64,000 nucleotides of DNA from Paracoccaceae bacterium. Lineage in GTDB: Bacteria > Pseudomonadota > Alphaproteobacteria > Rhodobacterales > Rhodobacteraceae. A model generated the notes under the pieces. That model ran no database searches, had not been told where the DNA came from, and saw only the letters and a program-made list of their open reading frames with translations. This document shows, one piece after another, positions 1-64,000 of this stretch; the first letter of the stretch is position 1; every line of letters starts with the position of its first letter. The translations under genes were made by a program, and so were the position numbers. The stretch covers positions 8,361-72,360 of the forward strand of contig JAGQRV010000018.1 of the NCBI GenBank assembly GCA_020425125.1. Direction: 5' to 3'.

Positions 1-875
1 GCAACGGCGGCGACCCGATGTTCTCTCCGACCCAGCGAATCTGGGGCTACGAGACGCCGGACGGGTCCTTTGCGCAGTTCACGCGCGTTCAGGCACAACA
101 GCTGATGCCGCGTCCGAAGCACCTGACCTGGGAGGAAGCGGCCTGCTATACGCTGACCCTGGCCACCGCCTACCGGATGCTGTTCGGGCACCACCCGCAT
201 GAACTGAAGCCGGGGCAGAACGTCCTCGTCTGGGGGGCCTCGGGCGGGCTCGGCTCGTTCGCGGTTCAGCTTGCGAACACGGCGGGTGCCAATGCGATCG
301 CGGTGATCTCGGAAGAGGACAAGCGCGACTTCGTGCTGAGTCTCGGCGCGAAAGGCGCGATCAACCGAAAGGATTTCAAGTGCTGGGGCCAGCTGCCCAA
401 GGTCAACTCGCCCGAGTACAATGAGTGGCTGAAGGAAGCGCGGAAATTCGGCAAGGCGATCTGGGACATCACCGGCAAGGGCGTCAGCGTCGACATGGTG
501 TTCGAGCATCCCGGCGAAGCAACCTTCCCGGTCTCGACGCTGATCTGCAAGAAGGGCGGCATGGTTGTGATCTGCGCCGGAACCACCGGATTCAATGCGA
601 CCTTCGACGTCCGCTACATGTGGATGCATCAGAAGCGCCTGCAGGGCAGCCACTTTGCGCATCTCAAGCAGGCCGCCGCGGCCAACAAGCTGGTGATCGA
701 ACGGCGGATCGACCCCTGCATGTCCGAGGTGTTCACCTGGGAGGACATCCCTCAGGCGCACCTGAAGATGCTCAGGAACGAGCACAAGCCGGGCAACATG
801 GCGGTGCTGGTCCAGGCGCCACGCACCGGACTGCGGACCTTCGAGGATACGCTCGAGGCATCGGTCAAGCCCTGA
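1..875 (+). CDS. ccr: Crotonyl-CoA carboxylase/reductase, 3' part
   Basis: Only the C-terminal ~290 residues are in the window; the frame is open to the left edge (codons in phase with base 3), so the ATG at 18 is an internal methionine. The enzyme carries out NADPH-dependent reductive carboxylation of crotonyl-CoA to ethylmalonyl-CoA, a key step of acetate assimilation in Rhodobacteraceae that lack isocitrate lyase. Visible are the Rossmann NADPH-binding segment (VLVWGASGGLGSFAVQLA), EHPGEATFP, and the C-terminal stretch typical of Ccr (FTWEDIPQAH), all in the expected order for the MDR superfamily. The high conservation and Ccr-specific inserts separate it from generic alcohol dehydrogenases. 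A strong hairpin lies 35 bases after the stop. Confidence 0.95.
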   Translation, partial: NGGDPMFSPTQRIWGYETPDGSFAQFTRVQAQQLMPRPKHLTWEEAACYTLTLATAYRMLFGHHPHELKPGQNVLVWGASGGLGSFAVQLANTAGANAIAVISEEDKRDFVLSLGAKGAINRKDFKCWGQLPKVNSPEYNEWLKEARKFGKAIWDITGKGVSVDMVFEHPGEATFPVSTLICKKGGMVVICAGTTGFNATFDVRYMWMHQKRLQGSHFAHLKQAAAANKLVIERRIDPCMSEVFTWEDIPQAHLKMLRNEHKPGNMAVLVQAPRTGLRTFEDTLEASVKP

Positions 876-909
876 CCTTCGGGCAAGGCTCGCGCTGGAA
901 TAAGGTGTT

Positions 910-934
910 GGGGGCGCATGAAAAATGCGTCCCC
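910..934 (+). terminator. Hairpin terminator after ccr
   Basis: A 10-bp stem (910-919 with 925-934, one G-T pair) closes a GAAAA loop 35 bases past the ccr stop. Only a short T run follows (TTCC), so it is a strong hairpin but a weak classical intrinsic terminator. It separates ccr from the quorum-sensing genes. Confidence 0.6.
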
Positions 935-1050
935 TTCCGGTATTCCTGACTTGCGTTGTGGGGTAGTCGTTTCGCCCGTCAGGGCTTCCCCATTTTTGGG
1001 GATGTGAAAGCCGTGAGTATTTGCGACTATGGTTGAGTGCTACCTTCACA

Positions 1051-1065
1051 TTAAAGATTCTTTAA
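1051..1065. promoter_or_regulatory. Candidate CtrA-binding box
   Basis: The sequence is TTAA, seven bases, TTAA, an exact fit to the full CtrA consensus of alphaproteobacteria. It sits 20 bases before the small ORF that precedes luxR, and just upstream of a GGAGGG ribosome binding site. The position suggests that CtrA acts on the quorum-sensing module; whether as activator or repressor cannot be read from the sequence. Confidence 0.5.
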
Positions 1066-1084
1066 GGACGTGGAGGGTGATGAG

Positions 1085-1300
1085 GTGAACGCCGACTGGG
1101 TGCTGGATGTCCTTGCCGATCTTCGGACTTTTGCGAAGCAGAACGAGTTCTCGCGGCTAGCTGAACAGCTGGACGACTCAATCCTGATCGCGGCAGCGGA
1201 CCTGAAACGCGCGCGCAAACGCAGCAATGAACGGGTCGAGGCACATGAAGGAGAAGCTCGAATCGCTCATCACGGGCTTGGAAGCCGCGAGATCACATAG
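1085..1300 (+). CDS. Small conserved protein preceding luxR
   Basis: The GTG at 1085 is chosen because GGAGGG lies seven bases upstream; an in-frame GTG at 1070 has no such site. The product is 71 residues, beginning MNADWVLDVLADLRTFAKQN, acidic and helical at the start and basic at the end, with no membrane segment or known catalytic motif. From memory, short proteins with this MNADW...DVLADL start are frequent just upstream of luxR genes in Rhodobacteraceae; I know of no assigned function. The 3' end overlaps luxR by 56 bases in another frame, so translation of the two is probably coupled. The last ~18 residues are encoded within luxR and may be of little importance. Confidence 0.7.
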   Translation: MNADWVLDVLADLRTFAKQNEFSRLAEQLDDSILIAAADLKRARKRSNERVEAHEGEARIAHHGLGSREIT

Positions 1301-1958
1301 CGACCTACAATCCGTGATCGTGAAACTTCGCGATCTCTACGACATCGACCACGTCGTCTATCATTCCGTCAACCGCGCCGGGGAGCAGTATGCGGCGCTG
1401 ACCTACTCGCCGGAATGGGTCGAACGCTATATCGAGCGCGACTATGCCCGCATCGATCCCGTCGTTCAGGGCTGCTATCAGCGCTTCCATCCCGTGGACT
1501 GGAAACGGCTCGACTGGTCGAGCCCGCGGGCCCGCACCTTCATGGGCGAGGCGGCGGAAGCCGGTGTCGGCTCGCAAGGATTGTCGGTGCCGATTCGCGG
1601 ACCGAACGGCCAGTTCGCGCTCTTCACGGTGTCCAGTCGCGCCGACGACCGGACCTGGGAGGCCTACAGCCGGTCGAATGTGGGCGACCTGATTCTGGTC
1701 GCGCATTTCATCAACCAGAAGGCGCTCGAACTCGATCACGGGACGGACGTCCAGCACACGGCGAGCCTGAGCCCGCGAGAGATCGACACCCTGAGCCTTC
1801 TTGCTATGGGATATTCCCGCGCGCAGGCGGCGGACAGCCTGTCGATCTCGGAGCATACCCTTCGGGTCTACATCGAATCCGCGCGCTTCAAGCTCGGCGC
1901 CCAGAACACCACGCATGCCGTGGCCAAGGCGATCTCCATCGGCCTGATCGTCGTCTGA
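1245..1958 (+). CDS. luxR: LuxR-family quorum-sensing regulator
   Basis: A 237-residue regulator with an N-terminal acyl-homoserine-lactone binding domain (about 1-165) and a C-terminal LuxR-type helix-turn-helix (about 173-235, starting SPREIDTLSLLAMG). The ligand-pocket residues of the TraR/LuxR family are all present: W58, Y62, D71, P72, W86 and G112. This argues for a true AHL receptor, not a ligand-free solo. The ATG at 1245 follows a GAGG; an in-frame ATG at 1227 adds six residues and has no obvious binding site. luxI follows 109 bases later on the same strand, so this is a cognate pair. I did not find a convincing lux-box dyad near either gene. Confidence 0.93.
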   Translation: MKEKLESLITGLEAARSHSDLQSVIVKLRDLYDIDHVVYHSVNRAGEQYAALTYSPEWVERYIERDYARIDPVVQGCYQRFHPVDWKRLDWSSPRARTFMGEAAEAGVGSQGLSVPIRGPNGQFALFTVSSRADDRTWEAYSRSNVGDLILVAHFINQKALELDHGTDVQHTASLSPREIDTLSLLAMGYSRAQAADSLSISEHTLRVYIESARFKLGAQNTTHAVAKAISIGLIVV

Positions 1959-1994
1959 GGCACGAAAATCCTACGGATTGGTTAAGGCGCCGGA

Positions 1995-2011
1995 CGGACC
2001 CGTGAGGTCCG
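1995..2011. terminator. Small hairpin between luxR and luxI
   Basis: A perfect 6-bp stem (1995-2000 with 2006-2011) with a five-base loop, followed by ATTAAG. It has no T run, so it is at most a weak terminator or an mRNA processing/attenuation structure between luxR and luxI. Confidence 0.3.
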
Positions 2012-2067
2012 ATTAAGCAAGATTACACAAACCTTGTCACCGGGACACGCCAATCGGGGACAAGAAC

Positions 2068-2706
2068 ATGTTGCGGTATCTCTTTGCAGATGAGTTGAAC
2101 CAATTTCCGCTGCTTCGGGACAGTATGTTCCGGGACCGGGCCGACCAGTTTCATACAAGGCTGGGATGGAACGTCCAACTCACCGAAGAAGGGGAGGAGC
2201 GCGACCAGTATGATGTGCTCAATCCTCTCTACGTGATCTGGGAAGAGCCGGACGGGCGGCATGGCGGGTCGATGCGGTTCCTGCCCACTACCGGCCGGAC
2301 CATGATCAACGAGCACTTCCGCATGCTCCTTGAAGACCGGCCGCTGGCAAATCCGAAAATCTGGGAATGCACGCGGTTCTGCCTCGCCCGCGACGCGGCG
2401 CCGAATGTCTCGGCGGCGCTGATGCTGGGCGGGGCTGAAATCGGGCTCGGTTTCGACCTCAGCTTTTCGGTGGGCGTGTTCGACGCACGGATGGTGCGGA
2501 TCTATCGCCGGCTGGGCTGGTCGCCGATGGTGCTGGGAACGATCGGCGAGGGACGCGACGCGATCAGCGCCGGGCTCTGGAGCTTTTCCGAGGCGCGCGC
2601 GCACTCGCTGTGCGAAAAGGCGGGCGTCCCGCGGGCGTTGTCGCGACTGTGGTTCCACCGGTCGCGGTCACGGACCGAGGAAATTCCTCTCGCGCGGATC
2701 GCCTGA
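2068..2706 (+). CDS. luxI: Acyl-homoserine-lactone synthase (LuxI family)
   Basis: A 212-residue synthase that makes an AHL signal from S-adenosylmethionine and an acyl-carrier-protein-bound acyl chain. Every conserved family residue is in place at canonical spacing: R24, F28, W34, D46, D49, R70, F84, E100 and R103. The enzyme should therefore be active; acyl-chain length cannot be told from sequence. The start has GGGGA seven bases upstream. It lies directly downstream of luxR, and the product probably is the ligand of that receptor. The C-terminal arginine-rich tail (RLWFHRSRSRTEEIP) is longer than in LuxI itself but common in alphaproteobacterial homologues. Confidence 0.95.
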   Translation: MLRYLFADELNQFPLLRDSMFRDRADQFHTRLGWNVQLTEEGEERDQYDVLNPLYVIWEEPDGRHGGSMRFLPTTGRTMINEHFRMLLEDRPLANPKIWECTRFCLARDAAPNVSAALMLGGAEIGLGFDLSFSVGVFDARMVRIYRRLGWSPMVLGTIGEGRDAISAGLWSFSEARAHSLCEKAGVPRALSRLWFHRSRSRTEEIPLARIA

Positions 2707-2746
2707 GCTTCTGGCGGAGGTTTCCGGCGCCGGTTAGGCTCCGCGC

Positions 2747-4342
2747 ATGGCGACCTCCACCGAACTGGCGCTTTCGGACGAACAGGCCGAAGCCTTCACG
2801 AAATTGAGTGCCGTTCTCAGAGCCGCCGGCGTGGATCTGGGATCGGCGGAACTCTTGCCGCCGGGGCAGGGCGGTCAGTCCAGCTTTGTGGTCCTGGGCA
2901 AGGCCGGATCCGGCAAGACCCTTCTGCTGACGCAGCTGTTTGCCGCTCTTCGGGAAGTGGGCGTCGAAATCGTTTCAGGCGACTACGAACCACGCCGGCG
3001 GCGGGAGCGGCGCAGCCTCGCGATCCTCGCCCCGACCAACAAGGCGGCGAGCGTCCTGCGCACCCGCGGCGTTCCGGCAACGACGATCCACCGCGTGCTC
3101 TATTCACCGGTCTATCATCCTGATTTCGAAAAGATCGCCGATTGGTTGACTGGCAATGGTATTCGGCCCGAGGCCGGTGTCCTCAGCGATGCGGCGCTGG
3201 ACCGGGCGGCCGAGGCATTTCGGCTCCACAATTCTGTTCCGGCCGCGCTGGCACTGGCCGGATTGCGGGGTTCGGACTTCATTACCGGGTGGAAGCGGCG
3301 GGAGGAGCCGCTGGACATCGGGCTGGTGGACGAAGCGTCGATGCTCGACAGCCGCCAGTTCGAGGATCTCTGCGAGATATTTCCGACGCTGATCCTCTTC
3401 GGCGATCCTGCCCAGCTCGCCCCGGTGGGCCAGTCGGGCGAGATGGTGTTCGACCGGCTGCCGCCGGACCGGCAGGTTTATCTGTCGCGTATCCACCGCC
3501 AGAGCCGCGACAACCCGATCCTCGATCTGGCCCATGCGCTCGGCGACCCGCAACTCGATTTCCGCGACTTCGAGCGGATGGTCGAGGCGGCGGCGCGGCG
3601 CGACGACCGCGTCGTGATGGCGGGCCGGGTCGAGGCCGACCTAATGGCGCGCTCGCCGGTGCTGGTCTGGCGCAATGCCACGCGGGTTCGACTGATTCAG
3701 GCCTTCCGCGCGGCCTTCGGCGCTCCGGGGGATGCGCTTCTTCCCGGCGAACCGCTGATCTGCGACGGGCTCGAACTGCCGCTGAAGCATCGTAAGCGGC
3801 GGCTGGAGCTGGAGGCGCGTGGCCTGATCAAGGGTGCGCAGGTGATCTATCTGGGTCCCGGGAGCCGATCCGGCTTTTCGCGGCTCTACGTCATCGGCGC
3901 CCCGGATCCGCGCGTCTCGGCAGCAACGATCATCAAGATCGAACATCCCGGGGAAGAGGAGCCGTTCATCCCCTCGGCGGCCCGGATGGGGGCGGCGTTC
4001 CTGCATGGCTCGGCGGTGACCATCCACAAGGCGCAGGGGTCGCAATGGCCCGACGTGCAGGTCTTTGCGCCCGACCTTTATGCCGCGGCGCGTTCGGGCC
4101 GGAACGAGGCCGGCCTGCCGCTCTGGAAGCGGCTCGCCTATGTGGCCATCACCCGGGCCGAAGAGCGTCTCTTCTGGGTGACGCAGTATCGGCTCGCCCG
4201 TCCGACCGGGCCGCTCGGCACCGAGGATCTGGAACTGCCGCCCACTCCGGACCTTGTCCGCGACATGGAAGCGCCTCTAGCGCCGGAAGATCCGGAAGAC
4301 GGCAGAGGCAAGCCAGCCGGCCGCGATGGCGATGACAAGTGA
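2747..4342 (+). CDS. RecD-like superfamily 1 DNA helicase
   Basis: A 531-residue ATP-dependent helicase of the RecD2/Dda type. Motifs in order: Walker A GKAGSGKT (51-58); motif Ia APTNKAA; Walker B LVDEASM; motif III FGDPAQLAPVG; motif IV-like YLSRIHRQS; and the C-terminal UvrD_C_2 segment VTIHKAQGSQWPDV followed by LAYVAITRAEERLFWV. It lacks the long N-terminal helix-hairpin-helix region of full RecD2, so it is a short stand-alone form, probably acting in repair or replication-fork processing. The start is 40 bases after luxI. Its 3' end runs 66 bases into the convergent gene on the minus strand, so the last ~20 residues are encoded opposite another CDS. Confidence 0.88.
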   Translation: MATSTELALSDEQAEAFTKLSAVLRAAGVDLGSAELLPPGQGGQSSFVVLGKAGSGKTLLLTQLFAALREVGVEIVSGDYEPRRRRERRSLAILAPTNKAASVLRTRGVPATTIHRVLYSPVYHPDFEKIADWLTGNGIRPEAGVLSDAALDRAAEAFRLHNSVPAALALAGLRGSDFITGWKRREEPLDIGLVDEASMLDSRQFEDLCEIFPTLILFGDPAQLAPVGQSGEMVFDRLPPDRQVYLSRIHRQSRDNPILDLAHALGDPQLDFRDFERMVEAAARRDDRVVMAGRVEADLMARSPVLVWRNATRVRLIQAFRAAFGAPGDALLPGEPLICDGLELPLKHRKRRLELEARGLIKGAQVIYLGPGSRSGFSRLYVIGAPDPRVSAATIIKIEHPGEEEPFIPSAARMGAAFLHGSAVTIHKAQGSQWPDVQVFAPDLYAAARSGRNEAGLPLWKRLAYVAITRAEERLFWVTQYRLARPTGPLGTEDLELPPTPDLVRDMEAPLAPEDPEDGRGKPAGRDGDDK

Positions 4343-5050
4343 CATCGCGCCATAGACCAGTGGCTGACGGTGGGCGAGCGTGTAGAGCCAGCGTTCCAGA
4401 CCGACCTTGTGAACGTCGATCTCGGTTTCCGCCCAGTCGACGACCTTGCGGTCGCGGACAAGGAAGATCCGCGTCGCATAGGCGCCCTCGACGATGTTCG
4501 ATGGCAGGGCCAGGGATGTGCTGAACAGCGTGTCCTCGTCGAACGCGACGGCGCCTTCCTGACTCTGGAACAGACCCTCCCGGGTGCGGATCCGTTCCAG
4601 CGCCGAGGTGAAGCTTTCGACGTCGGATGTCACTTCGGCGGCGCCCACCGTGTGAACGAGCCGACCGACCGAGATATGGTGCCGCAGATCCTCGGTGGCG
4701 CTGAGGACGTCGGAAAGCGGTTTCGTGGACGCCACGGCGTAGAAGCTCGGCACCCGGCTCAGATGGACGCTTTCGGCATTGACCCAGATGCCGAAGCGGC
4801 GCTCCTTGCGGCGCACGTCCACTGGCAGGGCAGGACCGGTCACGGTGATGATGACGTCGAGATCGCTGTCGGTCGGGATCGGCGCCTCGCGCCGTACCGC
4901 GCCGAAGATCCATAGATGCGATCCGCGGAAATCGGTGGTGATCGCCACCTCGTGCTGGCTCAGGCCGAGGACGACGGTTTCGGCATGCGCGGCAGCGAAA
5001 AGAAGTACCGCGCCCAGGGAGCATACAAGGACACGGGCTCGCTGCCGCAT
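4277..5050 (-). CDS. TIGR02186-type exported membrane-anchored protein
   Basis: A 257-residue protein of the uncharacterised TIGR02186 family. It has a cleavable-looking signal peptide (ending AAAHA at about residue 23), an extracytoplasmic domain, and one C-terminal membrane helix (roughly the last 25 residues, LVYGAMSLVIAIAAGWLASAVF) with a short basic cytoplasmic end. The ATG overlaps the stop of the preceding TSUP permease as TGATG, a sign of translational coupling; a GTG one codon earlier is possible. This family is usually found beside TSUP permeases, so a role as a partner in sulfur-compound or anion export is a reasonable guess. The function is unknown. The gene overlaps the convergent helicase by 66 bases. 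Confidence 0.8.
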   Translation of the reverse strand: MRQRARVLVCSLGAVLLFAAAHAETVVLGLSQHEVAITTDFRGSHLWIFGAVRREAPIPTDSDLDVIITVTGPALPVDVRRKERRFGIWVNAESVHLSRVPSFYAVASTKPLSDVLSATEDLRHHISVGRLVHTVGAAEVTSDVESFTSALERIRTREGLFQSQEGAVAFDEDTLFSTSLALPSNIVEGAYATRIFLVRDRKVVDWAETEIDVHKVGLERWLYTLAHRQPLVYGAMSLVIAIAAGWLASAVFRIFRR

Positions 5051-5973
5051 CACGCGCCCTTCGTGACGGCGATCGAGTAGAGTTCGGCCGGTCTCAGCAG
5101 CAGGTCGAGCGCCAGCTTGAAACAGACCGCGAGAACCAGCGCTGCAAGCAGGATGCGGAGCTGCTCGGCCTTCAGCTTCACGCCGATCCGCGTGCCCAGC
5201 TGGGCGCCAAGCACGCCGCCGACCAGCAGAAGCACCGCAAGGACCACATCCACGGAATGGGTCGTGCCGGCATGCATCATCGTGCTGAAGCCGCTGACGA
5301 AGATGATCTGGAACAGCGACGTGCCGATGACCACCTTCGTCGGCATGCCGAGCAGGTAGATCATCGCGGGCACCATGATGAAGCCGCCGCCGACGCCCAT
5401 GATCGCCGACAGGATGCCAACGAGGATGCCGACCAGAAACGGCGGGATGACCGAGATGTAGAGCCCCGACGTGCGGAACTTCATCTTGAGCGGCAGCGAG
5501 TGGATCCGGCTGTGCCGTGCGCGCCGGGCCGGTGTGTGCGGTCCGGACCGCCGCGCGCGCAGGATCGCCCCCAGCGCCTCGATGAACATCAGCGCGCCGA
5601 CGATGCCGAGGAAGACCACGTAGAACAGCGTGACCAGCAGGTCGACCTGCCCCATTGCCTTCAGCGCGGCGAAGACCTGCACGCCGAATGCCGCTCCGAG
5701 GATACCGCCCGCCAGAAGGACCGTGCCCATGCGCAGATCGACGGTCTTGCGCCGGAAATGTGCCAGGACACCTGAAAAGGACGAGGCGACGATCTGGTTC
5801 GCCCCGGTGGCAACGGCAACGGCCGGGGGAATGCCGATGAAGAACAGCAGCGGTGTCATCAGGAACCCGCCGCCGACACCGAACATTCCCGACAGCACCC
5901 CGACCAGTCCGCCGATCCCGAGAAGGAGATAGGTGTTCACGGAGACTTCGGCGATCGGAAGATATATCTGCAT
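5050..5973 (-). CDS. TSUP family (TauE/SafE) membrane permease
   Basis: A 307-residue polytopic protein with the internal duplication typical of the TauE/SafE sulfite/sulfonate exporter family: GMFGVGGGFLMTP near residue 30 and IMGVGGGFIMVP near residue 190. About eight hydrophobic helices are split by a basic cytoplasmic loop (residues ~135-165, ARRSGPHTPARRARHSR). Transported compounds in this family include sulfite, sulfoacetate and other small organic anions; the substrate cannot be fixed here. It is the first gene of a two-gene unit with the TIGR02186 protein, through a TGATG junction. Start: ATG with AGGG eight bases upstream. Confidence 0.88.
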   Translation of the reverse strand: MQIYLPIAEVSVNTYLLLGIGGLVGVLSGMFGVGGGFLMTPLLFFIGIPPAVAVATGANQIVASSFSGVLAHFRRKTVDLRMGTVLLAGGILGAAFGVQVFAALKAMGQVDLLVTLFYVVFLGIVGALMFIEALGAILRARRSGPHTPARRARHSRIHSLPLKMKFRTSGLYISVIPPFLVGILVGILSAIMGVGGGFIMVPAMIYLLGMPTKVVIGTSLFQIIFVSGFSTMMHAGTTHSVDVVLAVLLLVGGVLGAQLGTRIGVKLKAEQLRILLAALVLAVCFKLALDLLLRPAELYSIAVTKGA

Positions 5974-6056
5974 GGTTCGACCCTATTCGTCGCCCGGCGG
6001 ATCTCGAAAGGCCCTACGGCGCCGCACCGTCGATGGAATCGGCGTCGCGGGGAAAG

Positions 6057-7022
6057 TCAGCGTTCCTTGACGTAGGGCTCTCCGCCGGCACGGGGCGGGA
6101 TCGCCTTCCCGACGAAACCGGCGAGGATCACCACGGTCAGGATGTAGGGCAGCGCCTGCATGAACTGGGTCGGCACTGTGACGCCCAGCACCTGAATGCT
6201 CTGGAAGCGGTTGCCGAGCGCTTCGAGCAGACCGAAGAGCAGGCAGGCACCGAGCGCGTACCATGGCCGCCACTTGGCGAAGATCAGCGCTGCAAGCGCG
6301 ATGAAGCCGCGGCCTGCGCTCATGTCCTTGACGAAGCCGGCGGCGAGCCCGGTGGAGAGATAGGCACCCGACAGGCCGCAGAGCAGACCGCAGATGGCGA
6401 CGCCGCCGTAGCGCAGGCCAGTCACCGAGACGCCGGCAGTATCCACCGCTGCCGGATTCTCGCCAACCGCGCGCAATCTGAGGCCGAACCGGGTGCGGAA
6501 CAGAAGATACCAGGTCGCGGGGACGGCAAGGAGGCCGAGATAGACGAGGATCGTATGGCCCGACAGGACCTGGGAATAGAGCGGCCCTATGACGGGAACC
6601 GGCGACAGGGCCTGGGCGAACGGCAGCTCGATATTCTGGAACCGCGCGGCGCCCTCGAGCTGCGGTGTGCGTCCGCCGAGGCCGAACCAGTTCTGTCCCA
6701 TGAGTACGGTGATGCCTGCAGCAAGGAAATTGATCGCGACGCCCGAGATCAGCTGGTTGCCGCGGAAAGTGATCGAAGCCAGCCCGTGCAGCGCGGCCAG
6801 GACCAGCGACGCTGCGCAGCCGGCTGCCAACCCGATCCAGGCCGACCCCGTGACCGCCGCCGTGGCGGCGGCGAAAAAGGCGGCGGCCAGCATCTTCCCC
6901 TCAAGCCCGATGTCGAGTATTCCCGATTTTTCGGAGAAGAGACCCGCAAGGCAGGCAAAGAGGAGCGGCGTCGCCAGCCTGAGTGTCGAATCCAGAACCT
7001 GCACGAGGGTCGCGAAATCCAT
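6057..7022 (-). CDS. Nucleoside-type ABC transporter permease (second)
   Basis: A 321-residue inner-membrane permease of the BPD_transp_2 family, resembling NupQ/YufQ. Eight to ten membrane helices are visible, with the family motif SGILDIGLEGKML near residue 35 and FRTRFGLRLRAVGENPAAVDTAGV in the cytoplasmic coupling region. It pairs with the preceding permease; the ATG overlaps that gene's stop as TGATG. Together with the ATPase and the BMP-family binding protein it forms a complete importer. Known relatives take up purine or general nucleosides, and some riboflavin or sugars; nucleosides are the most likely substrates here, by family, not by direct evidence. Confidence 0.88.
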   Translation of the reverse strand: MDFATLVQVLDSTLRLATPLLFACLAGLFSEKSGILDIGLEGKMLAAAFFAAATAAVTGSAWIGLAAGCAASLVLAALHGLASITFRGNQLISGVAINFLAAGITVLMGQNWFGLGGRTPQLEGAARFQNIELPFAQALSPVPVIGPLYSQVLSGHTILVYLGLLAVPATWYLLFRTRFGLRLRAVGENPAAVDTAGVSVTGLRYGGVAICGLLCGLSGAYLSTGLAAGFVKDMSAGRGFIALAALIFAKWRPWYALGACLLFGLLEALGNRFQSIQVLGVTVPTQFMQALPYILTVVILAGFVGKAIPPRAGGEPYVKER

Positions 7023-8113
7023 CACGCGGCCCTCCGGCGCCGGCGCAGGAACAGCCGCTCAAGCGGCGTCCGCACCATGTTGTCGAGCGCGCCGGTGAAC
7101 AGGATCACCAGGGCCTGGATCACCACCACCATCTCGCGGCTGATCGCCGGCATGGAGAATTCAAGCTCGGCGCCGCCCTGATAGAGAATTCCGAACAGCA
7201 GAGCCGCCAGAACCACTCCCACCGGGTGCGACCGGCCCATCAGCGCGACGGCAATGCCGACGAAACCGGCGCCTTGCACGCTGTCGATCACCAGGCGTTC
7301 GGCCTCGCCCTGCACCGCGTTGACGGCCATCAGACCGGCAAGCCCTCCCGAGATCAGCATCGCGACCATGATGATCCGCGTGGGCGAGATCCCGGCATAG
7401 ACCGCGGCCGGTTCGGACTGACCGAACGCCCGGATCTCGTAGCCGAGCTTGGTGCGCCAGATCAGTACCCAGACCCCGAAGGCGCAGGCGAGGGCGAGGA
7501 AGAAGGCGACGTTCAGCGGCGCCGACTTGGTGAAGCCCATCCAGGCGCCCCAGTCGAAGGCGGACGGCAGATGCGTGGCTTCGGGAAAGCGCGCGGTTTC
7601 GGGTGCCATTGATCCAGGCACCTTCAGCACGTTGACCAGCAGGTAGACCATCAGCGCCGAGGCGATGAAGTTGAACATGATCGTGGTGATCACGATATGG
7701 CTGCCCCGGCGGGCCTGCAGCCAGGCCGGGATGGCGGCCCAGGCCGCCCCGAACAGGGCGCCGCCGACTGAGGCGCCGACGAGCGCCAGCGTCCAGTGCG
7801 GCCACGGGATGTAGAGACAGGCCAGCGTGACGCCGAGCCCGCCCAGGAGCGCCTGACCCTCGCCGCCGATATTGAACAGGCGGGCATGGAACGCGACGGC
7901 GACGGCGAGGCCGGTGAAGACGAAGTTGGTCGCGTAATAGAGCGTGTAACCCCAGCCATAGGCCGAGCCGACCGAACCGCTGATCATCAGCGTCAGCGCC
8001 TCGACCGGGTTTTCGCCGATATAGGCGATTACCAGCGCCGAGACAGCCAGCGCGAGGGCCAGGTTCACCAGCGGGATCAGCACGATGTCGGCCCATTTCG
8101 GCAGCGCGTCCAT
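7022..8113 (-). CDS. Nucleoside-type ABC transporter permease (first)
   Basis: A 363-residue inner-membrane permease of the BPD_transp_2 family (NupP/YufP-like). The ATG at 8113 (MDALPKWADIVLIPL) overlaps the stop of the ATPase gene as TGATG, which fixes the start although the frame stays open to 8575 inside that gene. The characteristic FNIGGEGQALLGG motif is present near residue 80, and RTKLGYEIRAFGQSEPAAVYAGI forms the cytoplasmic coupling helix. It is one of the two heterodimeric permease subunits of the BMP/nucleoside importer encoded at 6-11 kb. The C-terminus is strongly basic (FLRRRRRAA). Confidence 0.88.
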   Translation of the reverse strand: MDALPKWADIVLIPLVNLALALAVSALVIAYIGENPVEALTLMISGSVGSAYGWGYTLYYATNFVFTGLAVAVAFHARLFNIGGEGQALLGGLGVTLACLYIPWPHWTLALVGASVGGALFGAAWAAIPAWLQARRGSHIVITTIMFNFIASALMVYLLVNVLKVPGSMAPETARFPEATHLPSAFDWGAWMGFTKSAPLNVAFFLALACAFGVWVLIWRTKLGYEIRAFGQSEPAAVYAGISPTRIIMVAMLISGGLAGLMAVNAVQGEAERLVIDSVQGAGFVGIAVALMGRSHPVGVVLAALLFGILYQGGAELEFSMPAISREMVVVIQALVILFTGALDNMVRTPLERLFLRRRRRAA

Positions 8114-9705
8114 CAGGCGGCCTTTCCGTCGATGCCGGCCATCAGCATGCCCAGTTCGGTTTCCGAGGTCTCGTGGGGCAGGCGTTCGCCCATGATACGG
8201 CCGTCGAACATCACCGCGATCCGATCCGAGAGCGAGAAGATCTCGTCGAGCTCGACGCTGACCAGCAGGATCGCCTTGCCGGCATCGCGCAATTGCACCA
8301 GGCGCTGGTGAATGAATTCGATGGCGCCGATATCGACGCCGCGGGTGGGCTGACCGACCAGCAGGAGATCGGGGTCGCGCTCGATCTCGCGCGCCAGAAC
8401 GATCTTCTGCTGGTTCCCGCCCGAGAAGCTCTTTGCGTGCAGCCAGCAATCCGTGGGCCGCACGTCGAAGCGCCGCATCTTGCCCTCGGTGTCCTCGCGC
8501 AGGGCCTGATTGTCCATCATGCCGCCGTGGCAATACTCCGGCACGAAATGATAGCCGAAGGCGGTGTTTTCCCACGCCGTGAAGTCGAGGATCAGGCCCA
8601 GCCGGTGGCGGTCCTCGGGCACGTGGGTGATGCCCGCCATCCGCCGAGCGCGTCCGTCCGAGCGCGGCCCCGACAGCGCCAGCGGCTGGCCGTTCAGCGT
8701 CACCGAGCCGCTACCCGGACGGATGCCGCCAAGCACTTCCAGCAGTTCGGACTGGCCGTTTCCGGCCACCCCGGCGACGCCGAGGATCTCGCCGGCCCGC
8801 ACCTCGAGACTGACTCCCTTCAGCCGCTCGACGCCCTTGCCGTCGGTGACCCGAAGGTTGTCCACCTTCAGCACGGTGGGGCCAAGCTTCGCCGGTGCCT
8901 TCTCGACCCTCAGCAGCACCTTGCGGCCGACCATCAGCTCGGCCAGTTCGGGCGGCGAGGTATGAGCGGTCTTCACTGTCGCCGTCATCTGGCCACGGCG
9001 CATCACGCTGACCGTGTCCGTCACATCCATGATCTCGCGCAGCTTGTGGGTGATCAGGATGATCGTCTTGCCCTCGTCCCGCAGCCCGCACAGAATGCGG
9101 AACAGGTGGTCGGCCTCGGCCGGCGTCAGCACCCCGGTGGGCTCGTCGAGGATGAGAATCTCGGCCTGCCGGTAGAGCGCCTTCAGGATCTCGACCCGCT
9201 GCTGCATGCCGACGCCGAGATCCTCGATCTTCGCGTCCGGATCCACGTTGAGTTCGTATTCGCGGGCCAGTTCGGTTAGAAGCTTCCGCGCCTTCGCGAG
9301 CGACGGGCGCAGCAGCGCACCCTCTTCGGCGCCGAGCACGACATTCTCCAGAACGCTGAAGTTCTCGACCAGCTTGAAATGCTGGAAGACCATGCCGATC
9401 CCGGCGCGGATTGCCGCCTGGCTGTCGTGAATGTCGGTCTTGCGGCCGCCGATCCGGATCTCGCCCGCATCGGCCTTGTAAAAGCCGTAGAGGATCGACA
9501 TCAGTGTCGATTTCCCGGCGCCGTTTTCGCCAATGATGCCGTGGATCGTTCCCTTTGCGACGGTCAGCGATATGCCCTTGTTCGCCTGGACCGGCCCGAA
9601 GGATTTCGAGATGCCGCGCAACTCGATTGCGGGGGGCGACGGGGCCCGGGTCCCGCCGCGCTCCCCGTCAGCCATCGCCGCGCTGCTGTCCGGTCCGGGC
9701 GCCAT
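8113..9705 (-). CDS. Double ABC ATPase of nucleoside-type importer
   Basis: A 530-residue protein with two ABC domains in tandem, as in NupO/YufO and sugar ATPases of the RbsA type. Domain 1 (about 25-260) has a canonical Walker A GENGAGKS, Q-loop FQHF and Walker B ILILDEPTGVLTP. Domain 2 (about 285-520) has a degenerate Walker A (GVAGNGQS, no lysine), an intact signature SGGNQQK, and an altered Walker B (LLVGQPTRGVD, Q for E), as is normal in this family, so one site probably does most of the hydrolysis. It energises the two permeases that follow. The true start could be the internal methionine at residue 11; neither has a strong binding site. Confidence 0.9.
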   Translation of the reverse strand: MAPGPDSSAAMADGERGGTRAPSPPAIELRGISKSFGPVQANKGISLTVAKGTIHGIIGENGAGKSTLMSILYGFYKADAGEIRIGGRKTDIHDSQAAIRAGIGMVFQHFKLVENFSVLENVVLGAEEGALLRPSLAKARKLLTELAREYELNVDPDAKIEDLGVGMQQRVEILKALYRQAEILILDEPTGVLTPAEADHLFRILCGLRDEGKTIILITHKLREIMDVTDTVSVMRRGQMTATVKTAHTSPPELAELMVGRKVLLRVEKAPAKLGPTVLKVDNLRVTDGKGVERLKGVSLEVRAGEILGVAGVAGNGQSELLEVLGGIRPGSGSVTLNGQPLALSGPRSDGRARRMAGITHVPEDRHRLGLILDFTAWENTAFGYHFVPEYCHGGMMDNQALREDTEGKMRRFDVRPTDCWLHAKSFSGGNQQKIVLAREIERDPDLLLVGQPTRGVDIGAIEFIHQRLVQLRDAGKAILLVSVELDEIFSLSDRIAVMFDGRIMGERLPHETSETELGMLMAGIDGKAA

Positions 9706-9711
9706 CCCGAC

Positions 9712-10707
9712 TTAGAAGGCCGGGCACTTGCCGTCGGTGGTGTAGTCGTGGACGCTGATCTCGCCCGAGATGATCTTCGCCTTCGCGTCGTCGACGGCAG
9801 TCTTCATTTCCGGTGTGATCAGGCTCGCATTGTACTCGTCGAGAGCCCAGTCCACGCCGCCATTGTCCAGCCCCATGACCTTGAGCCCGGTCTGGAAATC
9901 GCCGTCTCCGCCGGTCTTGAAGGCCTCGTAGACCGCATTGTCCACACGCTTGACCATCGAGGTCAGGACCTTGCCGGGATGCAGGTAATTCTGGTTGCTG
10001 TCGACGCCGATCGACAGGATGCCTTCATCCGCCGCAGCCTGCAGCACGCCGATGCCGGTCCCGCCTGCCGCCGCATAGACGACGTCAGAGCCCTGGGAAA
10101 TCTGCGTGCGGGTGAGTTCCCCGCCTGTGACCGGGTCGTTCCAGGCCGTCGGGGTCGTGCCTGTCATGTTGACGATCACCTTAGCGTCGGGGTTGACGTA
10201 TTTCACCCCCTGAGCATAGCCGCAGGCAAATTTCGAGATCAGGGGCACATCCATCCCGCCGACGAAGCTCACCGTTCCGGTCTTGGAGGCCATTGCTGCC
10301 AGCACGCCGACGAGGAAGCTTCCTTCGTGTTCCTGAAACACCACCGACTGCACGTTCGGCTGATCGACCACCATGTCGACGATGGTGAACATGGTATCTG
10401 GATAGTCCGGCGCGACCTCTTCGAGGGTCGAGGCGTTGGCAAAGCCCAGCACGACTACCGGGGTCGAACCGGTTTCGGCCATACGGCGCATGGATTGTTC
10501 CCGCTGCGCTTCCGACTGAAGTTCGGATTCACGGTATTTCTCGCCGGTCTCGCCTGCCCACCTTTGGGCGCCGTTATAGGCGCTTTCGTTGAACGACTTG
10601 TCGAACTTGCCGCCAAGGTCGATGATCAGGCCCGGTTCGGCGGCGGCTGCTCCGGCGGCGAGAGCAAGCGCCGCGGCGGCGCCGGCGAGCGAAGTCTGAA
10701 TGGTCAT
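9712..10707 (-). CDS. BMP family substrate-binding protein
   Basis: A 331-residue periplasmic binding protein of the BMP/PnrA/Med family, first gene of the importer operon. The ATG at 10707 is preceded by GGGAG and begins a good signal peptide (MTIQTSLAGAAAALALAAGA, cleavage near AAA-EPG) with no lipobox cysteine, so the protein is soluble and not a lipoprotein. The mature start LIIDLGGKFDKSFNESAYNG is the typical BMP N-terminus, including the DKSFN segment that contacts the base and ribose in PnrA-like proteins. Substrates of relatives are purine nucleosides; some alphaproteobacterial members bind other compounds. The ATPase gene starts six bases after the stop. Confidence 0.92.
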   Translation of the reverse strand: MTIQTSLAGAAAALALAAGAAAAEPGLIIDLGGKFDKSFNESAYNGAQRWAGETGEKYRESELQSEAQREQSMRRMAETGSTPVVVLGFANASTLEEVAPDYPDTMFTIVDMVVDQPNVQSVVFQEHEGSFLVGVLAAMASKTGTVSFVGGMDVPLISKFACGYAQGVKYVNPDAKVIVNMTGTTPTAWNDPVTGGELTRTQISQGSDVVYAAAGGTGIGVLQAAADEGILSIGVDSNQNYLHPGKVLTSMVKRVDNAVYEAFKTGGDGDFQTGLKVMGLDNGGVDWALDEYNASLITPEMKTAVDDAKAKIISGEISVHDYTTDGKCPAF

Positions 10708-10731
10708 GCGAAACTCCCGATGTTGGACTTT

Positions 10732-10750
10732 CTCCGCGCACTGCGCGGAG
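10732..10750. promoter_or_regulatory. Near-perfect GC-rich inverted repeat upstream of BMP gene
   Basis: CTCCGCGCA-C-TGCGCGGAG: nine-base arms around one base, 25 bases before the BMP start codon. There is no T run on either side, so it is not a normal terminator for the rimI-like gene ~110 bases upstream. It may be an operator or a hairpin in the 5' leader of the transporter mRNA. Confidence 0.4.
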
Positions 10751-10860
10751 CCGGGGTCGATTACCCGGTCGGATGAAGGAATAAGGGCGCAGGCCCGGCA
10801 GCCGGTCAATAGGCTTCTGCCGTAGTGCGGAATTCATCGCGTCGCAGCGTTTTCGGGCGG

Positions 10861-11271
10861 TCAGAGCGCCTTGGACATCACCAGCGCGTCGACCGGCGGC
10901 GCGCCTTCTCGGCGGTAATAGAAGCGGCGGCGGCCGACCTCGCGATAGGATGCGGCGCGGTAGAGCCGGATTGCCGGATCGTTGTCGGCGGCAACTTCAA
11001 GGAAGAGCGTCGCCGCCCCGCGACGCGCGGCATCACCCTCCAAAGCTGTCAGAAGGCTTCGGGCGCGGCCTTGCCGCCGATGTTCCGGCGCCACGGCAAG
11101 GGTCAGAAGCTCGGCTTCGTCCGCCACCACACGGCCAAGCGCGAAGCCTGCCGGATCGAATGCCGCGAAGACGCCTGGATCGGCAAGGAAGCCGGCGAAC
11201 TCGAGTTCCGTCCAGGGGCGGGGCGTGGTGAAGCAGCGGGCATGAAGCGCCGCCATCTCGGCAGGGATCAT
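10861..11271 (-). CDS. rimI: GNAT acetyltransferase, RimI-like
   Basis: A 136-residue GCN5-related N-acetyltransferase. The acetyl-CoA binding motif A is clear (LAVAPEHRRQGRARSLL, residues ~58-74: R/Q-x-x-G-x-A/R), followed by LFLEVAADNDPAIRLYRAASY, the RimI-type motif B. RimI acetylates the N-terminal alanine of ribosomal protein S18. The gene overlaps tsaB by ATGA, and the tsaB-rimI pairing is common in bacteria, which supports the assignment. It is slightly shorter than E. coli RimI (148 residues). Other N-terminal acetyltransferase targets remain possible. Confidence 0.82.
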   Translation of the reverse strand: MIPAEMAALHARCFTTPRPWTELEFAGFLADPGVFAAFDPAGFALGRVVADEAELLTLAVAPEHRRQGRARSLLTALEGDAARRGAATLFLEVAADNDPAIRLYRAASYREVGRRRFYYRREGAPPVDALVMSKAL

Positions 11272-11924
11272 CCGATCAGGCGGGGGGCGGCGTCCCGCGA
11301 TGGCGCGGCATCGGCCGGACGCAGATAGAGCGGGGCAGGGCGCATCGCCGGCTGGCCAAGCCGTTGCCGCGCGATCCGGGCGATGGCAACCGCCAGCGGA
11401 AAGACCGGCGGCGCCACCGGCCCGCCCGTGACAGCCGCGATCCGATCCGCTGCGTCGCCGGTGACGGCGGCCGTCGCCGGCAGACGGGCGGTCGCGATAT
11501 CTTCGGATGTCAGCATGACCGGCTGGGAACTGCCGGCTGCGTCGAAGGTCTGGAGGTAGAGCGCACCGCGCGGTGCCGCCACGGTCGAGACCACCGGACG
11601 CGGAAGGTCCAGCGCTTGCGCCTCAAGCCGGCTCACACCGACGGCGGGGCGGCCAAGCGCGAGCGACAATCCGCGGGCTGCGGCCACCGCGATGCGGATC
11701 CCGGTGAAGTTGCCCGGCCCCGAGCCGACCCCGATCCCGGCCAGATCGGCCCATGCCGTGCAGGTCTCGGCCAGCACGTCCTCGACAAGCGGGAACAGCC
11801 GCTCTGCCTGGCCCCGCCCCAAGTCCTCGCAGCGCTCCACATGCGTGGCGCCGAGAAGAAGCGCCACCGCGCAGCAGGGGCCGGACGTGTCGAAGGCCAG
11901 AACCGGTCCGGCACCCAGGTCCAT
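11268..11924 (-). CDS. tsaB: tRNA t6A biosynthesis protein TsaB
   Basis: A 218-residue ASKHA-fold protein (formerly YeaZ), the scaffold partner of TsaD in making threonylcarbamoyl-adenosine at position 37 of ANN-decoding tRNAs. Diagnostic features are the N-terminal LAFDTSGPCCAVALL, the GRGQAERLFPLVEDVL segment, and GVGSGPGNFTGIRIAVAAARGL (about 66-87), the family's signature. Like other TsaB proteins it lacks the metal-binding histidines of TsaD. It is co-transcribed with the rimI-like gene (ATGA overlap) and starts 14 bases after the nfu stop. Confidence 0.93.
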   Translation of the reverse strand: MDLGAGPVLAFDTSGPCCAVALLLGATHVERCEDLGRGQAERLFPLVEDVLAETCTAWADLAGIGVGSGPGNFTGIRIAVAAARGLSLALGRPAVGVSRLEAQALDLPRPVVSTVAAPRGALYLQTFDAAGSSQPVMLTSEDIATARLPATAAVTGDAADRIAAVTGGPVAPPVFPLAVAIARIARQRLGQPAMRPAPLYLRPADAAPSRDAAPRLIG

Positions 11925-11938
11925 TGCCGGGCGGGCCG

Positions 11939-12499
11939 TCAGAGCGCGACGGGCCGGACTTCCAGCACTTCAGGGATGTAGTGGCGCAGCAGGTTCTCGA
12001 TGCCCATCTTCAAGGTCAGGGTCGAGGACGGGCAGCCCGCGCAGGCGCCCTGCATGTGCAGATAGACCACGCCGCGGTCGAAGCCATGAAACGTGATGTC
12101 GCCGCCGTCCTGCGCAACTGCCGGACGCACCCGCGTATCGAGCAGTTCCTTGATCTGCCCCACGATCTCGGAATCCGGACCGTCATGCGCCGCATGTCCG
12201 GCGCTCTGTGCATCGCCCTCAATGGCGGGTTCGCCCGACTGGAAATGTTCCATCACCGCGCCGAGAACGGCGGGTTTGACATGCTCCCATTCGATCCCGT
12301 CGGCTTTCGTCACGGTGACGAAATCGGTGCCCAGAAACACGCCGGCCACACCGTCGACCGCAAAGATGCGCCGTGCCAGCGGCGATTTTTCCGCCGTGTC
12401 GGACGCCGGGAAATCGGCGGTTCCCGCTTCCAGAACGGACTGGCCGGGCAGGAATTTCAGTGTGGCCGGGTTCGGCGTGGATTCGGTCTGGATGAACAT
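11939..12499 (-). CDS. nfuA: Iron-sulfur scaffold/carrier protein (Nfu family)
   Basis: A 186-residue protein with an Nfu_N domain (MFIQTESTPNPATLKFLPG, residues 1-19, continuing to ~90) and a C-terminal NifU domain (about 110-186) with the cluster-binding CAGCPSS motif (C-x2-C). Such proteins receive a [4Fe-4S] cluster and pass it to target enzymes. The ATG at 12499 is preceded by GGAGG at good spacing; the frame is open further upstream but without support. A 13-base perfect palindrome lies 59 bases upstream of the start and could be its iron-responsive operator. tsaB follows on the same strand. Confidence 0.92.
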   Translation of the reverse strand: MFIQTESTPNPATLKFLPGQSVLEAGTADFPASDTAEKSPLARRIFAVDGVAGVFLGTDFVTVTKADGIEWEHVKPAVLGAVMEHFQSGEPAIEGDAQSAGHAAHDGPDSEIVGQIKELLDTRVRPAVAQDGGDITFHGFDRGVVYLHMQGACAGCPSSTLTLKMGIENLLRHYIPEVLEVRPVAL

Positions 12500-12557
12500 G
12501 GAAGATACCTCCGGGGCTGCGGGAGATATGCAATTCCTGACCCTGAAAGTCAAGAAT

Positions 12558-12570
12558 TGGAACTGTTCCA
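12558..12570. promoter_or_regulatory. Palindromic operator candidate upstream of nfuA
   Basis: TGGAAC-T-GTTCCA, a perfect 6-1-6 dyad located between usp and nfuA, 59-71 bases upstream of the nfuA start. With its flanks it reads TTGGAACTGTTCCAGA, which keeps the GAA-N3-TTC core of the alphaproteobacterial Irr (iron-control-element) motif. An Irr, IscR or other iron/Fe-S regulator is plausible; the identity is inferred. Confidence 0.45.
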
Positions 12571-12584
12571 GACTGGCGCGGAAC

Positions 12585-13040
12585 TTACGAAACCGCTTCC
12601 AGATCCTCCTTCGAGAGGCTCCCCGGCACGATCGTGACCGGGATCCGCAGATGCGCCGCACCCTTGGTGATCTTCGTCACCAGCGGACCGGGGCCGGACT
12701 TGTCGGTTCCCGCGCCCAGGACGAGAACCCCGATCTCGCGATCCTCGTTGATCTGCGCGATCACCTGATCGTAGGTGTCGCCCTCGCGGATCACCAGGGT
12801 CGGATCGACGCCCTGGCGGTCGCGCATCCATTTGGCGAAGACCTCGTAGTGGGCCTGAATGCGCTCTCGCGCCTCCTCGCGCATGATTTCGCCCACACCG
12901 ATCCAGTGCTGGAACTCCTCGGGTCGGATCACCGACAGGATCTGCACGCCGCCGCCGGTCTTCGCCGCACGCATGGCAGCGAAGCGCATGGCATTCAGGC
13001 ATTCGCGGCTGTCATCGAGGACGACAAGGAAGGTGCGCAT
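12585..13040 (-). CDS. Universal stress protein family (UspA-like)
   Basis: A 151-residue single-domain Usp. It begins MRTFLVVLDDSRECLNAMRFA, the usual strand with the conserved aspartate that caps the nucleotide site, and has VLVLGAGTDKSGPGPLVTKI and IPVTIVPGSL near the end, matching the G-x2-G-x9-G-S/T ATP-binding pattern only loosely (GAGTDKSGPGPLV). ATP binding is therefore uncertain. The ATG at 13040 is the first methionine that fits the family; the upstream extension of the frame is arginine-rich and unsupported. It sits between trpS and nfuA on the same strand, after a strong hairpin. Confidence 0.8.
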   Translation of the reverse strand: MRTFLVVLDDSRECLNAMRFAAMRAAKTGGGVQILSVIRPEEFQHWIGVGEIMREEARERIQAHYEVFAKWMRDRQGVDPTLVIREGDTYDQVIAQINEDREIGVLVLGAGTDKSGPGPLVTKITKGAAHLRIPVTIVPGSLSKEDLEAVS

Positions 13041-13131
13041 CGGGTCCGGCCTTTCGCGGCGACAATGCCCTCTTGCGGGTGTCCGGCGCAAGAGGCGGCG
13101 AAAGCCGTCCCGATCTGCGCGATCTGCGGGT

Positions 13132-13169
13132 CGCCCTGTCCCCCCGCGCAGGCCGGAGGGGACAGGGCG
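13132..13169 (-). terminator. Strong hairpin after trpS
   Basis: A perfect 12-bp GC-rich stem (13132-13143 with 13158-13169) around a 14-base loop, starting three bases past the trpS stop. No T run follows on either strand. It probably stabilises the trpS 3' end or causes termination/attenuation before usp. Confidence 0.65.
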
Positions 13170-13172
13170 CGT

Positions 13173-14225
13173 TCAGGTCAGGATGCCGACGATCTCGTAG
13201 GTTCGTTTCACGATCGGCTGGGCGATTGTCCGTGCGCGTTCGGACCCCTCGGTGAGGATCCGGTCGATTTCGGCCGGGTCCTGCATCAGGCGGGCCATTT
13301 CGGACGACAGCGGCGCCAGCTTGGCAACGGCCAGGTCGGCGAGCTGCGGCTTGAACTCCGCAAAGGGCTTCCCGGCGAACTCCGCCATGACCTCGGCGGC
13401 GCCGGTTTCGGCCAGCGCGGCATAGATGTTGACGAGGTTGCGCGCCTCGGGCCGGTCGACCAGACCGTCCAGCGTCTCGGGCAGGGGCTCGGGGTCGGTC
13501 TTCGCCTTGCGGATCTTCTTTGCGATCTCATCTGCACCGTCGGTCAGGTTGATCCGGCTCATGTCCGAGGGATCGGATTTCGACATCTTCTTGGTGCCGT
13601 CGCGAAGGCTCATCACCCGGGTCGCCACGCCTTCGATCACCGGTTCCGTCACCGGGAAGAAGTCGACGCCGTAATCGTTGTTGAACTTGATCGCGATGTC
13701 GCGGGTCAATTCCAGATGCTGCTTCTGGTCCTCGCCAACGGGCACCTTGGTGGCGTGGTAGACAAGGATGTCTGCGGCCATCAGGACCGGATAGGTGAAG
13801 AGCCCGACCGAGGCTTCCTCCTGGTTCTTGCCCGCCTTCTCCTTGAACTGGGTCATCCGCCGCATCCAGCCCATGCGCGCGACGCAGTTCAGCACCCAGG
13901 CGAGCTGGGCATGTTCGGGCACCCGCGCCTGATTGAAGAGGATCGACCTTTTCGGGTCGAGCCCGGCCGCCAGATAGCCGGCGGCCAGTTCACGTGTGGC
14001 GCGGGTCAGATCCTCGGGGTTCTGCCAGACGGTGATGGCGTGCATGTCGACGATGCAATAGAGCGTCTGGATGCCCGAATCCTGCATCTCGACGAAGCGT
14101 TTCACCGCGCCCAGATAGTTCCCGAGTTGCAGGTGGTTGGTCGGCTGGATGCCCGAAAGGACCCGCGGGGTGAAGGCGGCATTCGGGGTGTCGACCGGCC
14201 GGGATTGCGTTTGGACCGCATCCAT
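13173..14225 (-). CDS. trpS: Tryptophan-tRNA ligase
   Basis: A 350-residue class I aminoacyl-tRNA synthetase charging tRNA-Trp. The HIGH-type motif is HLQLGN (31-36) after SGIQPTN, and KMSKSDPS is present near residue 215. The adenylate-site segments [15 protein letters not shown] and [14 protein letters not shown] are typical of bacterial TrpRS. Length and domain order are normal. GGAG lies nine bases before the ATG. The gene diverges from the rhomboid-like gene over about 80 bases, which must hold both promoters. Confidence 0.97.
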
Positions 14226-14304
14226 CTTCGCTGTCTCCGTCTGGAAGTTGGTGAGCGCTTCGCTTATCCGCGGGGGGCGTCCAGGTCAATCGCGAGGACC
14301 CGCC

Positions 14305-15003
14305 ATGCCCGAGCCCCGATCGCTCCGCCCTGCGCCCGCCGGGCCCGTCCATCCGCTGCCGGCCTCCGTCATTGGGCTGGCGGTGGTGATCTTCGGCATC
14401 GAGGTCATGTTCGAACTGGCGCAGCGCGGCCTGCTGGGCGGCGGCGGAGGCCTTGGCTGGCGCGCGTCGGCAATCCGGGACTGGGCCTTCTTCGGGCAGG
14501 TCCAGCAGTGGATGCTCGCCAATCTGCGGTTCCCGCCCGATCTGATTGTGCGCTACGTCACCTATCCGCTCCTGCATCTGAGCTTCACCCATGCGGTCTT
14601 CGTCTGTGTCTTCATCCTGGCGATGGGCAAGATGGTGGGCGAGGCGATGGGAAACCTGGCGGTTCTCGCGATCTTCTTCGGCTCGTCCGTCGGCGGTGCG
14701 CTGGTCTATGGCTTCCTCGTCGATCCGTTTCCTCTGGTCGGCGGATTTCCCGGCGTCTACGGGCTGATCGGCGGCTACACCTTCCTGATGTGGCTCCGCG
14801 CCCGGGCGCTGAAGGAAAGCCAGCTCATGGCCTTCCGGCTGATTGCGTTCCTTCTGGGAATTCAGCTGCTGTTCGGGCTTCTGTTCGGCGCGCGCAAGGA
14901 CTGGCTCGCTGACCTGACCGGGTTCGCCTGCGGCTTCGGCCTCTCGTTCGTGGTCGTGCCCGGCGGGTGGGCGCGCCTCAAGGACGTGTTGCGCCGACGC
15001 TGA
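14305..15003 (+). CDS. Rhomboid-like membrane protein, catalytic residues absent
   Basis: A 232-residue protein with six to seven hydrophobic helices in rhomboid arrangement. TM2 keeps the paired histidines (HLSFTH, H91 and H96), and GVYGLIGGYTFLMWLRAR follows in the helix-4 region. The catalytic GxSG motif, however, reads GFPG (147-150, proline for serine), and the expected AHLGG of the last helix reads ADLTG (202-206, aspartate for histidine). It is thus probably a non-proteolytic rhomboid-fold protein. The ATG at 14305 has GAGGA at good spacing; the longer open frame overlaps trpS and is not used. It is convergent with murJ, five bases apart. Confidence 0.8.
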   Translation: MPEPRSLRPAPAGPVHPLPASVIGLAVVIFGIEVMFELAQRGLLGGGGGLGWRASAIRDWAFFGQVQQWMLANLRFPPDLIVRYVTYPLLHLSFTHAVFVCVFILAMGKMVGEAMGNLAVLAIFFGSSVGGALVYGFLVDPFPLVGGFPGVYGLIGGYTFLMWLRARALKESQLMAFRLIAFLLGIQLLFGLLFGARKDWLADLTGFACGFGLSFVVVPGGWARLKDVLRRR

Positions 15004-15007
15004 GCGT

Positions 15008-16564
15008 CTACCGTCCGGGTTTCGGCTTGCGGCGGAAGGCCCCTTTCAGCTCTCCAAGCGGCATGGCGCCAAGCAGATGCGCGAAGGCGAAATAGACTGC
15101 CCCGCCTCCTGCGACCAGACCGGCCAGCGCGAGATAGCGCAGGCCGTCGGTATGCAGCGCTCCGTCAAGTGCCCAGGCGCCGAACCAGAGTGCGATGCCC
15201 ATCAGCAGGGACGACACGATGAGCCGGGGCAGGCGATGACGGAAGCGGTCGTCGAAACGCACGACTTCGCCGAAGCCGCGGCTGCCCCGCCACAGGAACC
15301 AGATCATCGCCCACCCGGCAACGGTCGTGCCGATTGCGGCCGCCGGCCAACCGATCAATGGCGCCAGACCGATGGCGCAGACGGCGTTGATCAGCATTCC
15401 GCGGATCGCGTAGCGGAACGGCGACCAGGTGTCCGACCGGGCGTAGAAGAGCGGCTGGAACACCTTGTCGAGGACGAAGGCCGGCAGGCCGAGGCCGTAG
15501 ATCGCGGTGGCGAGTGCGGTGCCCGCAACGTCCTCGGCGGTGAAGCGTCCGCGCTGGAATAGGACCGACACCAGCGGTTCGGCGATCACCACCAGCGCGA
15601 CGGCGGCCGGAACCGTGAGGGCAAGCGAAACCTCACCCGCCCGGCTGAGCGCGTGGCGCCCGCCGGCCATGTCGCCGGCGGCCAGCCGCCGCGACAGTTC
15701 CGGCAGCAGCACGATGCCGACCGCGATCCCGACCACGCCGAGCGGCAGCTGGTAGAGCCGGTCGGCGGTGTACATCCAGTCGATGGCGCGGTCGAAATAG
15801 CTGGCCACCTGGCGCCCGACCAGAAGGTTGATCTGCACGACGCCGGTGGCCAGGGCGGCAGGGGCGGCGATCAGCGCAAGCTTGCGGACCTCGGGAGTGA
15901 GGCGCGGCCGGGACGGGAACATGGGAAAGCCATGCCGGGCCGCTGCGCGCCAGACCAGCATGAGTTGTGCAAGTCCGGCCACCGGCACCGACCAGACGAG
16001 CGCGAGCGCAACGTTGCTGTGCGTCAGCGCCGCAACGGTCAGGAACAGGATGAAGATGACGTTCAGGACCACGGGCGCGGCGGCGGCGGGGCCGAAATGC
16101 CCCGTGGCGTTCAGCACGCCGGAACTGAGCGCCGTCAGAGAGATGAAGAGGATGTAGGGAAAGCAGATCCGGCCGTAATCGACGGCCAGACCGAATTCCT
16201 CGTTGCCGACGAAACCGCTCGCCATGGCGAAGACCAGCAGCGGCATCGCGAGATGGGCCACCACGTTCAGCACGATCAGCACCCAGGTCAGCGCCGAGAA
16301 CGCCTCCTGCGCGAAGGCGGCGGGTGCATCGCCGGTTTCGAGCCGCTTGGCGAAGAGCGGCACGAAGGCCATGTTGAACGCCCCTTCGGCAAAGAAGCGG
16401 CGGAACATGTTCGGCAGCGTGAAGGCCACGATATAGGCCGAGTATTCGGTGCCGGTGCCCAGAAGTGCCACGATCATGGCATCGCGGATGAAGCCGAGAA
16501 CGCGGCTCAGCAGGGTCCATCCGCCGACGGTGACGAACCCCGTCAGCAATCTGATTGGCTTCAT
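15008..16564 (-). CDS. murJ: Lipid II flippase MurJ
   Basis: A 518-residue MATE/MOP-fold protein with about 14 membrane helices, which moves lipid II across the inner membrane in peptidoglycan synthesis. The N-terminus SRVLGFIRDAMIVALLG, then FTLPNMFRRFFAEGAFNMAFVPLF, is the MurJ hallmark; the arginines and glutamate here line the central cavity. Internal FDRAIDWMYTADRLYQLPLGVVG is also typical. The ATG overlaps the glnD stop by ATGA, an arrangement found in many Rhodobacteraceae. The short basic C-terminus ends FRRKPKPGR. Confidence 0.95.
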   Translation of the reverse strand: MKPIRLLTGFVTVGGWTLLSRVLGFIRDAMIVALLGTGTEYSAYIVAFTLPNMFRRFFAEGAFNMAFVPLFAKRLETGDAPAAFAQEAFSALTWVLIVLNVVAHLAMPLLVFAMASGFVGNEEFGLAVDYGRICFPYILFISLTALSSGVLNATGHFGPAAAAPVVLNVIFILFLTVAALTHSNVALALVWSVPVAGLAQLMLVWRAAARHGFPMFPSRPRLTPEVRKLALIAAPAALATGVVQINLLVGRQVASYFDRAIDWMYTADRLYQLPLGVVGIAVGIVLLPELSRRLAAGDMAGGRHALSRAGEVSLALTVPAAVALVVIAEPLVSVLFQRGRFTAEDVAGTALATAIYGLGLPAFVLDKVFQPLFYARSDTWSPFRYAIRGMLINAVCAIGLAPLIGWPAAAIGTTVAGWAMIWFLWRGSRGFGEVVRFDDRFRHRLPRLIVSSLLMGIALWFGAWALDGALHTDGLRYLALAGLVAGGGAVYFAFAHLLGAMPLGELKGAFRRKPKPGR

Positions 16565-19413
16565 GCTTCGGCGGCCTTGTTCGCACCCCGCTCGATGGCC
16601 GCCTTCAACTTGCGTTCCAACGCTTCCTGCCGCGCCCGCCCCATGATCTTCAACCCGAACATGTCCTTGACATAGAAGACGTCCACTGCCTGCGCACCGT
16701 AGGTCGCAATCTGGGCATTGGAGATGTAGATGTTGTTGCCTGCAAGCGTCCTGGCCAGGTCGTAGAGAAGGCCCGGACGGTCGCGCGCCTCGACCTCGAT
16801 GATGGTGTAGATATCGGACCCCTCGTTGTCGAACGCGATCGAGGTCGGGTGCTTGAAAGCGCGTTCGCGCTTCTTGATCCTGTCGCGGCGGATCATTTCC
16901 TCGCCGGCCAGCACCTCGCCGTGGAGCGTCTTGCGGATCATTGCCTTGACCCGGTCCATCCGGTCGGCGTCATAGGGTGATCCCTCGACATCCTGCACCC
17001 AGAAGACGGCGGTCGCGTATCCGTCCTTCGAGGTATAGGTGCGGGCGTCCACCACGTTCGCCCCGACCAGTGCCAGCGACCCGGCGAGGCGTGCGAAAAT
17101 GCCCGGGTGGTCCGCCATGGCGAAGCAGACGCGCGTGGCGTCGCGGGCCGTATCCTCCTCCAGATCGACCCGGATCTCGTCGTCGGCGATCCCGTCGAGA
17201 AGCTTGGCGAAGACGACCTGCGTCTCGGTCTGGAGTCCCTGCCAGTAGGGGCCGTAATGGCGCCCGGTTTCCTTCCTGAGCTTGGTCTTGTCCCAGTCCG
17301 CCAATGCCTCGCGCAGAAGCCGCTTGGCCTCGCTTTCCCGCGCCTCCCGGTTCACATCCTCCAGCCCCCGCGCCAGCGCGTCGGAGGTCTGGCGGTAGAG
17401 GTTGCGCAGCAGCATGGCCTTCCAGTTGTTCCAGACGCCCGGCCCGACCCCCATGATGTCGCACGAGGTGAGCACCAGAAGCAGGTCGAGGCGCTTCTGC
17501 GTCTTCACGGCCTTGGCGAAGTCCCGCACCGTCCGCGGGTCCGAGATGTCGCGCTTCTGCGCCATGTCCGACATCAGCAGGTGATAGCGTACCAGCCACT
17601 CGACAGTGGCGCATTCCTGCGGCTTCAGCCCGAGGCGCGGCGCCACCCGTCGGGCGATGCGTGCCCCGAGCACGGAATGGTCCTCGGGGCGGCCCTTGCC
17701 GATATCGTGCAGCAGCATCGCCACATAGAGCACGCGCCGGTTCACTCCGCCTTCGCGGAGGACCCGCGTCGAGAGCGGAAGCTCCTCGGTCAAATCGCCC
17801 CGTTCCAGCCGCGCCAGTACCGAGACGCACATGATAGTGTGTTCGTCCACCGTGTAGTGGTGGTACATGTTGAACTGCATCATCCCGATGATCGGCTGGA
17901 ATTCGGGCAGGAACGCGCCGAGGACTCCGGTCTCCTTCATCCGGGTCAGCGCGCGGTCGGGGTGGTCGCGGCGGACCAGAAGGCCGAGAAAGATCCGGTT
18001 CGCGACCGGATCGCGGCGCATGGAATCGTCGATCAGGTCGAGATTGGCGACCACCAGGCGGATGGCATCGGGATGCAGCGCGTATCCGGTGCGCAGCGCC
18101 TCGTCGAACAGCATCAGGAAGTTCAGCTTGTCCGCGAGGAAACCTGCCTCGCTCTCGAAGGTAATGCGGTTCTGCACGACCTTGAAGCCGGGCCTGACCG
18201 GCTTGCGTCGTGTCAGCAGGCCGCGCAGCCCGGGGGCGCGTTTCACGTGGGTCGCCTCCATCGCGGTCAGGAAGACCCGGGTCAGGTCGCCGACCCGGGT
18301 CGCATGACGGAAATAATCCTGCATGAAATGCTCGACCGCCCGGCGTCCCGCGCGGTCGACATAGCCAAGCCGATTCGCAACCTCGACCTGCAGATCGAAG
18401 GTCAGCTGGTCCATCGCCCGGCCGGAAATCAGGTGAAGCTGGTTGCGGACCGCCCAGAGGAAATTCTCGGCACGGTCGAAATATCGGAACTCGTCGGCGG
18501 TGAAGACTCCGATCGGCACCAGATCCGCCGACCGGTCGACGCCATGAACATATTTGGCGATCCAAAACAACGTCTGCAGGTCCCGCAGACCGCCCTTCCC
18601 TTCCTTCACGTTGGGCTCGACCACATAGCGCTGGCCGCCGGTCTTTTCGTGCCGGCTGTCCCGCTCCGCCAGCTTGGCCTCGATGAAATCGGTCGGGTTC
18701 CTGCTGAAGATCTCGTTCCTCAGCCGATCCTTCAGTTCGACCGCCAGAGGTTCGTAACCGTCGAGGTATCGCGCCTCCAGAAGCGCGGTGCGGATGGTGA
18801 AATCGTCCCGCGCAAGGCGCAGGCAATCGGCGACGGTCCGAGACGCATGACCCACCTTCAGCCGCATGTCCCAGAGCATGTAGAGCATGGATTCGATCAC
18901 GCTTTCGGCGAAGGCGGTGATCTTCCACGGCGTCAGGAACAGGAGGTCGACGTCCGAGAAGGGCGACATTTCGGCCCGGCCATAGCCGCCGACGCCGAGG
19001 ACGGCGATCTTTTCGGCCGTATCGGACGAGCGGACCGGGTGCAAATACTGCGTCGCGACGTAAAACGCCGCCCGCACGACGCAATCTGTCAGGTAGGCGT
19101 ACGAACGTACGGCAGGGCGGGCGTCGAGCGGATGCTCGGCAATGGCCTCGCCGATGGCATTGTAGCCGGCGCTGCGCCGCCGGGCGAGGATCGCCACCGC
19201 CGCAGCCCGGATGGCCTTTGAATCTTCGGCCTCGGCCAGAGCCTGGTCGAGTTCGGCACGTGCCCCGGCCGGATCGAAGATCTCTTCTTCGGGCCGGATC
19301 AGACGGTTGTCGACCAGGGCGGCAGCAGGTCGCGACCGCGGCCGCGCGCGCCGCTCGCCCGCCGTCGCCGACGTCGCAGAACGCGCCGGCGGCCTAGAAT
19401 CCGGCAACGCCAA
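16561..19413 (-). CDS. glnD: [Protein-PII] uridylyltransferase/uridylyl-removing enzyme
   Basis: About 950 residues. It senses glutamine and controls the uridylylation state of PII proteins (GlnB/GlnK). Domain order: nucleotidyltransferase with GVGGYGRAEMSPFSDVDLLF (140-160, including the catalytic D-x-D), the linker, an HD domain with LLHDIGKGRPEDHS near residue 575, and two C-terminal ACT domains (from about 730 and 840). No ATG or GTG is available near the expected N-terminus; the frame opens with TTG at 19413 or 19407, within the last 20 bases of the preceding lipoprotein gene. The exact start is thus uncertain. murJ follows with an ATGA overlap. Confidence 0.95.
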   Translation of the reverse strand: MALPDSRPPARSATSATAGERRARPRSRPAAALVDNRLIRPEEEIFDPAGARAELDQALAEAEDSKAIRAAAVAILARRRSAGYNAIGEAIAEHPLDARPAVRSYAYLTDCVVRAAFYVATQYLHPVRSSDTAEKIAVLGVGGYGRAEMSPFSDVDLLFLTPWKITAFAESVIESMLYMLWDMRLKVGHASRTVADCLRLARDDFTIRTALLEARYLDGYEPLAVELKDRLRNEIFSRNPTDFIEAKLAERDSRHEKTGGQRYVVEPNVKEGKGGLRDLQTLFWIAKYVHGVDRSADLVPIGVFTADEFRYFDRAENFLWAVRNQLHLISGRAMDQLTFDLQVEVANRLGYVDRAGRRAVEHFMQDYFRHATRVGDLTRVFLTAMEATHVKRAPGLRGLLTRRKPVRPGFKVVQNRITFESEAGFLADKLNFLMLFDEALRTGYALHPDAIRLVVANLDLIDDSMRRDPVANRIFLGLLVRRDHPDRALTRMKETGVLGAFLPEFQPIIGMMQFNMYHHYTVDEHTIMCVSVLARLERGDLTEELPLSTRVLREGGVNRRVLYVAMLLHDIGKGRPEDHSVLGARIARRVAPRLGLKPQECATVEWLVRYHLLMSDMAQKRDISDPRTVRDFAKAVKTQKRLDLLLVLTSCDIMGVGPGVWNNWKAMLLRNLYRQTSDALARGLEDVNREARESEAKRLLREALADWDKTKLRKETGRHYGPYWQGLQTETQVVFAKLLDGIADDEIRVDLEEDTARDATRVCFAMADHPGIFARLAGSLALVGANVVDARTYTSKDGYATAVFWVQDVEGSPYDADRMDRVKAMIRKTLHGEVLAGEEMIRRDRIKKRERAFKHPTSIAFDNEGSDIYTIIEVEARDRPGLLYDLARTLAGNNIYISNAQIATYGAQAVDVFYVKDMFGLKIMGRARQEALERKLKAAIERGANKAAEA

Positions 19414-20563
19414 AACTCGTGGGCGCGGGTTCGAGAATCTTTACCGCGCGGTTCTCGATCGTGGCGATGGACAATGCGCGCTCGTTGTTGCCGTTGGGCA
19501 GGAACCGGAACGCACCGCTGGCGCCCGCGAAGCCGCGCGCCTGGGTGAAGGATTTCGGTGACAGCGACTGCCCACCCTTCACCAGCGCCCCGATCGCGGC
19601 GATGCCGTCATAGCCCAGCCCGGCGATGGAATGGGGCGCAACCCCATAGGCGGCGGCGTAGCGGCTGTTGAACGCGCTCTGGGCCGCCGTGTCTGGTAGT
19701 GCGAACCATCCGCCCTGAAGTCCGGGCAGGGACAGCGCCGAGGCCGGAACGTCCCAGCGCGTCAGGCCGATATACTGGATCTCGCTGGGCGGCAGGCCGT
19801 TCTCCGGCAGAAGCTGGGACAGGATCGGCAGCGCCGAATCGGTGTTCGAGGTCAGGAACAGGGCCTGCGCACCGGTGCCCTTGGCGGCAGCAACGATGCC
19901 CGGAACGGCCTGGACGACCCCTTGCTGGGACATCTCGAAGCCCTGGGTTCCGGCGACGCGCATGCCGGCCTGGCCCGCGGCCGCCAGAATTGCATCGCGC
20001 CCCAGGGACTCGGCGGCCGAGTTGCCGGCTACCACCATGATGCTGTCGATGCCCCGGCTCTTGGCGTAGCCGACCAGTCGGCGGGCGGTGTTGTCGAAGG
20101 TGGGACCCATCACGAAGACATTGCCGCCTGCGATGGTCGGGTTGTTCGAGAAGCTGAGCACGGCGACGCCGCTTTTCGCGACCGCGACGCCGGCGGCATT
20201 GGCGGATTCGGCGAAGAGCGGACCGACGATCACGTCGGCGCCGTCGTTCACGGCGCTGACGGCAAGCTGGGCCGCACGGCCCGGGTCGCCGGCATCGTCA
20301 TAGACACGCAGATCGATGGCGACGCCCTGAAGATCCGCCACCGCGAGCCGCGCCGCATTGGTGAGGTTCTGGGCAAGCTGGGCCACGTTGGGATCGGACG
20401 CGCCCGTGGGCACGATCAGTGCGACCTGCACCGGCCCGTTCCCGGTTCCGGACCCGCCGCCGATGAGCGATCCGGTGCCGCAGGCCGCGAGCACCCCCGC
20501 AAAGGCAAACCCCGCCGCCGCCTTGAGAAACCGCCGTAAACCGGTATTGACCGCGTGTGCCAT
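19394..20563 (-). CDS. LpoA-like lipoprotein, penicillin-binding protein activator
   Basis: A 389-residue lipoprotein. The ATG at 20563 follows an AGAGAGGG site and gives a clean type II signal peptide ending GVLAAC, with the lipidated cysteine near residue 28, then a glycine/serine-rich linker (GTGSLIGGGSG). The rest is a periplasmic binding-protein fold like the C-terminal domain of LpoA/YraM (VALIVPTGASDPNVAQLAQ, then VIVGPLFAES). LpoA stimulates penicillin-binding protein 1A in gammaproteobacteria; the role in alphaproteobacteria is inferred. It is divergent from rsmI-yraN, the same neighbourhood as lpoA in other proteobacteria, which supports the call. Confidence 0.82.
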   Translation of the reverse strand: MAHAVNTGLRRFLKAAAGFAFAGVLAACGTGSLIGGGSGTGNGPVQVALIVPTGASDPNVAQLAQNLTNAARLAVADLQGVAIDLRVYDDAGDPGRAAQLAVSAVNDGADVIVGPLFAESANAAGVAVAKSGVAVLSFSNNPTIAGGNVFVMGPTFDNTARRLVGYAKSRGIDSIMVVAGNSAAESLGRDAILAAAGQAGMRVAGTQGFEMSQQGVVQAVPGIVAAAKGTGAQALFLTSNTDSALPILSQLLPENGLPPSEIQYIGLTRWDVPASALSLPGLQGGWFALPDTAAQSAFNSRYAAAYGVAPHSIAGLGYDGIAAIGALVKGGQSLSPKSFTQARGFAGASGAFRFLPNGNNERALSIATIENRAVKILEPAPTSFGVAGF

Positions 20564-20669
20564 GGGGTGCCCTCTCTCGTTCGTCATCCAATTGCGACCG
20601 CGCACGCTTGCCGCCCACCCTGCGCTCGTCTACGCAAGACCCTAGCCATCTCCGCCCGCAGGGCCAACT

Positions 20670-21548
20670 GTGAATTACCAGACAAGCCGACTCGCACCCG
20701 GCCTCTATATCGTCTCGACGCCCATTGGAACGGCCCGCGACATCACGCTGCGGGCGCTCGACACGCTGGCCTCCTGCGACATCCTCGTGGCCGAGGATAC
20801 GCGGAGCCTGAAGCATCTTCTGGCGATCCACGGCATCGCACTGGGCACCCGGCCGGTCTGGTCCTATCACGACCACAGCGATCCGTCCGTCCGCGAGCGG
20901 ATCATCGGCGCGATCGCGGCGGGTAGCAGCGTCGCCTATGCGGCCGAGGCCGGGACGCCGATGGTTTCGGATCCGGGTTTCGCGCTGGCCCGCGATGCCG
21001 AGCGGGCGGGGCAGGTCGTAACGGCCGTGCCGGGTGCCTCGGCGGTGCTGACCGCGCTGACGCTGTCCGGGCTGCCCACGGACCGGTTCCTGTTTCTCGG
21101 CTTCCTGCCGGCGAAGGCGGCGGCCCGCCGTGCGGCCATCGCCGAGGTGGCCGATATCCGCGCGACGCTGGTTCTCTACGAATCGCCCAAGCGGGTTCAG
21201 GGCTTGTTAGGCGATCTGGCGCAGGCTCTGGGCGAGAACCGGGAGGCTGCATTGTGCCGCGAACTCACAAAGCGATTCGAGGAAGTGCTGCGCCTGCCGC
21301 TCGGCGCGTTGATCGCGGCCTTGTCCGGCCGCGTGCTGAAGGGCGAATGCGTCGTCGTGCTGGCGCCGCCCGATGACCGCCCGGAACCGGCACAGGACGA
21401 TCTCAGGATGGCCTTGATGGCGGCGCTCAAGTCGTCTTCGGTCCGCGATGCGGCGACCGAGGTTGCGGCGCGGTTCGGCGTGCCGCGAAAGGGCGTGTAT
21501 CAACTGGCCCTGGACATCGCGGGGCAGACCGGCGGGGACACGGAGTGA
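20670..21548 (+). CDS. rsmI: 16S rRNA (cytidine-1402-2'-O)-methyltransferase
   Basis: A 292-residue SAM-dependent methyltransferase of the tetrapyrrole-methylase fold that modifies the ribosomal decoding centre. Signature segments: LYIVSTPIGTARDITLRALDTL, VAEDTRSLKHLL, SVAYAAEAGTPMVSDPGFALAR, and VLYESPKRV. Start is GTG at 20670. yraN follows with a GTGA overlap, and the LpoA-like gene is divergent, a conserved lpoA/rsmI/yraN context. The C-terminal domain (about 230-290) is the RsmI-specific helical part. Confidence 0.95.
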   Translation: MNYQTSRLAPGLYIVSTPIGTARDITLRALDTLASCDILVAEDTRSLKHLLAIHGIALGTRPVWSYHDHSDPSVRERIIGAIAAGSSVAYAAEAGTPMVSDPGFALARDAERAGQVVTAVPGASAVLTALTLSGLPTDRFLFLGFLPAKAAARRAAIAEVADIRATLVLYESPKRVQGLLGDLAQALGENREAALCRELTKRFEEVLRLPLGALIAALSGRVLKGECVVVLAPPDDRPEPAQDDLRMALMAALKSSSVRDAATEVAARFGVPRKGVYQLALDIAGQTGGDTE

Positions 21549-21895
21549 GCGGCCTCCGCTCGCATCTGGGCGGCCTCTCCGCCGAGGCGGCTGTCGAAGC
21601 GCATTACGCTGCCCGCGGCGCCCGCTGCGTGCAGCGGCGCTGGCGCGGCGCCGGCGGCGAGATCGACCTCATCTTCGAGGAACCGGGCGCGGTGGTCTTT
21701 GTCGAGGTCAAGCACGCCCGCGATTTCGCCACTGCCGCGCGGCGCATCAGTGCCGCGCAGCGCAGCCGGCTGTTCGCCGCGGCCGAAACCTATCTTGGCA
21801 GGTTTCCCGAAGGCCCGCTGCAGGACTGCCGGTTCGATGTCGCGCTGGTCGACGGAACCGGCCGGATCGAGATCGCGGAGAACGCCTTTTCCTGA
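21545..21895 (+). CDS. YraN family endonuclease-like protein (UPF0102)
   Basis: A 116-residue protein with the PD-(D/E)xK nuclease fold typical of YraN/UPF0102: GGEIDLIFEEPGAVVFVEVKHA (about 37-58) contains the D, the E and the E-V-K active-site residues, preceded by AAEAAVEAHYAARGA. Members are compared to Holliday-junction resolvases, but the function has not been settled. The GTG start overlaps the rsmI stop as GTGA, so translation is coupled. Confidence 0.85.
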   Translation: MSGLRSHLGGLSAEAAVEAHYAARGARCVQRRWRGAGGEIDLIFEEPGAVVFVEVKHARDFATAARRISAAQRSRLFAAAETYLGRFPEGPLQDCRFDVALVDGTGRIEIAENAFS

Positions 21896-21959
21896 CCGGA
21901 TTGCGGTGCTCCCTGCTTTGGGCCATTGAGGTGGCGCCACGGCCAACGGGGAGAACTTC

Positions 21960-22907
21960 ATGCGTGTCGCCTTCCAGATGGACCCGATCCAGTCCGTCAA
22001 TATCGATGCGGACAGCAGCTTTCGCATCGCGATCGAGGCGCAGGACCGCGGACACACGCTTCACTACTACCATCCCGACCGGCTGCGCTTCGAAGAAGGG
22101 CGCGTCCGGGCGACCGGGCAGGCGATGTCGCTCCGCCGCGAGAAGGGCAACCACGTCACGCTCGGCCCCGAGGAGGCCCTGGAACTGGGCGACTTCGACG
22201 TTGTCTGGCTGCGTCAGGATCCGCCCTTCGACATGAACTACATCACCACGACCCACATCCTTGACCATCTGGCACCGGGCACGCTGGTGGTGAACGACCC
22301 GTTCTGGGTCCGGAACTTCCCGGAAAAACTTCTGGTGCTGCGCTTCCCGCACCTCACCCCGGCCACGACGATCACCCGCGATCTGGCCACCCTGAAGGCG
22401 TTCCGCGACCGGCACGGCGACATGATCCTGAAGCCGCTCTATGGCAATGGCGGGGCCGGCGTGTTTCGCCTCGGCCGCGATGATTTCAACCTGAACGCGC
22501 TGCATGAACTGTTCACAGGGTTTATGCGTGAGCCGTTGATCGCCCAGCAATTCCTGCCCGACGTGGTGAACGGCGACAAGCGGATCATCCTGGTCGATGG
22601 CGAGCCGGTGGGCGCAATCAACCGCGTTCCCCAGAAGGGCGAAACCCGGTCGAACATGCATGTGGGCGGCAAGGCCGAGCCCGCGACCCTGACCGAACGC
22701 GACCGCGAGATTTGCGCCGCCATCGGCCCGACCCTGCGGGAGCACGGCCAGATCTTCGTCGGTATCGACGTCATCGGCCAATACCTGACCGAGATCAACG
22801 TCACCTCGCCCACCGGCCTGCAGGAACTGGAACGCTTCAATGGCGTGAATGTCACCGCCCGGATCTGGGAGGCGATCGAAGCGAGGTGCACCTCCGTCGC
22901 CAGCTGA
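21960..22907 (+). CDS. gshB: Glutathione synthase
   Basis: A 315-residue ATP-grasp ligase that adds glycine to gamma-glutamylcysteine. N-terminal domain: MRVAFQMDPIQSVNIDADSS, with WLRQDPPFDMNYITTTH. The ATP-grasp core includes MILKPLYGNGGAGVFRL (P-loop-like glycines), GDKRIILVDGEPVGAINRVP, and the metal-binding TEINVTSPTGLQEL near the end. Size and motifs are normal for the bacterial family. GGGGAG lies six bases before the ATG. A hairpin overlaps the stop codon. Confidence 0.97.
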   Translation: MRVAFQMDPIQSVNIDADSSFRIAIEAQDRGHTLHYYHPDRLRFEEGRVRATGQAMSLRREKGNHVTLGPEEALELGDFDVVWLRQDPPFDMNYITTTHILDHLAPGTLVVNDPFWVRNFPEKLLVLRFPHLTPATTITRDLATLKAFRDRHGDMILKPLYGNGGAGVFRLGRDDFNLNALHELFTGFMREPLIAQQFLPDVVNGDKRIILVDGEPVGAINRVPQKGETRSNMHVGGKAEPATLTERDREICAAIGPTLREHGQIFVGIDVIGQYLTEINVTSPTGLQELERFNGVNVTARIWEAIEARCTSVAS

Positions 22908-22922
22908 CGCATCGTCAGCTTT
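22902..22922 (+). terminator. Hairpin at the gshB stop
   Basis: A perfect 8-bp stem (22902-22909 with 22913-22920) with a three-base loop, followed by TT. The stem includes the gshB stop codon (22905-22907). It could act as a weak terminator. Confidence 0.5.
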
Positions 22923-23007
22923 GCATATGTGGTATGCCGGCCTTTCGGACTTGGAGGATGGCATGTGTGCAGTTGCAGCATAAATTTGGCGACGAAAGGA
23001 AATCGCC

Positions 23008-23184
23008 ATGACCATCCATGTACCCGCTTTCTCCGCCTCCAACGCCCGCGCCGCGGCACGGATCGACGATCTGTTCGAGCCATACTTCAACCGTGAGGAC
23101 ATTGCGCGCCGGCCCAAGACCGTTGGCACTCACGGCGAGCCGGTCGAGGCGCTGGAGCAGATGTACGCCTATTACGAAGGCTGA
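23008..23184 (+). CDS. Small conserved protein, 58 residues
   Basis: An ATG with AAGGA eight bases upstream opens a 58-residue frame: MTIHVPAFSASNARAAARID at the start, EPYFNREDIARRPKT in the middle, and EALEQMYAYYEG at the end. It is soluble, with aromatic residues near the C-terminus; no signal peptide, membrane helix or cysteine. A very good intrinsic terminator 29 bases after the stop shows that it is a separate transcription unit. The region upstream (22923-23000) is AT-richer than its surroundings and may hold the promoter. I do not recognise a family with known function, but the codon usage and signals look like a real gene. Confidence 0.72.
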   Translation: MTIHVPAFSASNARAAARIDDLFEPYFNREDIARRPKTVGTHGEPVEALEQMYAYYEG

Positions 23185-23212
23185 ACCGGCCTCGGTCGGT
23201 CAAGGGAGTCCA

Positions 23213-23240
23213 GCCCGCCAGGCGCTCTGGCGGGCCTTTT
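23213..23240 (+). terminator. Intrinsic terminator
   Basis: A perfect 9-bp GC-rich stem (23213-23221 with 23227-23235), loop GCGCT, then CTTTT. This is the most classical rho-independent terminator in the window. It ends the 58-residue gene; on the minus strand it lies just after yifB and may serve that gene too. Confidence 0.85.
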
Positions 23241-23253
23241 GATTCCGACCGCC

Positions 23254-24765
23254 CTATCGTGACGCCGACGGCAGGCGGTATCCGAGCGCCTCGGCGACGT
23301 GATCGCGCCTGACGGCTTCGTCACCGGCAAGGTCGGCAATGGTGCGCGCCACGCGGAGCACCCGATGATATCCGCGCGCGGTCAGACCGAACCTGTCCGC
23401 GGCACGGATCAGAAGCGCGCGACCCTCGCTGTCCGGCGTCGCCACCGCCTCCAGCAGGGTTCCTTCGGCATCTGCATTCACCCGTACCGCGTCGTTCCGA
23501 GCGTAGCGGTCGGTCTGAATGTCTCGTGCCGCGGCAACCCGCGCCGCTGCGACGGCCGAGCTGTCGCCCGATGGCGGCAGATCGAGATCCTGGAACGCCA
23601 CCGGCGGAACTTCGACGCGCAGGTCGAAGCGGTCCATCAACGGCCCCGAGATCCGCCCCATATACTCGTCGCCGCAGTTCGGCACGCGGGCGCAGGCCCG
23701 CGCCGGATCCGACATGTACCCGCAACGGCAGGGATTGGCCGCCGCGACCAGCAGGAAGCGCGCCGGATAGCGCACATGGGCGTTCGCACGGCTGACGACC
23801 ACGTCACCGGTCTCGACGGGCTGGCGCAGCGTCTCGAGCACCGCGCGCGGAAACTCGGGCAGTTCGTCGAGAAACAGCACGCCATTGTGGGCGAGCGAAA
23901 TCTCGCCCGGCTTCGCGCCCCGTCCGCCGCCGACAATGGAGGCGACCGAAGCGGTATGATGCGGCCGCCGGAACGGCCGGGCCCGAGAGATGCCGCCATC
24001 GTCGAGAAGTCCTGCCAGCGAATGGATCATCGATGTTTCGAGCGCCTCGGCCGGGGTCAATGGTGGCAGCAGGGCGGGCAGGCGTGAGGCCAGCATCGAC
24101 TTGCCCGAGCCCGGCGGGCCGGTCATCAGCAGGTGGTGCCGCCCCGCGGCCGCGATCTCGAGCGCCCGCTTGGCCCGTTCTTGTCCCTTCACGTCGATCA
24201 GGTCGCCACCGTCGAATCCGGTGACGACCTCACCCGGCTGGGCGTCGGCCAGAGGCGCCTGTCCGGTGAAATGGCGGACCACCTCGGCCAGGGACCCGGC
24301 AGCCAGGACGCGGACATCGCCGACCCAGGCGGCCTCGGCCCCGCAGGCGCGGGGGCAGATCAGTGCGCGATCCTCGGCCGCGGCGGCGAGGGTAGCGGGA
24401 AGCGCTCCGACAACGGAATGCAGCGTCCCGTCGAGCGACATTTCGCCCAGGGCCAGCGTTTCGGCCACGTCCTCACGCGGCACGATGTCGAGCGCGGCCA
24501 GCAGGGCAAGCGCGATCGGCAGGTCGAAATGTGCCCCTTCCTTGGGCAGGTCGGCCGGCGAAAGGTTGATCGTGACCCGCTTTGCAGGAAGCGCGATCGA
24601 CATGGAATTGAGTGCCGTGCGGACCCGGTCGCGCGCTTCGCTGACTGCCTTGTCGGGAAGACCGACGATGGAGAAGGCGGGCAGGCCCGGCGTGACGGCG
24701 CACTGGACCTCGACCAAGCGGGCCTCGATCCCCTCGAAGGCCACCGTGAAGGCCCGCGCCACCAT
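23254..24765 (-). CDS. comM: YifB/ComM family Mg-chelatase-like AAA ATPase
   Basis: A 503-residue protein. N-terminal ChlI-like domain (about 1-175: GLPAFSIVGLPDKAVSEARDRVRTAL, then VTINLSPADLPKEG), a central AAA+ domain with Walker A MTGPPGSGKSMLA (near 215) and Walker B GVLFLDELPEF, and a C-terminal Mg_chelatase_C domain. A cysteine cluster CRCGYMSDPARACARVPNC is typical of this family. ComM of Vibrio and Haemophilus is a hexameric helicase that drives branch migration in natural transformation; in Rhodobacter relatives it is linked to uptake of gene-transfer-agent DNA, by inference. It begins the string gst, phosphatase, cobU only in position; all are on the minus strand. Confidence 0.92.
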   Translation of the reverse strand: MVARAFTVAFEGIEARLVEVQCAVTPGLPAFSIVGLPDKAVSEARDRVRTALNSMSIALPAKRVTINLSPADLPKEGAHFDLPIALALLAALDIVPREDVAETLALGEMSLDGTLHSVVGALPATLAAAAEDRALICPRACGAEAAWVGDVRVLAAGSLAEVVRHFTGQAPLADAQPGEVVTGFDGGDLIDVKGQERAKRALEIAAAGRHHLLMTGPPGSGKSMLASRLPALLPPLTPAEALETSMIHSLAGLLDDGGISRARPFRRPHHTASVASIVGGGRGAKPGEISLAHNGVLFLDELPEFPRAVLETLRQPVETGDVVVSRANAHVRYPARFLLVAAANPCRCGYMSDPARACARVPNCGDEYMGRISGPLMDRFDLRVEVPPVAFQDLDLPPSGDSSAVAAARVAAARDIQTDRYARNDAVRVNADAEGTLLEAVATPDSEGRALLIRAADRFGLTARGYHRVLRVARTIADLAGDEAVRRDHVAEALGYRLPSASR

Positions 24766-24813
24766 CGTTGCAGACTCCCGCCGCCGAACGGGGCCAATCT
24801 TCGGCGTCAGGGT

Positions 24814-25515
24814 TTAAGACGGGTTAACCGTCTGCGGCTCGGGCCAGGGAACCCGGTCGAAATCACACCGGTAGAAGTCCTGATCCGGCCCCTCGGCGAG
24901 TCCGGCGGCCCGCCACCGCCGGAAAGCCGGGTCGGCGAGGTGGGCATCCACATAGGCGCGGGCACCGGCGCTGACGGGAAGCCCGTAGCCCGCAATCCGC
25001 ATGGCGACGGGGGCGAAGAACGCGTCGGCGACCGAATAATCCCCGCAGAGCCAGGGTCCGGGGCGTCCCGTTGCCGCGCGCGCCCAATCCCAGAGCAGTT
25101 CGATCCGGGCAAGGTCGGCGGCCACGTGCTCGTTGACCGGTACGCCGCGATAGGCGGCACGCAGGTTCATCGGGCAGGCCTCGCGCAGGGCGGCAAACCC
25201 GGCATGCATTTCGGCCGCGAGGCTGCGGGCGACGGCGCGGATGTCGGGATCGGCGGGCCAGAGTCCCGCGGCGGGAAAGCGGGCGGCCAGCTCCTCGGCG
25301 ATGGCAAGGCTTTCGGCGATCACCGCGCCGGTTGGCAGGCGCAGGGCGGGAACCGTGCGGGCGGGCGCGAACTCCGCCAGAAGGCTGCGGAAGTCCTCGG
25401 TATAGAGACGTCCGAAGCGGCAGGGCACGGGCAGCGCGAAACGCTCGACCAGCAGGCCGATCCGCATCGACCAGCTTGAATAGGAGCGGTCGCCAAGGAG
25501 TAGAAGAAGGCTCAT
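24814..25515 (-). CDS. Glutathione S-transferase family protein
   Basis: A 233-residue GST with an N-terminal thioredoxin-fold domain (MSLLLLLGDRSYSSWSMRIGL, with the SYSSWS catalytic-serine region, residues ~10-16) and a C-terminal helical domain (about 90-215, with WLCGDYSVADAFFAPVAMRI, the conserved N-capping/GST motif). The glutathione-binding VPALRLPTGAVIAESLAI is recognisable. It resembles the GST3/zeta-like group often annotated only as glutathione S-transferase; the substrate is unknown. The ATG at 25515 is chosen by homology; the frame extends further without support. Confidence 0.85.
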   Translation of the reverse strand: MSLLLLLGDRSYSSWSMRIGLLVERFALPVPCRFGRLYTEDFRSLLAEFAPARTVPALRLPTGAVIAESLAIAEELAARFPAAGLWPADPDIRAVARSLAAEMHAGFAALREACPMNLRAAYRGVPVNEHVAADLARIELLWDWARAATGRPGPWLCGDYSVADAFFAPVAMRIAGYGLPVSAGARAYVDAHLADPAFRRWRAAGLAEGPDQDFYRCDFDRVPWPEPQTVNPS

Positions 25516-25573
25516 GGCGTCAGCTAGCACGGATGGGTGCGGTGCCGCCAACGAATGGTGCTGATGCCCGGCA

Positions 25574-26152
25574 TCACGGGCGGTGATTGATCGGCCCGGC
25601 ATTCCAGCGCCCGGCGTCGAAATCGATCCGCGTGACCGAAAGATTGTCGATCCGGTGCGCCAGCGTCGCCTTCGGCGGGATCGCCAGTGCGCGTCCGAGC
25701 TGTGTCAGGATCGCCCCCATATGCGCCACGACAATGATATCGCCCCCGCGCGAGGCCAGCGCGTCTGCCGCAGCGCCCACGCGGGCCTCCAGGTCGCGCC
25801 AGGCTTCTCCGCCGGGCGGGCGGCTGTCGCCGGGCCTGTCCCAGAATGCCATCAGCGCGTCGGGGGTCTCGGCCATCAGTTCGTTGACGTGCCGGTTTTC
25901 CCACGCCCCGAAATGGATCTCGCGCAAAGCCGGATCGTCCGGCAGCCGGGATCTCGTGCCGGCAATCGCGTCGGCGGTGGTCCGGGCGCGGACCAGATCC
26001 GACGAGATCACCGCGGCGGCACGCGGAAGATAGGCATCGAGCCGCGCCAGAGCCGCGTGGTCCGAAAGGTCGGCCGGCGCGTCGGTCCAGCCGACCAGAC
26101 CTGTGGCATGGGTCGGGCCGTGCCGCACCCACCAGAGCGTTGCGGCCGTCAT
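25574..26152 (-). CDS. Histidine phosphatase, likely alpha-ribazole-phosphatase type
   Basis: A 192-residue histidine phosphatase (phosphoglycerate mutase superfamily). WWVRHGPTHATG (residues ~7-18) holds the catalytic R-H-G; IHFGAWENRHVNEL holds the conserved glutamate region; and IIVVAHMGAILTQL holds the second catalytic histidine. The ATG overlaps the cobU stop by ATGA. This pairing suggests CobC of E. coli nomenclature, which dephosphorylates alpha-ribazole phosphate or adenosylcobalamin phosphate in nucleotide-loop assembly. The family has many other substrates, so the assignment rests on context. Confidence 0.78.
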   Translation of the reverse strand: MTAATLWWVRHGPTHATGLVGWTDAPADLSDHAALARLDAYLPRAAAVISSDLVRARTTADAIAGTRSRLPDDPALREIHFGAWENRHVNELMAETPDALMAFWDRPGDSRPPGGEAWRDLEARVGAAADALASRGGDIIVVAHMGAILTQLGRALAIPPKATLAHRIDNLSVTRIDFDAGRWNAGPINHRP

Positions 26153-26700
26153 TCCGGCAGCCGTCCCTTGAGGACCAGGGGCAAGCCGGCCATGACCGCG
26201 ACGACAAGACCTGCCTCGCCCGCCACGCGCTGGTTCAGCGCGCCCTGAGCCTCGCGGAACCGCCGGGACAGCGCGTTCTCGGGAACAATTCCCTGACCCA
26301 CTTCGTTGGTGACGGCGACGACCGGTGCGGGGCAGGCGGCGAGCGCAGCCAGGAGCCGGTCGCATTCTATTGCCGGATCGTGACCGGCGAGCAGATGATT
26401 GGTGAGCCACATGGTCAGACAGTCGACCAGAACCGCTTCGTCCCGCGTGGCCCCGGCCAGCGCGCCGGCAAGGTCGAACGGCGCTTCGAGCGTTCGCCAG
26501 GCGGTGCCGCGGCGTTCACGGTGCCGTGAGATTTTCGCGGCCATCTCGCCGTCGCGGGCCTCCGCAGTCGCGACGTACATGGGATGCAATCCGCTGGCGA
26601 CAATCAGATTTTCGGCGAGGCGCGATTTCCCCGATGCCGCGCCCCCGAGGGCCAAAGTCAGCCGGGGCAGGGTCGAGGTCGCTATCACGTGATGATCCAT
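26149..26700 (-). CDS. cobU: Adenosylcobinamide kinase/guanylyltransferase
   Basis: A 183-residue bifunctional enzyme (CobU, or CobP in aerobic nomenclature) that phosphorylates adenosylcobinamide and attaches GMP to it. P-loop GGAASGKS (19-26), YVATAEARDGEMAAKISRHR with the guanylylated histidine region, DCLTMWLTNHLL, and TNEVGQGIVPENALSRRF are all diagnostic. The start codon is 79 bases from rpoH2, which is divergent, and it overlaps the -35 element of the proposed rpoH2 promoter. No good ribosome binding site is visible. The phosphatase gene follows by ATGA. Confidence 0.95.
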   Translation of the reverse strand: MDHHVIATSTLPRLTLALGGAASGKSRLAENLIVASGLHPMYVATAEARDGEMAAKISRHRERRGTAWRTLEAPFDLAGALAGATRDEAVLVDCLTMWLTNHLLAGHDPAIECDRLLAALAACPAPVVAVTNEVGQGIVPENALSRRFREAQGALNQRVAGEAGLVVAVMAGLPLVLKGRLPE

Positions 26701-26722
26701 TCGCAGTACTGTCCCGTAAATT
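26693..26722 (+). promoter_or_regulatory. Candidate sigma-E (RpoE-ChrR) promoter of rpoH2
   Basis: TGATCC (26693-26698), 18 bases, TAAATT (26717-26722). This fits what I recall of Rhodobacter sphaeroides sigma-E promoters (-35 TGATC, -10 beginning TAA, 18-base spacer), and rpoHII there is a known sigma-E target in the singlet-oxygen response. The -10 element is ~57 bases before the rpoH2 ATG. The -35 lies on top of the cobU start codon. Confidence 0.6.
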
Positions 26723-26778
26723 CGTATCAGAGACTTATGAAAAGCCGTGTGGCTACCGAGACCGGGAGTTGAGATCAT

Positions 26779-27657
26779 ATGGCATTTGGCGGACATTCCG
26801 ATCAATCGCTGTCGCGGCACGCCATGCGGGCCGAAATACTCGATGCCGAGACCGAGCTCCGACTGGCCTATGCCTGGCGGGATCAGCGCGACGAGGCCGC
26901 CCTGCACCGCCTGGTCACGGCCTACATGCGGCTGGCGATTTCCATGGCAGCGCGCTTCCGCCGCTATGGCGCGCCGATGAACGACCTGATCCAGGAGGCG
27001 GGCTTGGGCCTGATGAAGGCCGCCGACAAGTTCGACCCCGATCGTGGCGTGCGATTTTCCACCTATGCGGTCTGGTGGATCAAGGCCTCGATCCAGGACT
27101 ACGTGATGCGCAACTGGTCGATGGTGCGGACCGGCTCGACCTCGTCCCAGAAGACGCTCTTCTTCAACCTGCGCCGGGTGCAGGCGAAACTGGAGCGCGA
27201 GGCGACAGCGCAGGGCGAGACGCTCGACGGCCATCAGCTGCGGCAACTCATCGCGACCGAGGTCGGGGTGCCGCTTGCCGATGTGGAGATGATGGAAGGA
27301 CGGCTTGCTGGGTCCGATTTCTCGCTCAACGCAACCCAGTCCTCGGACGAGGATGGCCGGGAATGGATCGACACGCTGGAGGACGAGGCGACCCGCGCTG
27401 ACGAGATTGTGGCCCACGGTCAGGATATCACCGTCTTGCGTGGCTGGCTGGTATCGGCGATGCAATCGCTCAATGACCGGGAACGCTTCATCGTGCGCGA
27501 ACGCAAGCTTCGGGACGCTCCCAGGACGCTGGAGAGCCTGGGGCAGGAATTGGGCCTGTCGAAGGAGCGTGTCCGCCAGCTTGAGGTCGCAGCCTTCGCC
27601 AAGATGCGCCGCAGCCTCGAGGACCGCGCGTCCGAAGTGGCCATTTTCCTGGGCTGA
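26779..27657 (+). CDS. rpoH2: RNA polymerase sigma factor RpoH2 (heat-shock/oxidative-stress type)
   Basis: A 292-residue sigma-70 family member of group 3. Region 2 reads LIQEAGLGLMKAADKFDPDRGVRFSTYAVWWIKASIQDYV; the RpoH box, QKTLFFNLR, follows at about 129-137; region 4 helix-turn-helix is LESLGQELGLSKERVRQLEV. The sequence matches the RpoH family but differs from the housekeeping heat-shock RpoH1, and the sigma-E-type promoter upstream points to the RpoHII group, which controls repair and antioxidant genes after photooxidative stress. The start has GGGAG upstream. A ChaN-like gene follows at once and may be co-transcribed. Confidence 0.9.
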   Translation: MAFGGHSDQSLSRHAMRAEILDAETELRLAYAWRDQRDEAALHRLVTAYMRLAISMAARFRRYGAPMNDLIQEAGLGLMKAADKFDPDRGVRFSTYAVWWIKASIQDYVMRNWSMVRTGSTSSQKTLFFNLRRVQAKLEREATAQGETLDGHQLRQLIATEVGVPLADVEMMEGRLAGSDFSLNATQSSDEDGREWIDTLEDEATRADEIVAHGQDITVLRGWLVSAMQSLNDRERFIVRERKLRDAPRTLESLGQELGLSKERVRQLEVAAFAKMRRSLEDRASEVAIFLG

Positions 27658-27688
27658 AGGGTTCAGCTTTGCGGGCCGTCGTGCCGCC

Positions 27689-28522
27689 GTGCTGATCGCG
27701 GTGCTGGCCGGCGGCCTGATGGCGGCACCGGCGCAAGCTCGCCAGATGACCTCGGTCGGCATGGTGGCGCTGCCGCCCGCCGACATCGTCGTACTTGGCG
27801 AAGTGCATGACAATCCGAAGCACCACCGCAATCAGGCGCGGGCGATCCGCGCCTTGCATCCGCGGGCAGTCGTTTTCGAGATGTTGACGCCGGAACAGGC
27901 CGAAATCGTCAATCGCAGCGGACTCAAGGGCGACGAGCTGGCGCAGGCGATCGGCTGGGCCGATAGCGGCTGGCCGGATTTTGCGCTCTATGCGCCGGTC
28001 TTCGCGGCCCTCGGCGATGCACGGGTCTATGGCGCTGCCGTGCCGGACGCGGCGATCCGACAGGCCATGTCGGGCGATCTCGCGGGGGCCTTCGGGGTGG
28101 ACGCCGCCGGCTATGGCCTGACGGTTCCCCTTCCCGCCGAGGAGGAATCGGTTCGCGAAGCCGGACAGCAGGAGGCGCATTGCAACGCGCTACCCGATGA
28201 CATGCTGCCGGGAATGGTCGCCGCCCAGCGGCTGCGAGACGCCGCCTTCGCACGGACCGCGGCACAGGCCTTTGCCGATGTGGGCCGGTCGGTCATCGTG
28301 ATCACCGGCAGCGGCCATGCGCGGACGGACTGGGGAATCCCGGGCGTCCTGAGCCTGGCCGATCCCGACCTTCTGGTCCTCAGTGTCGGTCAGATCGAAC
28401 GCGGGGGCGTTCCGGCGATCCCGCCTTTCGATCTCTGGCTGGTGACCGCCCCGGTCCCGCGCGATGATCCTTGCGCCGGTTTCCGCGCTGCTCCGGCCGA
28501 GAGTAGCGATGGCGGCGGTTGA
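27689..28522 (+). CDS. ChaN-like haem-binding/iron-regulated protein (COG3016)
   Basis: About 277 residues, periplasmic. The best start is GTG at 27689, which gives a short but acceptable signal peptide (MLIAVLAGGLMAAPAQA); no ATG fits and the frame is open further back into rpoH2. The body shows ChaN motifs: DIVVLGEVHDNPKHHRNQARAI (the conserved G-E-x-H-D), VFEMLTPEQ, and VIVITGSGHARTDWGIP. ChaN of Campylobacter binds two haems; COG3016 proteins in general are linked to iron and haem. There is no lipobox. The position after rpoH2, 31 bases apart, suggests the stress regulon. The function is tentative. Confidence 0.72.
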   Translation: MLIAVLAGGLMAAPAQARQMTSVGMVALPPADIVVLGEVHDNPKHHRNQARAIRALHPRAVVFEMLTPEQAEIVNRSGLKGDELAQAIGWADSGWPDFALYAPVFAALGDARVYGAAVPDAAIRQAMSGDLAGAFGVDAAGYGLTVPLPAEEESVREAGQQEAHCNALPDDMLPGMVAAQRLRDAAFARTAAQAFADVGRSVIVITGSGHARTDWGIPGVLSLADPDLLVLSVGQIERGGVPAIPPFDLWLVTAPVPRDDPCAGFRAAPAESSDGGG

Positions 28523-28568
28523 GTTCCCTGCCGGAGAACCGTAATCCGAACGGATCGGGGGTGCGGAC

Positions 28569-29765
28569 ATGCTGGCGGGAAAGCGGATTCTTCTGATCAT
28601 CGGCGGCGGTATCGCGGCCTACAAGTGCCTGGAGCTGATCCGCCGCTATCGCGAGGCAGGGGCCCAGGTGACCCCGGTTCTCACCAAGGCGGCCGAGCAG
28701 TTCGTCACGCCGCTGTCGGTCGCGGCGCTGGCGGGCCGGAAGCTCTATCGAGATCTCTTCGATCTGACCGACGAGGCGGAGATGGGCCATATCCAGCTGT
28801 CGCGCGCCGCCGATCTGGTGGTGGTGGCCCCGGCGACGGCGGATCTGATGGCCAAGATGGCCGCCGGGCTTGCCGGCGATCTTGCGTCGACGCTGCTGAT
28901 GGCAACCGACAAGCGCGTGCTGATCGCGCCTGCGATGAACGTGCGGATGTGGCAGCACCCGGCGACACGGCGCAACCGCGCCACGCTGGCGGGCGACGGC
29001 ATCCTTTCCGTGGGGCCGAACGAGGGCGAGATGGCCTGCGGCGAATACGGGCCCGGACGAATGGCGGAGCCCGCCGAGATCCTCGCGGCGACCGCGGCGG
29101 CGCTTTCTGCCGGCGCGCTGGCAGGGCGGCGCATTCTGGTGACGTCCGGGCCGACACACGAGCCGATCGACCCGGTGCGCTACATTGCCAACCGGTCCTC
29201 CGGCTCCCAGGGGACAGCGATCGCCCGCGCGCTCGCCGGTCAGGGTGCCGAGGTGACCTTTGTTACCGGTCCCGCGACGGTGCCGCCGCCAGAGGGTGTG
29301 CATGTCGTGAAGGTGGAAACCGCACGCGAGATGCTTGCGGCTGTCACAGCCGCGCTCCCGGCCGACGTTGCGGTCTTTGCCGCCGCGGTGGCCGACTGGC
29401 GGGTTGCGACGGAAAGCGGGCGGAAACTGAAGAAGGACGGCTCGGGTCGGCCGCCCGTCCTGGATTTCGCCGAAAACCCCGACATCCTCGCCACCGTCTC
29501 GCAGATGGCGCAGGGTCGGCCGCGGCTTGTGATCGGCTTTGCCGCCGAGACCGACGACGTGGTCGCCCATGCGACCGCCAAGCGGGCACGCAAGGGGTGC
29601 GACTGGATCCTTGCGAACGATGTCTCGCCCGCGACCGGCATCATGGGCGGCAGCCACAATACGGTGACGCTGATTTCCGCAACCGGGGCGGAATCCTGGC
29701 CCGAGATGACCAAGGACCAGGTCGCCAACCGGCTGGCACAGAAGATCGCCGAGGCCTTGGCATGA
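28569..29765 (+). CDS. coaBC: Bifunctional phosphopantothenoylcysteine decarboxylase/synthase
   Basis: A 398-residue fusion in coenzyme A synthesis. The N-terminal CoaC flavoprotein part (1 to ~180) begins [22 protein letters not shown] and contains [12 protein letters not shown] and [13 protein letters not shown] (with the catalytic cysteine). The C-terminal CoaB part (about 185-398) has [31 protein letters not shown] and AAVADWR, and the K-containing KLKKDGSG loop. All are canonical. GGGGG lies upstream of the ATG. dut follows by ATGA, the classical coaBC-dut pair. Confidence 0.97.
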
Positions 29766-30229
29766 TGCCGGTGATCCACTTCGCCTGGACCGACGAGGCA
29801 GACCGCAACCTGCCGCTTCCCGGCTACGAAACCGCAGGCGCCGCCGGGGCGGATCTGCGGGCCAACCTGCCCGAACCCCTGCGCGTCGATGGCGTGACCC
29901 TGGCGCCGGGAGACCGCACCCTGGTACCGACGGGCTTTCGGGTCGCGATACCGGCGGGCTTCGAGATCCAGATCCGCCCCCGCTCAGGTCTGGCGCTGAA
30001 GCATGGCATCACGCTGCCGAACACGCCGGGTACCATCGACAGTGACTACCGGGGGCCCCTGGGCGTCATCGTCCTGAATGCGGGGCAGGAGGCCTTCACC
30101 ATCGGCCACGGAGACCGCATCGCCCAGATGGTGGTGGCGCCGGTAGTGCAGTCCGCCTTCCGCCTTGCCGAGAGCCTCGACGAGACCGAACGCGGACACG
30201 GCGGTTTCGGATCCACCGGGCGGCGGTGA
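29762..30229 (+). CDS. dut: dUTP diphosphatase
   Basis: A 155-residue trimeric dUTPase. The five family motifs are present: [11 protein letters not shown] (1), [13 protein letters not shown] (2), [20 protein letters not shown] (3, with the catalytic aspartate), GDRIAQMVV (4), and the C-terminal [11 protein letters not shown] (5). It removes dUTP and supplies dUMP for thymidylate synthesis. The ATG at 29762 overlaps the coaBC stop as ATGA; a second ATG directly follows. The next gene overlaps as TGATG. Confidence 0.97.
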
Positions 30230-31329
30230 TGGCGCTGTTCCTTGCCCTCGCGATCTTGGTCTGGCTGATCGGGTGGCGGCGCGGGACGCCTCGCCAGGCA
30301 CGGCTGATGCAGATCGCGCTGCTCTATCTCGTCTTCGCCGCCGCGGCGGTGCTGATGCCCGAGACCGGGCCGCTGCGGCGAGTCCTCGGCGGCTCTGCCG
30401 GTGAATGGCTGTCCGTCGGCGGTCTCGTCGCGCTGGGCGCCGCCTACGTCGCCGGGCTTGGCTGGCTGCGCGGCCGCGTGCGTCCCGAAAACCGCGCGCA
30501 CCCGGCCGCGCCGGCGGCGCCGGCGGCGCCATCGGACCGGCTCGGCGAGGCGGAAGTGGAGCGCTACGCCCGCCACATCGTGATGCACGAGATCGGCGGG
30601 CCGGGGCAGCGCAAGCTGAAGGCGGCGCGGGTTCTGGTGATCGGCGCCGGGGGGCTGGGCTCGCCGGTGCTCCAGTACCTCGCAGCCGCCGGGTTCGGCA
30701 CGATCGGGGTGATCGACGACGACACGGTGAGCGTGGACAACCTCCAGCGCCAGGTGATCCATTCCGAGGCAACGGTGGGGATGCCGAAGGTGTTCTCGGC
30801 CAGTCAGGCGATGGCGGGGATCAACCCTCATGTCCTCGTGCGCCCGTATCGCCGCCGCTTCGAGCCCGGGGCCGCGGCGGAGCTTCTGTCCGAGTATGAC
30901 CTGGTGCTTGACGGATCGGACAATTTCGACACCCGCTATCTCGCGAACCGCGCCTGCGCCGCGGCCGGGCTGCCGCTGGTCGCCGGTGCGATCACCCAGT
31001 GGGAAGGCCAGATCACCGTTTACGATCCCGCACGGGGCGGGCCGTGCCTGGAATGCGTCTTCCCCGAACGCCCGGCCGCGGGGCTGGTTCCGACCTGCGC
31101 CGAAGCCGGGGTGGCCGCCCCGCTGCCGGGGGTCGTCGGGTCGATCATGGCGCTTGAGGCGTTGAAGATCGTCACCGGTGCCGGTGCGCCGTTGCGCGGC
31201 GCAATGCTGATCGTCGACGGCCTTTATGGCGAAACGCGGCGGATCACGCTCGCGCGCCGCGACGATTGTCCGGTTTGCGGCACGTGCCGCGATGCCTATA
31301 TGCCCGGCAGGACCGAGGAGACATCATGA
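30229..31329 (+). CDS. MoeB/ThiF/HesA family adenylyltransferase with membrane anchor
   Basis: A 366-residue E1-like enzyme. Unusually, about 85 N-terminal residues hold two or three hydrophobic helices (near 1-15, 27-43 and 62-80), followed by an Ala/Pro linker (92-101). The E1-like domain has VLVIGAGGLGSPVLQYLAAAG (about 136-156), IDDDTVSVDNLQRQ, DGSDNFDTRYLAN, CLECVFPERP and PTCAEAGVAAPLPGVVG with the likely catalytic cysteine, and CPVCGTC near the end; the two C-x2-C pairs bind zinc. The reaction is adenylation of the C-terminal glycine of a ubiquitin-like sulfur carrier (MoaD or ThiS). There is no rhodanese domain. The gene is between dut and the M3 peptidase with overlaps at both ends. 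Confidence 0.88.
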   Translation: MALFLALAILVWLIGWRRGTPRQARLMQIALLYLVFAAAAVLMPETGPLRRVLGGSAGEWLSVGGLVALGAAYVAGLGWLRGRVRPENRAHPAAPAAPAAPSDRLGEAEVERYARHIVMHEIGGPGQRKLKAARVLVIGAGGLGSPVLQYLAAAGFGTIGVIDDDTVSVDNLQRQVIHSEATVGMPKVFSASQAMAGINPHVLVRPYRRRFEPGAAAELLSEYDLVLDGSDNFDTRYLANRACAAAGLPLVAGAITQWEGQITVYDPARGGPCLECVFPERPAAGLVPTCAEAGVAAPLPGVVGSIMALEALKIVTGAGAPLRGAMLIVDGLYGETRRITLARRDDCPVCGTCRDAYMPGRTEETS

Positions 31330-33353
31330 CCAATCCGTTGCTCGGCGACTGGGCCACGCCCTTCGCCCTCCCTCCGTTTGCCGCCATTACCGATGACGAC
31401 TTCGCACCGGCCTTCGACGCCGCGCTGGCCGAGGCGCGGGCGAACGTCGCGGCCATTGCGGCCGATCCCGCCGCGCCGGGCTTTGCCAACACGATCGAGG
31501 CGCTGGAACGGGCGGGCGAAGCGCTCGACAAGGTGCTCGGCGCCTTCTTCGCGGTGTCGGGGGCCGATGCCAATCCCGCGCGGGACGCGCTGATGCGGGA
31601 CTTTTCGCCCCGTCTCGCGGCCTATTCCTCGGAAATCTACGCCAATCCGCAGCTTTTCGCCCGGATCGACGCGATCTGGCAGCAGCGCGATGCGCTCGAC
31701 CTCTCGCCCGAGCAGGAGCGCGTGCTGATGCTGACCCGCCGCGCCTTCGTCCGCGGCGGTGCCGAACTTGACGCTGCGGGGCGGGCCCGGCTCGCCGAAG
31801 TGAAACAGCGGCTCGCCACTCTCGGGACCCAGTTCACCCAGAACCTTCTGGCCGACGAACGCGACTGGTCGATGGCGCTGAGCGAGGACGATCTCGCCAA
31901 CCTTCCCGACGATGTCGCCGCCGCCGCGCGCGGGGCCGCGGCCGAGCGCAATGCCGACGGCGCGGTCGTCACGCTGTCGCGGTCGCTGATCGTGCCGTTC
32001 CTGCAATCCTCACCGGACCGGGAACTGCGCCACCGTGCCTACGAGGCCTGGGCCGCCCGCGGCGCCAACGGCGGCGTGACCGACAACCGGGCCATTGCGC
32101 AGGAAATCCTCGAGCTGCGTTACGAACGCGCGCAGCTTCTCGGCTATCCAAGTTTCGCCGCCTACAAACTCGAGACCGAGATGGCGGCGACGCCCGAGGC
32201 GGTGCGCGACCTGCTGATGGCGGTCTGGACACCTGCCAAGGCGCAGGTCGAGGCGGACGCGGCCGTGCTCGCGGACATGCTTCGCGAGGACGGCGTGAAT
32301 GCCGAACTGGAACCCTGGGACTGGCGCTACTATGCCGAGAAGCGGCGCAAGGCGGAACACGACCTCGATACCGCCGCGCTGAAGCCCTATTTCCAGCTCG
32401 AGCGGATGATCGAAGCCGCGTTTGCTTCTGCGCACCGGCTGTTCGGGCTTGAGTTCACGCCGGTCGACGCACCGCTCTATCACCCCGATTGCCGCGCCTG
32501 GGACGTGACCCGCGACGGGCGGCACATGGCCCTGTTCGTCGGTGACTACTTTGCGCGCGCGTCGAAACGCTCGGGCGCGTGGTGTTCGGCGATGCGCAGC
32601 CAGCAGAAGCTGGCCGGTGATATCCGCCCCATCGTGGTCAATGTCTGCAATTTCGCCAAACCGGCGGCCGGAAAGCCCGCTCTTCTGTCCTATGACGATG
32701 CGCGGACGCTCTTTCATGAATTCGGCCACGCATTGCACCAGATGCTGTCGGACGTGACCTACGAATCCGTCTCGGGCACCGCGGTGGCGCGGGATTTCGT
32801 CGAACTGCCCAGCCAGCTTTTCGAGCATTGGCTGGAAGTGCCCGAGGTACTGTCGAAATATGCCACGCACGCCCGGACCGGCGAACCGATGCCGCCCGAG
32901 ATGCTGGAACGGCTGCTCGGCGCGCGCAATTTCGACCAGGGCTTCGCGACGGTGGAATACGTCGCTTCGGCGCTGGTCGACCTCGCCTTCCATGACGGCA
33001 AGCCGCCCGCCGACATCATGGCGCGGCAGGCCGAGATCCTGGACGAGATCGGCATGCCCCATGCCATCGGGATGCGTCACGCGACGCCGCATTTCGCCCA
33101 TGTCTTCGCCGGCGACGGCTATTCCGCGGGCTATTACAGCTACATGTGGTCCGAGGTGATGGACGCCGACGCCTTCGCGGCCTTCCGTGATGCGGGCGAC
33201 GCGTTCGACCGCGACACCGCAGCAGCGCTGGAGCGCTTCATCCTCTCGCGCGGCGGGTCGGAGGATCCGAAGGCGCTCTACCTCAAGTTCCGCGGCCGCC
33301 TGCCTGGTGTGGAGGCGCTGCTCAAGGGGCGCGGGCTCGACGCGGCGGCCTGA
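31326..33353 (+). CDS. M3 family oligopeptidase (Dcp/PrlC-like)
   Basis: A 675-residue zinc metallopeptidase (thimet oligopeptidase family). The active-site motif LFHEFGHALH lies near residue 463, with the third ligand glutamate in the SGTAVARDFVELPSQLFEHW helix downstream. The ATG at 31326 has GAGGAG six bases upstream and overlaps the stop of the MoeB-like gene by four bases. There is no signal peptide, so it acts in the cytoplasm, breaking down short peptides, as in oligopeptidase A or dipeptidyl carboxypeptidase Dcp. It ends 33 bases from convergent dapA, at a shared hairpin. Confidence 0.93.
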   Translation: MTNPLLGDWATPFALPPFAAITDDDFAPAFDAALAEARANVAAIAADPAAPGFANTIEALERAGEALDKVLGAFFAVSGADANPARDALMRDFSPRLAAYSSEIYANPQLFARIDAIWQQRDALDLSPEQERVLMLTRRAFVRGGAELDAAGRARLAEVKQRLATLGTQFTQNLLADERDWSMALSEDDLANLPDDVAAAARGAAAERNADGAVVTLSRSLIVPFLQSSPDRELRHRAYEAWAARGANGGVTDNRAIAQEILELRYERAQLLGYPSFAAYKLETEMAATPEAVRDLLMAVWTPAKAQVEADAAVLADMLREDGVNAELEPWDWRYYAEKRRKAEHDLDTAALKPYFQLERMIEAAFASAHRLFGLEFTPVDAPLYHPDCRAWDVTRDGRHMALFVGDYFARASKRSGAWCSAMRSQQKLAGDIRPIVVNVCNFAKPAAGKPALLSYDDARTLFHEFGHALHQMLSDVTYESVSGTAVARDFVELPSQLFEHWLEVPEVLSKYATHARTGEPMPPEMLERLLGARNFDQGFATVEYVASALVDLAFHDGKPPADIMARQAEILDEIGMPHAIGMRHATPHFAHVFAGDGYSAGYYSYMWSEVMDADAFAAFRDAGDAFDRDTAAALERFILSRGGSEDPKALYLKFRGRLPGVEALLKGRGLDAAA

Positions 33354-33378
33354 TCGCGAATGTCAGACCGCCGGCCGT

Positions 33379-33403
33379 GCGGGCCTCAATTCAGGAGGCC
33401 CGC
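33379..33403. terminator. Hairpin between convergent M3 peptidase and dapA
   Basis: A perfect 9-bp stem (33379-33387 with 33395-33403), loop AATTCAG. It contains the dapA stop codon and last codons. No T run is present on either strand, but the position suggests a bidirectional terminator for both convergent genes. Confidence 0.5.
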
Positions 33404-34261
33404 ATGGCGCATGGCCGCGTCGATCCGGGTCCGGGTCGGCTCGGTCACCGGCACCAGTGGCAGGCGCACCTCGTCCGAACAGAGGCCGAGACGGGACAGG
33501 GCGTATTTCGCGCCTGCCACGCCGGGCTCGATGAAGATCGCCTCGTGCAGCGGCATCAGCCGGTCCTGATAGGCCAGCGCGGCCGCGAAGTCGCCCGCCT
33601 GCATTACATCCTGAAACTCGGCGCAGAGCTTCGGCGCCACGTTCGCGGTCACCGAGATGCAGCCGACCCCGCCATGGGCATTGAAGCCAAGTGCGGTCGC
33701 ATCCTCGCCCGACAGCTGGATGAAATCGGTGCCGCAGGCGGCCCGCTGCTGGCTCACGCGGGCTATGTCGCCGGTGGCGTCCTTGACGCCGACGATCCGG
33801 GGCAGCCGGGCCAGTGCGCCCATGGTGGCGGGTTTCATGTCCACCACCGACCGGCCGGGAATGTTGTAGATGATGATCGGCAGGCTGCAGGCGTCGTGCA
33901 TCGCGGTGAAATGCGCGATCATGCCGTCTGCGGTGGGCTTGTTGTAATAGGGCGTGACGACCAGCGCCGCGTCCGCGCCGACCTTCTCGGCGTGCTGGAT
34001 CAGGCGGATGCCTTCCGCGGTATTGTTGGATCCGGCCCCGGCAATTACCGGGATCCGGCCTGCCGCGGCCTTCACCACTTCCTCGACGACCATCTCGTGC
34101 TCGGCATGGCTGAGCGTCGGGCTCTCGCCGGTCGTCCCCACCGGAACGATGCCGTGGCTGCCCTGCTCGACATGCCAGTCGACCAGGGACTTGAGCGCAT
34201 CCAGATCCACCACGCCATCCTTGAACGGGGTTACCAGGGCGGGAAGGGACCCTCTGATCAT
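33386..34261 (-). CDS. dapA: 4-hydroxy-tetrahydrodipicolinate synthase
   Basis: A 291-residue TIM-barrel aldolase that condenses pyruvate and aspartate semialdehyde in lysine/diaminopimelate synthesis. Diagnostic features: GTTGESPTL (near 44-52), [10 protein letters not shown] with the active-site tyrosine, [14 protein letters not shown], and [10 protein letters not shown] with the Schiff-base lysine. The ATG at 34261 is chosen because GGAG lies six bases upstream; a second ATG directly before it and one nine bases further are less well placed. Length matches the family. The gene is divergent from slt. Confidence 0.96.
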
Positions 34262-34371
34262 CATACGCTCCATGCTGCGGGGGTTGCGGTCACATACAGG
34301 TGCCATGACCGAATGCCAAGCGGCCCCATGGTGCGCGACGCCGCGCGGAAAGCCGTGACCCAGATTCCCGG

Positions 34372-34391
34372 CGATTTCCGCACCGAAATCG
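34372..34391. promoter_or_regulatory. Inverted repeat upstream of slt
   Basis: CGATTTC, six bases, GAAATCG: a perfect 7-bp dyad, 45 bases before the slt start and ~110 bases before dapA. It could be an operator for either divergent gene. No known regulator is evident. Confidence 0.35.
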
Positions 34392-34435
34392 GGTAGGGAT
34401 GGCGACGGGTACACGGCACGAGTTCTGGTCGGATC

Positions 34436-36451
34436 ATGCGACATTGGGTACAGGTTGGAGTTGTCCTTGCAGCATGCCTCGCGGGTCCCGCCGAGGCGGA
34501 TCTTGCCGCTGCGATGGACGCCGTGCGGGCACGCGACTGGGACAGGGCTGCCGCGGAGGTGTCGGGCGCCCGGCCCGCCGTGGCGGCGGTCGTGACATGG
34601 TCTCGGCTGCGCGCGGGCGATGGCAGCTTCGAGGACTACCTCGGATTTATCCGTCAGTATCCGGACTGGCCGGGGATGAGCGGCCTGCGCGGCCGGGGGG
34701 AACCTGCGATTCCGGCGGATGCCGCCCCGTCGGATGTCCTTGACTATTTCGGCGATACCGACCCGAAGACCGGCGACGGTGTCCTGCGCCTGACCGCGGC
34801 GCTGACCGCCGAGGGGCGCGCAGCAGACGCCGAGGCGCTTGCCGTCCGCGCCTGGACCACCATGCCGCTCGGCCCGCTGGCCGAAAGCACGCTGCTTGCG
34901 ATCTACGGACCGGCCCTTGCCGGCCATCAGATCGAACGGATGGACGCGATGCTGTGGCAGGGAGCCCTCTCCGCGGCCGAGCGGCAGCGGCCCCGGGTGC
35001 CGGAAGGCTGGCGCCGGCTCTACGATGCCCGCTCGGCGCTTCGGCTCGATGCGCCGGGGGTCGATTTCCGGATTGCGGATGTGCCGCCGGCCCTTGCGGG
35101 CGATCCGGGCCTCGCCTGGGAGCGGATGGAATGGCGGGCCCGGCGCGGCCGGACCGACGACATGATCGCGCTGATGCTCGACCGCTCGACGCGCGCCGAC
35201 AGGCTGGGCCGGCCCGAGGCATGGGCCGGGCGCCGGCGCGAACTGGTCTACGACTTGGTGCAGGAGGGCGACCCGCGCCGCGCCTACGCGCTGGCTGCGC
35301 ACCATCGGCTGACCTCCGGTCCGGACTATGCCGATCTGGAATGGCTGTCCGGGTATCTGGCGCTGAGGTTTCTCGACGATCCCGAAACCGCACTTGGCCA
35401 TTTCCAGAACTTCCGCGCGGCGGTCGGGACGCCGATCAGCCTCGGCCGGGCCGGCTATTGGGAGGGGCGTGCGCTGGAGGCGCTCGGCCGGGAGTCGGAG
35501 GCGCATACCGCCTACGTCTTCGGGGCGGAGTACCAGACGAGCTTCTACGGCCAACTGGCCGCCGAACGTGCGGGTCTGCCGATGGACCCGCTGATGGCCG
35601 GGACCGAGGTCTTTGCGATTCCTCCGCATCCGGCCTTTGCCAGATCCAGCGTCTTTGCCGCCGGGCTGGCGCTGGCCGAAGCCGGCGAACCCGAACTCGC
35701 GGCGCGGTTCTTCGCGCATCTGGCCGAGAGCCTGACGCGGGACGAGATCGGCCAGATGCTGGAAGTGACCGAGGCCCTCGGCAGCCCCTATATCCAGCTT
35801 CAGATCGCCAAGCGCGCGGCTCAGGCGGGCGTCATGCTGCACCGGGCCTATTTCCCGCTCTTCGCGCTGAGCGTGGAGGGCGTCGCCGATGTCAGCCCCG
35901 AACTGGCCCTGTCGATCGCCCGCAGGGAGAGCGAGTTCAATGGCCGCGTGATCAGCGCGGCAGGCGCGCGCGGCCTCATGCAGGTGATGCCGGCGACGGC
36001 GCAGCACATGGCCGAACGGACCGCGCAGCCGTTTTCGGTCGACCGCCTGACCGCGGACCCGGCCTACAATGCCCTGCTGGGCACTGCCTATCTGCAGGAT
36101 CTCCGCAACCGGTTCGGCGCCGCGACCGTGCTGGTGGTGGCGGGCTACAATGCCGGGCCGGGCCGGCCGCAACGCTGGCTGGCCACGATCGGAGATCCGC
36201 GCGGCGCGCGGATGGATCCGGTCGACTGGATCGAGATGATCCCCTTCGACGAGACCCGGAACTACGTGATGCGGGTGACCGAAAGCCTTGCCCCCTACCG
36301 TGCGCGCCTCGCCGGCAAGCCGGTCCCGCTCACCCTGAGCGAGGAGCTGGCGGCACCGGCCTGGGACGGTGCTCCGGCGCCCGGCCGGCGGCCCGCCGCA
36401 ACGTCGGTCACGCCGCCGGTTGTTCCGGTGACGCGGGCGGCGACACCGTGA
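34436..36451 (+). CDS. slt: Soluble lytic murein transglycosylase (Slt70-like)
   Basis: A 671-residue periplasmic enzyme that cleaves the MurNAc-GlcNAc bond of peptidoglycan with formation of 1,6-anhydroMurNAc. Signal peptide: [21 protein letters not shown], cleavage near residue 21. A long alpha-superhelical U/L domain (about 25-470) is followed by the SLT catalytic domain: [13 protein letters not shown] (catalytic glutamate near residue 500), [15 protein letters not shown], and [14 protein letters not shown]. The LAAC before the cleavage site looks like a possible lipobox, but the AEA-D site fits better. A proline/alanine-rich tail of ~40 residues ends the protein. Confidence 0.92.
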
Positions 36452-36463
36452 TCTGCCCGCCGG

Positions 36464-37381
36464 TCAGCCGGCGGCGCGTTTCCGCGCCCGCCAGAGCGTG
36501 AAGAGCCCGGCCCCGACAACGATGCTGGCGCCAACCACCACGGCCGGGCGCAACGGTTCGCCGAAAATTCCGATCCCGACCGCCGCGGCGAAGACGAGCT
36601 GGAGATAGGCGAAGGGCTGCACCGCACCGGCCTCTGCCAGGTCGTAGGCCCGGATCAGGCACCAGTGGCCGAGAACGCCGAAGCAGCAAAGCAGCGCCAT
36701 CCAGCCCCAGTCGGCCCGTGCCATCGGCTCCCAGAACCACATGCCCACGGCAGTGGTTGCCACCGCGCCAGCGGTCCCGGTCCAGAAGAAGCTGGTGGCG
36801 GCGGAATCGCGCCGCGCGGCGTAGCGTGTCAGCAGCCCGTAAAGTGCGAACATCGACGCTGCAATCAGCGGTACCACGGCGACGGGGTCGATCACCGACA
36901 CGCCGGGCTGCAGGATCACCAGAATGCCGCAGAACCCGATGGCGATGGCGGTCCAGCGCCGCCAGCCGACCTTTTCACCCAGTACCGGCCCGGACAGCGC
37001 GGCCACGATCAGCGGATAGCAGGCGAAGACGGAATGGCTCTCGACGAGGCCGAGCAACACGAAGCTCGTCACCATGACGCAGATCTCGCCCGCAAGCAGG
37101 AAGCCCCGGAACGCCTGCAGGACCGGCTGGCGGGTCGCGGCTGCGGCGCGGATGCCGCTCCGGCGTGCCGCGACGAGGATCACGAAGGCCGCGAAGAACC
37201 AGTAGCGGATCATCACGATCATCAGGATGTTGTAGATCCCGCCCAGATGCCGCGAGAGGCCGTCCTGGATCGCGAACACGAAGGCCGCGGCGACCATGAA
37301 GCCGATACCTGCTCGGGTCCGCTGCGCGACGTCGATGGCAGGAATTTCGGGCGCCTCGACGCCCGCCGTGACGGGGCTCAC
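36464..37381 (-). CDS. EamA/DMT family transporter
   Basis: A 305-residue protein with about ten membrane helices in two EamA repeats (residues ~20-150 and ~165-300). The start is GTG at 37381, which overlaps the mnmD stop (GTGTGA); the frame stays open further upstream, inside mnmD, but that part is not hydrophobic. FVFAIQDGLSRHLGG and GLLTRYAARRDSAATSFFWTG are typical of the drug/metabolite exporter superfamily, RhaT/YdcZ-like. The substrate is unknown. The gene is convergent with slt, 12 bases apart. Confidence 0.85.
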   Translation of the reverse strand: MSPVTAGVEAPEIPAIDVAQRTRAGIGFMVAAAFVFAIQDGLSRHLGGIYNILMIVMIRYWFFAAFVILVAARRSGIRAAAATRQPVLQAFRGFLLAGEICVMVTSFVLLGLVESHSVFACYPLIVAALSGPVLGEKVGWRRWTAIAIGFCGILVILQPGVSVIDPVAVVPLIAASMFALYGLLTRYAARRDSAATSFFWTGTAGAVATTAVGMWFWEPMARADWGWMALLCCFGVLGHWCLIRAYDLAEAGAVQPFAYLQLVFAAAVGIGIFGEPLRPAVVVGASIVVGAGLFTLWRARKRAAG

Positions 37382-38061
37382 ACCAGCCGGCCGATGGTCA
37401 TATGCCGCTTGCGGCCGAAGCCGGGTACGCGCGCGACCTCGAATCCGGCGGCCTCCAGCCCGCGGCGCACTTCGCCGGCGGCACTGTAGGTGGCGCAGCT
37501 TCCCGTCGGTGCTGTGTGGAGCGCGATTTCGACCAGAAGCTGGGTCTCCCACAATTCGGGATTGCGGGCCGGGGCGAAGCCGTCGAGGAACCACGCATCG
37601 GCGAGCCCGTCCCAGCGGGGCAGGTTTTCGCGCGCATCGCCGATGATCACTTCGGCGTCCAGGTCATCGGTGACGATCCGGGTCTTGCCCGCGTCCCAGG
37701 CCTTGAGAATCGGTGCAGCCAGGTCGCGGATCTCGGGAAAGACGCCCAGCGAGGTTTCCATCTCGTCCGCCGAAAGCGGGTAGGCCTCGAACCCGGTGTA
37801 GCGCAGACGCCCCGGGGTGCCGCTGAGGCGCCAAGCCTGGAGCGCCGCGCAGAGGTTCAGTCCCGTCCCGAAGCCCAGTTCGCCGATCCTGAACCCCGGC
37901 GCGAAGCGGCCGGGCAGGTCGTTGCCGGCCAGGAAGACATGACGGCTTTCCGCCAGCCCGTCCTCCAGCGAATAATAGGGGTCGTCGAACACCCGGGAGA
38001 CCGGGACGCCGTCAGGATTCCATTCGATGTCGGCAGTGTGACCTGTCATGTGCGAAGCCAT
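37378..38061 (-). CDS. mnmD: tRNA 5-methylaminomethyl-2-thiouridine methyltransferase MnmD
   Basis: A 227-residue SAM-dependent methyltransferase equal to the N-terminal half of E. coli MnmC. It methylates nm5(s2)U34 in the wobble position of tRNAs. The SAM-binding GELGFGTGLNLCAALQAW (about 60-77), FEAYPLSADEM, and the DAWFLDGFAPARNPELW motif (with the D-G-F-x-P signature of MnmD) are present. There is no oxidoreductase domain in this gene; a separate FAD oxidoreductase lies divergently 95 bases away. The start is either 38061 or 38049; neither has a clear binding site. Confidence 0.92.
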   Translation of the reverse strand: MASHMTGHTADIEWNPDGVPVSRVFDDPYYSLEDGLAESRHVFLAGNDLPGRFAPGFRIGELGFGTGLNLCAALQAWRLSGTPGRLRYTGFEAYPLSADEMETSLGVFPEIRDLAAPILKAWDAGKTRIVTDDLDAEVIIGDARENLPRWDGLADAWFLDGFAPARNPELWETQLLVEIALHTAPTGSCATYSAAGEVRRGLEAAGFEVARVPGFGRKRHMTIGRLV

Positions 38062-38156
38062 GCGAGATATATGATATTTCGGTCATTCCGCTTTGTTGTG
38101 CAATGAGACATTTGTGGCGGTGTCGCAATCACGACACGAATCTCTGCAGGTGCAGC

Positions 38157-39206
38157 ATGGGCCGAGCCGACATTCTGGTGCGCGGGGCCGGGATTTTCGG
38201 CCTGAGCATCGCGTTTGCCTGCCTGAAGCGTGGTGCGACGGTCGAGGTCGCCGACCCGCACGGCCTCGCCGCCGGGGCCAGCGGCGGGATCGTCGGGGCC
38301 CTGGCGCCGCATGTGCCGGACGGCTGGAATGCCAAAAAGGCCTTTCAGTTCGAGAGCCTGGTGATGGCAGCGGGGTGGTGGGCGGAGATCGAGGATCTGG
38401 CCGGGCAATCGGCGGGCTATGCGCGGCTGGGGCGCCTGCAGCCGGTCGAGTCGGCTCAGGCGCTGGCGCTTGCCGAGGCGCGGGCGGACTCTGCGCGGGA
38501 TTTGTGGCGGGGCGTGGCGGAGTGGCGGATTATCGCCGCCGATGACGCCGGGTCCTGGGCGCCGGTTTCACCGACCGGCCAGCTGATTCGCGACACGCTG
38601 AGCGCGCGGCTGCATCCGCGACAGGCCTGCACCGCACTTGCGGCCGCGATCCGCGCATTGGGCGGGCGCATCGTGGCCGAACCGTCCGGTTCCCCCGGCG
38701 CGACGGTAGAGGCGACGGGCCATCTCGGGCTGGATGCGCTCGGGCGTGAGATCGGACGGCCTGTCGGCACCGGCGTCAAGGGGCAGGCGGCGCTCCTTGC
38801 GCTCGACCGGCGCGCGGCGCCGCAGATCTTCGCCGCCGGGGTGCATGTCGTACCCCATGCGGACGGCACGGTCGCGGTGGGATCGACCAGCGAACGGGTC
38901 TTCACCGATCCCGCCGGAACCGACGCTCAGCTCGATGACGTGGTGGCGCAGGCCATCCGCATCTGCCCGGACCTCTCGGGGGCGGCGGTTGTCGCGCGCT
39001 GGGCCGGGGTACGGCCAAGGGCCCGGACGCGGGCGCCGATGCTCGGGCCGCATCCGCTCAGGCCCGGCACGTTCATCGCCAATGGCGGCTTCAAGATCGG
39101 CTTCGGGATCGCACCGAAGGTCGGCGAGGTGATCGCGGACCTGGTGCTTGACGGGCGCGACGGCATTCCGGACGGCTTCCGGGTCGAGGACAACCTGTAC
39201 GCCTGA
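38157..39206 (+). CDS. FAD-dependent oxidoreductase, MnmC2-like
   Basis: A 349-residue DAO-family flavoenzyme. The dinucleotide-binding fingerprint is at the N-terminus (ILVRGAGIFGLSIAFACLKRG, residues 6-26), then AAGASGGIVGALAPHVPDGWN, and near the end ARWAGVRPRARTRAPMLGPH and IANGGFKIGFGIAPKVGEVIADL, as in glycine oxidase and the C-terminal half of E. coli MnmC. Beside mnmD it is the natural candidate to turn cmnm5U34 into nm5U34. In this organism the two MnmC activities thus appear split and divergently transcribed. The ATG at 38157 has CAGG six bases upstream. Other amine-oxidase roles are not excluded. Confidence 0.8.
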   Translation: MGRADILVRGAGIFGLSIAFACLKRGATVEVADPHGLAAGASGGIVGALAPHVPDGWNAKKAFQFESLVMAAGWWAEIEDLAGQSAGYARLGRLQPVESAQALALAEARADSARDLWRGVAEWRIIAADDAGSWAPVSPTGQLIRDTLSARLHPRQACTALAAAIRALGGRIVAEPSGSPGATVEATGHLGLDALGREIGRPVGTGVKGQAALLALDRRAAPQIFAAGVHVVPHADGTVAVGSTSERVFTDPAGTDAQLDDVVAQAIRICPDLSGAAVVARWAGVRPRARTRAPMLGPHPLRPGTFIANGGFKIGFGIAPKVGEVIADLVLDGRDGIPDGFRVEDNLYA

Positions 39207-39217
39207 CCGAGGCGGTC

Positions 39218-39838
39218 CTAGAACTCAACCCCCTGCTGGGCCTTGATGCCGGCCCGGAACGGATGCTTGACCAGTTCCATCTCGGTCACCAGATCGGCGA
39301 TCTCGATCAGCGCCTCGGGAGCGTTCCGGCCGGTCAGGATCACGTGGGTCATCTCCGGTTTCTCCTGCGTCAGGAACGTCGCGACCTCGGCGGCGTCGAG
39401 ATACTCGTAGCGCAGCGCGATGTTGATCTCGTCGAGCAGCACCATGCGGTAGCGCGGATCGCGAATGATCTCCTTCGCCTTCTCCCAGGCGGCCCGCGCC
39501 ATCTGCGTGTCGCGGGCGCGGTCCTGGGTTTCCCAGGTGAAGCCCTCTCCCATCGTGTGAAAAGCGCAGATGTCGGAGAATTGCCGCTGGATCAGGTCGC
39601 GTTCCCCGGTTGCCATGCCGCCCTTGATGAACTGCACCACCGCGCAGGGCATGCCATGCGCGATCGACCGGAAGATCATCCCGAAGGCGGCCGTCGACTT
39701 GCCCTTGCCCTTGCCGGTATGGACGATGACCAGCCCCTTCTCGTCCGATTTCGTCGCCATGATCTTGTCGCGTGCCGCTTTCTTCTTGGCCATCTTGGCG
39801 GCGTGGCGGGCGAGGTCGGTTTCCGGGATTCCGGTCAT
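39218..39838 (-). CDS. cobO: Cob(I)yrinic acid a,c-diamide adenosyltransferase
   Basis: A 206-residue CobA/CobO/BtuR-type ATP:corrinoid adenosyltransferase that attaches the 5'-deoxyadenosyl ligand to Co(I) corrinoid. The P-loop is TGKGKGKST (41-49), followed by AAFGMIFRSIAHG, VQFIKGGMATGERDL, VLLDEINIALRYEYLD and VILTGRNAPEALIEIADLVTEM. All are diagnostic. The N-terminal ~30 residues are lysine- and alanine-rich. AGGGAG lies upstream of the ATG. Unlike other cobalamin genes here it stands alone between the MnmC2-like gene and lrgB. Confidence 0.96.
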   Translation of the reverse strand: MTGIPETDLARHAAKMAKKKAARDKIMATKSDEKGLVIVHTGKGKGKSTAAFGMIFRSIAHGMPCAVVQFIKGGMATGERDLIQRQFSDICAFHTMGEGFTWETQDRARDTQMARAAWEKAKEIIRDPRYRMVLLDEINIALRYEYLDAAEVATFLTQEKPEMTHVILTGRNAPEALIEIADLVTEMELVKHPFRAGIKAQQGVEF

Positions 39839-39927
39839 CTGCTTGCTCCCTTCGCGACGCGTTCGTGGCGCCGGTCCTCAAGCATAGTGGGATCGGCGGC
39901 CAGGTCCATGGCTCGGAAGCTCCGGGT

Positions 39928-40644
39928 TCAGAACAGCCAGCCGACGATGATCGGCGCGATCATCGCGGTGAGGATGGCGTTCAGCGCCATGCCGATCCCG
40001 GCGAAGGCGCCGGCCGTCGGGTCGACCTGGAAGGCGCGGGCCGTGCCGATGCCGTGGCACATGGCGCCGGTGGCGAAGCCGCGGGCGCGGTAATCCTTCA
40101 CGCCGAGCCGGTTGTAGAACGGTGTCACGATCACCGCGCCGAAGATGCCGGTCAGGATCACCAGCGCCGCGGTCAGCCCGGGCGCGCCGCCGATCTTCTC
40201 TGCGATGCCGATGGCGACCGGCGAGGTGACCGCCTTCGGCGCCAGCGAAAGCAGCGAGACGTCGCGGAGCCCCAGCGCCCAGCCGATGCCGAGCGCGGTC
40301 AGAATGGTGACCAGCGACCCTGCGACCAGCGCCGCGGTCATCGGCACCGCCGTGGCCAGGATATGCCGGCGATTGGCGTGGAGCGGCAGGGCCAGCGCCA
40401 CAGTGGCCGGGCCGAGCAGGAAATGGACGAACTGTGCGCCCTGGAAATAGGTGGCGTAATCGGTCCCGGTCGCAAGCAGCAGGGCCGACAGCAGCACCAT
40501 CGCGATCAGGACCGGATTGACCACCGGGCGGCGGCCGGATGCCCGGAACGCCCAGTCGCCGATCGCGTAGGCGACGAGCGTCAGCGCGAGCCAGAGCAGC
40601 GGGCCTTCGCGCAGATAGACCCAGATGCGGAACATTCCCTCCAT
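39928..40644 (-). CDS. lrgB: LrgB/CidB family membrane protein
   Basis: A 238-residue integral membrane protein with seven to eight helices. The family signatures LLGPATVALALPLHAN, SLAPKAVTSPVAIGIAEKIGG and GFATGAMCHGIGTARAFQ are clear. In Staphylococcus LrgAB/CidAB proteins act as holin-like regulators of autolysis; in plants and some bacteria relatives transport glycolate, glycerate or pyruvate. Which role applies here is open. The start is three bases after the lrgA stop. Confidence 0.92.
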   Translation of the reverse strand: MEGMFRIWVYLREGPLLWLALTLVAYAIGDWAFRASGRRPVVNPVLIAMVLLSALLLATGTDYATYFQGAQFVHFLLGPATVALALPLHANRRHILATAVPMTAALVAGSLVTILTALGIGWALGLRDVSLLSLAPKAVTSPVAIGIAEKIGGAPGLTAALVILTGIFGAVIVTPFYNRLGVKDYRARGFATGAMCHGIGTARAFQVDPTAGAFAGIGMALNAILTAMIAPIIVGWLF

Positions 40645-40647
40645 GGC

Positions 40648-40998
40648 TCAGCTCCGGGGCCGGGTCATGCGGGCCACGGCAACGAAGGTCAGCGCGGTGA
40701 CGGCGAGACCGGCCAGCGTCGAGACCACGATGGCGGCAAGAAGCGCGGCACCGTCGGATCCGAGGAGGCCCAGATAGGCCACGATACCGGTGCCGGCAGG
40801 CACGAAGAGCAGCGAAAGATGCGACAGAAGCGCTTCGGCGGTCGCCCGGATCGTCCCGACCAGCCGCGGGACAGCGAAGAGAAGGCTGACGAGAAAGACC
40901 ATCCCCAGCACCGGTCCGGGCAGGGGCAGGGCAAGGGCACGGACGACGATCTCGCCTGCAAGCTGGCAGGAGAGAAGAATCGAGAAGGCTGGGATCAT
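40648..40998 (-). CDS. lrgA: LrgA/CidA family holin-like protein
   Basis: A 116-residue protein with four predicted membrane helices, beginning MIPAFSILLSCQLAGEIVVRALALPLPGPVLGM, of which the LPGPVLGM motif is the LrgA signature, and LLFVPAGTGIVAYLGLL follows. It is the small partner of LrgB; the two genes are adjacent and surely co-transcribed. The ~125 bases upstream to the next gene hold no clear operator that I can see. Confidence 0.9.
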   Translation of the reverse strand: MIPAFSILLSCQLAGEIVVRALALPLPGPVLGMVFLVSLLFAVPRLVGTIRATAEALLSHLSLLFVPAGTGIVAYLGLLGSDGAALLAAIVVSTLAGLAVTALTFVAVARMTRPRS

Positions 40999-41124
40999 GG
41001 GAAGGCTCCGTTCGGGGACCGCCGGAGTCTAGCGCGGCCGGTCCGGCGCGCCCGTCGCGCGTTCTGTCGCAGTCCAGGACGGCGGACCGCCGCGCCGCTG
41101 GCCGCAGTTCAGCCGCCATTAACC

Positions 41125-41496
41125 ATGCCCGTGCAATGGCCGCTAATGCGGTGCGCGCGTTCCCTGGCCCTGACCTGCCTCTGCCTCGCCGGCTGTGCGT
41201 CCCCGAGCCTGCCGATGCGCAACGCGCCGGCAGCTCGCGTCGCGGTGGGAGACACCGAATTCATCGTCCGCCACAATTCCTACAGGGCCGAGGCAGTCCG
41301 GACATCCGCTGCGGCCCATCCCACCGTCGCCGCGATGCTTCTGCGTGCCCGCGCGGCGATGGAGACGGCAAGCGGCTGCACCGTCCGCCCCGGCACGCTT
41401 TACGGCGATGCGGTCCTGTCCGAGGCGTTTCTCGACTGTCCGGGGCAGCAGCCGGCCCGGCTTCAGCCGCGCTGGATCTATTCGCCGCCGGGCTGA
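41125..41496 (+). CDS. Small secreted lipoprotein
   Basis: A protein of 123 residues from the ATG at 41125, or 116 from the ATG at 41146. The second start is preferred if the TTAACCAT at 41119-41126 is a regulatory site, because the first ATG lies inside it. Either gives a type II signal peptide ending LCLAGC, with the lipidated cysteine followed by ASPSL. The mature part (about 95 residues) contains two more cysteines (GCTVRPGT and DCPGQQP), which could form a disulphide. I do not recognise the family. The 3' end overlaps convergent cobN by 19 bases. Confidence 0.72.
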   Translation: MPVQWPLMRCARSLALTCLCLAGCASPSLPMRNAPAARVAVGDTEFIVRHNSYRAEAVRTSAAAHPTVAAMLLRARAAMETASGCTVRPGTLYGDAVLSEAFLDCPGQQPARLQPRWIYSPPG

Positions 41497-44400
41497 GCCG
41501 GTGCGAGACCCCTGGACGCCTCGGCGATCCGGGCGCGGGCCGAATTGGACCGCGGTGTCCAGAGCCCGCGGTTAACCGCTTCCTGCAGCCGATCGGCGAT
41601 CTCGCGCAGGGCGGCCGGATTGTGCTCGGCGATGAAGTCCCGCGTCGCCTCGTCGGCCAGGAAGGCCGCCTCGACCGCGTCGAAATGGTGGCCCCGGACC
41701 GCTCCGGTGGTGGCGGCGAAGGCGAACAGATAGTCGACCGTTGCGGCGATCTCGAAGGCGCCCTTGTAACCGTGGCGCTTGACGCCCGCGATCCATTTCG
41801 GGTTCACCACGCGGCTGCGCACCACGCGGGCGATCTCGTCTTCGAGGGTGCGGATCACCGGGCGTTCGGGGCGCGAATGGTCGTTGTGATAGACCGGCCG
41901 CGCCTGCCCTTGCAGATGCGCCACTGCGGCGGCGGCGCCGCCCTCGAACTGGTAGTAGTCGTCGCTGTCCAGCAGGTCGTGCTCGCGGTTGTCCTGATTC
42001 TGGACCACGGCCTCGGTCTGCGACAGGCGCGTCTCCAGCGCTGCCCGGGCGGGCGACCCCTCGGCGCCCTTGCCATAGGCGTAGGATCCCCAGTCGAGAT
42101 AGGCCGCAGCCAGGTCGGAAGTGTCGTTCCAGAGCCGTTCGTCGATCATCGCCTGAAGCCCGGCCCCGTAGGCGCCGGGCTTGGAGCCGAAGACGCGGAA
42201 CTGTCCTTCCGGCCCTTCCCGGCGGGCGCGGGCGGCGGCGGGGTTCAGATCCTCGGGCTCGTCCATCGCCATCACCGACCGCGCCGCCGAGTCGACGAGA
42301 TCGATCTGTGCCGGGAAGGCATCGCGGAAGAACCCGGATACGCGAAGCGTCACGTCGACCCGCGGCCGGCCCAATGCGGTAACCGGGATCACCTCGAACC
42401 CGGTCACCCGGCGGTTCACCGCGTCCCAGCGTGGCCTTACCCCCATCAGCGCCAGCGCCTGGGCGATGTCGTCGCCGCCGGTACGCATGTTGGCCGTGCC
42501 CCAGGCCGTCAGCAGCATCGTGCGCGGCCAGTCGCCCTGGTCCTGCAGGTGCCGCTCGATCAGCAGGTTCGCGGATTTCCATCCAAGCGCCCAGGCAGTC
42601 GGGGTCGGCACCGCCCGGCTGTCGACGCTGAAGAAGTTCCGTCCCGTGGGCAGCACGTCCAGCCGGCCCCGCGTCGGGGCGCCCGAGGCGCCCGGGGCGA
42701 CGAATTGCCCTGAAAGGGCGGTGAGGAGGCCTGTCCCCTCTGCCGCGCCGCAGTCCGCGACCAGCGGCCGGATCCGGGTCTCGATCTCCGCCAGAACGGT
42801 CGCGCTGGCCGGGCCGGGCGCCGGGGCCGCTCCGTCGATCAGCCGCGCCGCCAGTGCCTCCAGCCGCTCCACCGTGTCTCCGGTGCTGCGCCACCTGCCC
42901 TCGGACGCCGCCCGCAGGGGCTCGGGCGTCGGCCCCGTCCAGGGCGCAGCCATGTCGCAATCCAGCGGATCGAAGCCAAGCCCCAGGTCGGCCGCCAGCG
43001 CCCGCGGCAGCGCGGCGTCGCCGCCGGTGCCGTTCCCGCGCGGCAGCCGCACCAGGGCCTGGATCAGGTCGCGTGCCAGCCGCCCCGCGGGGGGCTGGCC
43101 GAAGACATGCAGCCCGTCGCGGATCTGCGCTTCCTTCAATTCGCAGAGCCATGCGTCGAGCCGGGCGAGGTCGCGTTCCTCGTCCTCGCCGGTCATCCCG
43201 GCATCCTGGCCCAGCCCGGTTGCGGCGCAGAGGCTGGCGATCTCCCGCCGCAGATGCGCGATGCGCCGCGGATCGACTCCGACCGCCTCGTAATATTCGT
43301 CGACCAGCGCCTCGAGGTCGCGCAGGGGCCCATAGCTTTCCGCCCGCGTCAGCGGCGGGGTCAGATGGTCCACGATCACCGCCTGCGCCCGCCGCTTGGC
43401 CTGGGTGCCTTCGCCGGGATCGTTGACGATGAACGGATAGACATGCGGCATCGGCCCCAGCACCGCTTCCGGCCAGCATTCCTCGCTCAGCGCCACCGCC
43501 TTGCCGGGCAGCCATTCCAGATTGCCGTGCTTGCCCATGTGCACGATGGCCTGGGCGCCGAAGCTCTGGCGCAGCCAGAAATAGAAGGCGAGATAGTTGT
43601 GCGGCGGCACCAGGTCGGGACTGTGATAGGTGGCCTCGGGGTCGATGTTGTAGCCCCGCGCCGGCTGCACGCCGACGACGACATTGCCGAATTCCAGCAC
43701 CGACAGCGCGAAATGCCCGCAATCGGTCCGGCCCGGCACGAAGAAGGGGTCCTTCTCCGGCCCGCCCCAGCGGGCCTCGATCTGCTGGCGCAGGCTCCAG
43801 GGCAGGCGGGAATAGTCGTGCGAATAGTCGATCAGCGACAGCGCCACCCCGCCCGCGCGGCGGGCTCGGTCGGGAAGCCAGTTGGTCGGCCCCGCGAGGA
43901 TTGCCCGCATCAGCGCGTCGCTATCGTCTGGTGCGCCCATGACCCGGTAGCCCTCGGCGGCGAGAAGACGCAGGACGTGAACCGTGGCGGCGGGCGTGTC
44001 GAGCCCGACCCCGTTCGCAAGCCGCCCGTCGCGGTTCGGATAGTTGGCCAGAACCAGCGCCACCCGCCGCTCCGATGCCGGGCTCCGCCTCAGCGCGGAC
44101 CAGTTCGCCGCCAGATCCGCCACGAAGGCGATCCGGTCGCCACGGGCGCGGTAGGCCGCGATCGGGCATTCCGTTTCGGCGTCGAAATAGGCCTCGCCCT
44201 TGAAGCTGATCGCCCGGGTCATGACCCGGCCGTCGACTTCGGGCAGTGCCACGTTCATCGCGATGTCGCGCGCGCCGAGCCCGCCAAGGCCGGCTTCCCA
44301 TGCCTCCTCACTGCCGCCCGACAGTACCACCTGGAAGACCGGCGCGCCCCGCGCGGCGGGGCCGGCAAGGGGGTTCGATGCCCCCGCGCCGGCTTCTCCC

Positions 44401-45224
44401 TGATGCGGCGAGCCGACCGCGAAGGCGGTGGCATTGAGGATTGCGTCCGGCGGTGCCGCCGCAAGGAGACCTTCAAGCGTTGCCACGCTCACCGGATCCT
44501 TCAGCGAGGCGACGAAGACCGGCAGCGGGCTGAGACCCCGGCGCAGCAACTCGCGCACCAGCCGGTTCACCGGATTGAGCCCGGCGCCTTCCAGAAGTGC
44601 GCGGTAGAAGATCACCGGCACCACCGGGGCGCCGTCGGTCCACGACGCGCGCGCGGCTTCAAGCCCCGCCGTCCCGGCCCCCGGCCAGTAGACTCCGGCG
44701 CGCAGCAGCGGCGTCGCCATCGGCGGCCGCTCCGCGTCGCCCCGGATCATGCCCCGCGCATAGGCCAGGAAATGCGCCGCGTTCTCCGGCCCGCCCTCGA
44801 CCAGATAGGACCAGAGCGCTTCCCAGTCGGCCCGTCCGACCGAGGACAGGCCCCAGAGTTCCTCGTCCGGCCGGTCGTCGCCCGGAAGCGCGGCAAACGG
44901 GACGCCCGCCGCCGCCAGATGCGCCGCATACTGCTCCAGCCCGTAGCGCCAGTAGCCGGTGCCGCCCAGCACCCGTGCCACCACCAGTTTCGACTTCACG
45001 GCGGTGTTCTGGACATGCAGGTCCACCGACACCGGATGGCGCAAGTGCAGAAGGCTGGTCAGCCGCAGCCCCGGCGGATCGGCCATCTCGCCCCGCGCGG
45101 CGCTGAGCGCGGCAAGCTCGGTATCCGCGGCCGAGATCACCACCAGGTCGGCCGGGCTCTGGCCGGGATCGACCGGTGCCGCCCCGTCGTCGAGGCTGCC
45201 GGGGGTCGCGGCAAGCAGATGCAT
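41478..45224 (-). CDS. cobN: Cobaltochelatase subunit CobN
   Basis: A 1248-residue large subunit of the aerobic, ATP-dependent cobaltochelatase (CobNST), which inserts Co(II) into hydrogenobyrinic acid a,c-diamide. It begins [14 protein letters not shown], the usual CobN start. Recognisable segments include [71 protein letters not shown] (H-G conserved), and the C-terminal [29 protein letters not shown], all characteristic of CobN/BchH/ChlH. cobW lies 112 bases upstream. CobS and CobT are not in this window. The last 19 bases overlap the convergent lipoprotein gene. Confidence 0.97.
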   Translation of the reverse strand: [1248 protein letters not shown]

Positions 45225-45336
45225 CAGGCCGGGCGCTTCTCGCAGGTCGGCGGTCCACCGGCCCTGCGTCCTGCCGGTCGGAGCGGCGCGTTCGGGCGCA
45301 CCCGCGGCACCGTCTGTGACTCCCGGCCCCGACCGG

Positions 45337-46404
45337 TCATGCCGCCAGCGCCGCGCCGATGGCCGCGCGGTCGAGCCCGGCCTGGCCGATCACCACCAGC
45401 CGCGCTTCCCGCACTTCGCCGGGGCGCAGCGGCCGGTCGAAATAGCTGTCCACACGTGGTCCGACGGCCTGCAGGGTCAGACGCATCGGCTTTCCCGCCA
45501 CCGCGGCGAAGCCCTTCAGGCGCAGGATGTCGTGGGTGCGGATCACCTCGGCGACCTGGGCCGCGAAGGCGGCCGGATCGGCGATCTCCGCGCGGGTGAC
45601 CACGAAGCTCTCGAACTCGTCGTGCCCGTGTTCGTGATGGTGGTCGTGATCGTCCTCATCGTCGTCATCATGGTCGTGGTGGTGATGCACCGCGCCGCGT
45701 GCCTCGATGTCGTCCTCGGCCCCGGCCCCCTGGCCCAGAAGCACACCGATCGGCAGCGCGCCCATCGCGGTGCGCACGACCTGCACGCCCTCTCTCGCGT
45801 CCTCCTTCAGCCGGGCGGCCAGCGCTTCGGCCTCTGCCGCCGCAAGGAGATCCGTCTTGTTCACCACGATCATGTCGGCGCAGGCGATCTGGTCCTCGAA
45901 CAGTTCGGACAACGGCGTCTCGTGGTCGAGCGCCGCATCCGCCGCACGCTGCGCCGCCACCGCCTCGGGCGCATGGGCGAACCGGCCCTCGGCCAGCGCC
46001 TTGCCGTCGACCACGGTGACGACGCCGTCGACCGTGACGCGGGTGCGGATCTCGGGCCAGTTGAAGGCCTGGACCAGCGGCTGGGGCAGGGCGAGGCCAC
46101 TCGTCTCGATCACGATATGGTCGGGTGCGGCCTCGCGGGCCAGCAGCTTCTCCATGGTCGGCACGAAGTCCTCGGCGACGGTGCAGCAGATGCAGCCGTT
46201 CGACAGTTCGACGACATCCTCGTCGGCGCAGGCGATGTCGCCGCAGCCTTTCAGGATCTCGCCGTCGACGCCCAGGTCGCCGAATTCGTTGATGATCAGG
46301 GCGATGCGCCGACCGTCGGCCTGCGCGAGCATCTGCCGGATCAGTGTCGTCTTTCCGGCGCCCAGAAAGCCGGTCACGATGGTGGCGGGGATCTTGGCGC
46401 GCAT
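45337..46404 (-). CDS. cobW: Cobalamin biosynthesis GTPase CobW
   Basis: A 355-residue G3E GTPase that is thought to deliver cobalt for CobN. Walker A is GFLGAGKTT (12-20); the metal site GCICCT (C-x-C-C) is near residue 72; the GTPase base-recognition motif is NKTD. A histidine- and aspartate-rich loop at about 230-260 (HHHHDHDDDDEDDHDHHHEH) precedes the CobW_C domain and probably holds metal. GGGAG six bases before the ATG fixes the start. The gene is divergent from a DUF1636 gene, with only 24 bases between the start codons, so the promoters must overlap coding sequence or each other. Confidence 0.96.
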   Translation of the reverse strand: MRAKIPATIVTGFLGAGKTTLIRQMLAQADGRRIALIINEFGDLGVDGEILKGCGDIACADEDVVELSNGCICCTVAEDFVPTMEKLLAREAAPDHIVIETSGLALPQPLVQAFNWPEIRTRVTVDGVVTVVDGKALAEGRFAHAPEAVAAQRAADAALDHETPLSELFEDQIACADMIVVNKTDLLAAAEAEALAARLKEDAREGVQVVRTAMGALPIGVLLGQGAGAEDDIEARGAVHHHHDHDDDDEDDHDHHHEHGHDEFESFVVTRAEIADPAAFAAQVAEVIRTHDILRLKGFAAVAGKPMRLTLQAVGPRVDSYFDRPLRPGEVREARLVVIGQAGLDRAAIGAALAA

Positions 46405-46428
46405 CTGTCGCTCCCTTATGAGGCGTCC

Positions 46429-46785
46429 ATGACCGATCGGGCGCCGGAATGGCGATTCATCCTGTGTGGCGGCTGTTGTGACGCGGCCGAGGCCTTGGCG
46501 CAAGAGATCGGCGCCGTCAGTTCCGGCCGTGCCGTGCACATCGCATCCTGCCTGTCGGTCTGCAAGTCTCCGGCGACGCTGGCGGCGCAGGGCGAGGGAC
46601 GCGCGACCTATGTCTTCGCCGGTATCGAAGCCGGCGATGTCGCCGACATTGCCGCGTTCGCACGGGCCTATGACGCCGCGCCCCACGGCTGGATCGCGGA
46701 TGCGCGCCCGCTGGGCCGGCTGCGCTTCAAGCTGGTGACGCGGGTGCCGGCCGCCACCGACCCGCAGCTCAAGCCGCCCGCCTGA
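46429..46785 (+). CDS. DUF1636 protein, cysteine-rich (first copy)
   Basis: A 118-residue protein of DUF1636. Cysteines C13, C16 and C17 (LCGGCC) and C41 and C45 (ASCLSVCKSP) are spaced like those of thioredoxin-like [2Fe-2S] ferredoxins, so an iron-sulfur or other metal site is plausible. It is found here divergent from cobW and convergent with cbtA, entirely among cobalt/cobalamin genes; a second member of the family is upstream of cobC. A role as redox or metal-handling helper of cobalamin synthesis is inferred from context; no function has been shown as far as I know. Confidence 0.82.
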   Translation: MTDRAPEWRFILCGGCCDAAEALAQEIGAVSSGRAVHIASCLSVCKSPATLAAQGEGRATYVFAGIEAGDVADIAAFARAYDAAPHGWIADARPLGRLRFKLVTRVPAATDPQLKPPA

Positions 46786-46834
46786 TCCCGACGGACGCCC
46801 CGGCCCGCATTGGCGCACCGGAGCGAACGGCAGG

Positions 46835-47602
46835 TCACGCAGTCCGCGGGTGCTGGCGTGCGGCGCCTTCGCGCTGCCAGAAATATCCGCAGGCAAGGCC
46901 GAGGGCAGCCCAGACCGCCATCCCAACGCCGAGCGCCCGGCTGGCGAAGGCGCCCGCCAGTTCGGCCGGAACCACGCCGCCGAACCCATCGGCTTGGGGT
47001 GCGCCGATCACATGCGGCGCGGCCAGCAGCACGATCGCCGCGCCCCAGGCGGTCCGGTCGCGGCCGAAGGCGATCAGCGCGAGGCCGAGCGCCGTGGCCA
47101 GCGTCGTGCCGATCCACCAGATCTGCCGCGCCGCCAGATCCGCCGAGACCGACCCGGGCACTTCCGGCGGCAGGCCGACGGCCGGGGCCAGCTGGAAGGC
47201 GACGTATCCGGCCAGTCCCCACAGGATGCCGCGCCGCGCCGTCACCGCGACACCCCGGTCCGCGGCGACGGCCATCGCGGCGACGAGGAAGAAGGCATAG
47301 CCGGTATAGACCACGATCGAGAAGAGGACGCTCAGCCCGTCCCGGAGGGGTGCGATGCCGCCGATCCGCGTGTCGCCGCCGGTGCCATGGCTATGGGCCG
47401 CCGCCCCGTGGTCATGCCCGTGCTCATGCACGGCCGGTCCGGCAGGATCCTGCGTGCCGGTCTCGACGAGCGTCCGCGCGCCGGTTTCGAACTGTTCGGC
47501 CTCCAGCAACACCGGCTGAACAAGCGCCAATTGCAGCAGGGCGGCAATCAGCCCCGCTGCAAAACCAGCGAACAGCGCGCTGGTGACAATGCGTCCAAGC
47601 AT
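46835..47602 (-). CDS. cbtA: CbtA, putative cobalt transporter subunit
   Basis: A 255-residue membrane protein with five to six helices. It begins MLGRIVTSALFAGFAAGLIAALLQ and has a periplasmic, histidine-rich loop (HEHGHDHGAAAHSHG, about 58-72) that probably binds Co(II). VAFQLAPAVGLPPEVPGS is the CbtA hallmark. It is predicted to take up cobalt together with CbtB; the pair is known mainly from riboswitch genomics. The start lies three bases after the cbtB stop. It ends in convergent orientation with the DUF1636 gene, 49 bases apart. Confidence 0.93.
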   Translation of the reverse strand: MLGRIVTSALFAGFAAGLIAALLQLALVQPVLLEAEQFETGARTLVETGTQDPAGPAVHEHGHDHGAAAHSHGTGGDTRIGGIAPLRDGLSVLFSIVVYTGYAFFLVAAMAVAADRGVAVTARRGILWGLAGYVAFQLAPAVGLPPEVPGSVSADLAARQIWWIGTTLATALGLALIAFGRDRTAWGAAIVLLAAPHVIGAPQADGFGGVVPAELAGAFASRALGVGMAVWAALGLACGYFWQREGAARQHPRTA

Positions 47603-47605
47603 GGC

Positions 47606-47779
47606 TCAGTGGCAGGGAAAGCCGGTGGTGTGGCGGACGTCATGCGCGGCGTCGTGCAGCGCGCTGGCCTGGACCAGACCGCCGGCGGCAATCAGCCCGG
47701 CGCCGATCATCACGGCAAGCATCACCGCGGCCAGTGTCGAAAGCCCGGCGGATTTGGCGGTCGAAAGGGTCGTGTTCAT
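47606..47779 (-). CDS. cbtB: CbtB, small cobalt transporter subunit
   Basis: A 57-residue protein with one membrane helix (AAVMLAVMIGAGLIAAGGLV) and a histidine-containing C-terminus (ALHDAAHDVRHTTGFPCH), the putative cobalt-binding part of the family. It begins MNTTLSTAKSAG. The gene follows a cobalamin riboswitch by about 47 bases and precedes cbtA by three, giving the standard riboswitch-cbtB-cbtA order. Confidence 0.93.
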   Translation of the reverse strand: MNTTLSTAKSAGLSTLAAVMLAVMIGAGLIAAGGLVQASALHDAAHDVRHTTGFPCH

Positions 47780-47825
47780 CTGCGATGTCTCCTTCGCCGT
47801 CCACCCGACGGCGCGGTTGAGGTTT

Positions 47826-47985
47826 GCCGTGCGGCAGGTCTCCTGGCTTGCGGGTCGTCGCGCTGCCGTTCCCTTCCCGGGCCGGGCCCAGTGGTGATGA
47901 ACGCGCGCTCTCCGCTCACAGTCGCGGGGGCGGCTGCGGTTTCCGGTCCCGGATTGGGTCACCGTCACCGCATTCCCATTTGATC
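47826..47985 (-). promoter_or_regulatory. Cobalamin riboswitch controlling cbtBA
   Basis: On the minus strand the leader shows GGGAATGCGGTG, then CCGCAGCCGCCCCCGCGACTGTGA with the conserved core, CCACTGG, CCGGGAAGG, and a perfect B12 box GCCAGGAGACCTGCC (47834-47848), in that order and at normal spacing. The fold lies 47 bases before cbtB. Binding of adenosylcobalamin should switch the transporter off, probably by hiding the ribosome binding site; no clear terminator is seen after it. The ends are approximate. Confidence 0.95.
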
Positions 47986-48225
47986 CCCGGCGCTTTGCGC
48001 CATTGGGGAACCACACACGGGCAGTTTCCGCCCAGGCATGAACACGGTCAAGGAGAATTCCCCGATCTGCGGGCAAATCCGCCCGGATCGCGCCGCAAGT
48101 GGCCAATATCTAGCGGTCGGCCTCGTGTTCCCCGCCAGATCGTGGGCATTTCCATTGACAGAGTGCCGCGGGACCGGGAACATTCCCCAAAAGGGCAGAC
48201 ACAGAATCAGGCAGGCGACCCAGCG
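47986..48225. other. Intergenic region before smc
   Basis: About 240 bases between the riboswitch 5' end and the smc start, holding the divergent promoters of cbtBA and smc. It is AT-richer than its surroundings at 48040-48200. I see no gene, repeat or clear operator in it. Confidence 0.5.
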
Positions 48226-51200
48226 GTGCACTTCACCCGGCTGCGACTCAACGGCTTCAAGAGCTTCGTGGACCCTACGGAGCTTACCATCGCGACCGGC
48301 CTCACCGGTGTCGTGGGGCCGAACGGGTGCGGCAAGTCGAACCTGCTCGAGGCGCTGCGCTGGGTGATGGGCGAAAACCGCCCGACCGCGATGCGCGGCG
48401 AGGGCATGGAAGACGTGATCTTCGCCGGTGCCGCGACGCGGCCGGCGCGGAACTTCGCCGAGGTGACCCTCACCGTCGACAATTCCGAACGGCTGGCCCC
48501 GGCCTCGTTCAACGATTCCGAGATCATCGAGGTCGTGCGCCGGATTACACGCGACGCGGGCTCGGCCTTCAAGTGCAATTCCAAGGAGGTCCGGGCGCGC
48601 GACGTGCAGATGCTGTTCGCGGATGCCTCCACCGGCTCGCACTCGCCGGCGCTGGTGCGGCAGGGCCAGATCTCGGAGCTGATCAACGCGCGGCCGAAGG
48701 CGCGGCGGCGGGTGCTCGAAGAAGCGGCCGGAATCTCCGGGCTCTATCAGCGCCGCCACGAGGCCGAGCTGAAGCTGAAGGCGACCGAGGCCAATCTGGA
48801 GCGGGTCGAGGATCTGGTGGAGCAGTTGGCGCAGCAGCTCGGGCAGCTCGCCCGGCAGGCCAAGCAGGCCGCCCGTTACCGCGCCATCGGGGCGGAGCTT
48901 CGCGTGGCCGAGGGCCTTCTGCTCTGGCGGCGCTGGCGCGAAGCCGACCAGGCCCTGAACAGCGCGCGGGCCGGGCTGGCGATGGCCACGACCGAGGCGG
49001 CGCGGGCGGAAGCGGCCAGCCGCAAGGCGGCGAAGGCGCGCGAAGAGGCCGAGGGCGAGCTTCCCGACCTGCGCGAAGAGGATGCGATTGCCGGGGCCGT
49101 CGCCCAGCGGCTCGTGGTGGAGCGCGACACGCTCGACGAGCAGGACCGTCAGGCGCAGGCGCAGATCGCGGCGCTGGAAAACCGCCTGGCGCAGCTTGCC
49201 CGCGACCGCGACCGCGAAGCCGGGCTGACCGCCGATGCGGCCGGGACGCTGGACCGTCTCGCTACCGAAGCCGCCGGGCTCGAACAGGCCGGGGCCGGCC
49301 ACGCCGCGCGGCTCGACGATGCCGCGGCCGCCGCGCGGGAGGCCGGCGAGATCCTGACCGAGCGCGAGGCCGATCTTGGCACGCTGAACGAGGACGTGGC
49401 GCGGCTTTCCGCGCGCCATCAGGCGGTGGAGCGTCTTCTGGCCGACAGCCGCAAGACCGAGGCCCGCGCCGCCGCCGAAGCGGAGCGCGCGCGCGAGGCC
49501 GTTGCCGAGGCCCGGCGGGCCGCAAGCGCCGGGGCCGCGGCGCAGGCCGAAGCCGAGGCAGCACAGACCGACGCCCGCGCCGCCCTCGCCGCGGCCGAAG
49601 CCGCGCTGGTCCATGCCGAAGAGGCCCGCGCCGAGATTCAGGGCGAGGAGGCCGATGCACGGGCGGAGCGCAGCGAAGCGGCCGGTGAGGCGAAGGCGCT
49701 GGCTGCCGAGGTTGCCGCGCTCGGCCGGCTGGTGGCGCGCGACGACGCGGCCGGGACGCAGATCGTCGACGAGACACGGGTGACGCCCGGATACGAGCGG
49801 GCCTTCGGTGCTGCGCTGGGCGACGATCTCAAGGCGCCCCGCATCGCCGACCATTCCGGTGCGGGCTGGGAGCTGATGCCCGATTACGCCGCCGCGCCCG
49901 CGCTGCCCGACGGCGCGATTGCACTGGCGGGAGACGTCGAGGCGCCTGCGGAGTTGCGCCGCCGTCTGGCCCAGGTCGGTGTGATCGACCCTGCCGACGC
50001 GGTGCGGCTGCAGCCGCTGCTGGCTCCGGGCCAGCGTCTGGTCTCGACCGCGGGCGATCTGTGGCGCTGGGACGGCTATTGCAGCCCGGCCAGCGCGGCG
50101 CCGTCGGCGGCGGCGCTGCGGCTCGAGCAGATCAACCGTCTGGCCGAATTGCGCGGCGCGCATGAAACCGCCGAGGCGCGGGCGCTGGCGGCGGCAGAGA
50201 GCCATGTCGCGCTGTCCTCGGCGCTGTCCGCGGCGACGGAGGCCGAAAAGTCGGCCCGTCTTGCGCTGCGCGGCGCCGACACCGCGCTGGCGGAAGCGGG
50301 GCGGGCGCAGGCGCGCGCCGAGGCCGAACGACACCTGGCCGAGGGCAAGGCGGAGAGCCTCGAACTGGCGGTGGCCCGGCATGACGAGGCGGCGATGGCG
50401 GCGCGCCAGCAGGTGGCCGAGGCCGCCCGTCAGGCGGCGGATCTCGACGATCTGGACGAGGCGCGCGAGCGGGTGGCGCTGCTGCGGACGGCGGTCGAGG
50501 CCGCGCGGATCGCGATGATGTCCCGGCGCGCCGCGCATGACGAGGTGAAGCGCGACGGGGAAACCCGCGCCGCGCGGCTTGAGGCAATCGCGAAGGAGCG
50601 GCGCGGCTGGACCGAACGGCTGGAGACCGCGGAATCGCGCATCGCCGATCTGGCCGCCCGCCACGACGCGACCCGGGCCGACCTCGTTACGGCGCGGACC
50701 CGGCCCGACGAGATCGCCGCCCGCCGCGCAGAACTGGCCGAAGCGCTGGAGCGGGCCGAAGCGCGCAAGGCCGCGGCGGCCGACGCGGTGGCGGGCGCCG
50801 AATCGCGTCTGCGCGCCGCCGCGGCGGCGGAACGCGAGGCGGAGCGGTCCGCCGGAGAGACGCGCGAGGCCCGCGCCCGTGCCGAAACGCGGGTCGAGGC
50901 CGCCACCGAGGCCGCCGCCGCCGCGGCGGAGCGGATCGCCGAGGAAACCGACCGGACGCCCGAGGAGCTTCTCGAGACGCTCGATGCCGACCCGGCGCAG
51001 ATGCCGCCCTCGGACGAGATCGAGGCAACGATCGGTCGGCTGCGGCGGGCACGCGAATCGCTCGGCGCGGTGAACCTGCGCGCCGAGGAGGATGCCCGCG
51101 CAGTGCAGGAGGAGCACGACACCCTGGTCGCCGAGAAGACCGACCTGGAAAGCGCGACGGCCAAGCTCAGGGCCGGCATCGCCGGGCTGAACCGCGAGGG

Positions 51201-51681
51201 GCGCGAACGGCTGCTGACCGCGTTCGAGCAGGTCAACGCCAATTTCTCCAACCTCTTCACGCATCTCTTCGGCGGTGGCGAGGCGCGCCTGAGCCTCGTC
51301 GAATCCGACGACCCGCTGGAAGCGGGGCTCGAGATCCTGTGCCAGCCGCCGGGCAAGAAGCTCTCGACGCTGAGCCTTCTCTCCGGGGGCGAACAGACGC
51401 TGACGGCGCTGGCGCTGATCTTCGCCGTGTTCCTCGCCAATCCGGCGCCGATCTGCGTGCTCGACGAGGTCGACGCGCCGCTCGACGATGCCAACGTGAC
51501 CCGGATGTGCGACCTTCTGGACGAGATGACGCGCCGCACCGACACACGGTTCCTGATCATCACCCACCACGCGGTGACGATGAGCCGGATGGACCGACTG
51601 TTCGGCGTCACCATGGCCGAGCAGGGCGTCAGCCAGCTGGTGTCGGTGGACCTGAAGAAGGCCGAGGCGCTGGTCGCCTGA
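48226..51681 (+). CDS. smc: Chromosome segregation ATPase SMC
   Basis: A 1151-residue SMC protein. The start is GTG at 48226 (VHFTRLRLNGFKSF), although the frame is open back through the riboswitch. N-terminal ATPase half: GLTGVVGPNGCGKSNLLEALRW (Walker A). Two long alanine/glutamate/arginine-rich coiled coils (about 165-500 and 640-960) flank a hinge (about 505-620). C-terminal half: LSLLSGGEQTLTALALIFAVF (signature) and PICVLDEVDAPLDDANV (Walker B). With ScpA and ScpB it compacts and separates chromosomes. The coiled coils are exceptionally alanine-rich, in keeping with the high GC content. Confidence 0.96.
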   Translation: MHFTRLRLNGFKSFVDPTELTIATGLTGVVGPNGCGKSNLLEALRWVMGENRPTAMRGEGMEDVIFAGAATRPARNFAEVTLTVDNSERLAPASFNDSEIIEVVRRITRDAGSAFKCNSKEVRARDVQMLFADASTGSHSPALVRQGQISELINARPKARRRVLEEAAGISGLYQRRHEAELKLKATEANLERVEDLVEQLAQQLGQLARQAKQAARYRAIGAELRVAEGLLLWRRWREADQALNSARAGLAMATTEAARAEAASRKAAKAREEAEGELPDLREEDAIAGAVAQRLVVERDTLDEQDRQAQAQIAALENRLAQLARDRDREAGLTADAAGTLDRLATEAAGLEQAGAGHAARLDDAAAAAREAGEILTEREADLGTLNEDVARLSARHQAVERLLADSRKTEARAAAEAERAREAVAEARRAASAGAAAQAEAEAAQTDARAALAAAEAALVHAEEARAEIQGEEADARAERSEAAGEAKALAAEVAALGRLVARDDAAGTQIVDETRVTPGYERAFGAALGDDLKAPRIADHSGAGWELMPDYAAAPALPDGAIALAGDVEAPAELRRRLAQVGVIDPADAVRLQPLLAPGQRLVSTAGDLWRWDGYCSPASAAPSAAALRLEQINRLAELRGAHETAEARALAAAESHVALSSALSAATEAEKSARLALRGADTALAEAGRAQARAEAERHLAEGKAESLELAVARHDEAAMAARQQVAEAARQAADLDDLDEARERVALLRTAVEAARIAMMSRRAAHDEVKRDGETRAARLEAIAKERRGWTERLETAESRIADLAARHDATRADLVTARTRPDEIAARRAELAEALERAEARKAAAADAVAGAESRLRAAAAAEREAERSAGETREARARAETRVEAATEAAAAAAERIAEETDRTPEELLETLDADPAQMPPSDEIEATIGRLRRARESLGAVNLRAEEDARAVQEEHDTLVAEKTDLESATAKLRAGIAGLNREGRERLLTAFEQVNANFSNLFTHLFGGGEARLSLVESDDPLEAGLEILCQPPGKKLSTLSLLSGGEQTLTALALIFAVFLANPAPICVLDEVDAPLDDANVTRMCDLLDEMTRRTDTRFLIITHHAVTMSRMDRLFGVTMAEQGVSQLVSVDLKKAEALVA

Positions 51682-51689
51682 GCCGGGGC

Positions 51690-52484
51690 TCAGGCCCTGC
51701 CGTCAAGGATCGCGGTCACCGCGGCCGGAAGGTCGGCAAAGACACCGCTCGGTGCGGGGTCGAGTACCGCGGGGTCGGCCCGCTCTCCCTTCCCGGTCCG
51801 GACCAGAAAGCCCCGCGCCCCCGCGGTGACGGCGCCGCCGACGTCGAATTCGGCATCGTCGCCGATCATCGCCACGTCGGCCAGGTCGAGCTCCATGCTG
51901 TCGGCCGCGAGGCGGAAGAAATCGGCCGACGGCTTGCCGAGCACGCGGGCCGAGCACCCGCTGGCATATTCCAGCGCGGCGACGAAGGCGCCCACATCCA
52001 TCGCCGGTTCGCCGTCATCGCCGATGAACATGCGGTTGGCCGCCAGTGCCACAAGCTCGGCTCCGTCCAGCAGTTGGCGGAAGGCGGCGTTGAGGGCGTC
52101 GTAGGTGAAGCCTGCGCGGGCGTCGCCGACCACCACCGCGCGGCCGCCGTCGCCGCCCGGCAGATCCCGGAAATCCTCAAGCAGTGCCGGTACGACCAGG
52201 AAATGCGTCGTGAGGTTCCGGTCGGTGAGGTAACTCCGGGCAGCACTTGCCGGGGTGAAGACCGCGCCGGATCCCGCCTTGATCCCGAACCGCTCCAGCT
52301 TGGCCGCGATGCGTGAATGGGGCGAACTCGTGGTGTTGGTGACGAAGCGATAGGGCAGACCGGCCGCATCGAGCCGCCGGATCGCCTCGGCCGCGCCGAC
52401 GATCGGCGCGTCGCCCTGCCAGACCACACCGGCAAGATCGATCAGAAGGCCCCGGATCGGGCGGCTGGATGGCTGGCCTGTCAC
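51690..52484 (-). CDS. HAD superfamily phosphatase, LHPP/NagD-like (subclass IIA)
   Basis: A 264-residue C2-cap HAD hydrolase. Motif I is LLIDLAGVVWQG: the nucleophile aspartate is present, but the second aspartate of the usual DxD is alanine, as serine or alanine is in the LHPP (phospholysine/phosphohistidine phosphatase) branch. Motif II is FVTNTTS, the motif III lysine is in VLGKPSADFF, and motif IV is AMIGDDAEFDVGGA. NagD-family members dephosphorylate nucleotides or sugar phosphates; the substrate here is unknown. The gene ends eight bases from smc in convergent direction. Confidence 0.83.
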   Translation of the reverse strand: MTGQPSSRPIRGLLIDLAGVVWQGDAPIVGAAEAIRRLDAAGLPYRFVTNTTSSPHSRIAAKLERFGIKAGSGAVFTPASAARSYLTDRNLTTHFLVVPALLEDFRDLPGGDGGRAVVVGDARAGFTYDALNAAFRQLLDGAELVALAANRMFIGDDGEPAMDVGAFVAALEYASGCSARVLGKPSADFFRLAADSMELDLADVAMIGDDAEFDVGGAVTAGARGFLVRTGKGERADPAVLDPAPSGVFADLPAAVTAILDGRA

Positions 52485-52625
52485 GCGCTTCGTCCTTCGG
52501 CCCCGACGCGCCCTTCAGCAAACCGCAGGCATCCCGGCGGATCAAGGCGCGGTCGGGGTGCCGGCCGGCCGTAACGCCGTGCCGGCCTGCTGCTGCCCAA
52601 TCCCGCGCCGCAGAGCGGGGCCCGG

Positions 52626-53558
52626 TCAGTCGAAGGCGACCGGCGGCAGCCGGTTGCGTTTCACCTTGAGCGAGAAGATGTCGGGACGCGAGAAGTGTCC
52701 GCTGACATCGAAGCGCCGCCGCGAGGCGCGCGCTGCGGCCGGGTCGATCTCGGCGTCGAGCAGCCCTTTGCGCGCCCGCATCGGCCCGGCATGCAGCACC
52801 CCGGACGGCCCGTAGATGACCGCTTCACCGGGATTGACCCATTCGTCGGGATCGGGGAACAGCCGCTCGCGGTAGGGCAGGTCGGCCGGGATGTCGCGGG
52901 CTTCGAGCGCAGTGGCCGCGCCCACCACCCAGCAGCCGCCCTCGCGCGCGATGTGCCGCAGCGTCGCCTGCCAGACCTCACCGAAATCCCAGGTCGGGGC
53001 GATATGGATGTCGAGGTTCTGGGCATAGAGCGCGTACCGGGCGAGCGGCATGTAGTTCTCCCAGCAATGCAGCACGCCCAGGCGCCCCACCGCGGTGTCG
53101 ACCACCCTGAGCCCGGAGGCATCGCCATAGCCCCAGACCATGCGTTCGGGATTGGTCGGCATCAGCTTGCGGTGGACGTTCACGATCCGGCCGTCGACAT
53201 CGACGATGGCCGAACTGTTGTAGAGCGTGCTGCCGCTGACCGCGCTGTCGACTTCCTGGATACCGACCACCAGAACGACCCCGTATTCGCGCGCGGCGTC
53301 CTGCAGCGGGCTCAGCTCGCCCTTGCTCAGGTCGACGGAATTGGCCTGCGACAGCGCAAACAGGCGGTCGGTCGCGTCCATCTCGGCCTCGGGCATCAGG
53401 CGCCACACGAAGACCGGATATCCGGGCAGCCAGGCCTCGGGAAAGACCAGCATCTGGCTTCCCTTGCGCGCCGCCTGCGCAACCAGACCCACCGCCCGCT
53501 CCATGGATCGCTCCAGATCCAGGAAGACCGGGGGTTCCTGCACGACCGATATCTTCAC
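52626..53558 (-). CDS. Nitrilase-family carbon-nitrogen hydrolase
   Basis: A 310-residue enzyme. The GTG at 53558 with GGAGG six bases upstream fixes the start, eight residues after the first possible one. The catalytic triad is E41 (VFPEAW), K131 (HRKLMPT) and C165 (LHCWENYMP). These sequences, especially HCWENYMPL, match true nitrilases (aliphatic/aryl nitrile to carboxylic acid) better than amidases. It lies between the HAD phosphatase and the MltB-like enzyme, apparently as a single gene. The 276 bases upstream (53559-53834) hold no gene that I can see. Confidence 0.9.
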   Translation of the reverse strand: MKISVVQEPPVFLDLERSMERAVGLVAQAARKGSQMLVFPEAWLPGYPVFVWRLMPEAEMDATDRLFALSQANSVDLSKGELSPLQDAAREYGVVLVVGIQEVDSAVSGSTLYNSSAIVDVDGRIVNVHRKLMPTNPERMVWGYGDASGLRVVDTAVGRLGVLHCWENYMPLARYALYAQNLDIHIAPTWDFGEVWQATLRHIAREGGCWVVGAATALEARDIPADLPYRERLFPDPDEWVNPGEAVIYGPSGVLHAGPMRARKGLLDAEIDPAAARASRRRFDVSGHFSRPDIFSLKVKRNRLPPVAFD

Positions 53559-53834
53559 TACGCGCCTCCAGACCGGGACCAACACCGCAAACCGGACGGG
53601 TCGATTCCGCCGTCCGTTCGGGTCGGCGGTCCGTCCAAATCTCTCATCCCGCCGCCCGCTCGGACGCGGGGGCGAACTCTACTGGGGGCTGAACAACATT
53701 GTCCGCTTGTCCGGCATTACGCAAGGTGCTTGCCGGTGCCGGTGCAAGATCGGTCCCGGCCGGACCGCATCCCGTGCAAGAGGGACACACCACGCTCCGC
53801 CCGATGGCCCCGGTCAGGGTCTGGCGGCACCGCG

Positions 53835-55031
53835 TCAGAGCCGGTTCAGCAGCTCCTGCGTCGGCCAGGCATCGGCGGGAAGGCCCAGCCGTTCCTGCTC
53901 CGTCTGCACCGCTTCGCGCGTCCGCTCGCCCAGGATCCCGTCGATGGCGCCGACATCGTGGCCGCGCGCGGCCAGCTTCTGCTGCAACGCCTTCATCTGC
54001 CCCGAACTCAGCGCCGGCGACGGGTGTCCGGGATCGAAGACCGGGGCGCCTTCCAGCCGGGTCCCGAAATAGGCGGCGGTCGTCACGTAGACGAAGCTCT
54101 TGTTCCACTCGAAGAGCACCTGGAAGTTCGGATAGGCAAGGAAGGCCGGCCCGTTGCGTCCCTGCGGCAGCAGCAGCGAGGCCGGCATGTTGCCCGAAGG
54201 CAGCCGTCCGGCGCGCGGCTTGACCCCCGCCTTCGCCCAGTCCGAGACCCGCGCCGAATGGTTCAGGCCCGACGCGGCCCAGTTCAGGTTCTGCGGCACC
54301 GTGACTTCCTGCAGCCAGGGCTCGTTCGGTCGCCAGCCGAGACCGCGCAGCATCCGCGCCGCCGAGTTGAGTGCGTCCGGCGCCGAGGTCTTCAGCCGGA
54401 CATGCCCGTCGCCGTCGCCGTCGATGCCGTTGGCCAGGATGTCGGCGGGCAGCATCTGCACCTGGCCGATCTCGCCGGCCCAGGCGCCGGTGGTCCGGGC
54501 CGGGTCGAAATCGCCGCGCGCGGTCAGCTCGATCGCGGCGAAGACCTGCGGGCGGAACAGGTCAGGCCGGCGGCAATCGTGGGCGAGGGTGAGCAGCGCA
54601 TTGCGCGTGTTCACGTTGCCCTGAACCTGGCCGAAATCGGTCTCGAGCCCCCAGAAGGCCAGCAGGATGCCGCGGGACACGCCGTACTGCTTCTGGATCG
54701 CGTTGAAGGTCGAATTGTAGCGCTTCGACATCGCCGCACCGGTCTGGATCCGGTTCGGGCTGATCACCTTTCGGGCGAAGTCGGTGAAGGGAAGCTGGAA
54801 GATCGCCTGGCCGCGGTCGGCCCGCAGCACCGCCTGGTCCTGCGCGGCGCCGGACAGGAAGGCGGCGGTGGCCTGCGGGGACAGGCCGCGGCGCTGCGCC
54901 TCGGCGCGGACCCCGTCCAGATAGCCGTTGAAGCTGCCGCCGCAGGGGGTCTGCGCCGGCGCGGTTCCGGCGGCGACGAGGGCGGCGGCGAGGGTCAGAA
55001 GGGCTGGACGGACGGCACGGGGGCGGCGCAT
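53835..55031 (-). CDS. Lytic murein transglycosylase, MltB type with PG-binding domain
   Basis: A 398-residue periplasmic enzyme. It has a signal peptide (MRRPRAVRPALLTLAAALVAAGTAPAQ, not written further; no lipobox in the hydrophobic core), an SLT_2 catalytic domain (about 30-310) with the catalytic glutamate in FWGLETDFGQVQG (near 130) and the WAGEIGQVQMLPADIL segment, and a C-terminal PG_binding_1 domain (about 335-398, MKALQQKLAARGHDVGAIDG). A TTG codon directly before the ATG could add one residue. GGAGAGAG precedes the start. It is the second lytic transglycosylase in the window, after slt. Confidence 0.93.
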   Translation of the reverse strand: MRRPRAVRPALLTLAAALVAAGTAPAQTPCGGSFNGYLDGVRAEAQRRGLSPQATAAFLSGAAQDQAVLRADRGQAIFQLPFTDFARKVISPNRIQTGAAMSKRYNSTFNAIQKQYGVSRGILLAFWGLETDFGQVQGNVNTRNALLTLAHDCRRPDLFRPQVFAAIELTARGDFDPARTTGAWAGEIGQVQMLPADILANGIDGDGDGHVRLKTSAPDALNSAARMLRGLGWRPNEPWLQEVTVPQNLNWAASGLNHSARVSDWAKAGVKPRAGRLPSGNMPASLLLPQGRNGPAFLAYPNFQVLFEWNKSFVYVTTAAYFGTRLEGAPVFDPGHPSPALSSGQMKALQQKLAARGHDVGAIDGILGERTREAVQTEQERLGLPADAWPTQELLNRL

Positions 55032-55083
55032 CAAGGATCTCTCTCCGGTTGCGGTCTGTCCGGACCCTAGCAGAGACGCCGGC

Positions 55084-55995
55084 TCAGACCAGTGCCAGAA
55101 CGATCACCCCGGCGAAGATCAGCCGCCAGGCCCGCCACAGCACCGCGACGGCGGCGTCGATCCGCTCGGGCCCCGGATTGCGGTTGCCCTCCGGATGGAC
55201 CCAGGGAAAGTCCGTGAGGCGCCCGTCATAGCTGCGCGGCCCGGCCAGCGCGATGTCGAGCGCGCGCGCCATCGCGGCTTCGGGCCAGCCCGCATTGGGC
55301 GAGCGGTGGCGGCGCGCGTCGCGGGCGATGGCGGGCCAGTCGCGCAGCACCCCGTGCGGCAGTGCAATCAGCAGCGCGGTCAGCCGGGCCGGGATCCAGT
55401 TCAGCACGTCGTCCAGCCGGGCCGCGGCCCAGCCGAAGGCCTCGTGGCGCGGCGTGCGGTAGCCGATCATGCTGTCGGCGGTATTGGTGATCTTGTAGAG
55501 AAGCAGACCCGGCAGGCCGAGGACGAGATACCAGAAGGCAGGCGCGACGACCCCGTCGGAGAGGTTTTCCGCGGCGCTTTCGATGGCGGAGCGGGCGATA
55601 GCCGGCCCGTCCATCGCGGCGGTGTCGCGGCTGACGATCCGCGCCACCGCGGCGCGGCCGTCCGCCACCGAATGCCAGAGCCCGGCGGCGACGGCGGCGA
55701 CGTGCTGGACGAGGCTGCGCTGGGCCAGCAGGATCGCCGTCAGCACGGTCTCGACCAGCCAACCCAGCGGCAGGGCAGTGATCACTTCGCCGAGGGCCAG
55801 CGCGGCAAGGGCAAATCCCGCCATGACGGCGAGGCCGCGGGTCTGGCGCCGGGCGCCCCGGTTGAAGCGCCGGTCGGCCCAGTCCACCGCGCGGCCCATC
55901 AGCACCGCCGGATGCGGCAGCCGCGACCAGAGCGCCTCGGGCTCGCCGAACATTGCGTCGAGGGCGAGCGCGGCGGCGAGGATCGGGGCGCTCAT
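55084..55995 (-). CDS. cobD: Adenosylcobinamide-phosphate synthase
   Basis: A 303-residue membrane protein with four to five helices (CobD in aerobic, CbiB in anaerobic nomenclature). It joins adenosylcobyric acid to the aminopropanol arm. Family motifs: [24 protein letters not shown] at the N-terminus, [57 protein letters not shown], and [13 protein letters not shown]. The ATG at 55995 gives the standard N-terminus; the open frame reaches further into the space after cobC. cobC is upstream on the same strand, 61 bases away. Confidence 0.95.
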
Positions 55996-56056
55996 CGGTG
56001 GTGCCCCGCTGTCCGGCGCCGGGCCGCAGCGCAGAAGCTGTCCGCGGCGGCGCCAG

Positions 56057-57091
56057 TCACAGCGCGGCTGCGAGGCGCGACCACGCCGCATCCCCGCCCG
56101 GCAGGCCGAGCCGCAGGCGGGTGTCCGACCAGGGAAAGATGCGCGACCAGATCCGGTGGCGGGCGAGGCGGGCCTGCCAGCCCGCCGCGTCTTGCGTGTC
56201 GTAGAGCCGGAACAGAATCGTTCCCCCGGCCACCGTCGCCCCGGCCCCGACCATCAGCGCGTCGAGCCGCGCGGCATCGCGGGCCAGCCGGGCGCGGCTG
56301 GTCTCGGCCCAGGCGGTGTCGGACAGCGCGGCCGCGCCGATCGCTAGCGCGGGTCCCGAGACCGGCCACGGACCCAGGCCTTCGGCGAGCCGCGCAATCA
56401 GCGCCGGGTCGCCGATGGCGAAGCCGAGGCGCAGCCCGGCCAACCCCCAGAATTTTCCGAAGCTTTTCAGCACCAACGTCCGCCGCCGTTCGGCCAGCGC
56501 GATCAGGCTGACCTCGGGACAGATGTCGCAGAAGCTCTCGTCGATCACCGTCAGCGGGCCGTCGGGCAGCTCCGCCGCCGTCCAGACTCGTCCGTCGGGG
56601 TTGTTCGGATGCACCGCGACGCGGGCATCGGCCCGCAGGCTGCCGCCGGCGGCGACCTCCCACCCGGCGGCGCGGAAGGCGGCGGCGTGCTCGTTGTAGG
56701 TCGGTCCTGGGATCCCCACCCGGCCCGGCGGTGCCAGTGCCGGGATCCGCGCGATCAGCGCGGAGGCGCCGGGCGCCGCCAGCACTGCCGCGCTCTCCGG
56801 AACCCGCCAGATCCGCTGTGCCGCTGCCTCCAGCTTGGCGGTGGCCTCGCGGTCGGGCAGGGCGGTCCAGACCCCGGACGGCAGATGCGGCACCGGCCAG
56901 GGCACCGGGTTGATCCCGGTCGACAGGTCGATCCAGTCGGCGCGGCTTCCGCCGAAGCGGCGGGCGGCCTCGTCGACCCCGCCACCGTGATCGCGGGGGG
57001 TGGCGGCGTGCGAATCGGTGTCTGCGCCGGCGGCGGCGGCGCCGTCGTCCGGAGCTGTCCCGGTCCGTGCGGCGGGCAGAATTCCGCTCAT
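56057..57091 (-). CDS. cobC: Threonine-phosphate decarboxylase
   Basis: A 344-residue PLP enzyme of the histidinol-phosphate aminotransferase fold, which makes (R)-1-amino-2-propanol phosphate for the corrinoid side arm. [14 protein letters not shown] is the N-terminal family signature, [11 protein letters not shown] holds the PLP-contacting asparagine, VIDESFCDI the aspartate, and [21 protein letters not shown] the Schiff-base lysine. The first ~40 residues are alanine- and glycine-rich and not part of the fold. The ATG overlaps the stop of the DUF1636 gene as ATGA. It supplies the substrate of cobD downstream. Confidence 0.92.
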
Positions 57092-57462
57092 TCCGGCAGC
57101 GGCGGGTGGCGGGTCACGAAATGCCCGCGCACCCCGTCGGGCCAGGTCCGGTAGGGCACCTGGCCTGTGTCGCTTTTGGCGTGAAGCGCGGCGAAGGCCG
57201 CGATCGCGTCGGCGGCAGCACGGTCGGGGGTGAATTCGGCCAGCGTGTAGGCGAGCTTTCCCTGCGCCTGAATGGCGATATTGCACGCTCTCGGGCAGCC
57301 CATCAGGCAGGAATGGCGCCGCACGTGCACATTCGGGCGCTGCGATGCAGCGTCATCCAGATGTCCGGCCAGCAGCGCGCCGTCCGTCGCGCCCTCCGAC
57401 CCGGTCCAGCCGGGCCGCTTGCAGGTGTCGCAAACGGTGATCCAGGTCGGCCCGCCGCTCAT
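57088..57462 (-). CDS. DUF1636 protein, cysteine-rich (second copy)
   Basis: A 124-residue member of DUF1636. It has C11 and C14 (VCDTCKRPG) and C52, C56 and C60 (HSCLMGCPRACN), again a ferredoxin-like spacing, now with the middle cysteines more regularly placed than in the copy at 46.4 kb. The ATG at 57462 has AAGGA upstream; a GTG at 57489 in the same frame would add nine residues. The gene overlaps cobC by ATGA, so it is the first gene of a DUF1636-cobC-cobD operon. A metal or redox role in cobalamin synthesis is inferred. Confidence 0.84.
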   Translation of the reverse strand: MSGGPTWITVCDTCKRPGWTGSEGATDGALLAGHLDDAASQRPNVHVRRHSCLMGCPRACNIAIQAQGKLAYTLAEFTPDRAAADAIAAFAALHAKSDTGQVPYRTWPDGVRGHFVTRHPPLPE

Positions 57463-57501
57463 TCCCGCCGGTTCCTTTCGCCCTGCCACATCACAGCCTT
57501 G

Positions 57502-57546
57502 TTAACCATTCCTAAACCGTGACGTCGTCTGTTAACGGTCCATTAA
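57502..57546. promoter_or_regulatory. Two candidate CtrA boxes
   Basis: TTAA-N7-TAAA at 57502-57516 (starting with the half-site TTAACCAT) and an exact TTAA-N7-TTAA at 57532-57546. They are 30 bases apart, in the space between the DUF1636-cobC-cobD operon and the receiver-domain gene, and 69 bases or more upstream of the latter. They probably control the receiver gene, but the other direction is possible. Confidence 0.55.
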
Positions 57547-57557
57547 GCTGTCGGCAA

Positions 57558-57584
57558 CTTCTCTGGTACGAACCGGGAGAGAAG
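57558..57584 (+). promoter_or_regulatory. Hairpin in the leader of the receiver gene
   Basis: CTTCTCT pairs with AGAGAAG (57558-57564 with 57578-57584), and inside it GGT-ACGA-ACC forms an inner stem with a GGG bulge on the 3' side. It ends 30 bases before the start codon. The 3' arm contains a purine-rich GGGAGAGAAG, so it may hide a ribosome entry site. Confidence 0.45.
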
Positions 57585-57614
57585 CCCCGGTGCACGTGCT
57601 GTCGGACGCCTGCA

Positions 57615-57977
57615 ATGACGCTGCTCATCGTCGAAAGCAACCCGGAACTCGCCAGTGTCTGGCAGAGGCATATCGCACGGCTGGGGCGCGAGGTTCTCGT
57701 CGCGCACAGCCAGTCCGAAGCGATTCACATGCTGCAATGCCACGGCGTGGCGCTGCTCCTGCTCGATATCGAACTGGAGGATGGCAGCGCCTTCGCGGTG
57801 GCCGACTACGCCGCCTTCCGCTTTCCAAAGGTGCCGGTGCTGTTCGTCACCTCGAGCCGGTTCTTCTCGGACGGCTCGATCTTCGCGATGGCGCCCAATG
57901 CCTGCGCCTTCCTGGCCTCGGGCACGCCCCCCGAGGACCTGGCGATGATGGTAGAGCACTACGCGACGCGCAGCTGA
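57615..57977 (+). CDS. Stand-alone receiver domain protein, atypical
   Basis: A 120-residue CheY-like protein without output domain. D51 (LLLLDIELEDGSAF) matches the phosphoacceptor. The acidic pair near residues 8-9 is replaced by E7-S8-N9 (VESNPE), and the conserved lysine before the last helix is missing (AFLASGTPPED). VTSSRFFSDGSIF is an unusual but, from memory, family-wide segment in Rhodobacteraceae. Phosphorylation may thus be weak or altered. The ATG at 57615 is chosen by homology; there is no strong binding site. The 3' end overlaps the convergent reductase gene by 19 bases. Two CtrA boxes lie upstream. Confidence 0.8.
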   Translation: MTLLIVESNPELASVWQRHIARLGREVLVAHSQSEAIHMLQCHGVALLLLDIELEDGSAFAVADYAAFRFPKVPVLFVTSSRFFSDGSIFAMAPNACAFLASGTPPEDLAMMVEHYATRS

Positions 57978-58942
57978 TCCCGCCCGTGCGGCGCGTCGAG
58001 CGCGAGATCGGGCCTGACCGGCACGATCCGGTACGGATTGATGCTGGCATGGCTGTAATAGTAATGCCGCATGATGTGGTCGAACCGCACCGTCGCGGCG
58101 ATGCCGGGCCACTGGTACAGCTCGCGCGCATAGCCCCAGAGGTGCGGGTAGTCGACGATGCGGGCCCGGTTGCACTTGAAATGGCAGTGATAGACCGAAT
58201 CGAACCGCATCAGCGTGGTGAAGAGCCGCCAGTCGGCCTCGGTCAGCCGCGGCCCCATCAGATAGCGCCGCCGCGCAAGCCGGGCTTCGAGCCAGTCGAG
58301 CGTCTCGAAGAGGGGCCCGACCGCCTCGTCATAGGCCTCCTGGGTGGTGGCGAACCCGGTCTTGTAGACGCCGTTGTTGAGCGTCTCGTAGACCCGCGCA
58401 TTCACCGGCTCGATCTCGTCGCGCAGGTCCGCGGGCCAGAAATCGCGGCAGTTGCCGGTGATCCCGTCGAAGGCCGAATTGAACATGCGGATGATCTCGG
58501 CGCTTTCGTTCGACACGATCCGGGCCGTTCTCGTGTCGAACAGCACCGGCACGGTGACCTTGCCCGACACGCCGGGCTTGGCGGCGGCGTAGAGCTGGTG
58601 CAGGCAGGCGCGCCCGCCGATGCGGTCGCCGGTGGCGCCGGGAAAGTTGGTCGCGAAGGTCCAGCCGTTCTCCAGCATCTCGGGATGGACCACCGAGACG
58701 CCGATATGGGGGGCCAGCCCCTTGAGTTCGCGGAAGATCAGCGTCCGGTGCGCCCATGGACAGGCGAGCGAGACGTAAAGGTGATAGCGGCCGCTTTCCG
58801 CCGCGAAGCCGCCCGTCCCCGAAGGCCCCGGCGCACCATCCGGCGTGATCCAGTTGCGAAACCCCGCAGTATCGCGCACGAACCGGCCATCCGCCGCCGC
58901 GCTGTCCTCTTTCTGCCAGATTCCGTCGACAAGACGTCCCAT
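57959..58942 (-). CDS. Glutathionyl-hydroquinone reductase (Xi-class GST)
   Basis: A 327-residue enzyme of the YqjG/PcpF group, which removes glutathione from glutathionyl-hydroquinones. The catalytic cysteine is in SLACPWAHRTLI (near residue 60). VPVLFDTRTARIVSNESAEIIRMFN and the C-terminal RFDSVYHCHFKCN and DYPHLWGYARELYQ are typical of the Xi class. Length fits the family. GGGAG lies seven bases before the ATG. The gene is divergent from the cbiX cobalamin operon and overlaps the receiver gene at the 3' end. Confidence 0.94.
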   Translation of the reverse strand: MGRLVDGIWQKEDSAAADGRFVRDTAGFRNWITPDGAPGPSGTGGFAAESGRYHLYVSLACPWAHRTLIFRELKGLAPHIGVSVVHPEMLENGWTFATNFPGATGDRIGGRACLHQLYAAAKPGVSGKVTVPVLFDTRTARIVSNESAEIIRMFNSAFDGITGNCRDFWPADLRDEIEPVNARVYETLNNGVYKTGFATTQEAYDEAVGPLFETLDWLEARLARRRYLMGPRLTEADWRLFTTLMRFDSVYHCHFKCNRARIVDYPHLWGYARELYQWPGIAATVRFDHIMRHYYYSHASINPYRIVPVRPDLALDAPHGRDQLRVA

Positions 58943-59022
58943 CGCGATCTCCCTTCGTTGCCTGCAACATAGCGCGCCAGATCGGGATGGCTTCCTCCAC
59001 TGCGGCGCAGCGGGGCTGCGCG

Positions 59023-59152
59023 GGTGCACATCGCCGGCGCGACGGAATGGCGATTGCACCGCTTCCCGGCCTGTGCGACAGGGGAGGGGACGACGCCAAT
59101 TCGGCCAGAGAGGTTGGCGGCGGCGGGTCGACCCAGCCCGGGGACCTGAGCC
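59023..59152 (+). promoter_or_regulatory. Structured leader with B12-box-like element before the cbiX operon
   Basis: Three consecutive hairpins: a 12-bp stem with one bulged C (59023-59035 with 59049-59060), CCTGT-GCG-ACAGG (59070-59082), and CGCCAA/TTGGCG (59094-59099 with 59114-59119). They are followed by GGGTCGACCC (59125-59134) and AGCCCGGGGACCTG (59135-59148). The last resembles the B12 box (E. coli btuB: AGCCCGAAGACCTG, from memory). The canonical core found at cbtBA is not clearly present. It may be a divergent cobalamin riboswitch or another RNA element. Confidence 0.35.
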
Positions 59153-59223
59153 TCCGCATCGTCCGGGTGCGCCCCGCGCGCCCGCCGGCTTGTCTGGCCC
59201 GCGAACCGACGGGGAGACGAACG

Positions 59224-59460
59224 ATGCGCGCGAGACATGCCCTGATTGCGACCCTGCTGGCAGCGATCGCTGCCGGTCCGGCCGTGGCCCATCCCGGTCA
59301 CCTGACCGAGGTCGCGGGCCACAACCACTGGATCGCGGGTGCAGCGATTGCCGTGGCGGTCCTGATCAGCGCCTGGGCGGTCATCCAGGGTTCGCGCCAG
59401 ACCCGGGCCGAGGACGAGGCCGACGCCGGCACGGCGGACGCGCAGGACCAGGAAGGCTGA
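59224..59460 (+). CDS. Small histidine-containing membrane protein (DUF6732-like)
   Basis: A 78-residue protein: signal peptide or first helix (MRARHALIATLLAAIAAG, cleavage after AVA), a short HPGHLTEVAGHNHW segment with four histidines that could bind metal, one membrane helix (WIAGAAIAVAVLISAWAVI), and an acidic cytoplasmic tail. The design is like that of CbtB. It resembles, from memory, DUF6732 proteins of Rhodobacteraceae. It is the first gene of the cobalamin operon, five bases before cbiX, so a role in cobalt handling is likely but unproven. GGGGAG precedes the ATG. Confidence 0.72.
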   Translation: MRARHALIATLLAAIAAGPAVAHPGHLTEVAGHNHWIAGAAIAVAVLISAWAVIQGSRQTRAEDEADAGTADAQDQEG

Positions 59461-59464
59461 GATC

Positions 59465-60643
59465 GTGGCACGCACCGGCGTGATGCTCTGCGGGCACGGC
59501 TCGCGGGATGACGGGGCCGTGGCCGAGTTCGCGGCCCTCGCGGCGGCGCTCCCCGACTACCTGCCCGCTGACTGGATGCTGGCGCACGGCTATCTGGAAT
59601 TCGCCAACCCGGTGATCCGCGACGGGCTTGACCGGCTGCGCGAGGCAGGCTGCGAACGGATTCTCGCGGTCCCCGGCATGCTCTTCGCCGCGATGCACAC
59701 CAAGAACGACGTGCCGACGGTGCTGAGCACCTATGCCGCCGAACACGGGATCGAGGTCCGCTACGGCCGCGAACTGGGGATCGACCCCAAGCTGATCGCC
59801 GCTGCCGGCGCGCGGATCGAGGCCGCGCTGGCCGCGGCCGACGCGGCGCGGGGGCCGGTCAGCCGCCACGACACCTGCCTCGTGGTGATCGGCCGGGGCG
59901 CCTCGGACCCGGATGCCAACGCCAACGTCGCCAAGGTGGCGCGGCTCCTGTGGGAGGGGATGGGCTTCGGCTGGTGCGAGATCGGCTATTCGGGCGTGAC
60001 CTTCCCGCTGGTGGAGCCCTGCCTGACCCATGTCGCCAGGCTGGGCTACGCCCGGGTGGTCGTGTTCCCGTGGTTCCTGTTCTCGGGCATCCTGATCGAC
60101 CGCATCTACGGTTTCACCGACCGGGTCGCCGCGGCGCATCCCGGCATCGACTGGGTCAAGGCCGATTATCTCGGCGACCATCCGCAGGTGCTGGAGACCT
60201 TTGCGGAGCGCGCGACCGAGCTTGTCGGCGAGGTGCCGCCGCCCAATTGCGCGATGTGCAAGTACCGCACGCAGGTGCTGGGCTTCGAGGCCGAGGTCGG
60301 CGCGGTGCAGGAAAGCCACCACCACCATGTCGAAGGCCAGGGTGCCAGCGCGCCGGGCGCGAACGTGGCGGACTGCCCGCTCTGCGACAGCTTCTGCACC
60401 GGGGAATGCCGGCTGGAGCCGCGGCCGGCCGCGGCGGCAGGCGACCACTCCCATCACCATTCCCATCATGACCACCACCACGGCGGCCACGACCACGATC
60501 ATTCCCATGCGGATCACGATCATGACGGCGCCGGCCACAGCCATGACCCCGCGCATGCCGCATCCGGCCATCACCACCACCACGCGCCCTATCCTCATGC
60601 CGATCATCCGCTGGGGCCGGAAAGCGCCCGGCGGCGCGCCTGA
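59465..60643 (+). CDS. cbiX: Sirohydrochlorin cobaltochelatase-type protein with Cys/His-rich tail
   Basis: A 392-residue long-form CbiX. The N-terminal chelatase domains (about 1-245) show GVMLCGHGSRDDGAVAEF and LVVIGRGASDPDANANVAK, with HGSR carrying a metal-binding histidine. Then come two cysteine groups (CAMC near 261; CPLCDSFCTGEC near 303) that could hold an Fe-S cluster, as in CbiX-L of Bacillus megaterium. The last ~70 residues are extremely histidine-rich. The usual role is cobalt insertion into sirohydrochlorin in the anaerobic pathway, although cobN of the aerobic pathway is also present here. Start is GTG at 59465. Confidence 0.9.
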   Translation: MARTGVMLCGHGSRDDGAVAEFAALAAALPDYLPADWMLAHGYLEFANPVIRDGLDRLREAGCERILAVPGMLFAAMHTKNDVPTVLSTYAAEHGIEVRYGRELGIDPKLIAAAGARIEAALAAADAARGPVSRHDTCLVVIGRGASDPDANANVAKVARLLWEGMGFGWCEIGYSGVTFPLVEPCLTHVARLGYARVVVFPWFLFSGILIDRIYGFTDRVAAAHPGIDWVKADYLGDHPQVLETFAERATELVGEVPPPNCAMCKYRTQVLGFEAEVGAVQESHHHHVEGQGASAPGANVADCPLCDSFCTGECRLEPRPAAAAGDHSHHHSHHDHHHGGHDHDHSHADHDHDGAGHSHDPAHAASGHHHHHAPYPHADHPLGPESARRRA

Positions 60644-60679
60644 GGCGACGGGCGTGACGGCGGCGGCGCGCCCCGCGTG

Positions 60680-61366
60680 ATGCGGCCCTATGAGAGAAAT
60701 CCCGCGGCGATCTACGCGCAGAGCTTCGCCACGGTTCGTGCCGAGGCGCGGCTGGATCGGTTCGATCCCGCGATGCAGGCGGTGGCGATCCGGCTGATCC
60801 ATGCCTGCGGCATGGTGGACGTGGCCGACCGGCTGGCCTTCTCGCCGCGCGCGGCCGAGATCGGCCGGGCGGCGCTCAGGGACGGGGCGCCGGTGATCTG
60901 TGATTGCGAGATGGTTGCCGCCGGAGTGATCGGGCGCAGCCTGCCGGCCGGGAACGAGGTTCTGGTCACCCTCAACGATCCGCGCGTTGCGGGCCTCGCC
61001 GGCACGCTCCGCACCACCCGCTCGGCGGCGGCGACCGAGCTTTGGCGCGACCGGCTGGCCGGGGCGGTGGTGGCGATCGGCAATGCCCCCACCGCACTTT
61101 TCCACCTGCTCGAGATGATCGAGGCGGGCGGTCCGGTGCCGGCGCTGATCCTGGGTTTTCCGGTCGGCTTCGTCGGTGCCGCGGAAAGCAAGGCGGAACT
61201 GGCGGCGCGGCCTCGCGGCGCCGAGTTCATCGCGCTGCGCGGCCGGCGCGGCGGCTCGGCGATGGCGGCGGCGGCGGTCAACGCGCTGGCCGCGGGCCTG
61301 CCCGGCGAAGGCGTCGCGGCGCTGGCCGTGGCCGCGGACGATTCGGGCGACGGAGGCGGATCATGA
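60680..61366 (+). CDS. cobH: Precorrin-8X methylmutase
   Basis: A 228-residue enzyme which moves the C-11 methyl group to C-12, giving hydrogenobyrinic acid. MRPYERNPAAIYAQSFATVRAEA, LIHACGMVDVADRL (with the catalytic histidine near residue 41), PVICDCEMVAAGV, and LILGFPVGFVGAAESK are diagnostic of CobH/CbiC. The ATG at 60680 is preferred to the GTG one codon earlier. It overlaps cobL by ATGA. There is a 36-base gap after cbiX. Confidence 0.95.
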   Translation: MRPYERNPAAIYAQSFATVRAEARLDRFDPAMQAVAIRLIHACGMVDVADRLAFSPRAAEIGRAALRDGAPVICDCEMVAAGVIGRSLPAGNEVLVTLNDPRVAGLAGTLRTTRSAAATELWRDRLAGAVVAIGNAPTALFHLLEMIEAGGPVPALILGFPVGFVGAAESKAELAARPRGAEFIALRGRRGGSAMAAAAVNALAAGLPGEGVAALAVAADDSGDGGGS

Positions 61367-62574
61367 CGGACGGTGCGTGGCTCGACGTGATCGGCGTCGG
61401 CGATGACGGGCTCGACGGGCTCGCCGATCCGGCGCGGGCGGCGATCGCCGCCGCCGACGTGATCTTCGGCTCGGAGCGGCTGATGGCCTTCATCGGCAAC
61501 GACCGCGCCGAGCGGGTGCTCTGGCCCAGTCCGTTCCGGGCGATGATCGACCGGCTCGACGCGCTGAAGCGCGACGCGCGTCGGGTCGTCGTGCTCGCCA
61601 CCGGCGATCCGCTCTGGTACTCCATCGGGGCGCGGATCGGGCGCGAGATCGACCCCTCCGGCATCCGCTATCATCCGCAGCTCTCCGCCTTCCAGCTGGC
61701 CGCGGTGCGGCTCGGCTGGAGCCTCGCCGATGTCGAGACGCTGACCGCCTGCGGCCGGCCGGTCGAGCAGATCCTGCCCTGTGTCGCGCCGGGCGCGCGG
61801 CTCCTGGTGCTCACCGCGGACCGCCGCACGCCGCAGGAGATCGCCCGCCTGCTGACCGACCGCGGCTACGGTCCGTCGGTCCTGACCGTGCTGGCGCATA
61901 TGGGCGGCGCCGGGGAAACCCGGCTCAGCGGGCTCGCCTCGGGCTGGAACCGCGAGGTGCCGGACTTCCACACCCTCGCGGTCGAATGCGAGGCCGACGC
62001 CCATGCGCAGATGACGAGCCGCGCGCCGGGGCTTCCGGACGAGATGTTCCGCCATGACGGCCAGATCACCAAGCGCGAGGTGCGCGCGGTGACGGTCTCG
62101 AAGCTGATGCCGCAGCGCGGGGCGCTCTTGTGGGATCTGGGCGCGGGCTGCGGCTCGGTCGGCATCGAGTGGATGCGCGCGGCGCCCGAGGCGCGGGCGA
62201 TCGGCGTCGAACCCGACCCGGACCGCCGCGCGATGGCGCTGGAGAATGCCTGGGCGCTGGGCGTGCCCAAGCTCGAGGTGATCGAGGGCCGGGCGCCCGA
62301 AGCGCTCGACGGTCTGCCGCCCCCGGATGCGGTCTTCATCGGCGGCGGGCTCGACGAGGCGACGGTGGCGGCGGCGCTGGCGGCGCTGAAGCCGCTCGGC
62401 CGGCTGGTCGCGAACGCGGTCACGCTGCAGTCGGAATCGCTGCTGGTCGCGCTCCATGCGCGGCACGGCGGCGAGTTGACCCGGCTTGCCGTCGCGCGGG
62501 CGCGCCCGGTGGGGCGCAAGAGCGGCTGGAAGCCGTTCATGCCGGTGACCCAGTGGAGCCTCCTGAAGCGATGA
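61363..62574 (+). CDS. cobL: Precorrin-6B C5,15-methyltransferase (decarboxylating), CbiE-CbiT fusion
   Basis: A 403-residue bifunctional enzyme. The N-terminal CbiE-type tetrapyrrole methylase domain (about 1-200) has WLDVIGVGDDGLDGL, VIFGSERLM, and VLATGDPLWYSIGARI. The C-terminal CbiT-type Rossmann methyltransferase domain (about 235-403) has LWDLGAGCGSVGIEWMR and AVFIGGGLDE-like GGG segments for SAM binding. It methylates C5 and C15 and removes the acetate carboxyl at C12. Overlap with cobH (ATGA) and with cobI (ATGA) shows tight coupling. Confidence 0.95.
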   Translation: MTDGAWLDVIGVGDDGLDGLADPARAAIAAADVIFGSERLMAFIGNDRAERVLWPSPFRAMIDRLDALKRDARRVVVLATGDPLWYSIGARIGREIDPSGIRYHPQLSAFQLAAVRLGWSLADVETLTACGRPVEQILPCVAPGARLLVLTADRRTPQEIARLLTDRGYGPSVLTVLAHMGGAGETRLSGLASGWNREVPDFHTLAVECEADAHAQMTSRAPGLPDEMFRHDGQITKREVRAVTVSKLMPQRGALLWDLGAGCGSVGIEWMRAAPEARAIGVEPDPDRRAMALENAWALGVPKLEVIEGRAPEALDGLPPPDAVFIGGGLDEATVAAALAALKPLGRLVANAVTLQSESLLVALHARHGGELTRLAVARARPVGRKSGWKPFMPVTQWSLLKR

Positions 62575-63278
62575 CCGCGACCGGCATCCTCTACGGTGTC
62601 GGGATCGGACCCGGCGATCCGGACCTGATCACCCGCAAGGCGGCGCGGCTGATCGAGAGCGCGGCGATCATCGCCTATCCGACGCTGGCCGGCGCGGCCA
62701 GCTTCGCGCGGTCGATCGTCGCCGGGCTGATCGGGCCCGGGACCTGCGAGATCGTCATCGACCTGCCGATGCTGACCGAGCGCGAGCCCGCCCAGGCGGC
62801 CTATGACGCCGGGGCCGCGCGGATCGCCGCCGAGCTCACGGCGGGCCGCGACGTCGTGGTGCTCTGCGAGGGCGATCCGCTGTTCTACGGCTCGTTCATG
62901 TACCTGCACGCGCGCCTCGCCGGGCGGTTCCGGGTCGAGGTCGTGCCGGGGGTGACCTCGATCACCGCCTGCGCGGCGCGGGCCGGCCTGCCGCTGGCGG
63001 CGCGGAACCAGGCGGTGACGGTGGTTCCCGGGCCGCTGCCCGACGACGTGCTGCGCCAGCACATCCGCTCCGCCGATGCGCTGGTGCTGATGAAGGTGGG
63101 GCGGCATCTGGGCCGGGTCCGGGCGCTGCTCGAGGCCGAGGGGCTGGCTGACCGCGCGGTCTATGTGGCGCGTGCGACGCTCGACGGCGAGGAATGCCTG
63201 CCCCTGCGCGCGGCGCCCGAGGCCGCGCCCTATTTCTCGATGATCCTGGTGCCGAAGGAGGCCGATCCATGGCTGTGA
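62571..63278 (+). CDS. cobI: Precorrin-2 C20-methyltransferase
   Basis: A 235-residue tetrapyrrole methylase. GILYGVGIGPGDPDLITRKAARLI at the N-terminus, VVVLCEGDPLFYGSFMYLHARL (with the conserved GDPxFYGS), and VEVVPGVTSITACAARAGLPLA are diagnostic of CobI/CbiL. It converts precorrin-2 into precorrin-3A. Its start overlaps the cobL stop by ATGA; its last codons overlap the following gene by ten bases. Confidence 0.95.
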   Translation: MTATGILYGVGIGPGDPDLITRKAARLIESAAIIAYPTLAGAASFARSIVAGLIGPGTCEIVIDLPMLTEREPAQAAYDAGAARIAAELTAGRDVVVLCEGDPLFYGSFMYLHARLAGRFRVEVVPGVTSITACAARAGLPLAARNQAVTVVPGPLPDDVLRQHIRSADALVLMKVGRHLGRVRALLEAEGLADRAVYVARATLDGEECLPLRAAPEAAPYFSMILVPKEADPWL

Positions 63279-64000
63279 CTCCCGTTGTCGTCTGCCTGAG
63301 CCGGTCGGGCGAAGCCGTCGCGCATCGGGTGGCGCAGGCGCTCGGTGCGGCGGTTCACGGCCGGGCGGGGCGGGTCGAGGCCGCCGATGCCGACTTCGCC
63401 GACACCATGGCGCATCTGCGCGATCTCTTCGCCGCCGGCGTGCCGGTGGTGGGGGTTTGCGCCGCCGGCATCCTGATCCGGGCGGTGGCGCCGTTGCTCG
63501 GCGACAAGCGCGCCGAGCCGCCGCTGGTGGCACTGAGCGAGGACGGCGCCGTCGCGGTGCCGCTTCTGGGCGGGCATCGCGGGGCGAACGATCTGGCGCG
63601 GCGGATCGCGGCGCTGACCGGCGGGGTCGCCGCGGTGACCACGGCGGGCGACGTGGCCCTGGGCGTGGCGCTCGACGCGCCGCCCGCGGGCTACCGGCTG
63701 GCCAATCCGGGCGACGCGAAGGCGGCGATGGCGGCGCTGATCGGCGGCGCCGGGGCGCGGCTCTCCGGCTTGCCGCTTTTCGACCTGCCCGACGATCCCG
63801 ACGGCACGGTCGAGATCCGCGTGACCGAGGCACCGGCGATCCCCGGACCGGACCGGCTGGTCTACCACCCGCAGGCGCATGTGCTGGGCGTGGGCTGTGC
63901 CCGCGGTACCGCCCCGGGCGAGCTGTGGGATCTGGCCGAGGCCGCGCTGACTGACGCGGACCTTGCCCCCGGCGCGCTGGCGGCGGTGGCGACGCTCGAC
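63269..64000 (+). CDS. cobJ: CbiG-like domain, start of a probable CbiG-CobJ fusion, partial
   Basis: The ATG at 63269 overlaps the cobI stop region by ten bases and the frame is open to the right edge (244 codons). The visible part is CbiG-type: VVGVCAAGILIRAVAPLLGDKRAEPPL and LLGGHRGANDLARRIAALTGG (CbiG_N core), a middle linker, and YHPQAHVLGVGCARGTAPGELW, the start of the CobE/CbiG_C domain. In Rhodobacteraceae this region is often fused in front of CobJ, the precorrin-3B C17-methyltransferase, so the gene symbol is an expectation; the methylase part lies outside the window. Confidence 0.82.
   Translation, partial: MAVTPVVVCLSRSGEAVAHRVAQALGAAVHGRAGRVEAADADFADTMAHLRDLFAAGVPVVGVCAAGILIRAVAPLLGDKRAEPPLVALSEDGAVAVPLLGGHRGANDLARRIAALTGGVAAVTTAGDVALGVALDAPPAGYRLANPGDAKAAMAALIGGAGARLSGLPLFDLPDDPDGTVEIRVTEAPAIPGPDRLVYHPQAHVLGVGCARGTAPGELWDLAEAALTDADLAPGALAAVATLD

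Follow-up and report, generated by a model that had tools for sequence, protein, structure and literature searches.

What kind of RNA, if any, stands at the head of the cbiX-cob operon in this Paracoccaceae bacterium? Within the window, the whole 64,000-nucleotide stretch of DNA that was analysed, the original prediction placed three hairpins in a row at 59023-59152, ending close to a B12 box, and proposed either a divergent or decayed cobalamin riboswitch or another structured RNA that a standard model might miss. A structured RNA does precede the operon, in the form of a conserved, covarying element with no Rfam match; our covariance model R1 delimits it in the window as 77 nt at 59088-59164 on the plus strand (73.8 bits; 72.2 bits with a second model, R2, the window sequence being in the training sets of both). 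The predicted borders overlap this element, but 59023-59060 belong to the promoter. The features of the locus are as follows.

59054-59059, plus strand: -35 box TTGCAC, placed by the promoter register of the homologs
59077-59082, plus strand: -10 position GACAGG, a poor match, placed by the same register
59088-59164, plus strand: structured RNA element (models R1 and R2, covariation)
59089-59093, plus strand: 5' strand of P1, GACGA, pairing with 59159-59163 (window positions assigned by hand)
59095-59105, plus strand: P2 hairpin, GCC-AATTC-GGC (covariation)
59106-59115, plus strand: joining segment J2/3, CAGAGAGGTT, conserved roughly as CNGANNGG
59117-59120, plus strand: 5' strand of P3, GCGG, pairing with 59154-59157 (covariation)
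59125-59147, plus strand: P4 hairpin with a GA bulge (59130-59131), a CCC/GGG stem and a 5-nt loop (covariation)
59159-59163, plus strand: 3' strand of P1, TCGTC (covariation)
59187-59200, plus strand: downstream segment GGCTTGTCTGGCCC, complementary to P2-3'/J2/3
59211-59216, plus strand: probable Shine-Dalgarno sequence GGGGAG, read from the sequence
59224-59460, plus strand: gene for a small DUF6732 protein (PF20506; Pfam match)
59465-60643, plus strand: cbiX, sirohydrochlorin chelatase-like, with a Cys motif and a His-rich tail (Pfam match and reading of the sequence)

The three hairpins can be drawn but are no more stable than shuffled sequence, and the basis on which the region was first read as structured was mostly wrong. 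The MFE of 59023-59152 is no better than that of dinucleotide shuffles (z -0.51), 65 of 200 being equally stable, as are 125 of 200 for the minus strand; since shuffles match both strands, we rejected MFE stability as evidence for a structured RNA. The window's own MFE structure keeps P1 and a P3-P4-like arm and pairs P2 and J2/3 otherwise.

The covariation of stems in homologous leaders, which had been set beforehand as the test of the prediction, is found. The leader set comprises 28 DUF6732-bearing relatives among 195 genomes (the window's own is the 29th) and three cbiX leaders without DUF6732, and one motif is common to both kinds. Alignment A1, made with MAFFT only, holds 31 of the 32 extracted leaders (L030 was left out; for L030 and L034 the extraction used separate anchors). 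On these 31 leaders RNAalifold recovers 18 pairs, 11 of them with double changes; 95.2% of the cells are paired, and covariation is 0.327 as against 0.135 for shuffles and at most 0.122 for slid controls. The corresponding values for 100 R1-aligned sequences are 96.7% and 0.397, as against 0.148 for shuffles and at most 0.094 for slides. Alignments A2 and A5 were fitted to R1, so that pair counts from them lean towards that model; no result rests on A4 (35 of 50 sequences), and counts of sequences from related genomes are not counts of independent events. The fold is a three-way junction of P1, P2 and P3, the last carrying P4 with its GA bulge. This bulge is invariant in 31 of 31 aligned leaders and the P4 loop is mostly of 5 nt; in the 31-sequence consensus the loop sequences vary, and the bulge and the joining segment are conserved. 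What had been taken as a near-B12 box, 'AGCCCGGGGACCTG', consists of the loop of the covarying P4 and the 3' arm of that hairpin.

The promoter indicates where the transcript should begin. A TTG occurs in the -50 to -32 zone, mostly at -34 to -36, in 105 of 119 homologs against 12.5 in shuffled flanks, and 71 have a TATA-like box around -10 (5.7 shuffled). Both boxes are present in 67 of the 119 (0.8 shuffled), separated by a 17-nt spacer in 60 of these 67 (0.04 shuffled). From this conserved register, transcription is expected to begin roughly at the element's first base; in the window it would fall at about 59088, at P1. The first predicted hairpin (59023-59060) holds the -35 box and lies upstream of this expected start.

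Conservation extends well outside this strain, to many Rhodobacteraceae. A DNA search with 58943-59223 matched 15 of 195 genomes, the window's own included, and 12 of the other 14 match within query positions 141-266, corresponding to 59083-59208; blastn matches of 27 and 24 nt (L048 and L049) were taken as chance. Searched with R1, 144 of 394 Rhodobacteraceae genomes match at E<=0.1, and 112 of the 394, by hand count, carry the element at E<=1.2e-4, every one of these with a CbiX match downstream. Confident matches of the covarying junction all lie before cbiX. Among 126 fetched R1 matches, a set from which weaker family matches (E above about 0.005) were left out, 120 have CbiX downstream, starting 55-375 nt after the element, and DUF6732 is detected at 69 of these 120 loci; the six without cbiX all score under 32 bits. 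A family sample of 120 genomes includes 41 with CbiX, 39 of which have the element at E<=0.0015; the other two (G020 and G065) yield no element with R1, nor with R2 in 3.5-3.9 kb. One weak family match (G075, contig C174) lies, by coordinates, inside an RF00174 match.

A pattern scan of named genomes returned at least 119 stretches, of which the 80 listed are mainly from Rhodobacteraceae. Among the listed matches are Roseovarius, Yoonia, Jannaschia, Octadecabacter, Amylibacter, Thalassovita, Rubellimicrobium, Palleronia, Meridianimarinicoccus and Phycocomes, together with some alphaproteobacterial MAGs and one labelled as deltaproteobacterial. In class genomes R1 matches 36 of 385 at E<=0.1, mostly weakly (the window's own genome and G375, both Rhodobacteraceae, included). 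Five non-family matches precede cbiX, at E values of 4.7e-6 (G476), 4.3e-4 (G685), 4.6e-4 (G593), 0.0053 (G146) and 0.041 (G479). R2, built from A5 with the outliers L185, L187, L219 and L221 included, finds the same five at 1.3e-7 or better, all but G685 being in its training set. Of 327 class genomes, R2 matches 14 at E<=0.02: seven of these matches precede cbiX, three fall inside RF00174 matches (L427, L430 and L432) and four are unexplained; the hits in G681, G686, G158 and G669 have no RF00174 match. Three element-like stretches of about 30 bits (L180 4501-4574, L181 501-563 and L182 501-554), with no cbiX within 4.5 kb and no RF00174 match, are possibly orphan copies or chance.

The relation of this element to the cobalamin riboswitch can be approached from both sides. 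A canonical riboswitch does exist 11 kb away at cbtBA, as predicted (47816-48030, minus strand, 108.6 bits, CbtA downstream), and is the only RNA family in the window at gathering score. AdoCbl variant riboswitches sit in the 5' leaders of B12-related operons. A search of 58700-59500 with the 4227 families of Rfam 15, among which we presume the AdoCbl variant families to be, returned no relevant match at the element at E<=10, either to RF00174 or to a variant; the lone match nearby, sX6 at E=5.4, lies downstream and is at chance level. Likewise, the RF00174 model gave no match at E<=10 at the elements of five outlier genomes, and other Rfam families no relevant match at that threshold at two outlier elements. 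Hence, the element is not a member of RF00174. It also differs in build: R1 matches before cbiX measure 71-84 nt, whereas the canonical form has about 200; the element has a P1 of its own, at which the transcript is expected to start; and, compared by eye with the RF00174 alignment, it is without P5/L5 CCCCGCAACUG, which we take to be the kissing loop of the canonical riboswitch, P6 GCCACUG and the B12 box. The core of P5/L5 CCCCCGCAACUG and P6 GCCACUG is, again by eye, absent from the 31-sequence consensus and from the leaders inspected. Directly before cbiX, no RF00174 match occurs in 29 class cbiX loci (L219-L247, about 1.5 kb upstream) or in L216, and L219-L221 among those 29 carry the element. 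A comparison of coordinates places RF00174 on the cbiX strand, 8-9.5 kb further upstream, in four (G120, G152, G159 and G174) of the 15 class cbiX genomes, own aside, that were common to both searches; the rest have it on a different contig or at a great distance, or lack it.

The likeness consists of an association with B12-pathway genes and of a shared order of parts: a hairpin, a purine-rich joining segment and an arm with an extension hairpin. R1, whose training set is confined to Rhodobacteraceae elements, matches L179, L183 and L184, three of the six fetched loci without cbiX, in register at 27-31 bits, and these lie inside RF00174 matches of 90-108 bits. Within the window's cbtBA riboswitch, 47928-48002 on the minus strand is matched by R1, also in register, at 21.4 bits and by R2 at 23.1 bits (E=0.0012). 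On 61 canonical loci R2 gives ten matches at E<=1, four on the riboswitch in the right strand (L001 at 0.0033, L394 at 0.011, L403 at 0.22 and L426 at 0.30), one on a real element beside a riboswitch (L385) and five elsewhere; R2 was trained on outliers, so its matches to outliers and to canonical riboswitches are less independent. In the alignments P2 falls on the hairpin before AAAAGGGAA, J2/3 on AAAAGGGAA itself, P3 on the arm that follows and P4 on the extension in its loop, an in-register likeness to the canonical 5' half that sequence alone does not recover for the Rhodobacteraceae elements: a profile of that half (47 of 50 halves from 61 loci, without elements and without GACCCA-type extensions) finds none of them. 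It does find the element of outlier L221, which precedes hupE (PF04955) and then cbiX, at E=4.2e-4 and 15.1 bits with a bias of 7.9 bits, the best of 20 shuffled sets reaching 7.3 bits; this match covers the P4 arm and GCUGYCCCCG in register, excluding the hairpin and the joining segment. L185 is also found in register, at E=0.31, within the shuffle range.

Inspection by eye further reveals a P4-like loop extension, a bulge-CCCANNNN-GGG hairpin, in some canonical alphaproteobacterial riboswitches (L001, L179, L183, L184, L394, L430 and L432, with variants in L376, L385, L392 and L410); the bulge is GA, or UA with CCC/GCC AUCA GGG/GGC. At L385 (G013, contig C25) a canonical riboswitch (73377-73591, minus strand) and an element (73698-73769, plus strand) diverge, about 106 nt apart. 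A hand tally in an 80-genome sample counts 32 canonical riboswitches in 27 element-bearing genomes versus 125 in the other 53.

The reading we favor, and hold to be rather probable, is that in this element the cbiX-cob mRNA carries, at its very 5' end, a compact regulatory RNA acting in cis, which arose when an adenosylcobalamin riboswitch lost its 3' half and kept the 5' one. Such descent is supported by the outliers and by the weak but repeated in-register matches to RF00174, on which it rests. The counterparts kept would be the hairpin before GAAAAGGGAA, the GAAAAGGGAA joining segment, and the arm that follows together with the extension in its loop; P5/L5, P6 and the B12 box would have gone with the 3' half, and the 5' strand of the old P2 would have re-closed on the former 'GCUGCC' after that arm to make the new P1. 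As expected of a riboswitch in general, the element has a fold that is conserved, covaries and resembles an aptamer, and it lies in a 5' leader whose expected start follows from the promoter; it may act as riboswitches do, and descent from one is probable. The idea of a divergent or decayed cobalamin riboswitch survives in the likeness to the canonical 5' half but not as RF00174 membership; nor does the element look decayed, being conserved and covarying in more than 110 genomes. More tentatively, it might represent a new class, in which an AdoCbl riboswitch lost half its core, re-closed via its old P2, changed its ligand to cobalt, a precorrin or another corrinoid, and became the usual cbiX-cob switch of cbiX-bearing Rhodobacteraceae beside the canonical riboswitch at cbtBA.

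The chief competitor, which we consider unlikely, though less so than those that follow, is an independent RNA class, which would have just one hairpin module, GA-CCCANNNN-GGG, in common with the cobalamin riboswitch and would recognise a different ligand (Co2+, SAM/SAH or a tetrapyrrole precursor, for instance). The RF00174 core is absent and no Rfam covariance model gives a relevant match, the canonical sequence profile misses the Rhodobacteraceae elements, and the part most strongly shared is the P4 hairpin, whose module could have been borrowed; yet the hairpin, purine-rich joining segment, stem and extension come in matching order and register, and L221 retains CCGGUGCGG..ACCAAGGCCGGGGCUGUCCCCG as in the canonical form (L185 is similar, with a chance-level score). 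It is more doubtful still that the partner of the leader is a protein, whether encoded in the operon or acting as a general regulator of translation, and not a metabolite: the small size and variable loops, and a conserved bulge and joining segment that would suit a protein site, speak for this, but the element resembles a metabolite aptamer and its tie to cbiX holds with and without a detected DUF6732. Two further proposals we regard as highly improbable. A DNA-level operator or conserved promoter region with an incidental RNA fold would agree with the promoter abutting the element; however, the element comes after the expected start, and the compensatory changes and G-U pairs on the plus strand (one P4 pair goes from C-G to U-G in 22 of 100 sequences) fit pairing in RNA. 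A full cobalamin riboswitch with its missing parts in the rest of the leader would explain the relation to RF00174, but only 59 nt are left before the start codon in the window and no P6 or B12 box is seen by eye in the leaders inspected; such a hidden riboswitch is largely refuted by the lack of RF00174 matches at the window and outlier elements.

For 100 of the 120 elements with cbiX, the 12-mer comprising P2-3' and J2/3 was assessed, using mononucleotide shuffles, against the part of the leader that runs from P1 to the start codon (its first 60 nt if the start was uncertain). Its pairing is above chance, with a mean z of -1.63 relative to shuffled leaders and 40% below p 0.05, and the mean z of five other motif 12-mers in the same test lies between -0.18 and 0.30. 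A genome's own 12-mer averages 2.27 kcal/mol better than 12-mers swapped from other genomes and is better in 81%; in the window, GGCTTGTCTGGCCC pairs with P2-3'/J2/3 at -19.1 kcal/mol (shuffle p 0.005). In segments that start with GGCC and have the anchor pattern (46 loci for position S5), the base opposite the variable S5 is T in 19 of 26 when S5 is A, and C in 14 and T in 6 of 25 when it is G; at S8 and S9 the pattern is less distinct, T standing opposite S9=A in 40 of 81 and G opposite S9=C in 7 of 21. The downstream segment covaries with P2-3'/J2/3, which makes an alternative fold likely, and a helix that joins P2-3' and J2/3 to the stretch upstream of the ribosome-binding site, and excludes P2, is supported. 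The signal for masking of the Shine-Dalgarno sequence itself is weak: the whole leader pairs with that region at z -0.78 (23.5% below p 0.05; n=68, 68 of the 100 being used) and the S partner at z -0.45 (n=80), values weakly above chance, so that masking is something we infer. Pairing of the Shine-Dalgarno sequence with the 3' strand of P1 was rejected (z -0.02). We predict that a signal of the B12 pathway, be it a corrinoid, a precursor or cobalt, would stabilise the junction; this would free the downstream segment, which would then mask the ribosome-binding site and lower the translation of the genes for cobalt insertion and B12 synthesis when the product is plentiful.

The CbiX of the window has histidines in an N-terminal GHGSR and in AMHTKND, a Cys motif and a His-rich tail, and PMC7689651 describes such features for the CbiX-L cobaltochelatase, and HupE as a cobalt transporter that in some cyanobacteria is under an AdoCbl riboswitch. 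Given these, cobalt supply and insertion would be natural targets of the switch. The DUF6732 gene (59224-59460) occupies the place that hupE has in outlier L221 (848-1468), and both products have an N-terminal AHxGH stretch; judged from the sequences, DUF6732 may be a shortened HupE-like protein, and Pfam at E<=1 does not list HupE for the DUF6732 protein of the window.

No description of the element was found in the literature searched, which included PMC8632094 and PMC11109978. The former reports the Rhodobacterales motifs HRC-8-4 and uORFC-8-2, which are likewise RNA candidates restricted to this order, but which are located at ccoG/ccoP/hvrB and cysS and have a terminator-like stem or a uORF.

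The element gives a family that Rfam release 15 does not match at this locus. It is a small, conserved folded RNA, apparently a shortened and rebuilt relative of the B12 riboswitch, and a candidate new switch for cobalt insertion. If confirmed, it would be one of the few cases in which living intermediates show how one regulatory RNA descended from another, as well as a B12-pathway switch of about 77 nt. Cobalt insertion in marine bacteria that probably supply algae with B12 would then also gain a candidate regulator.
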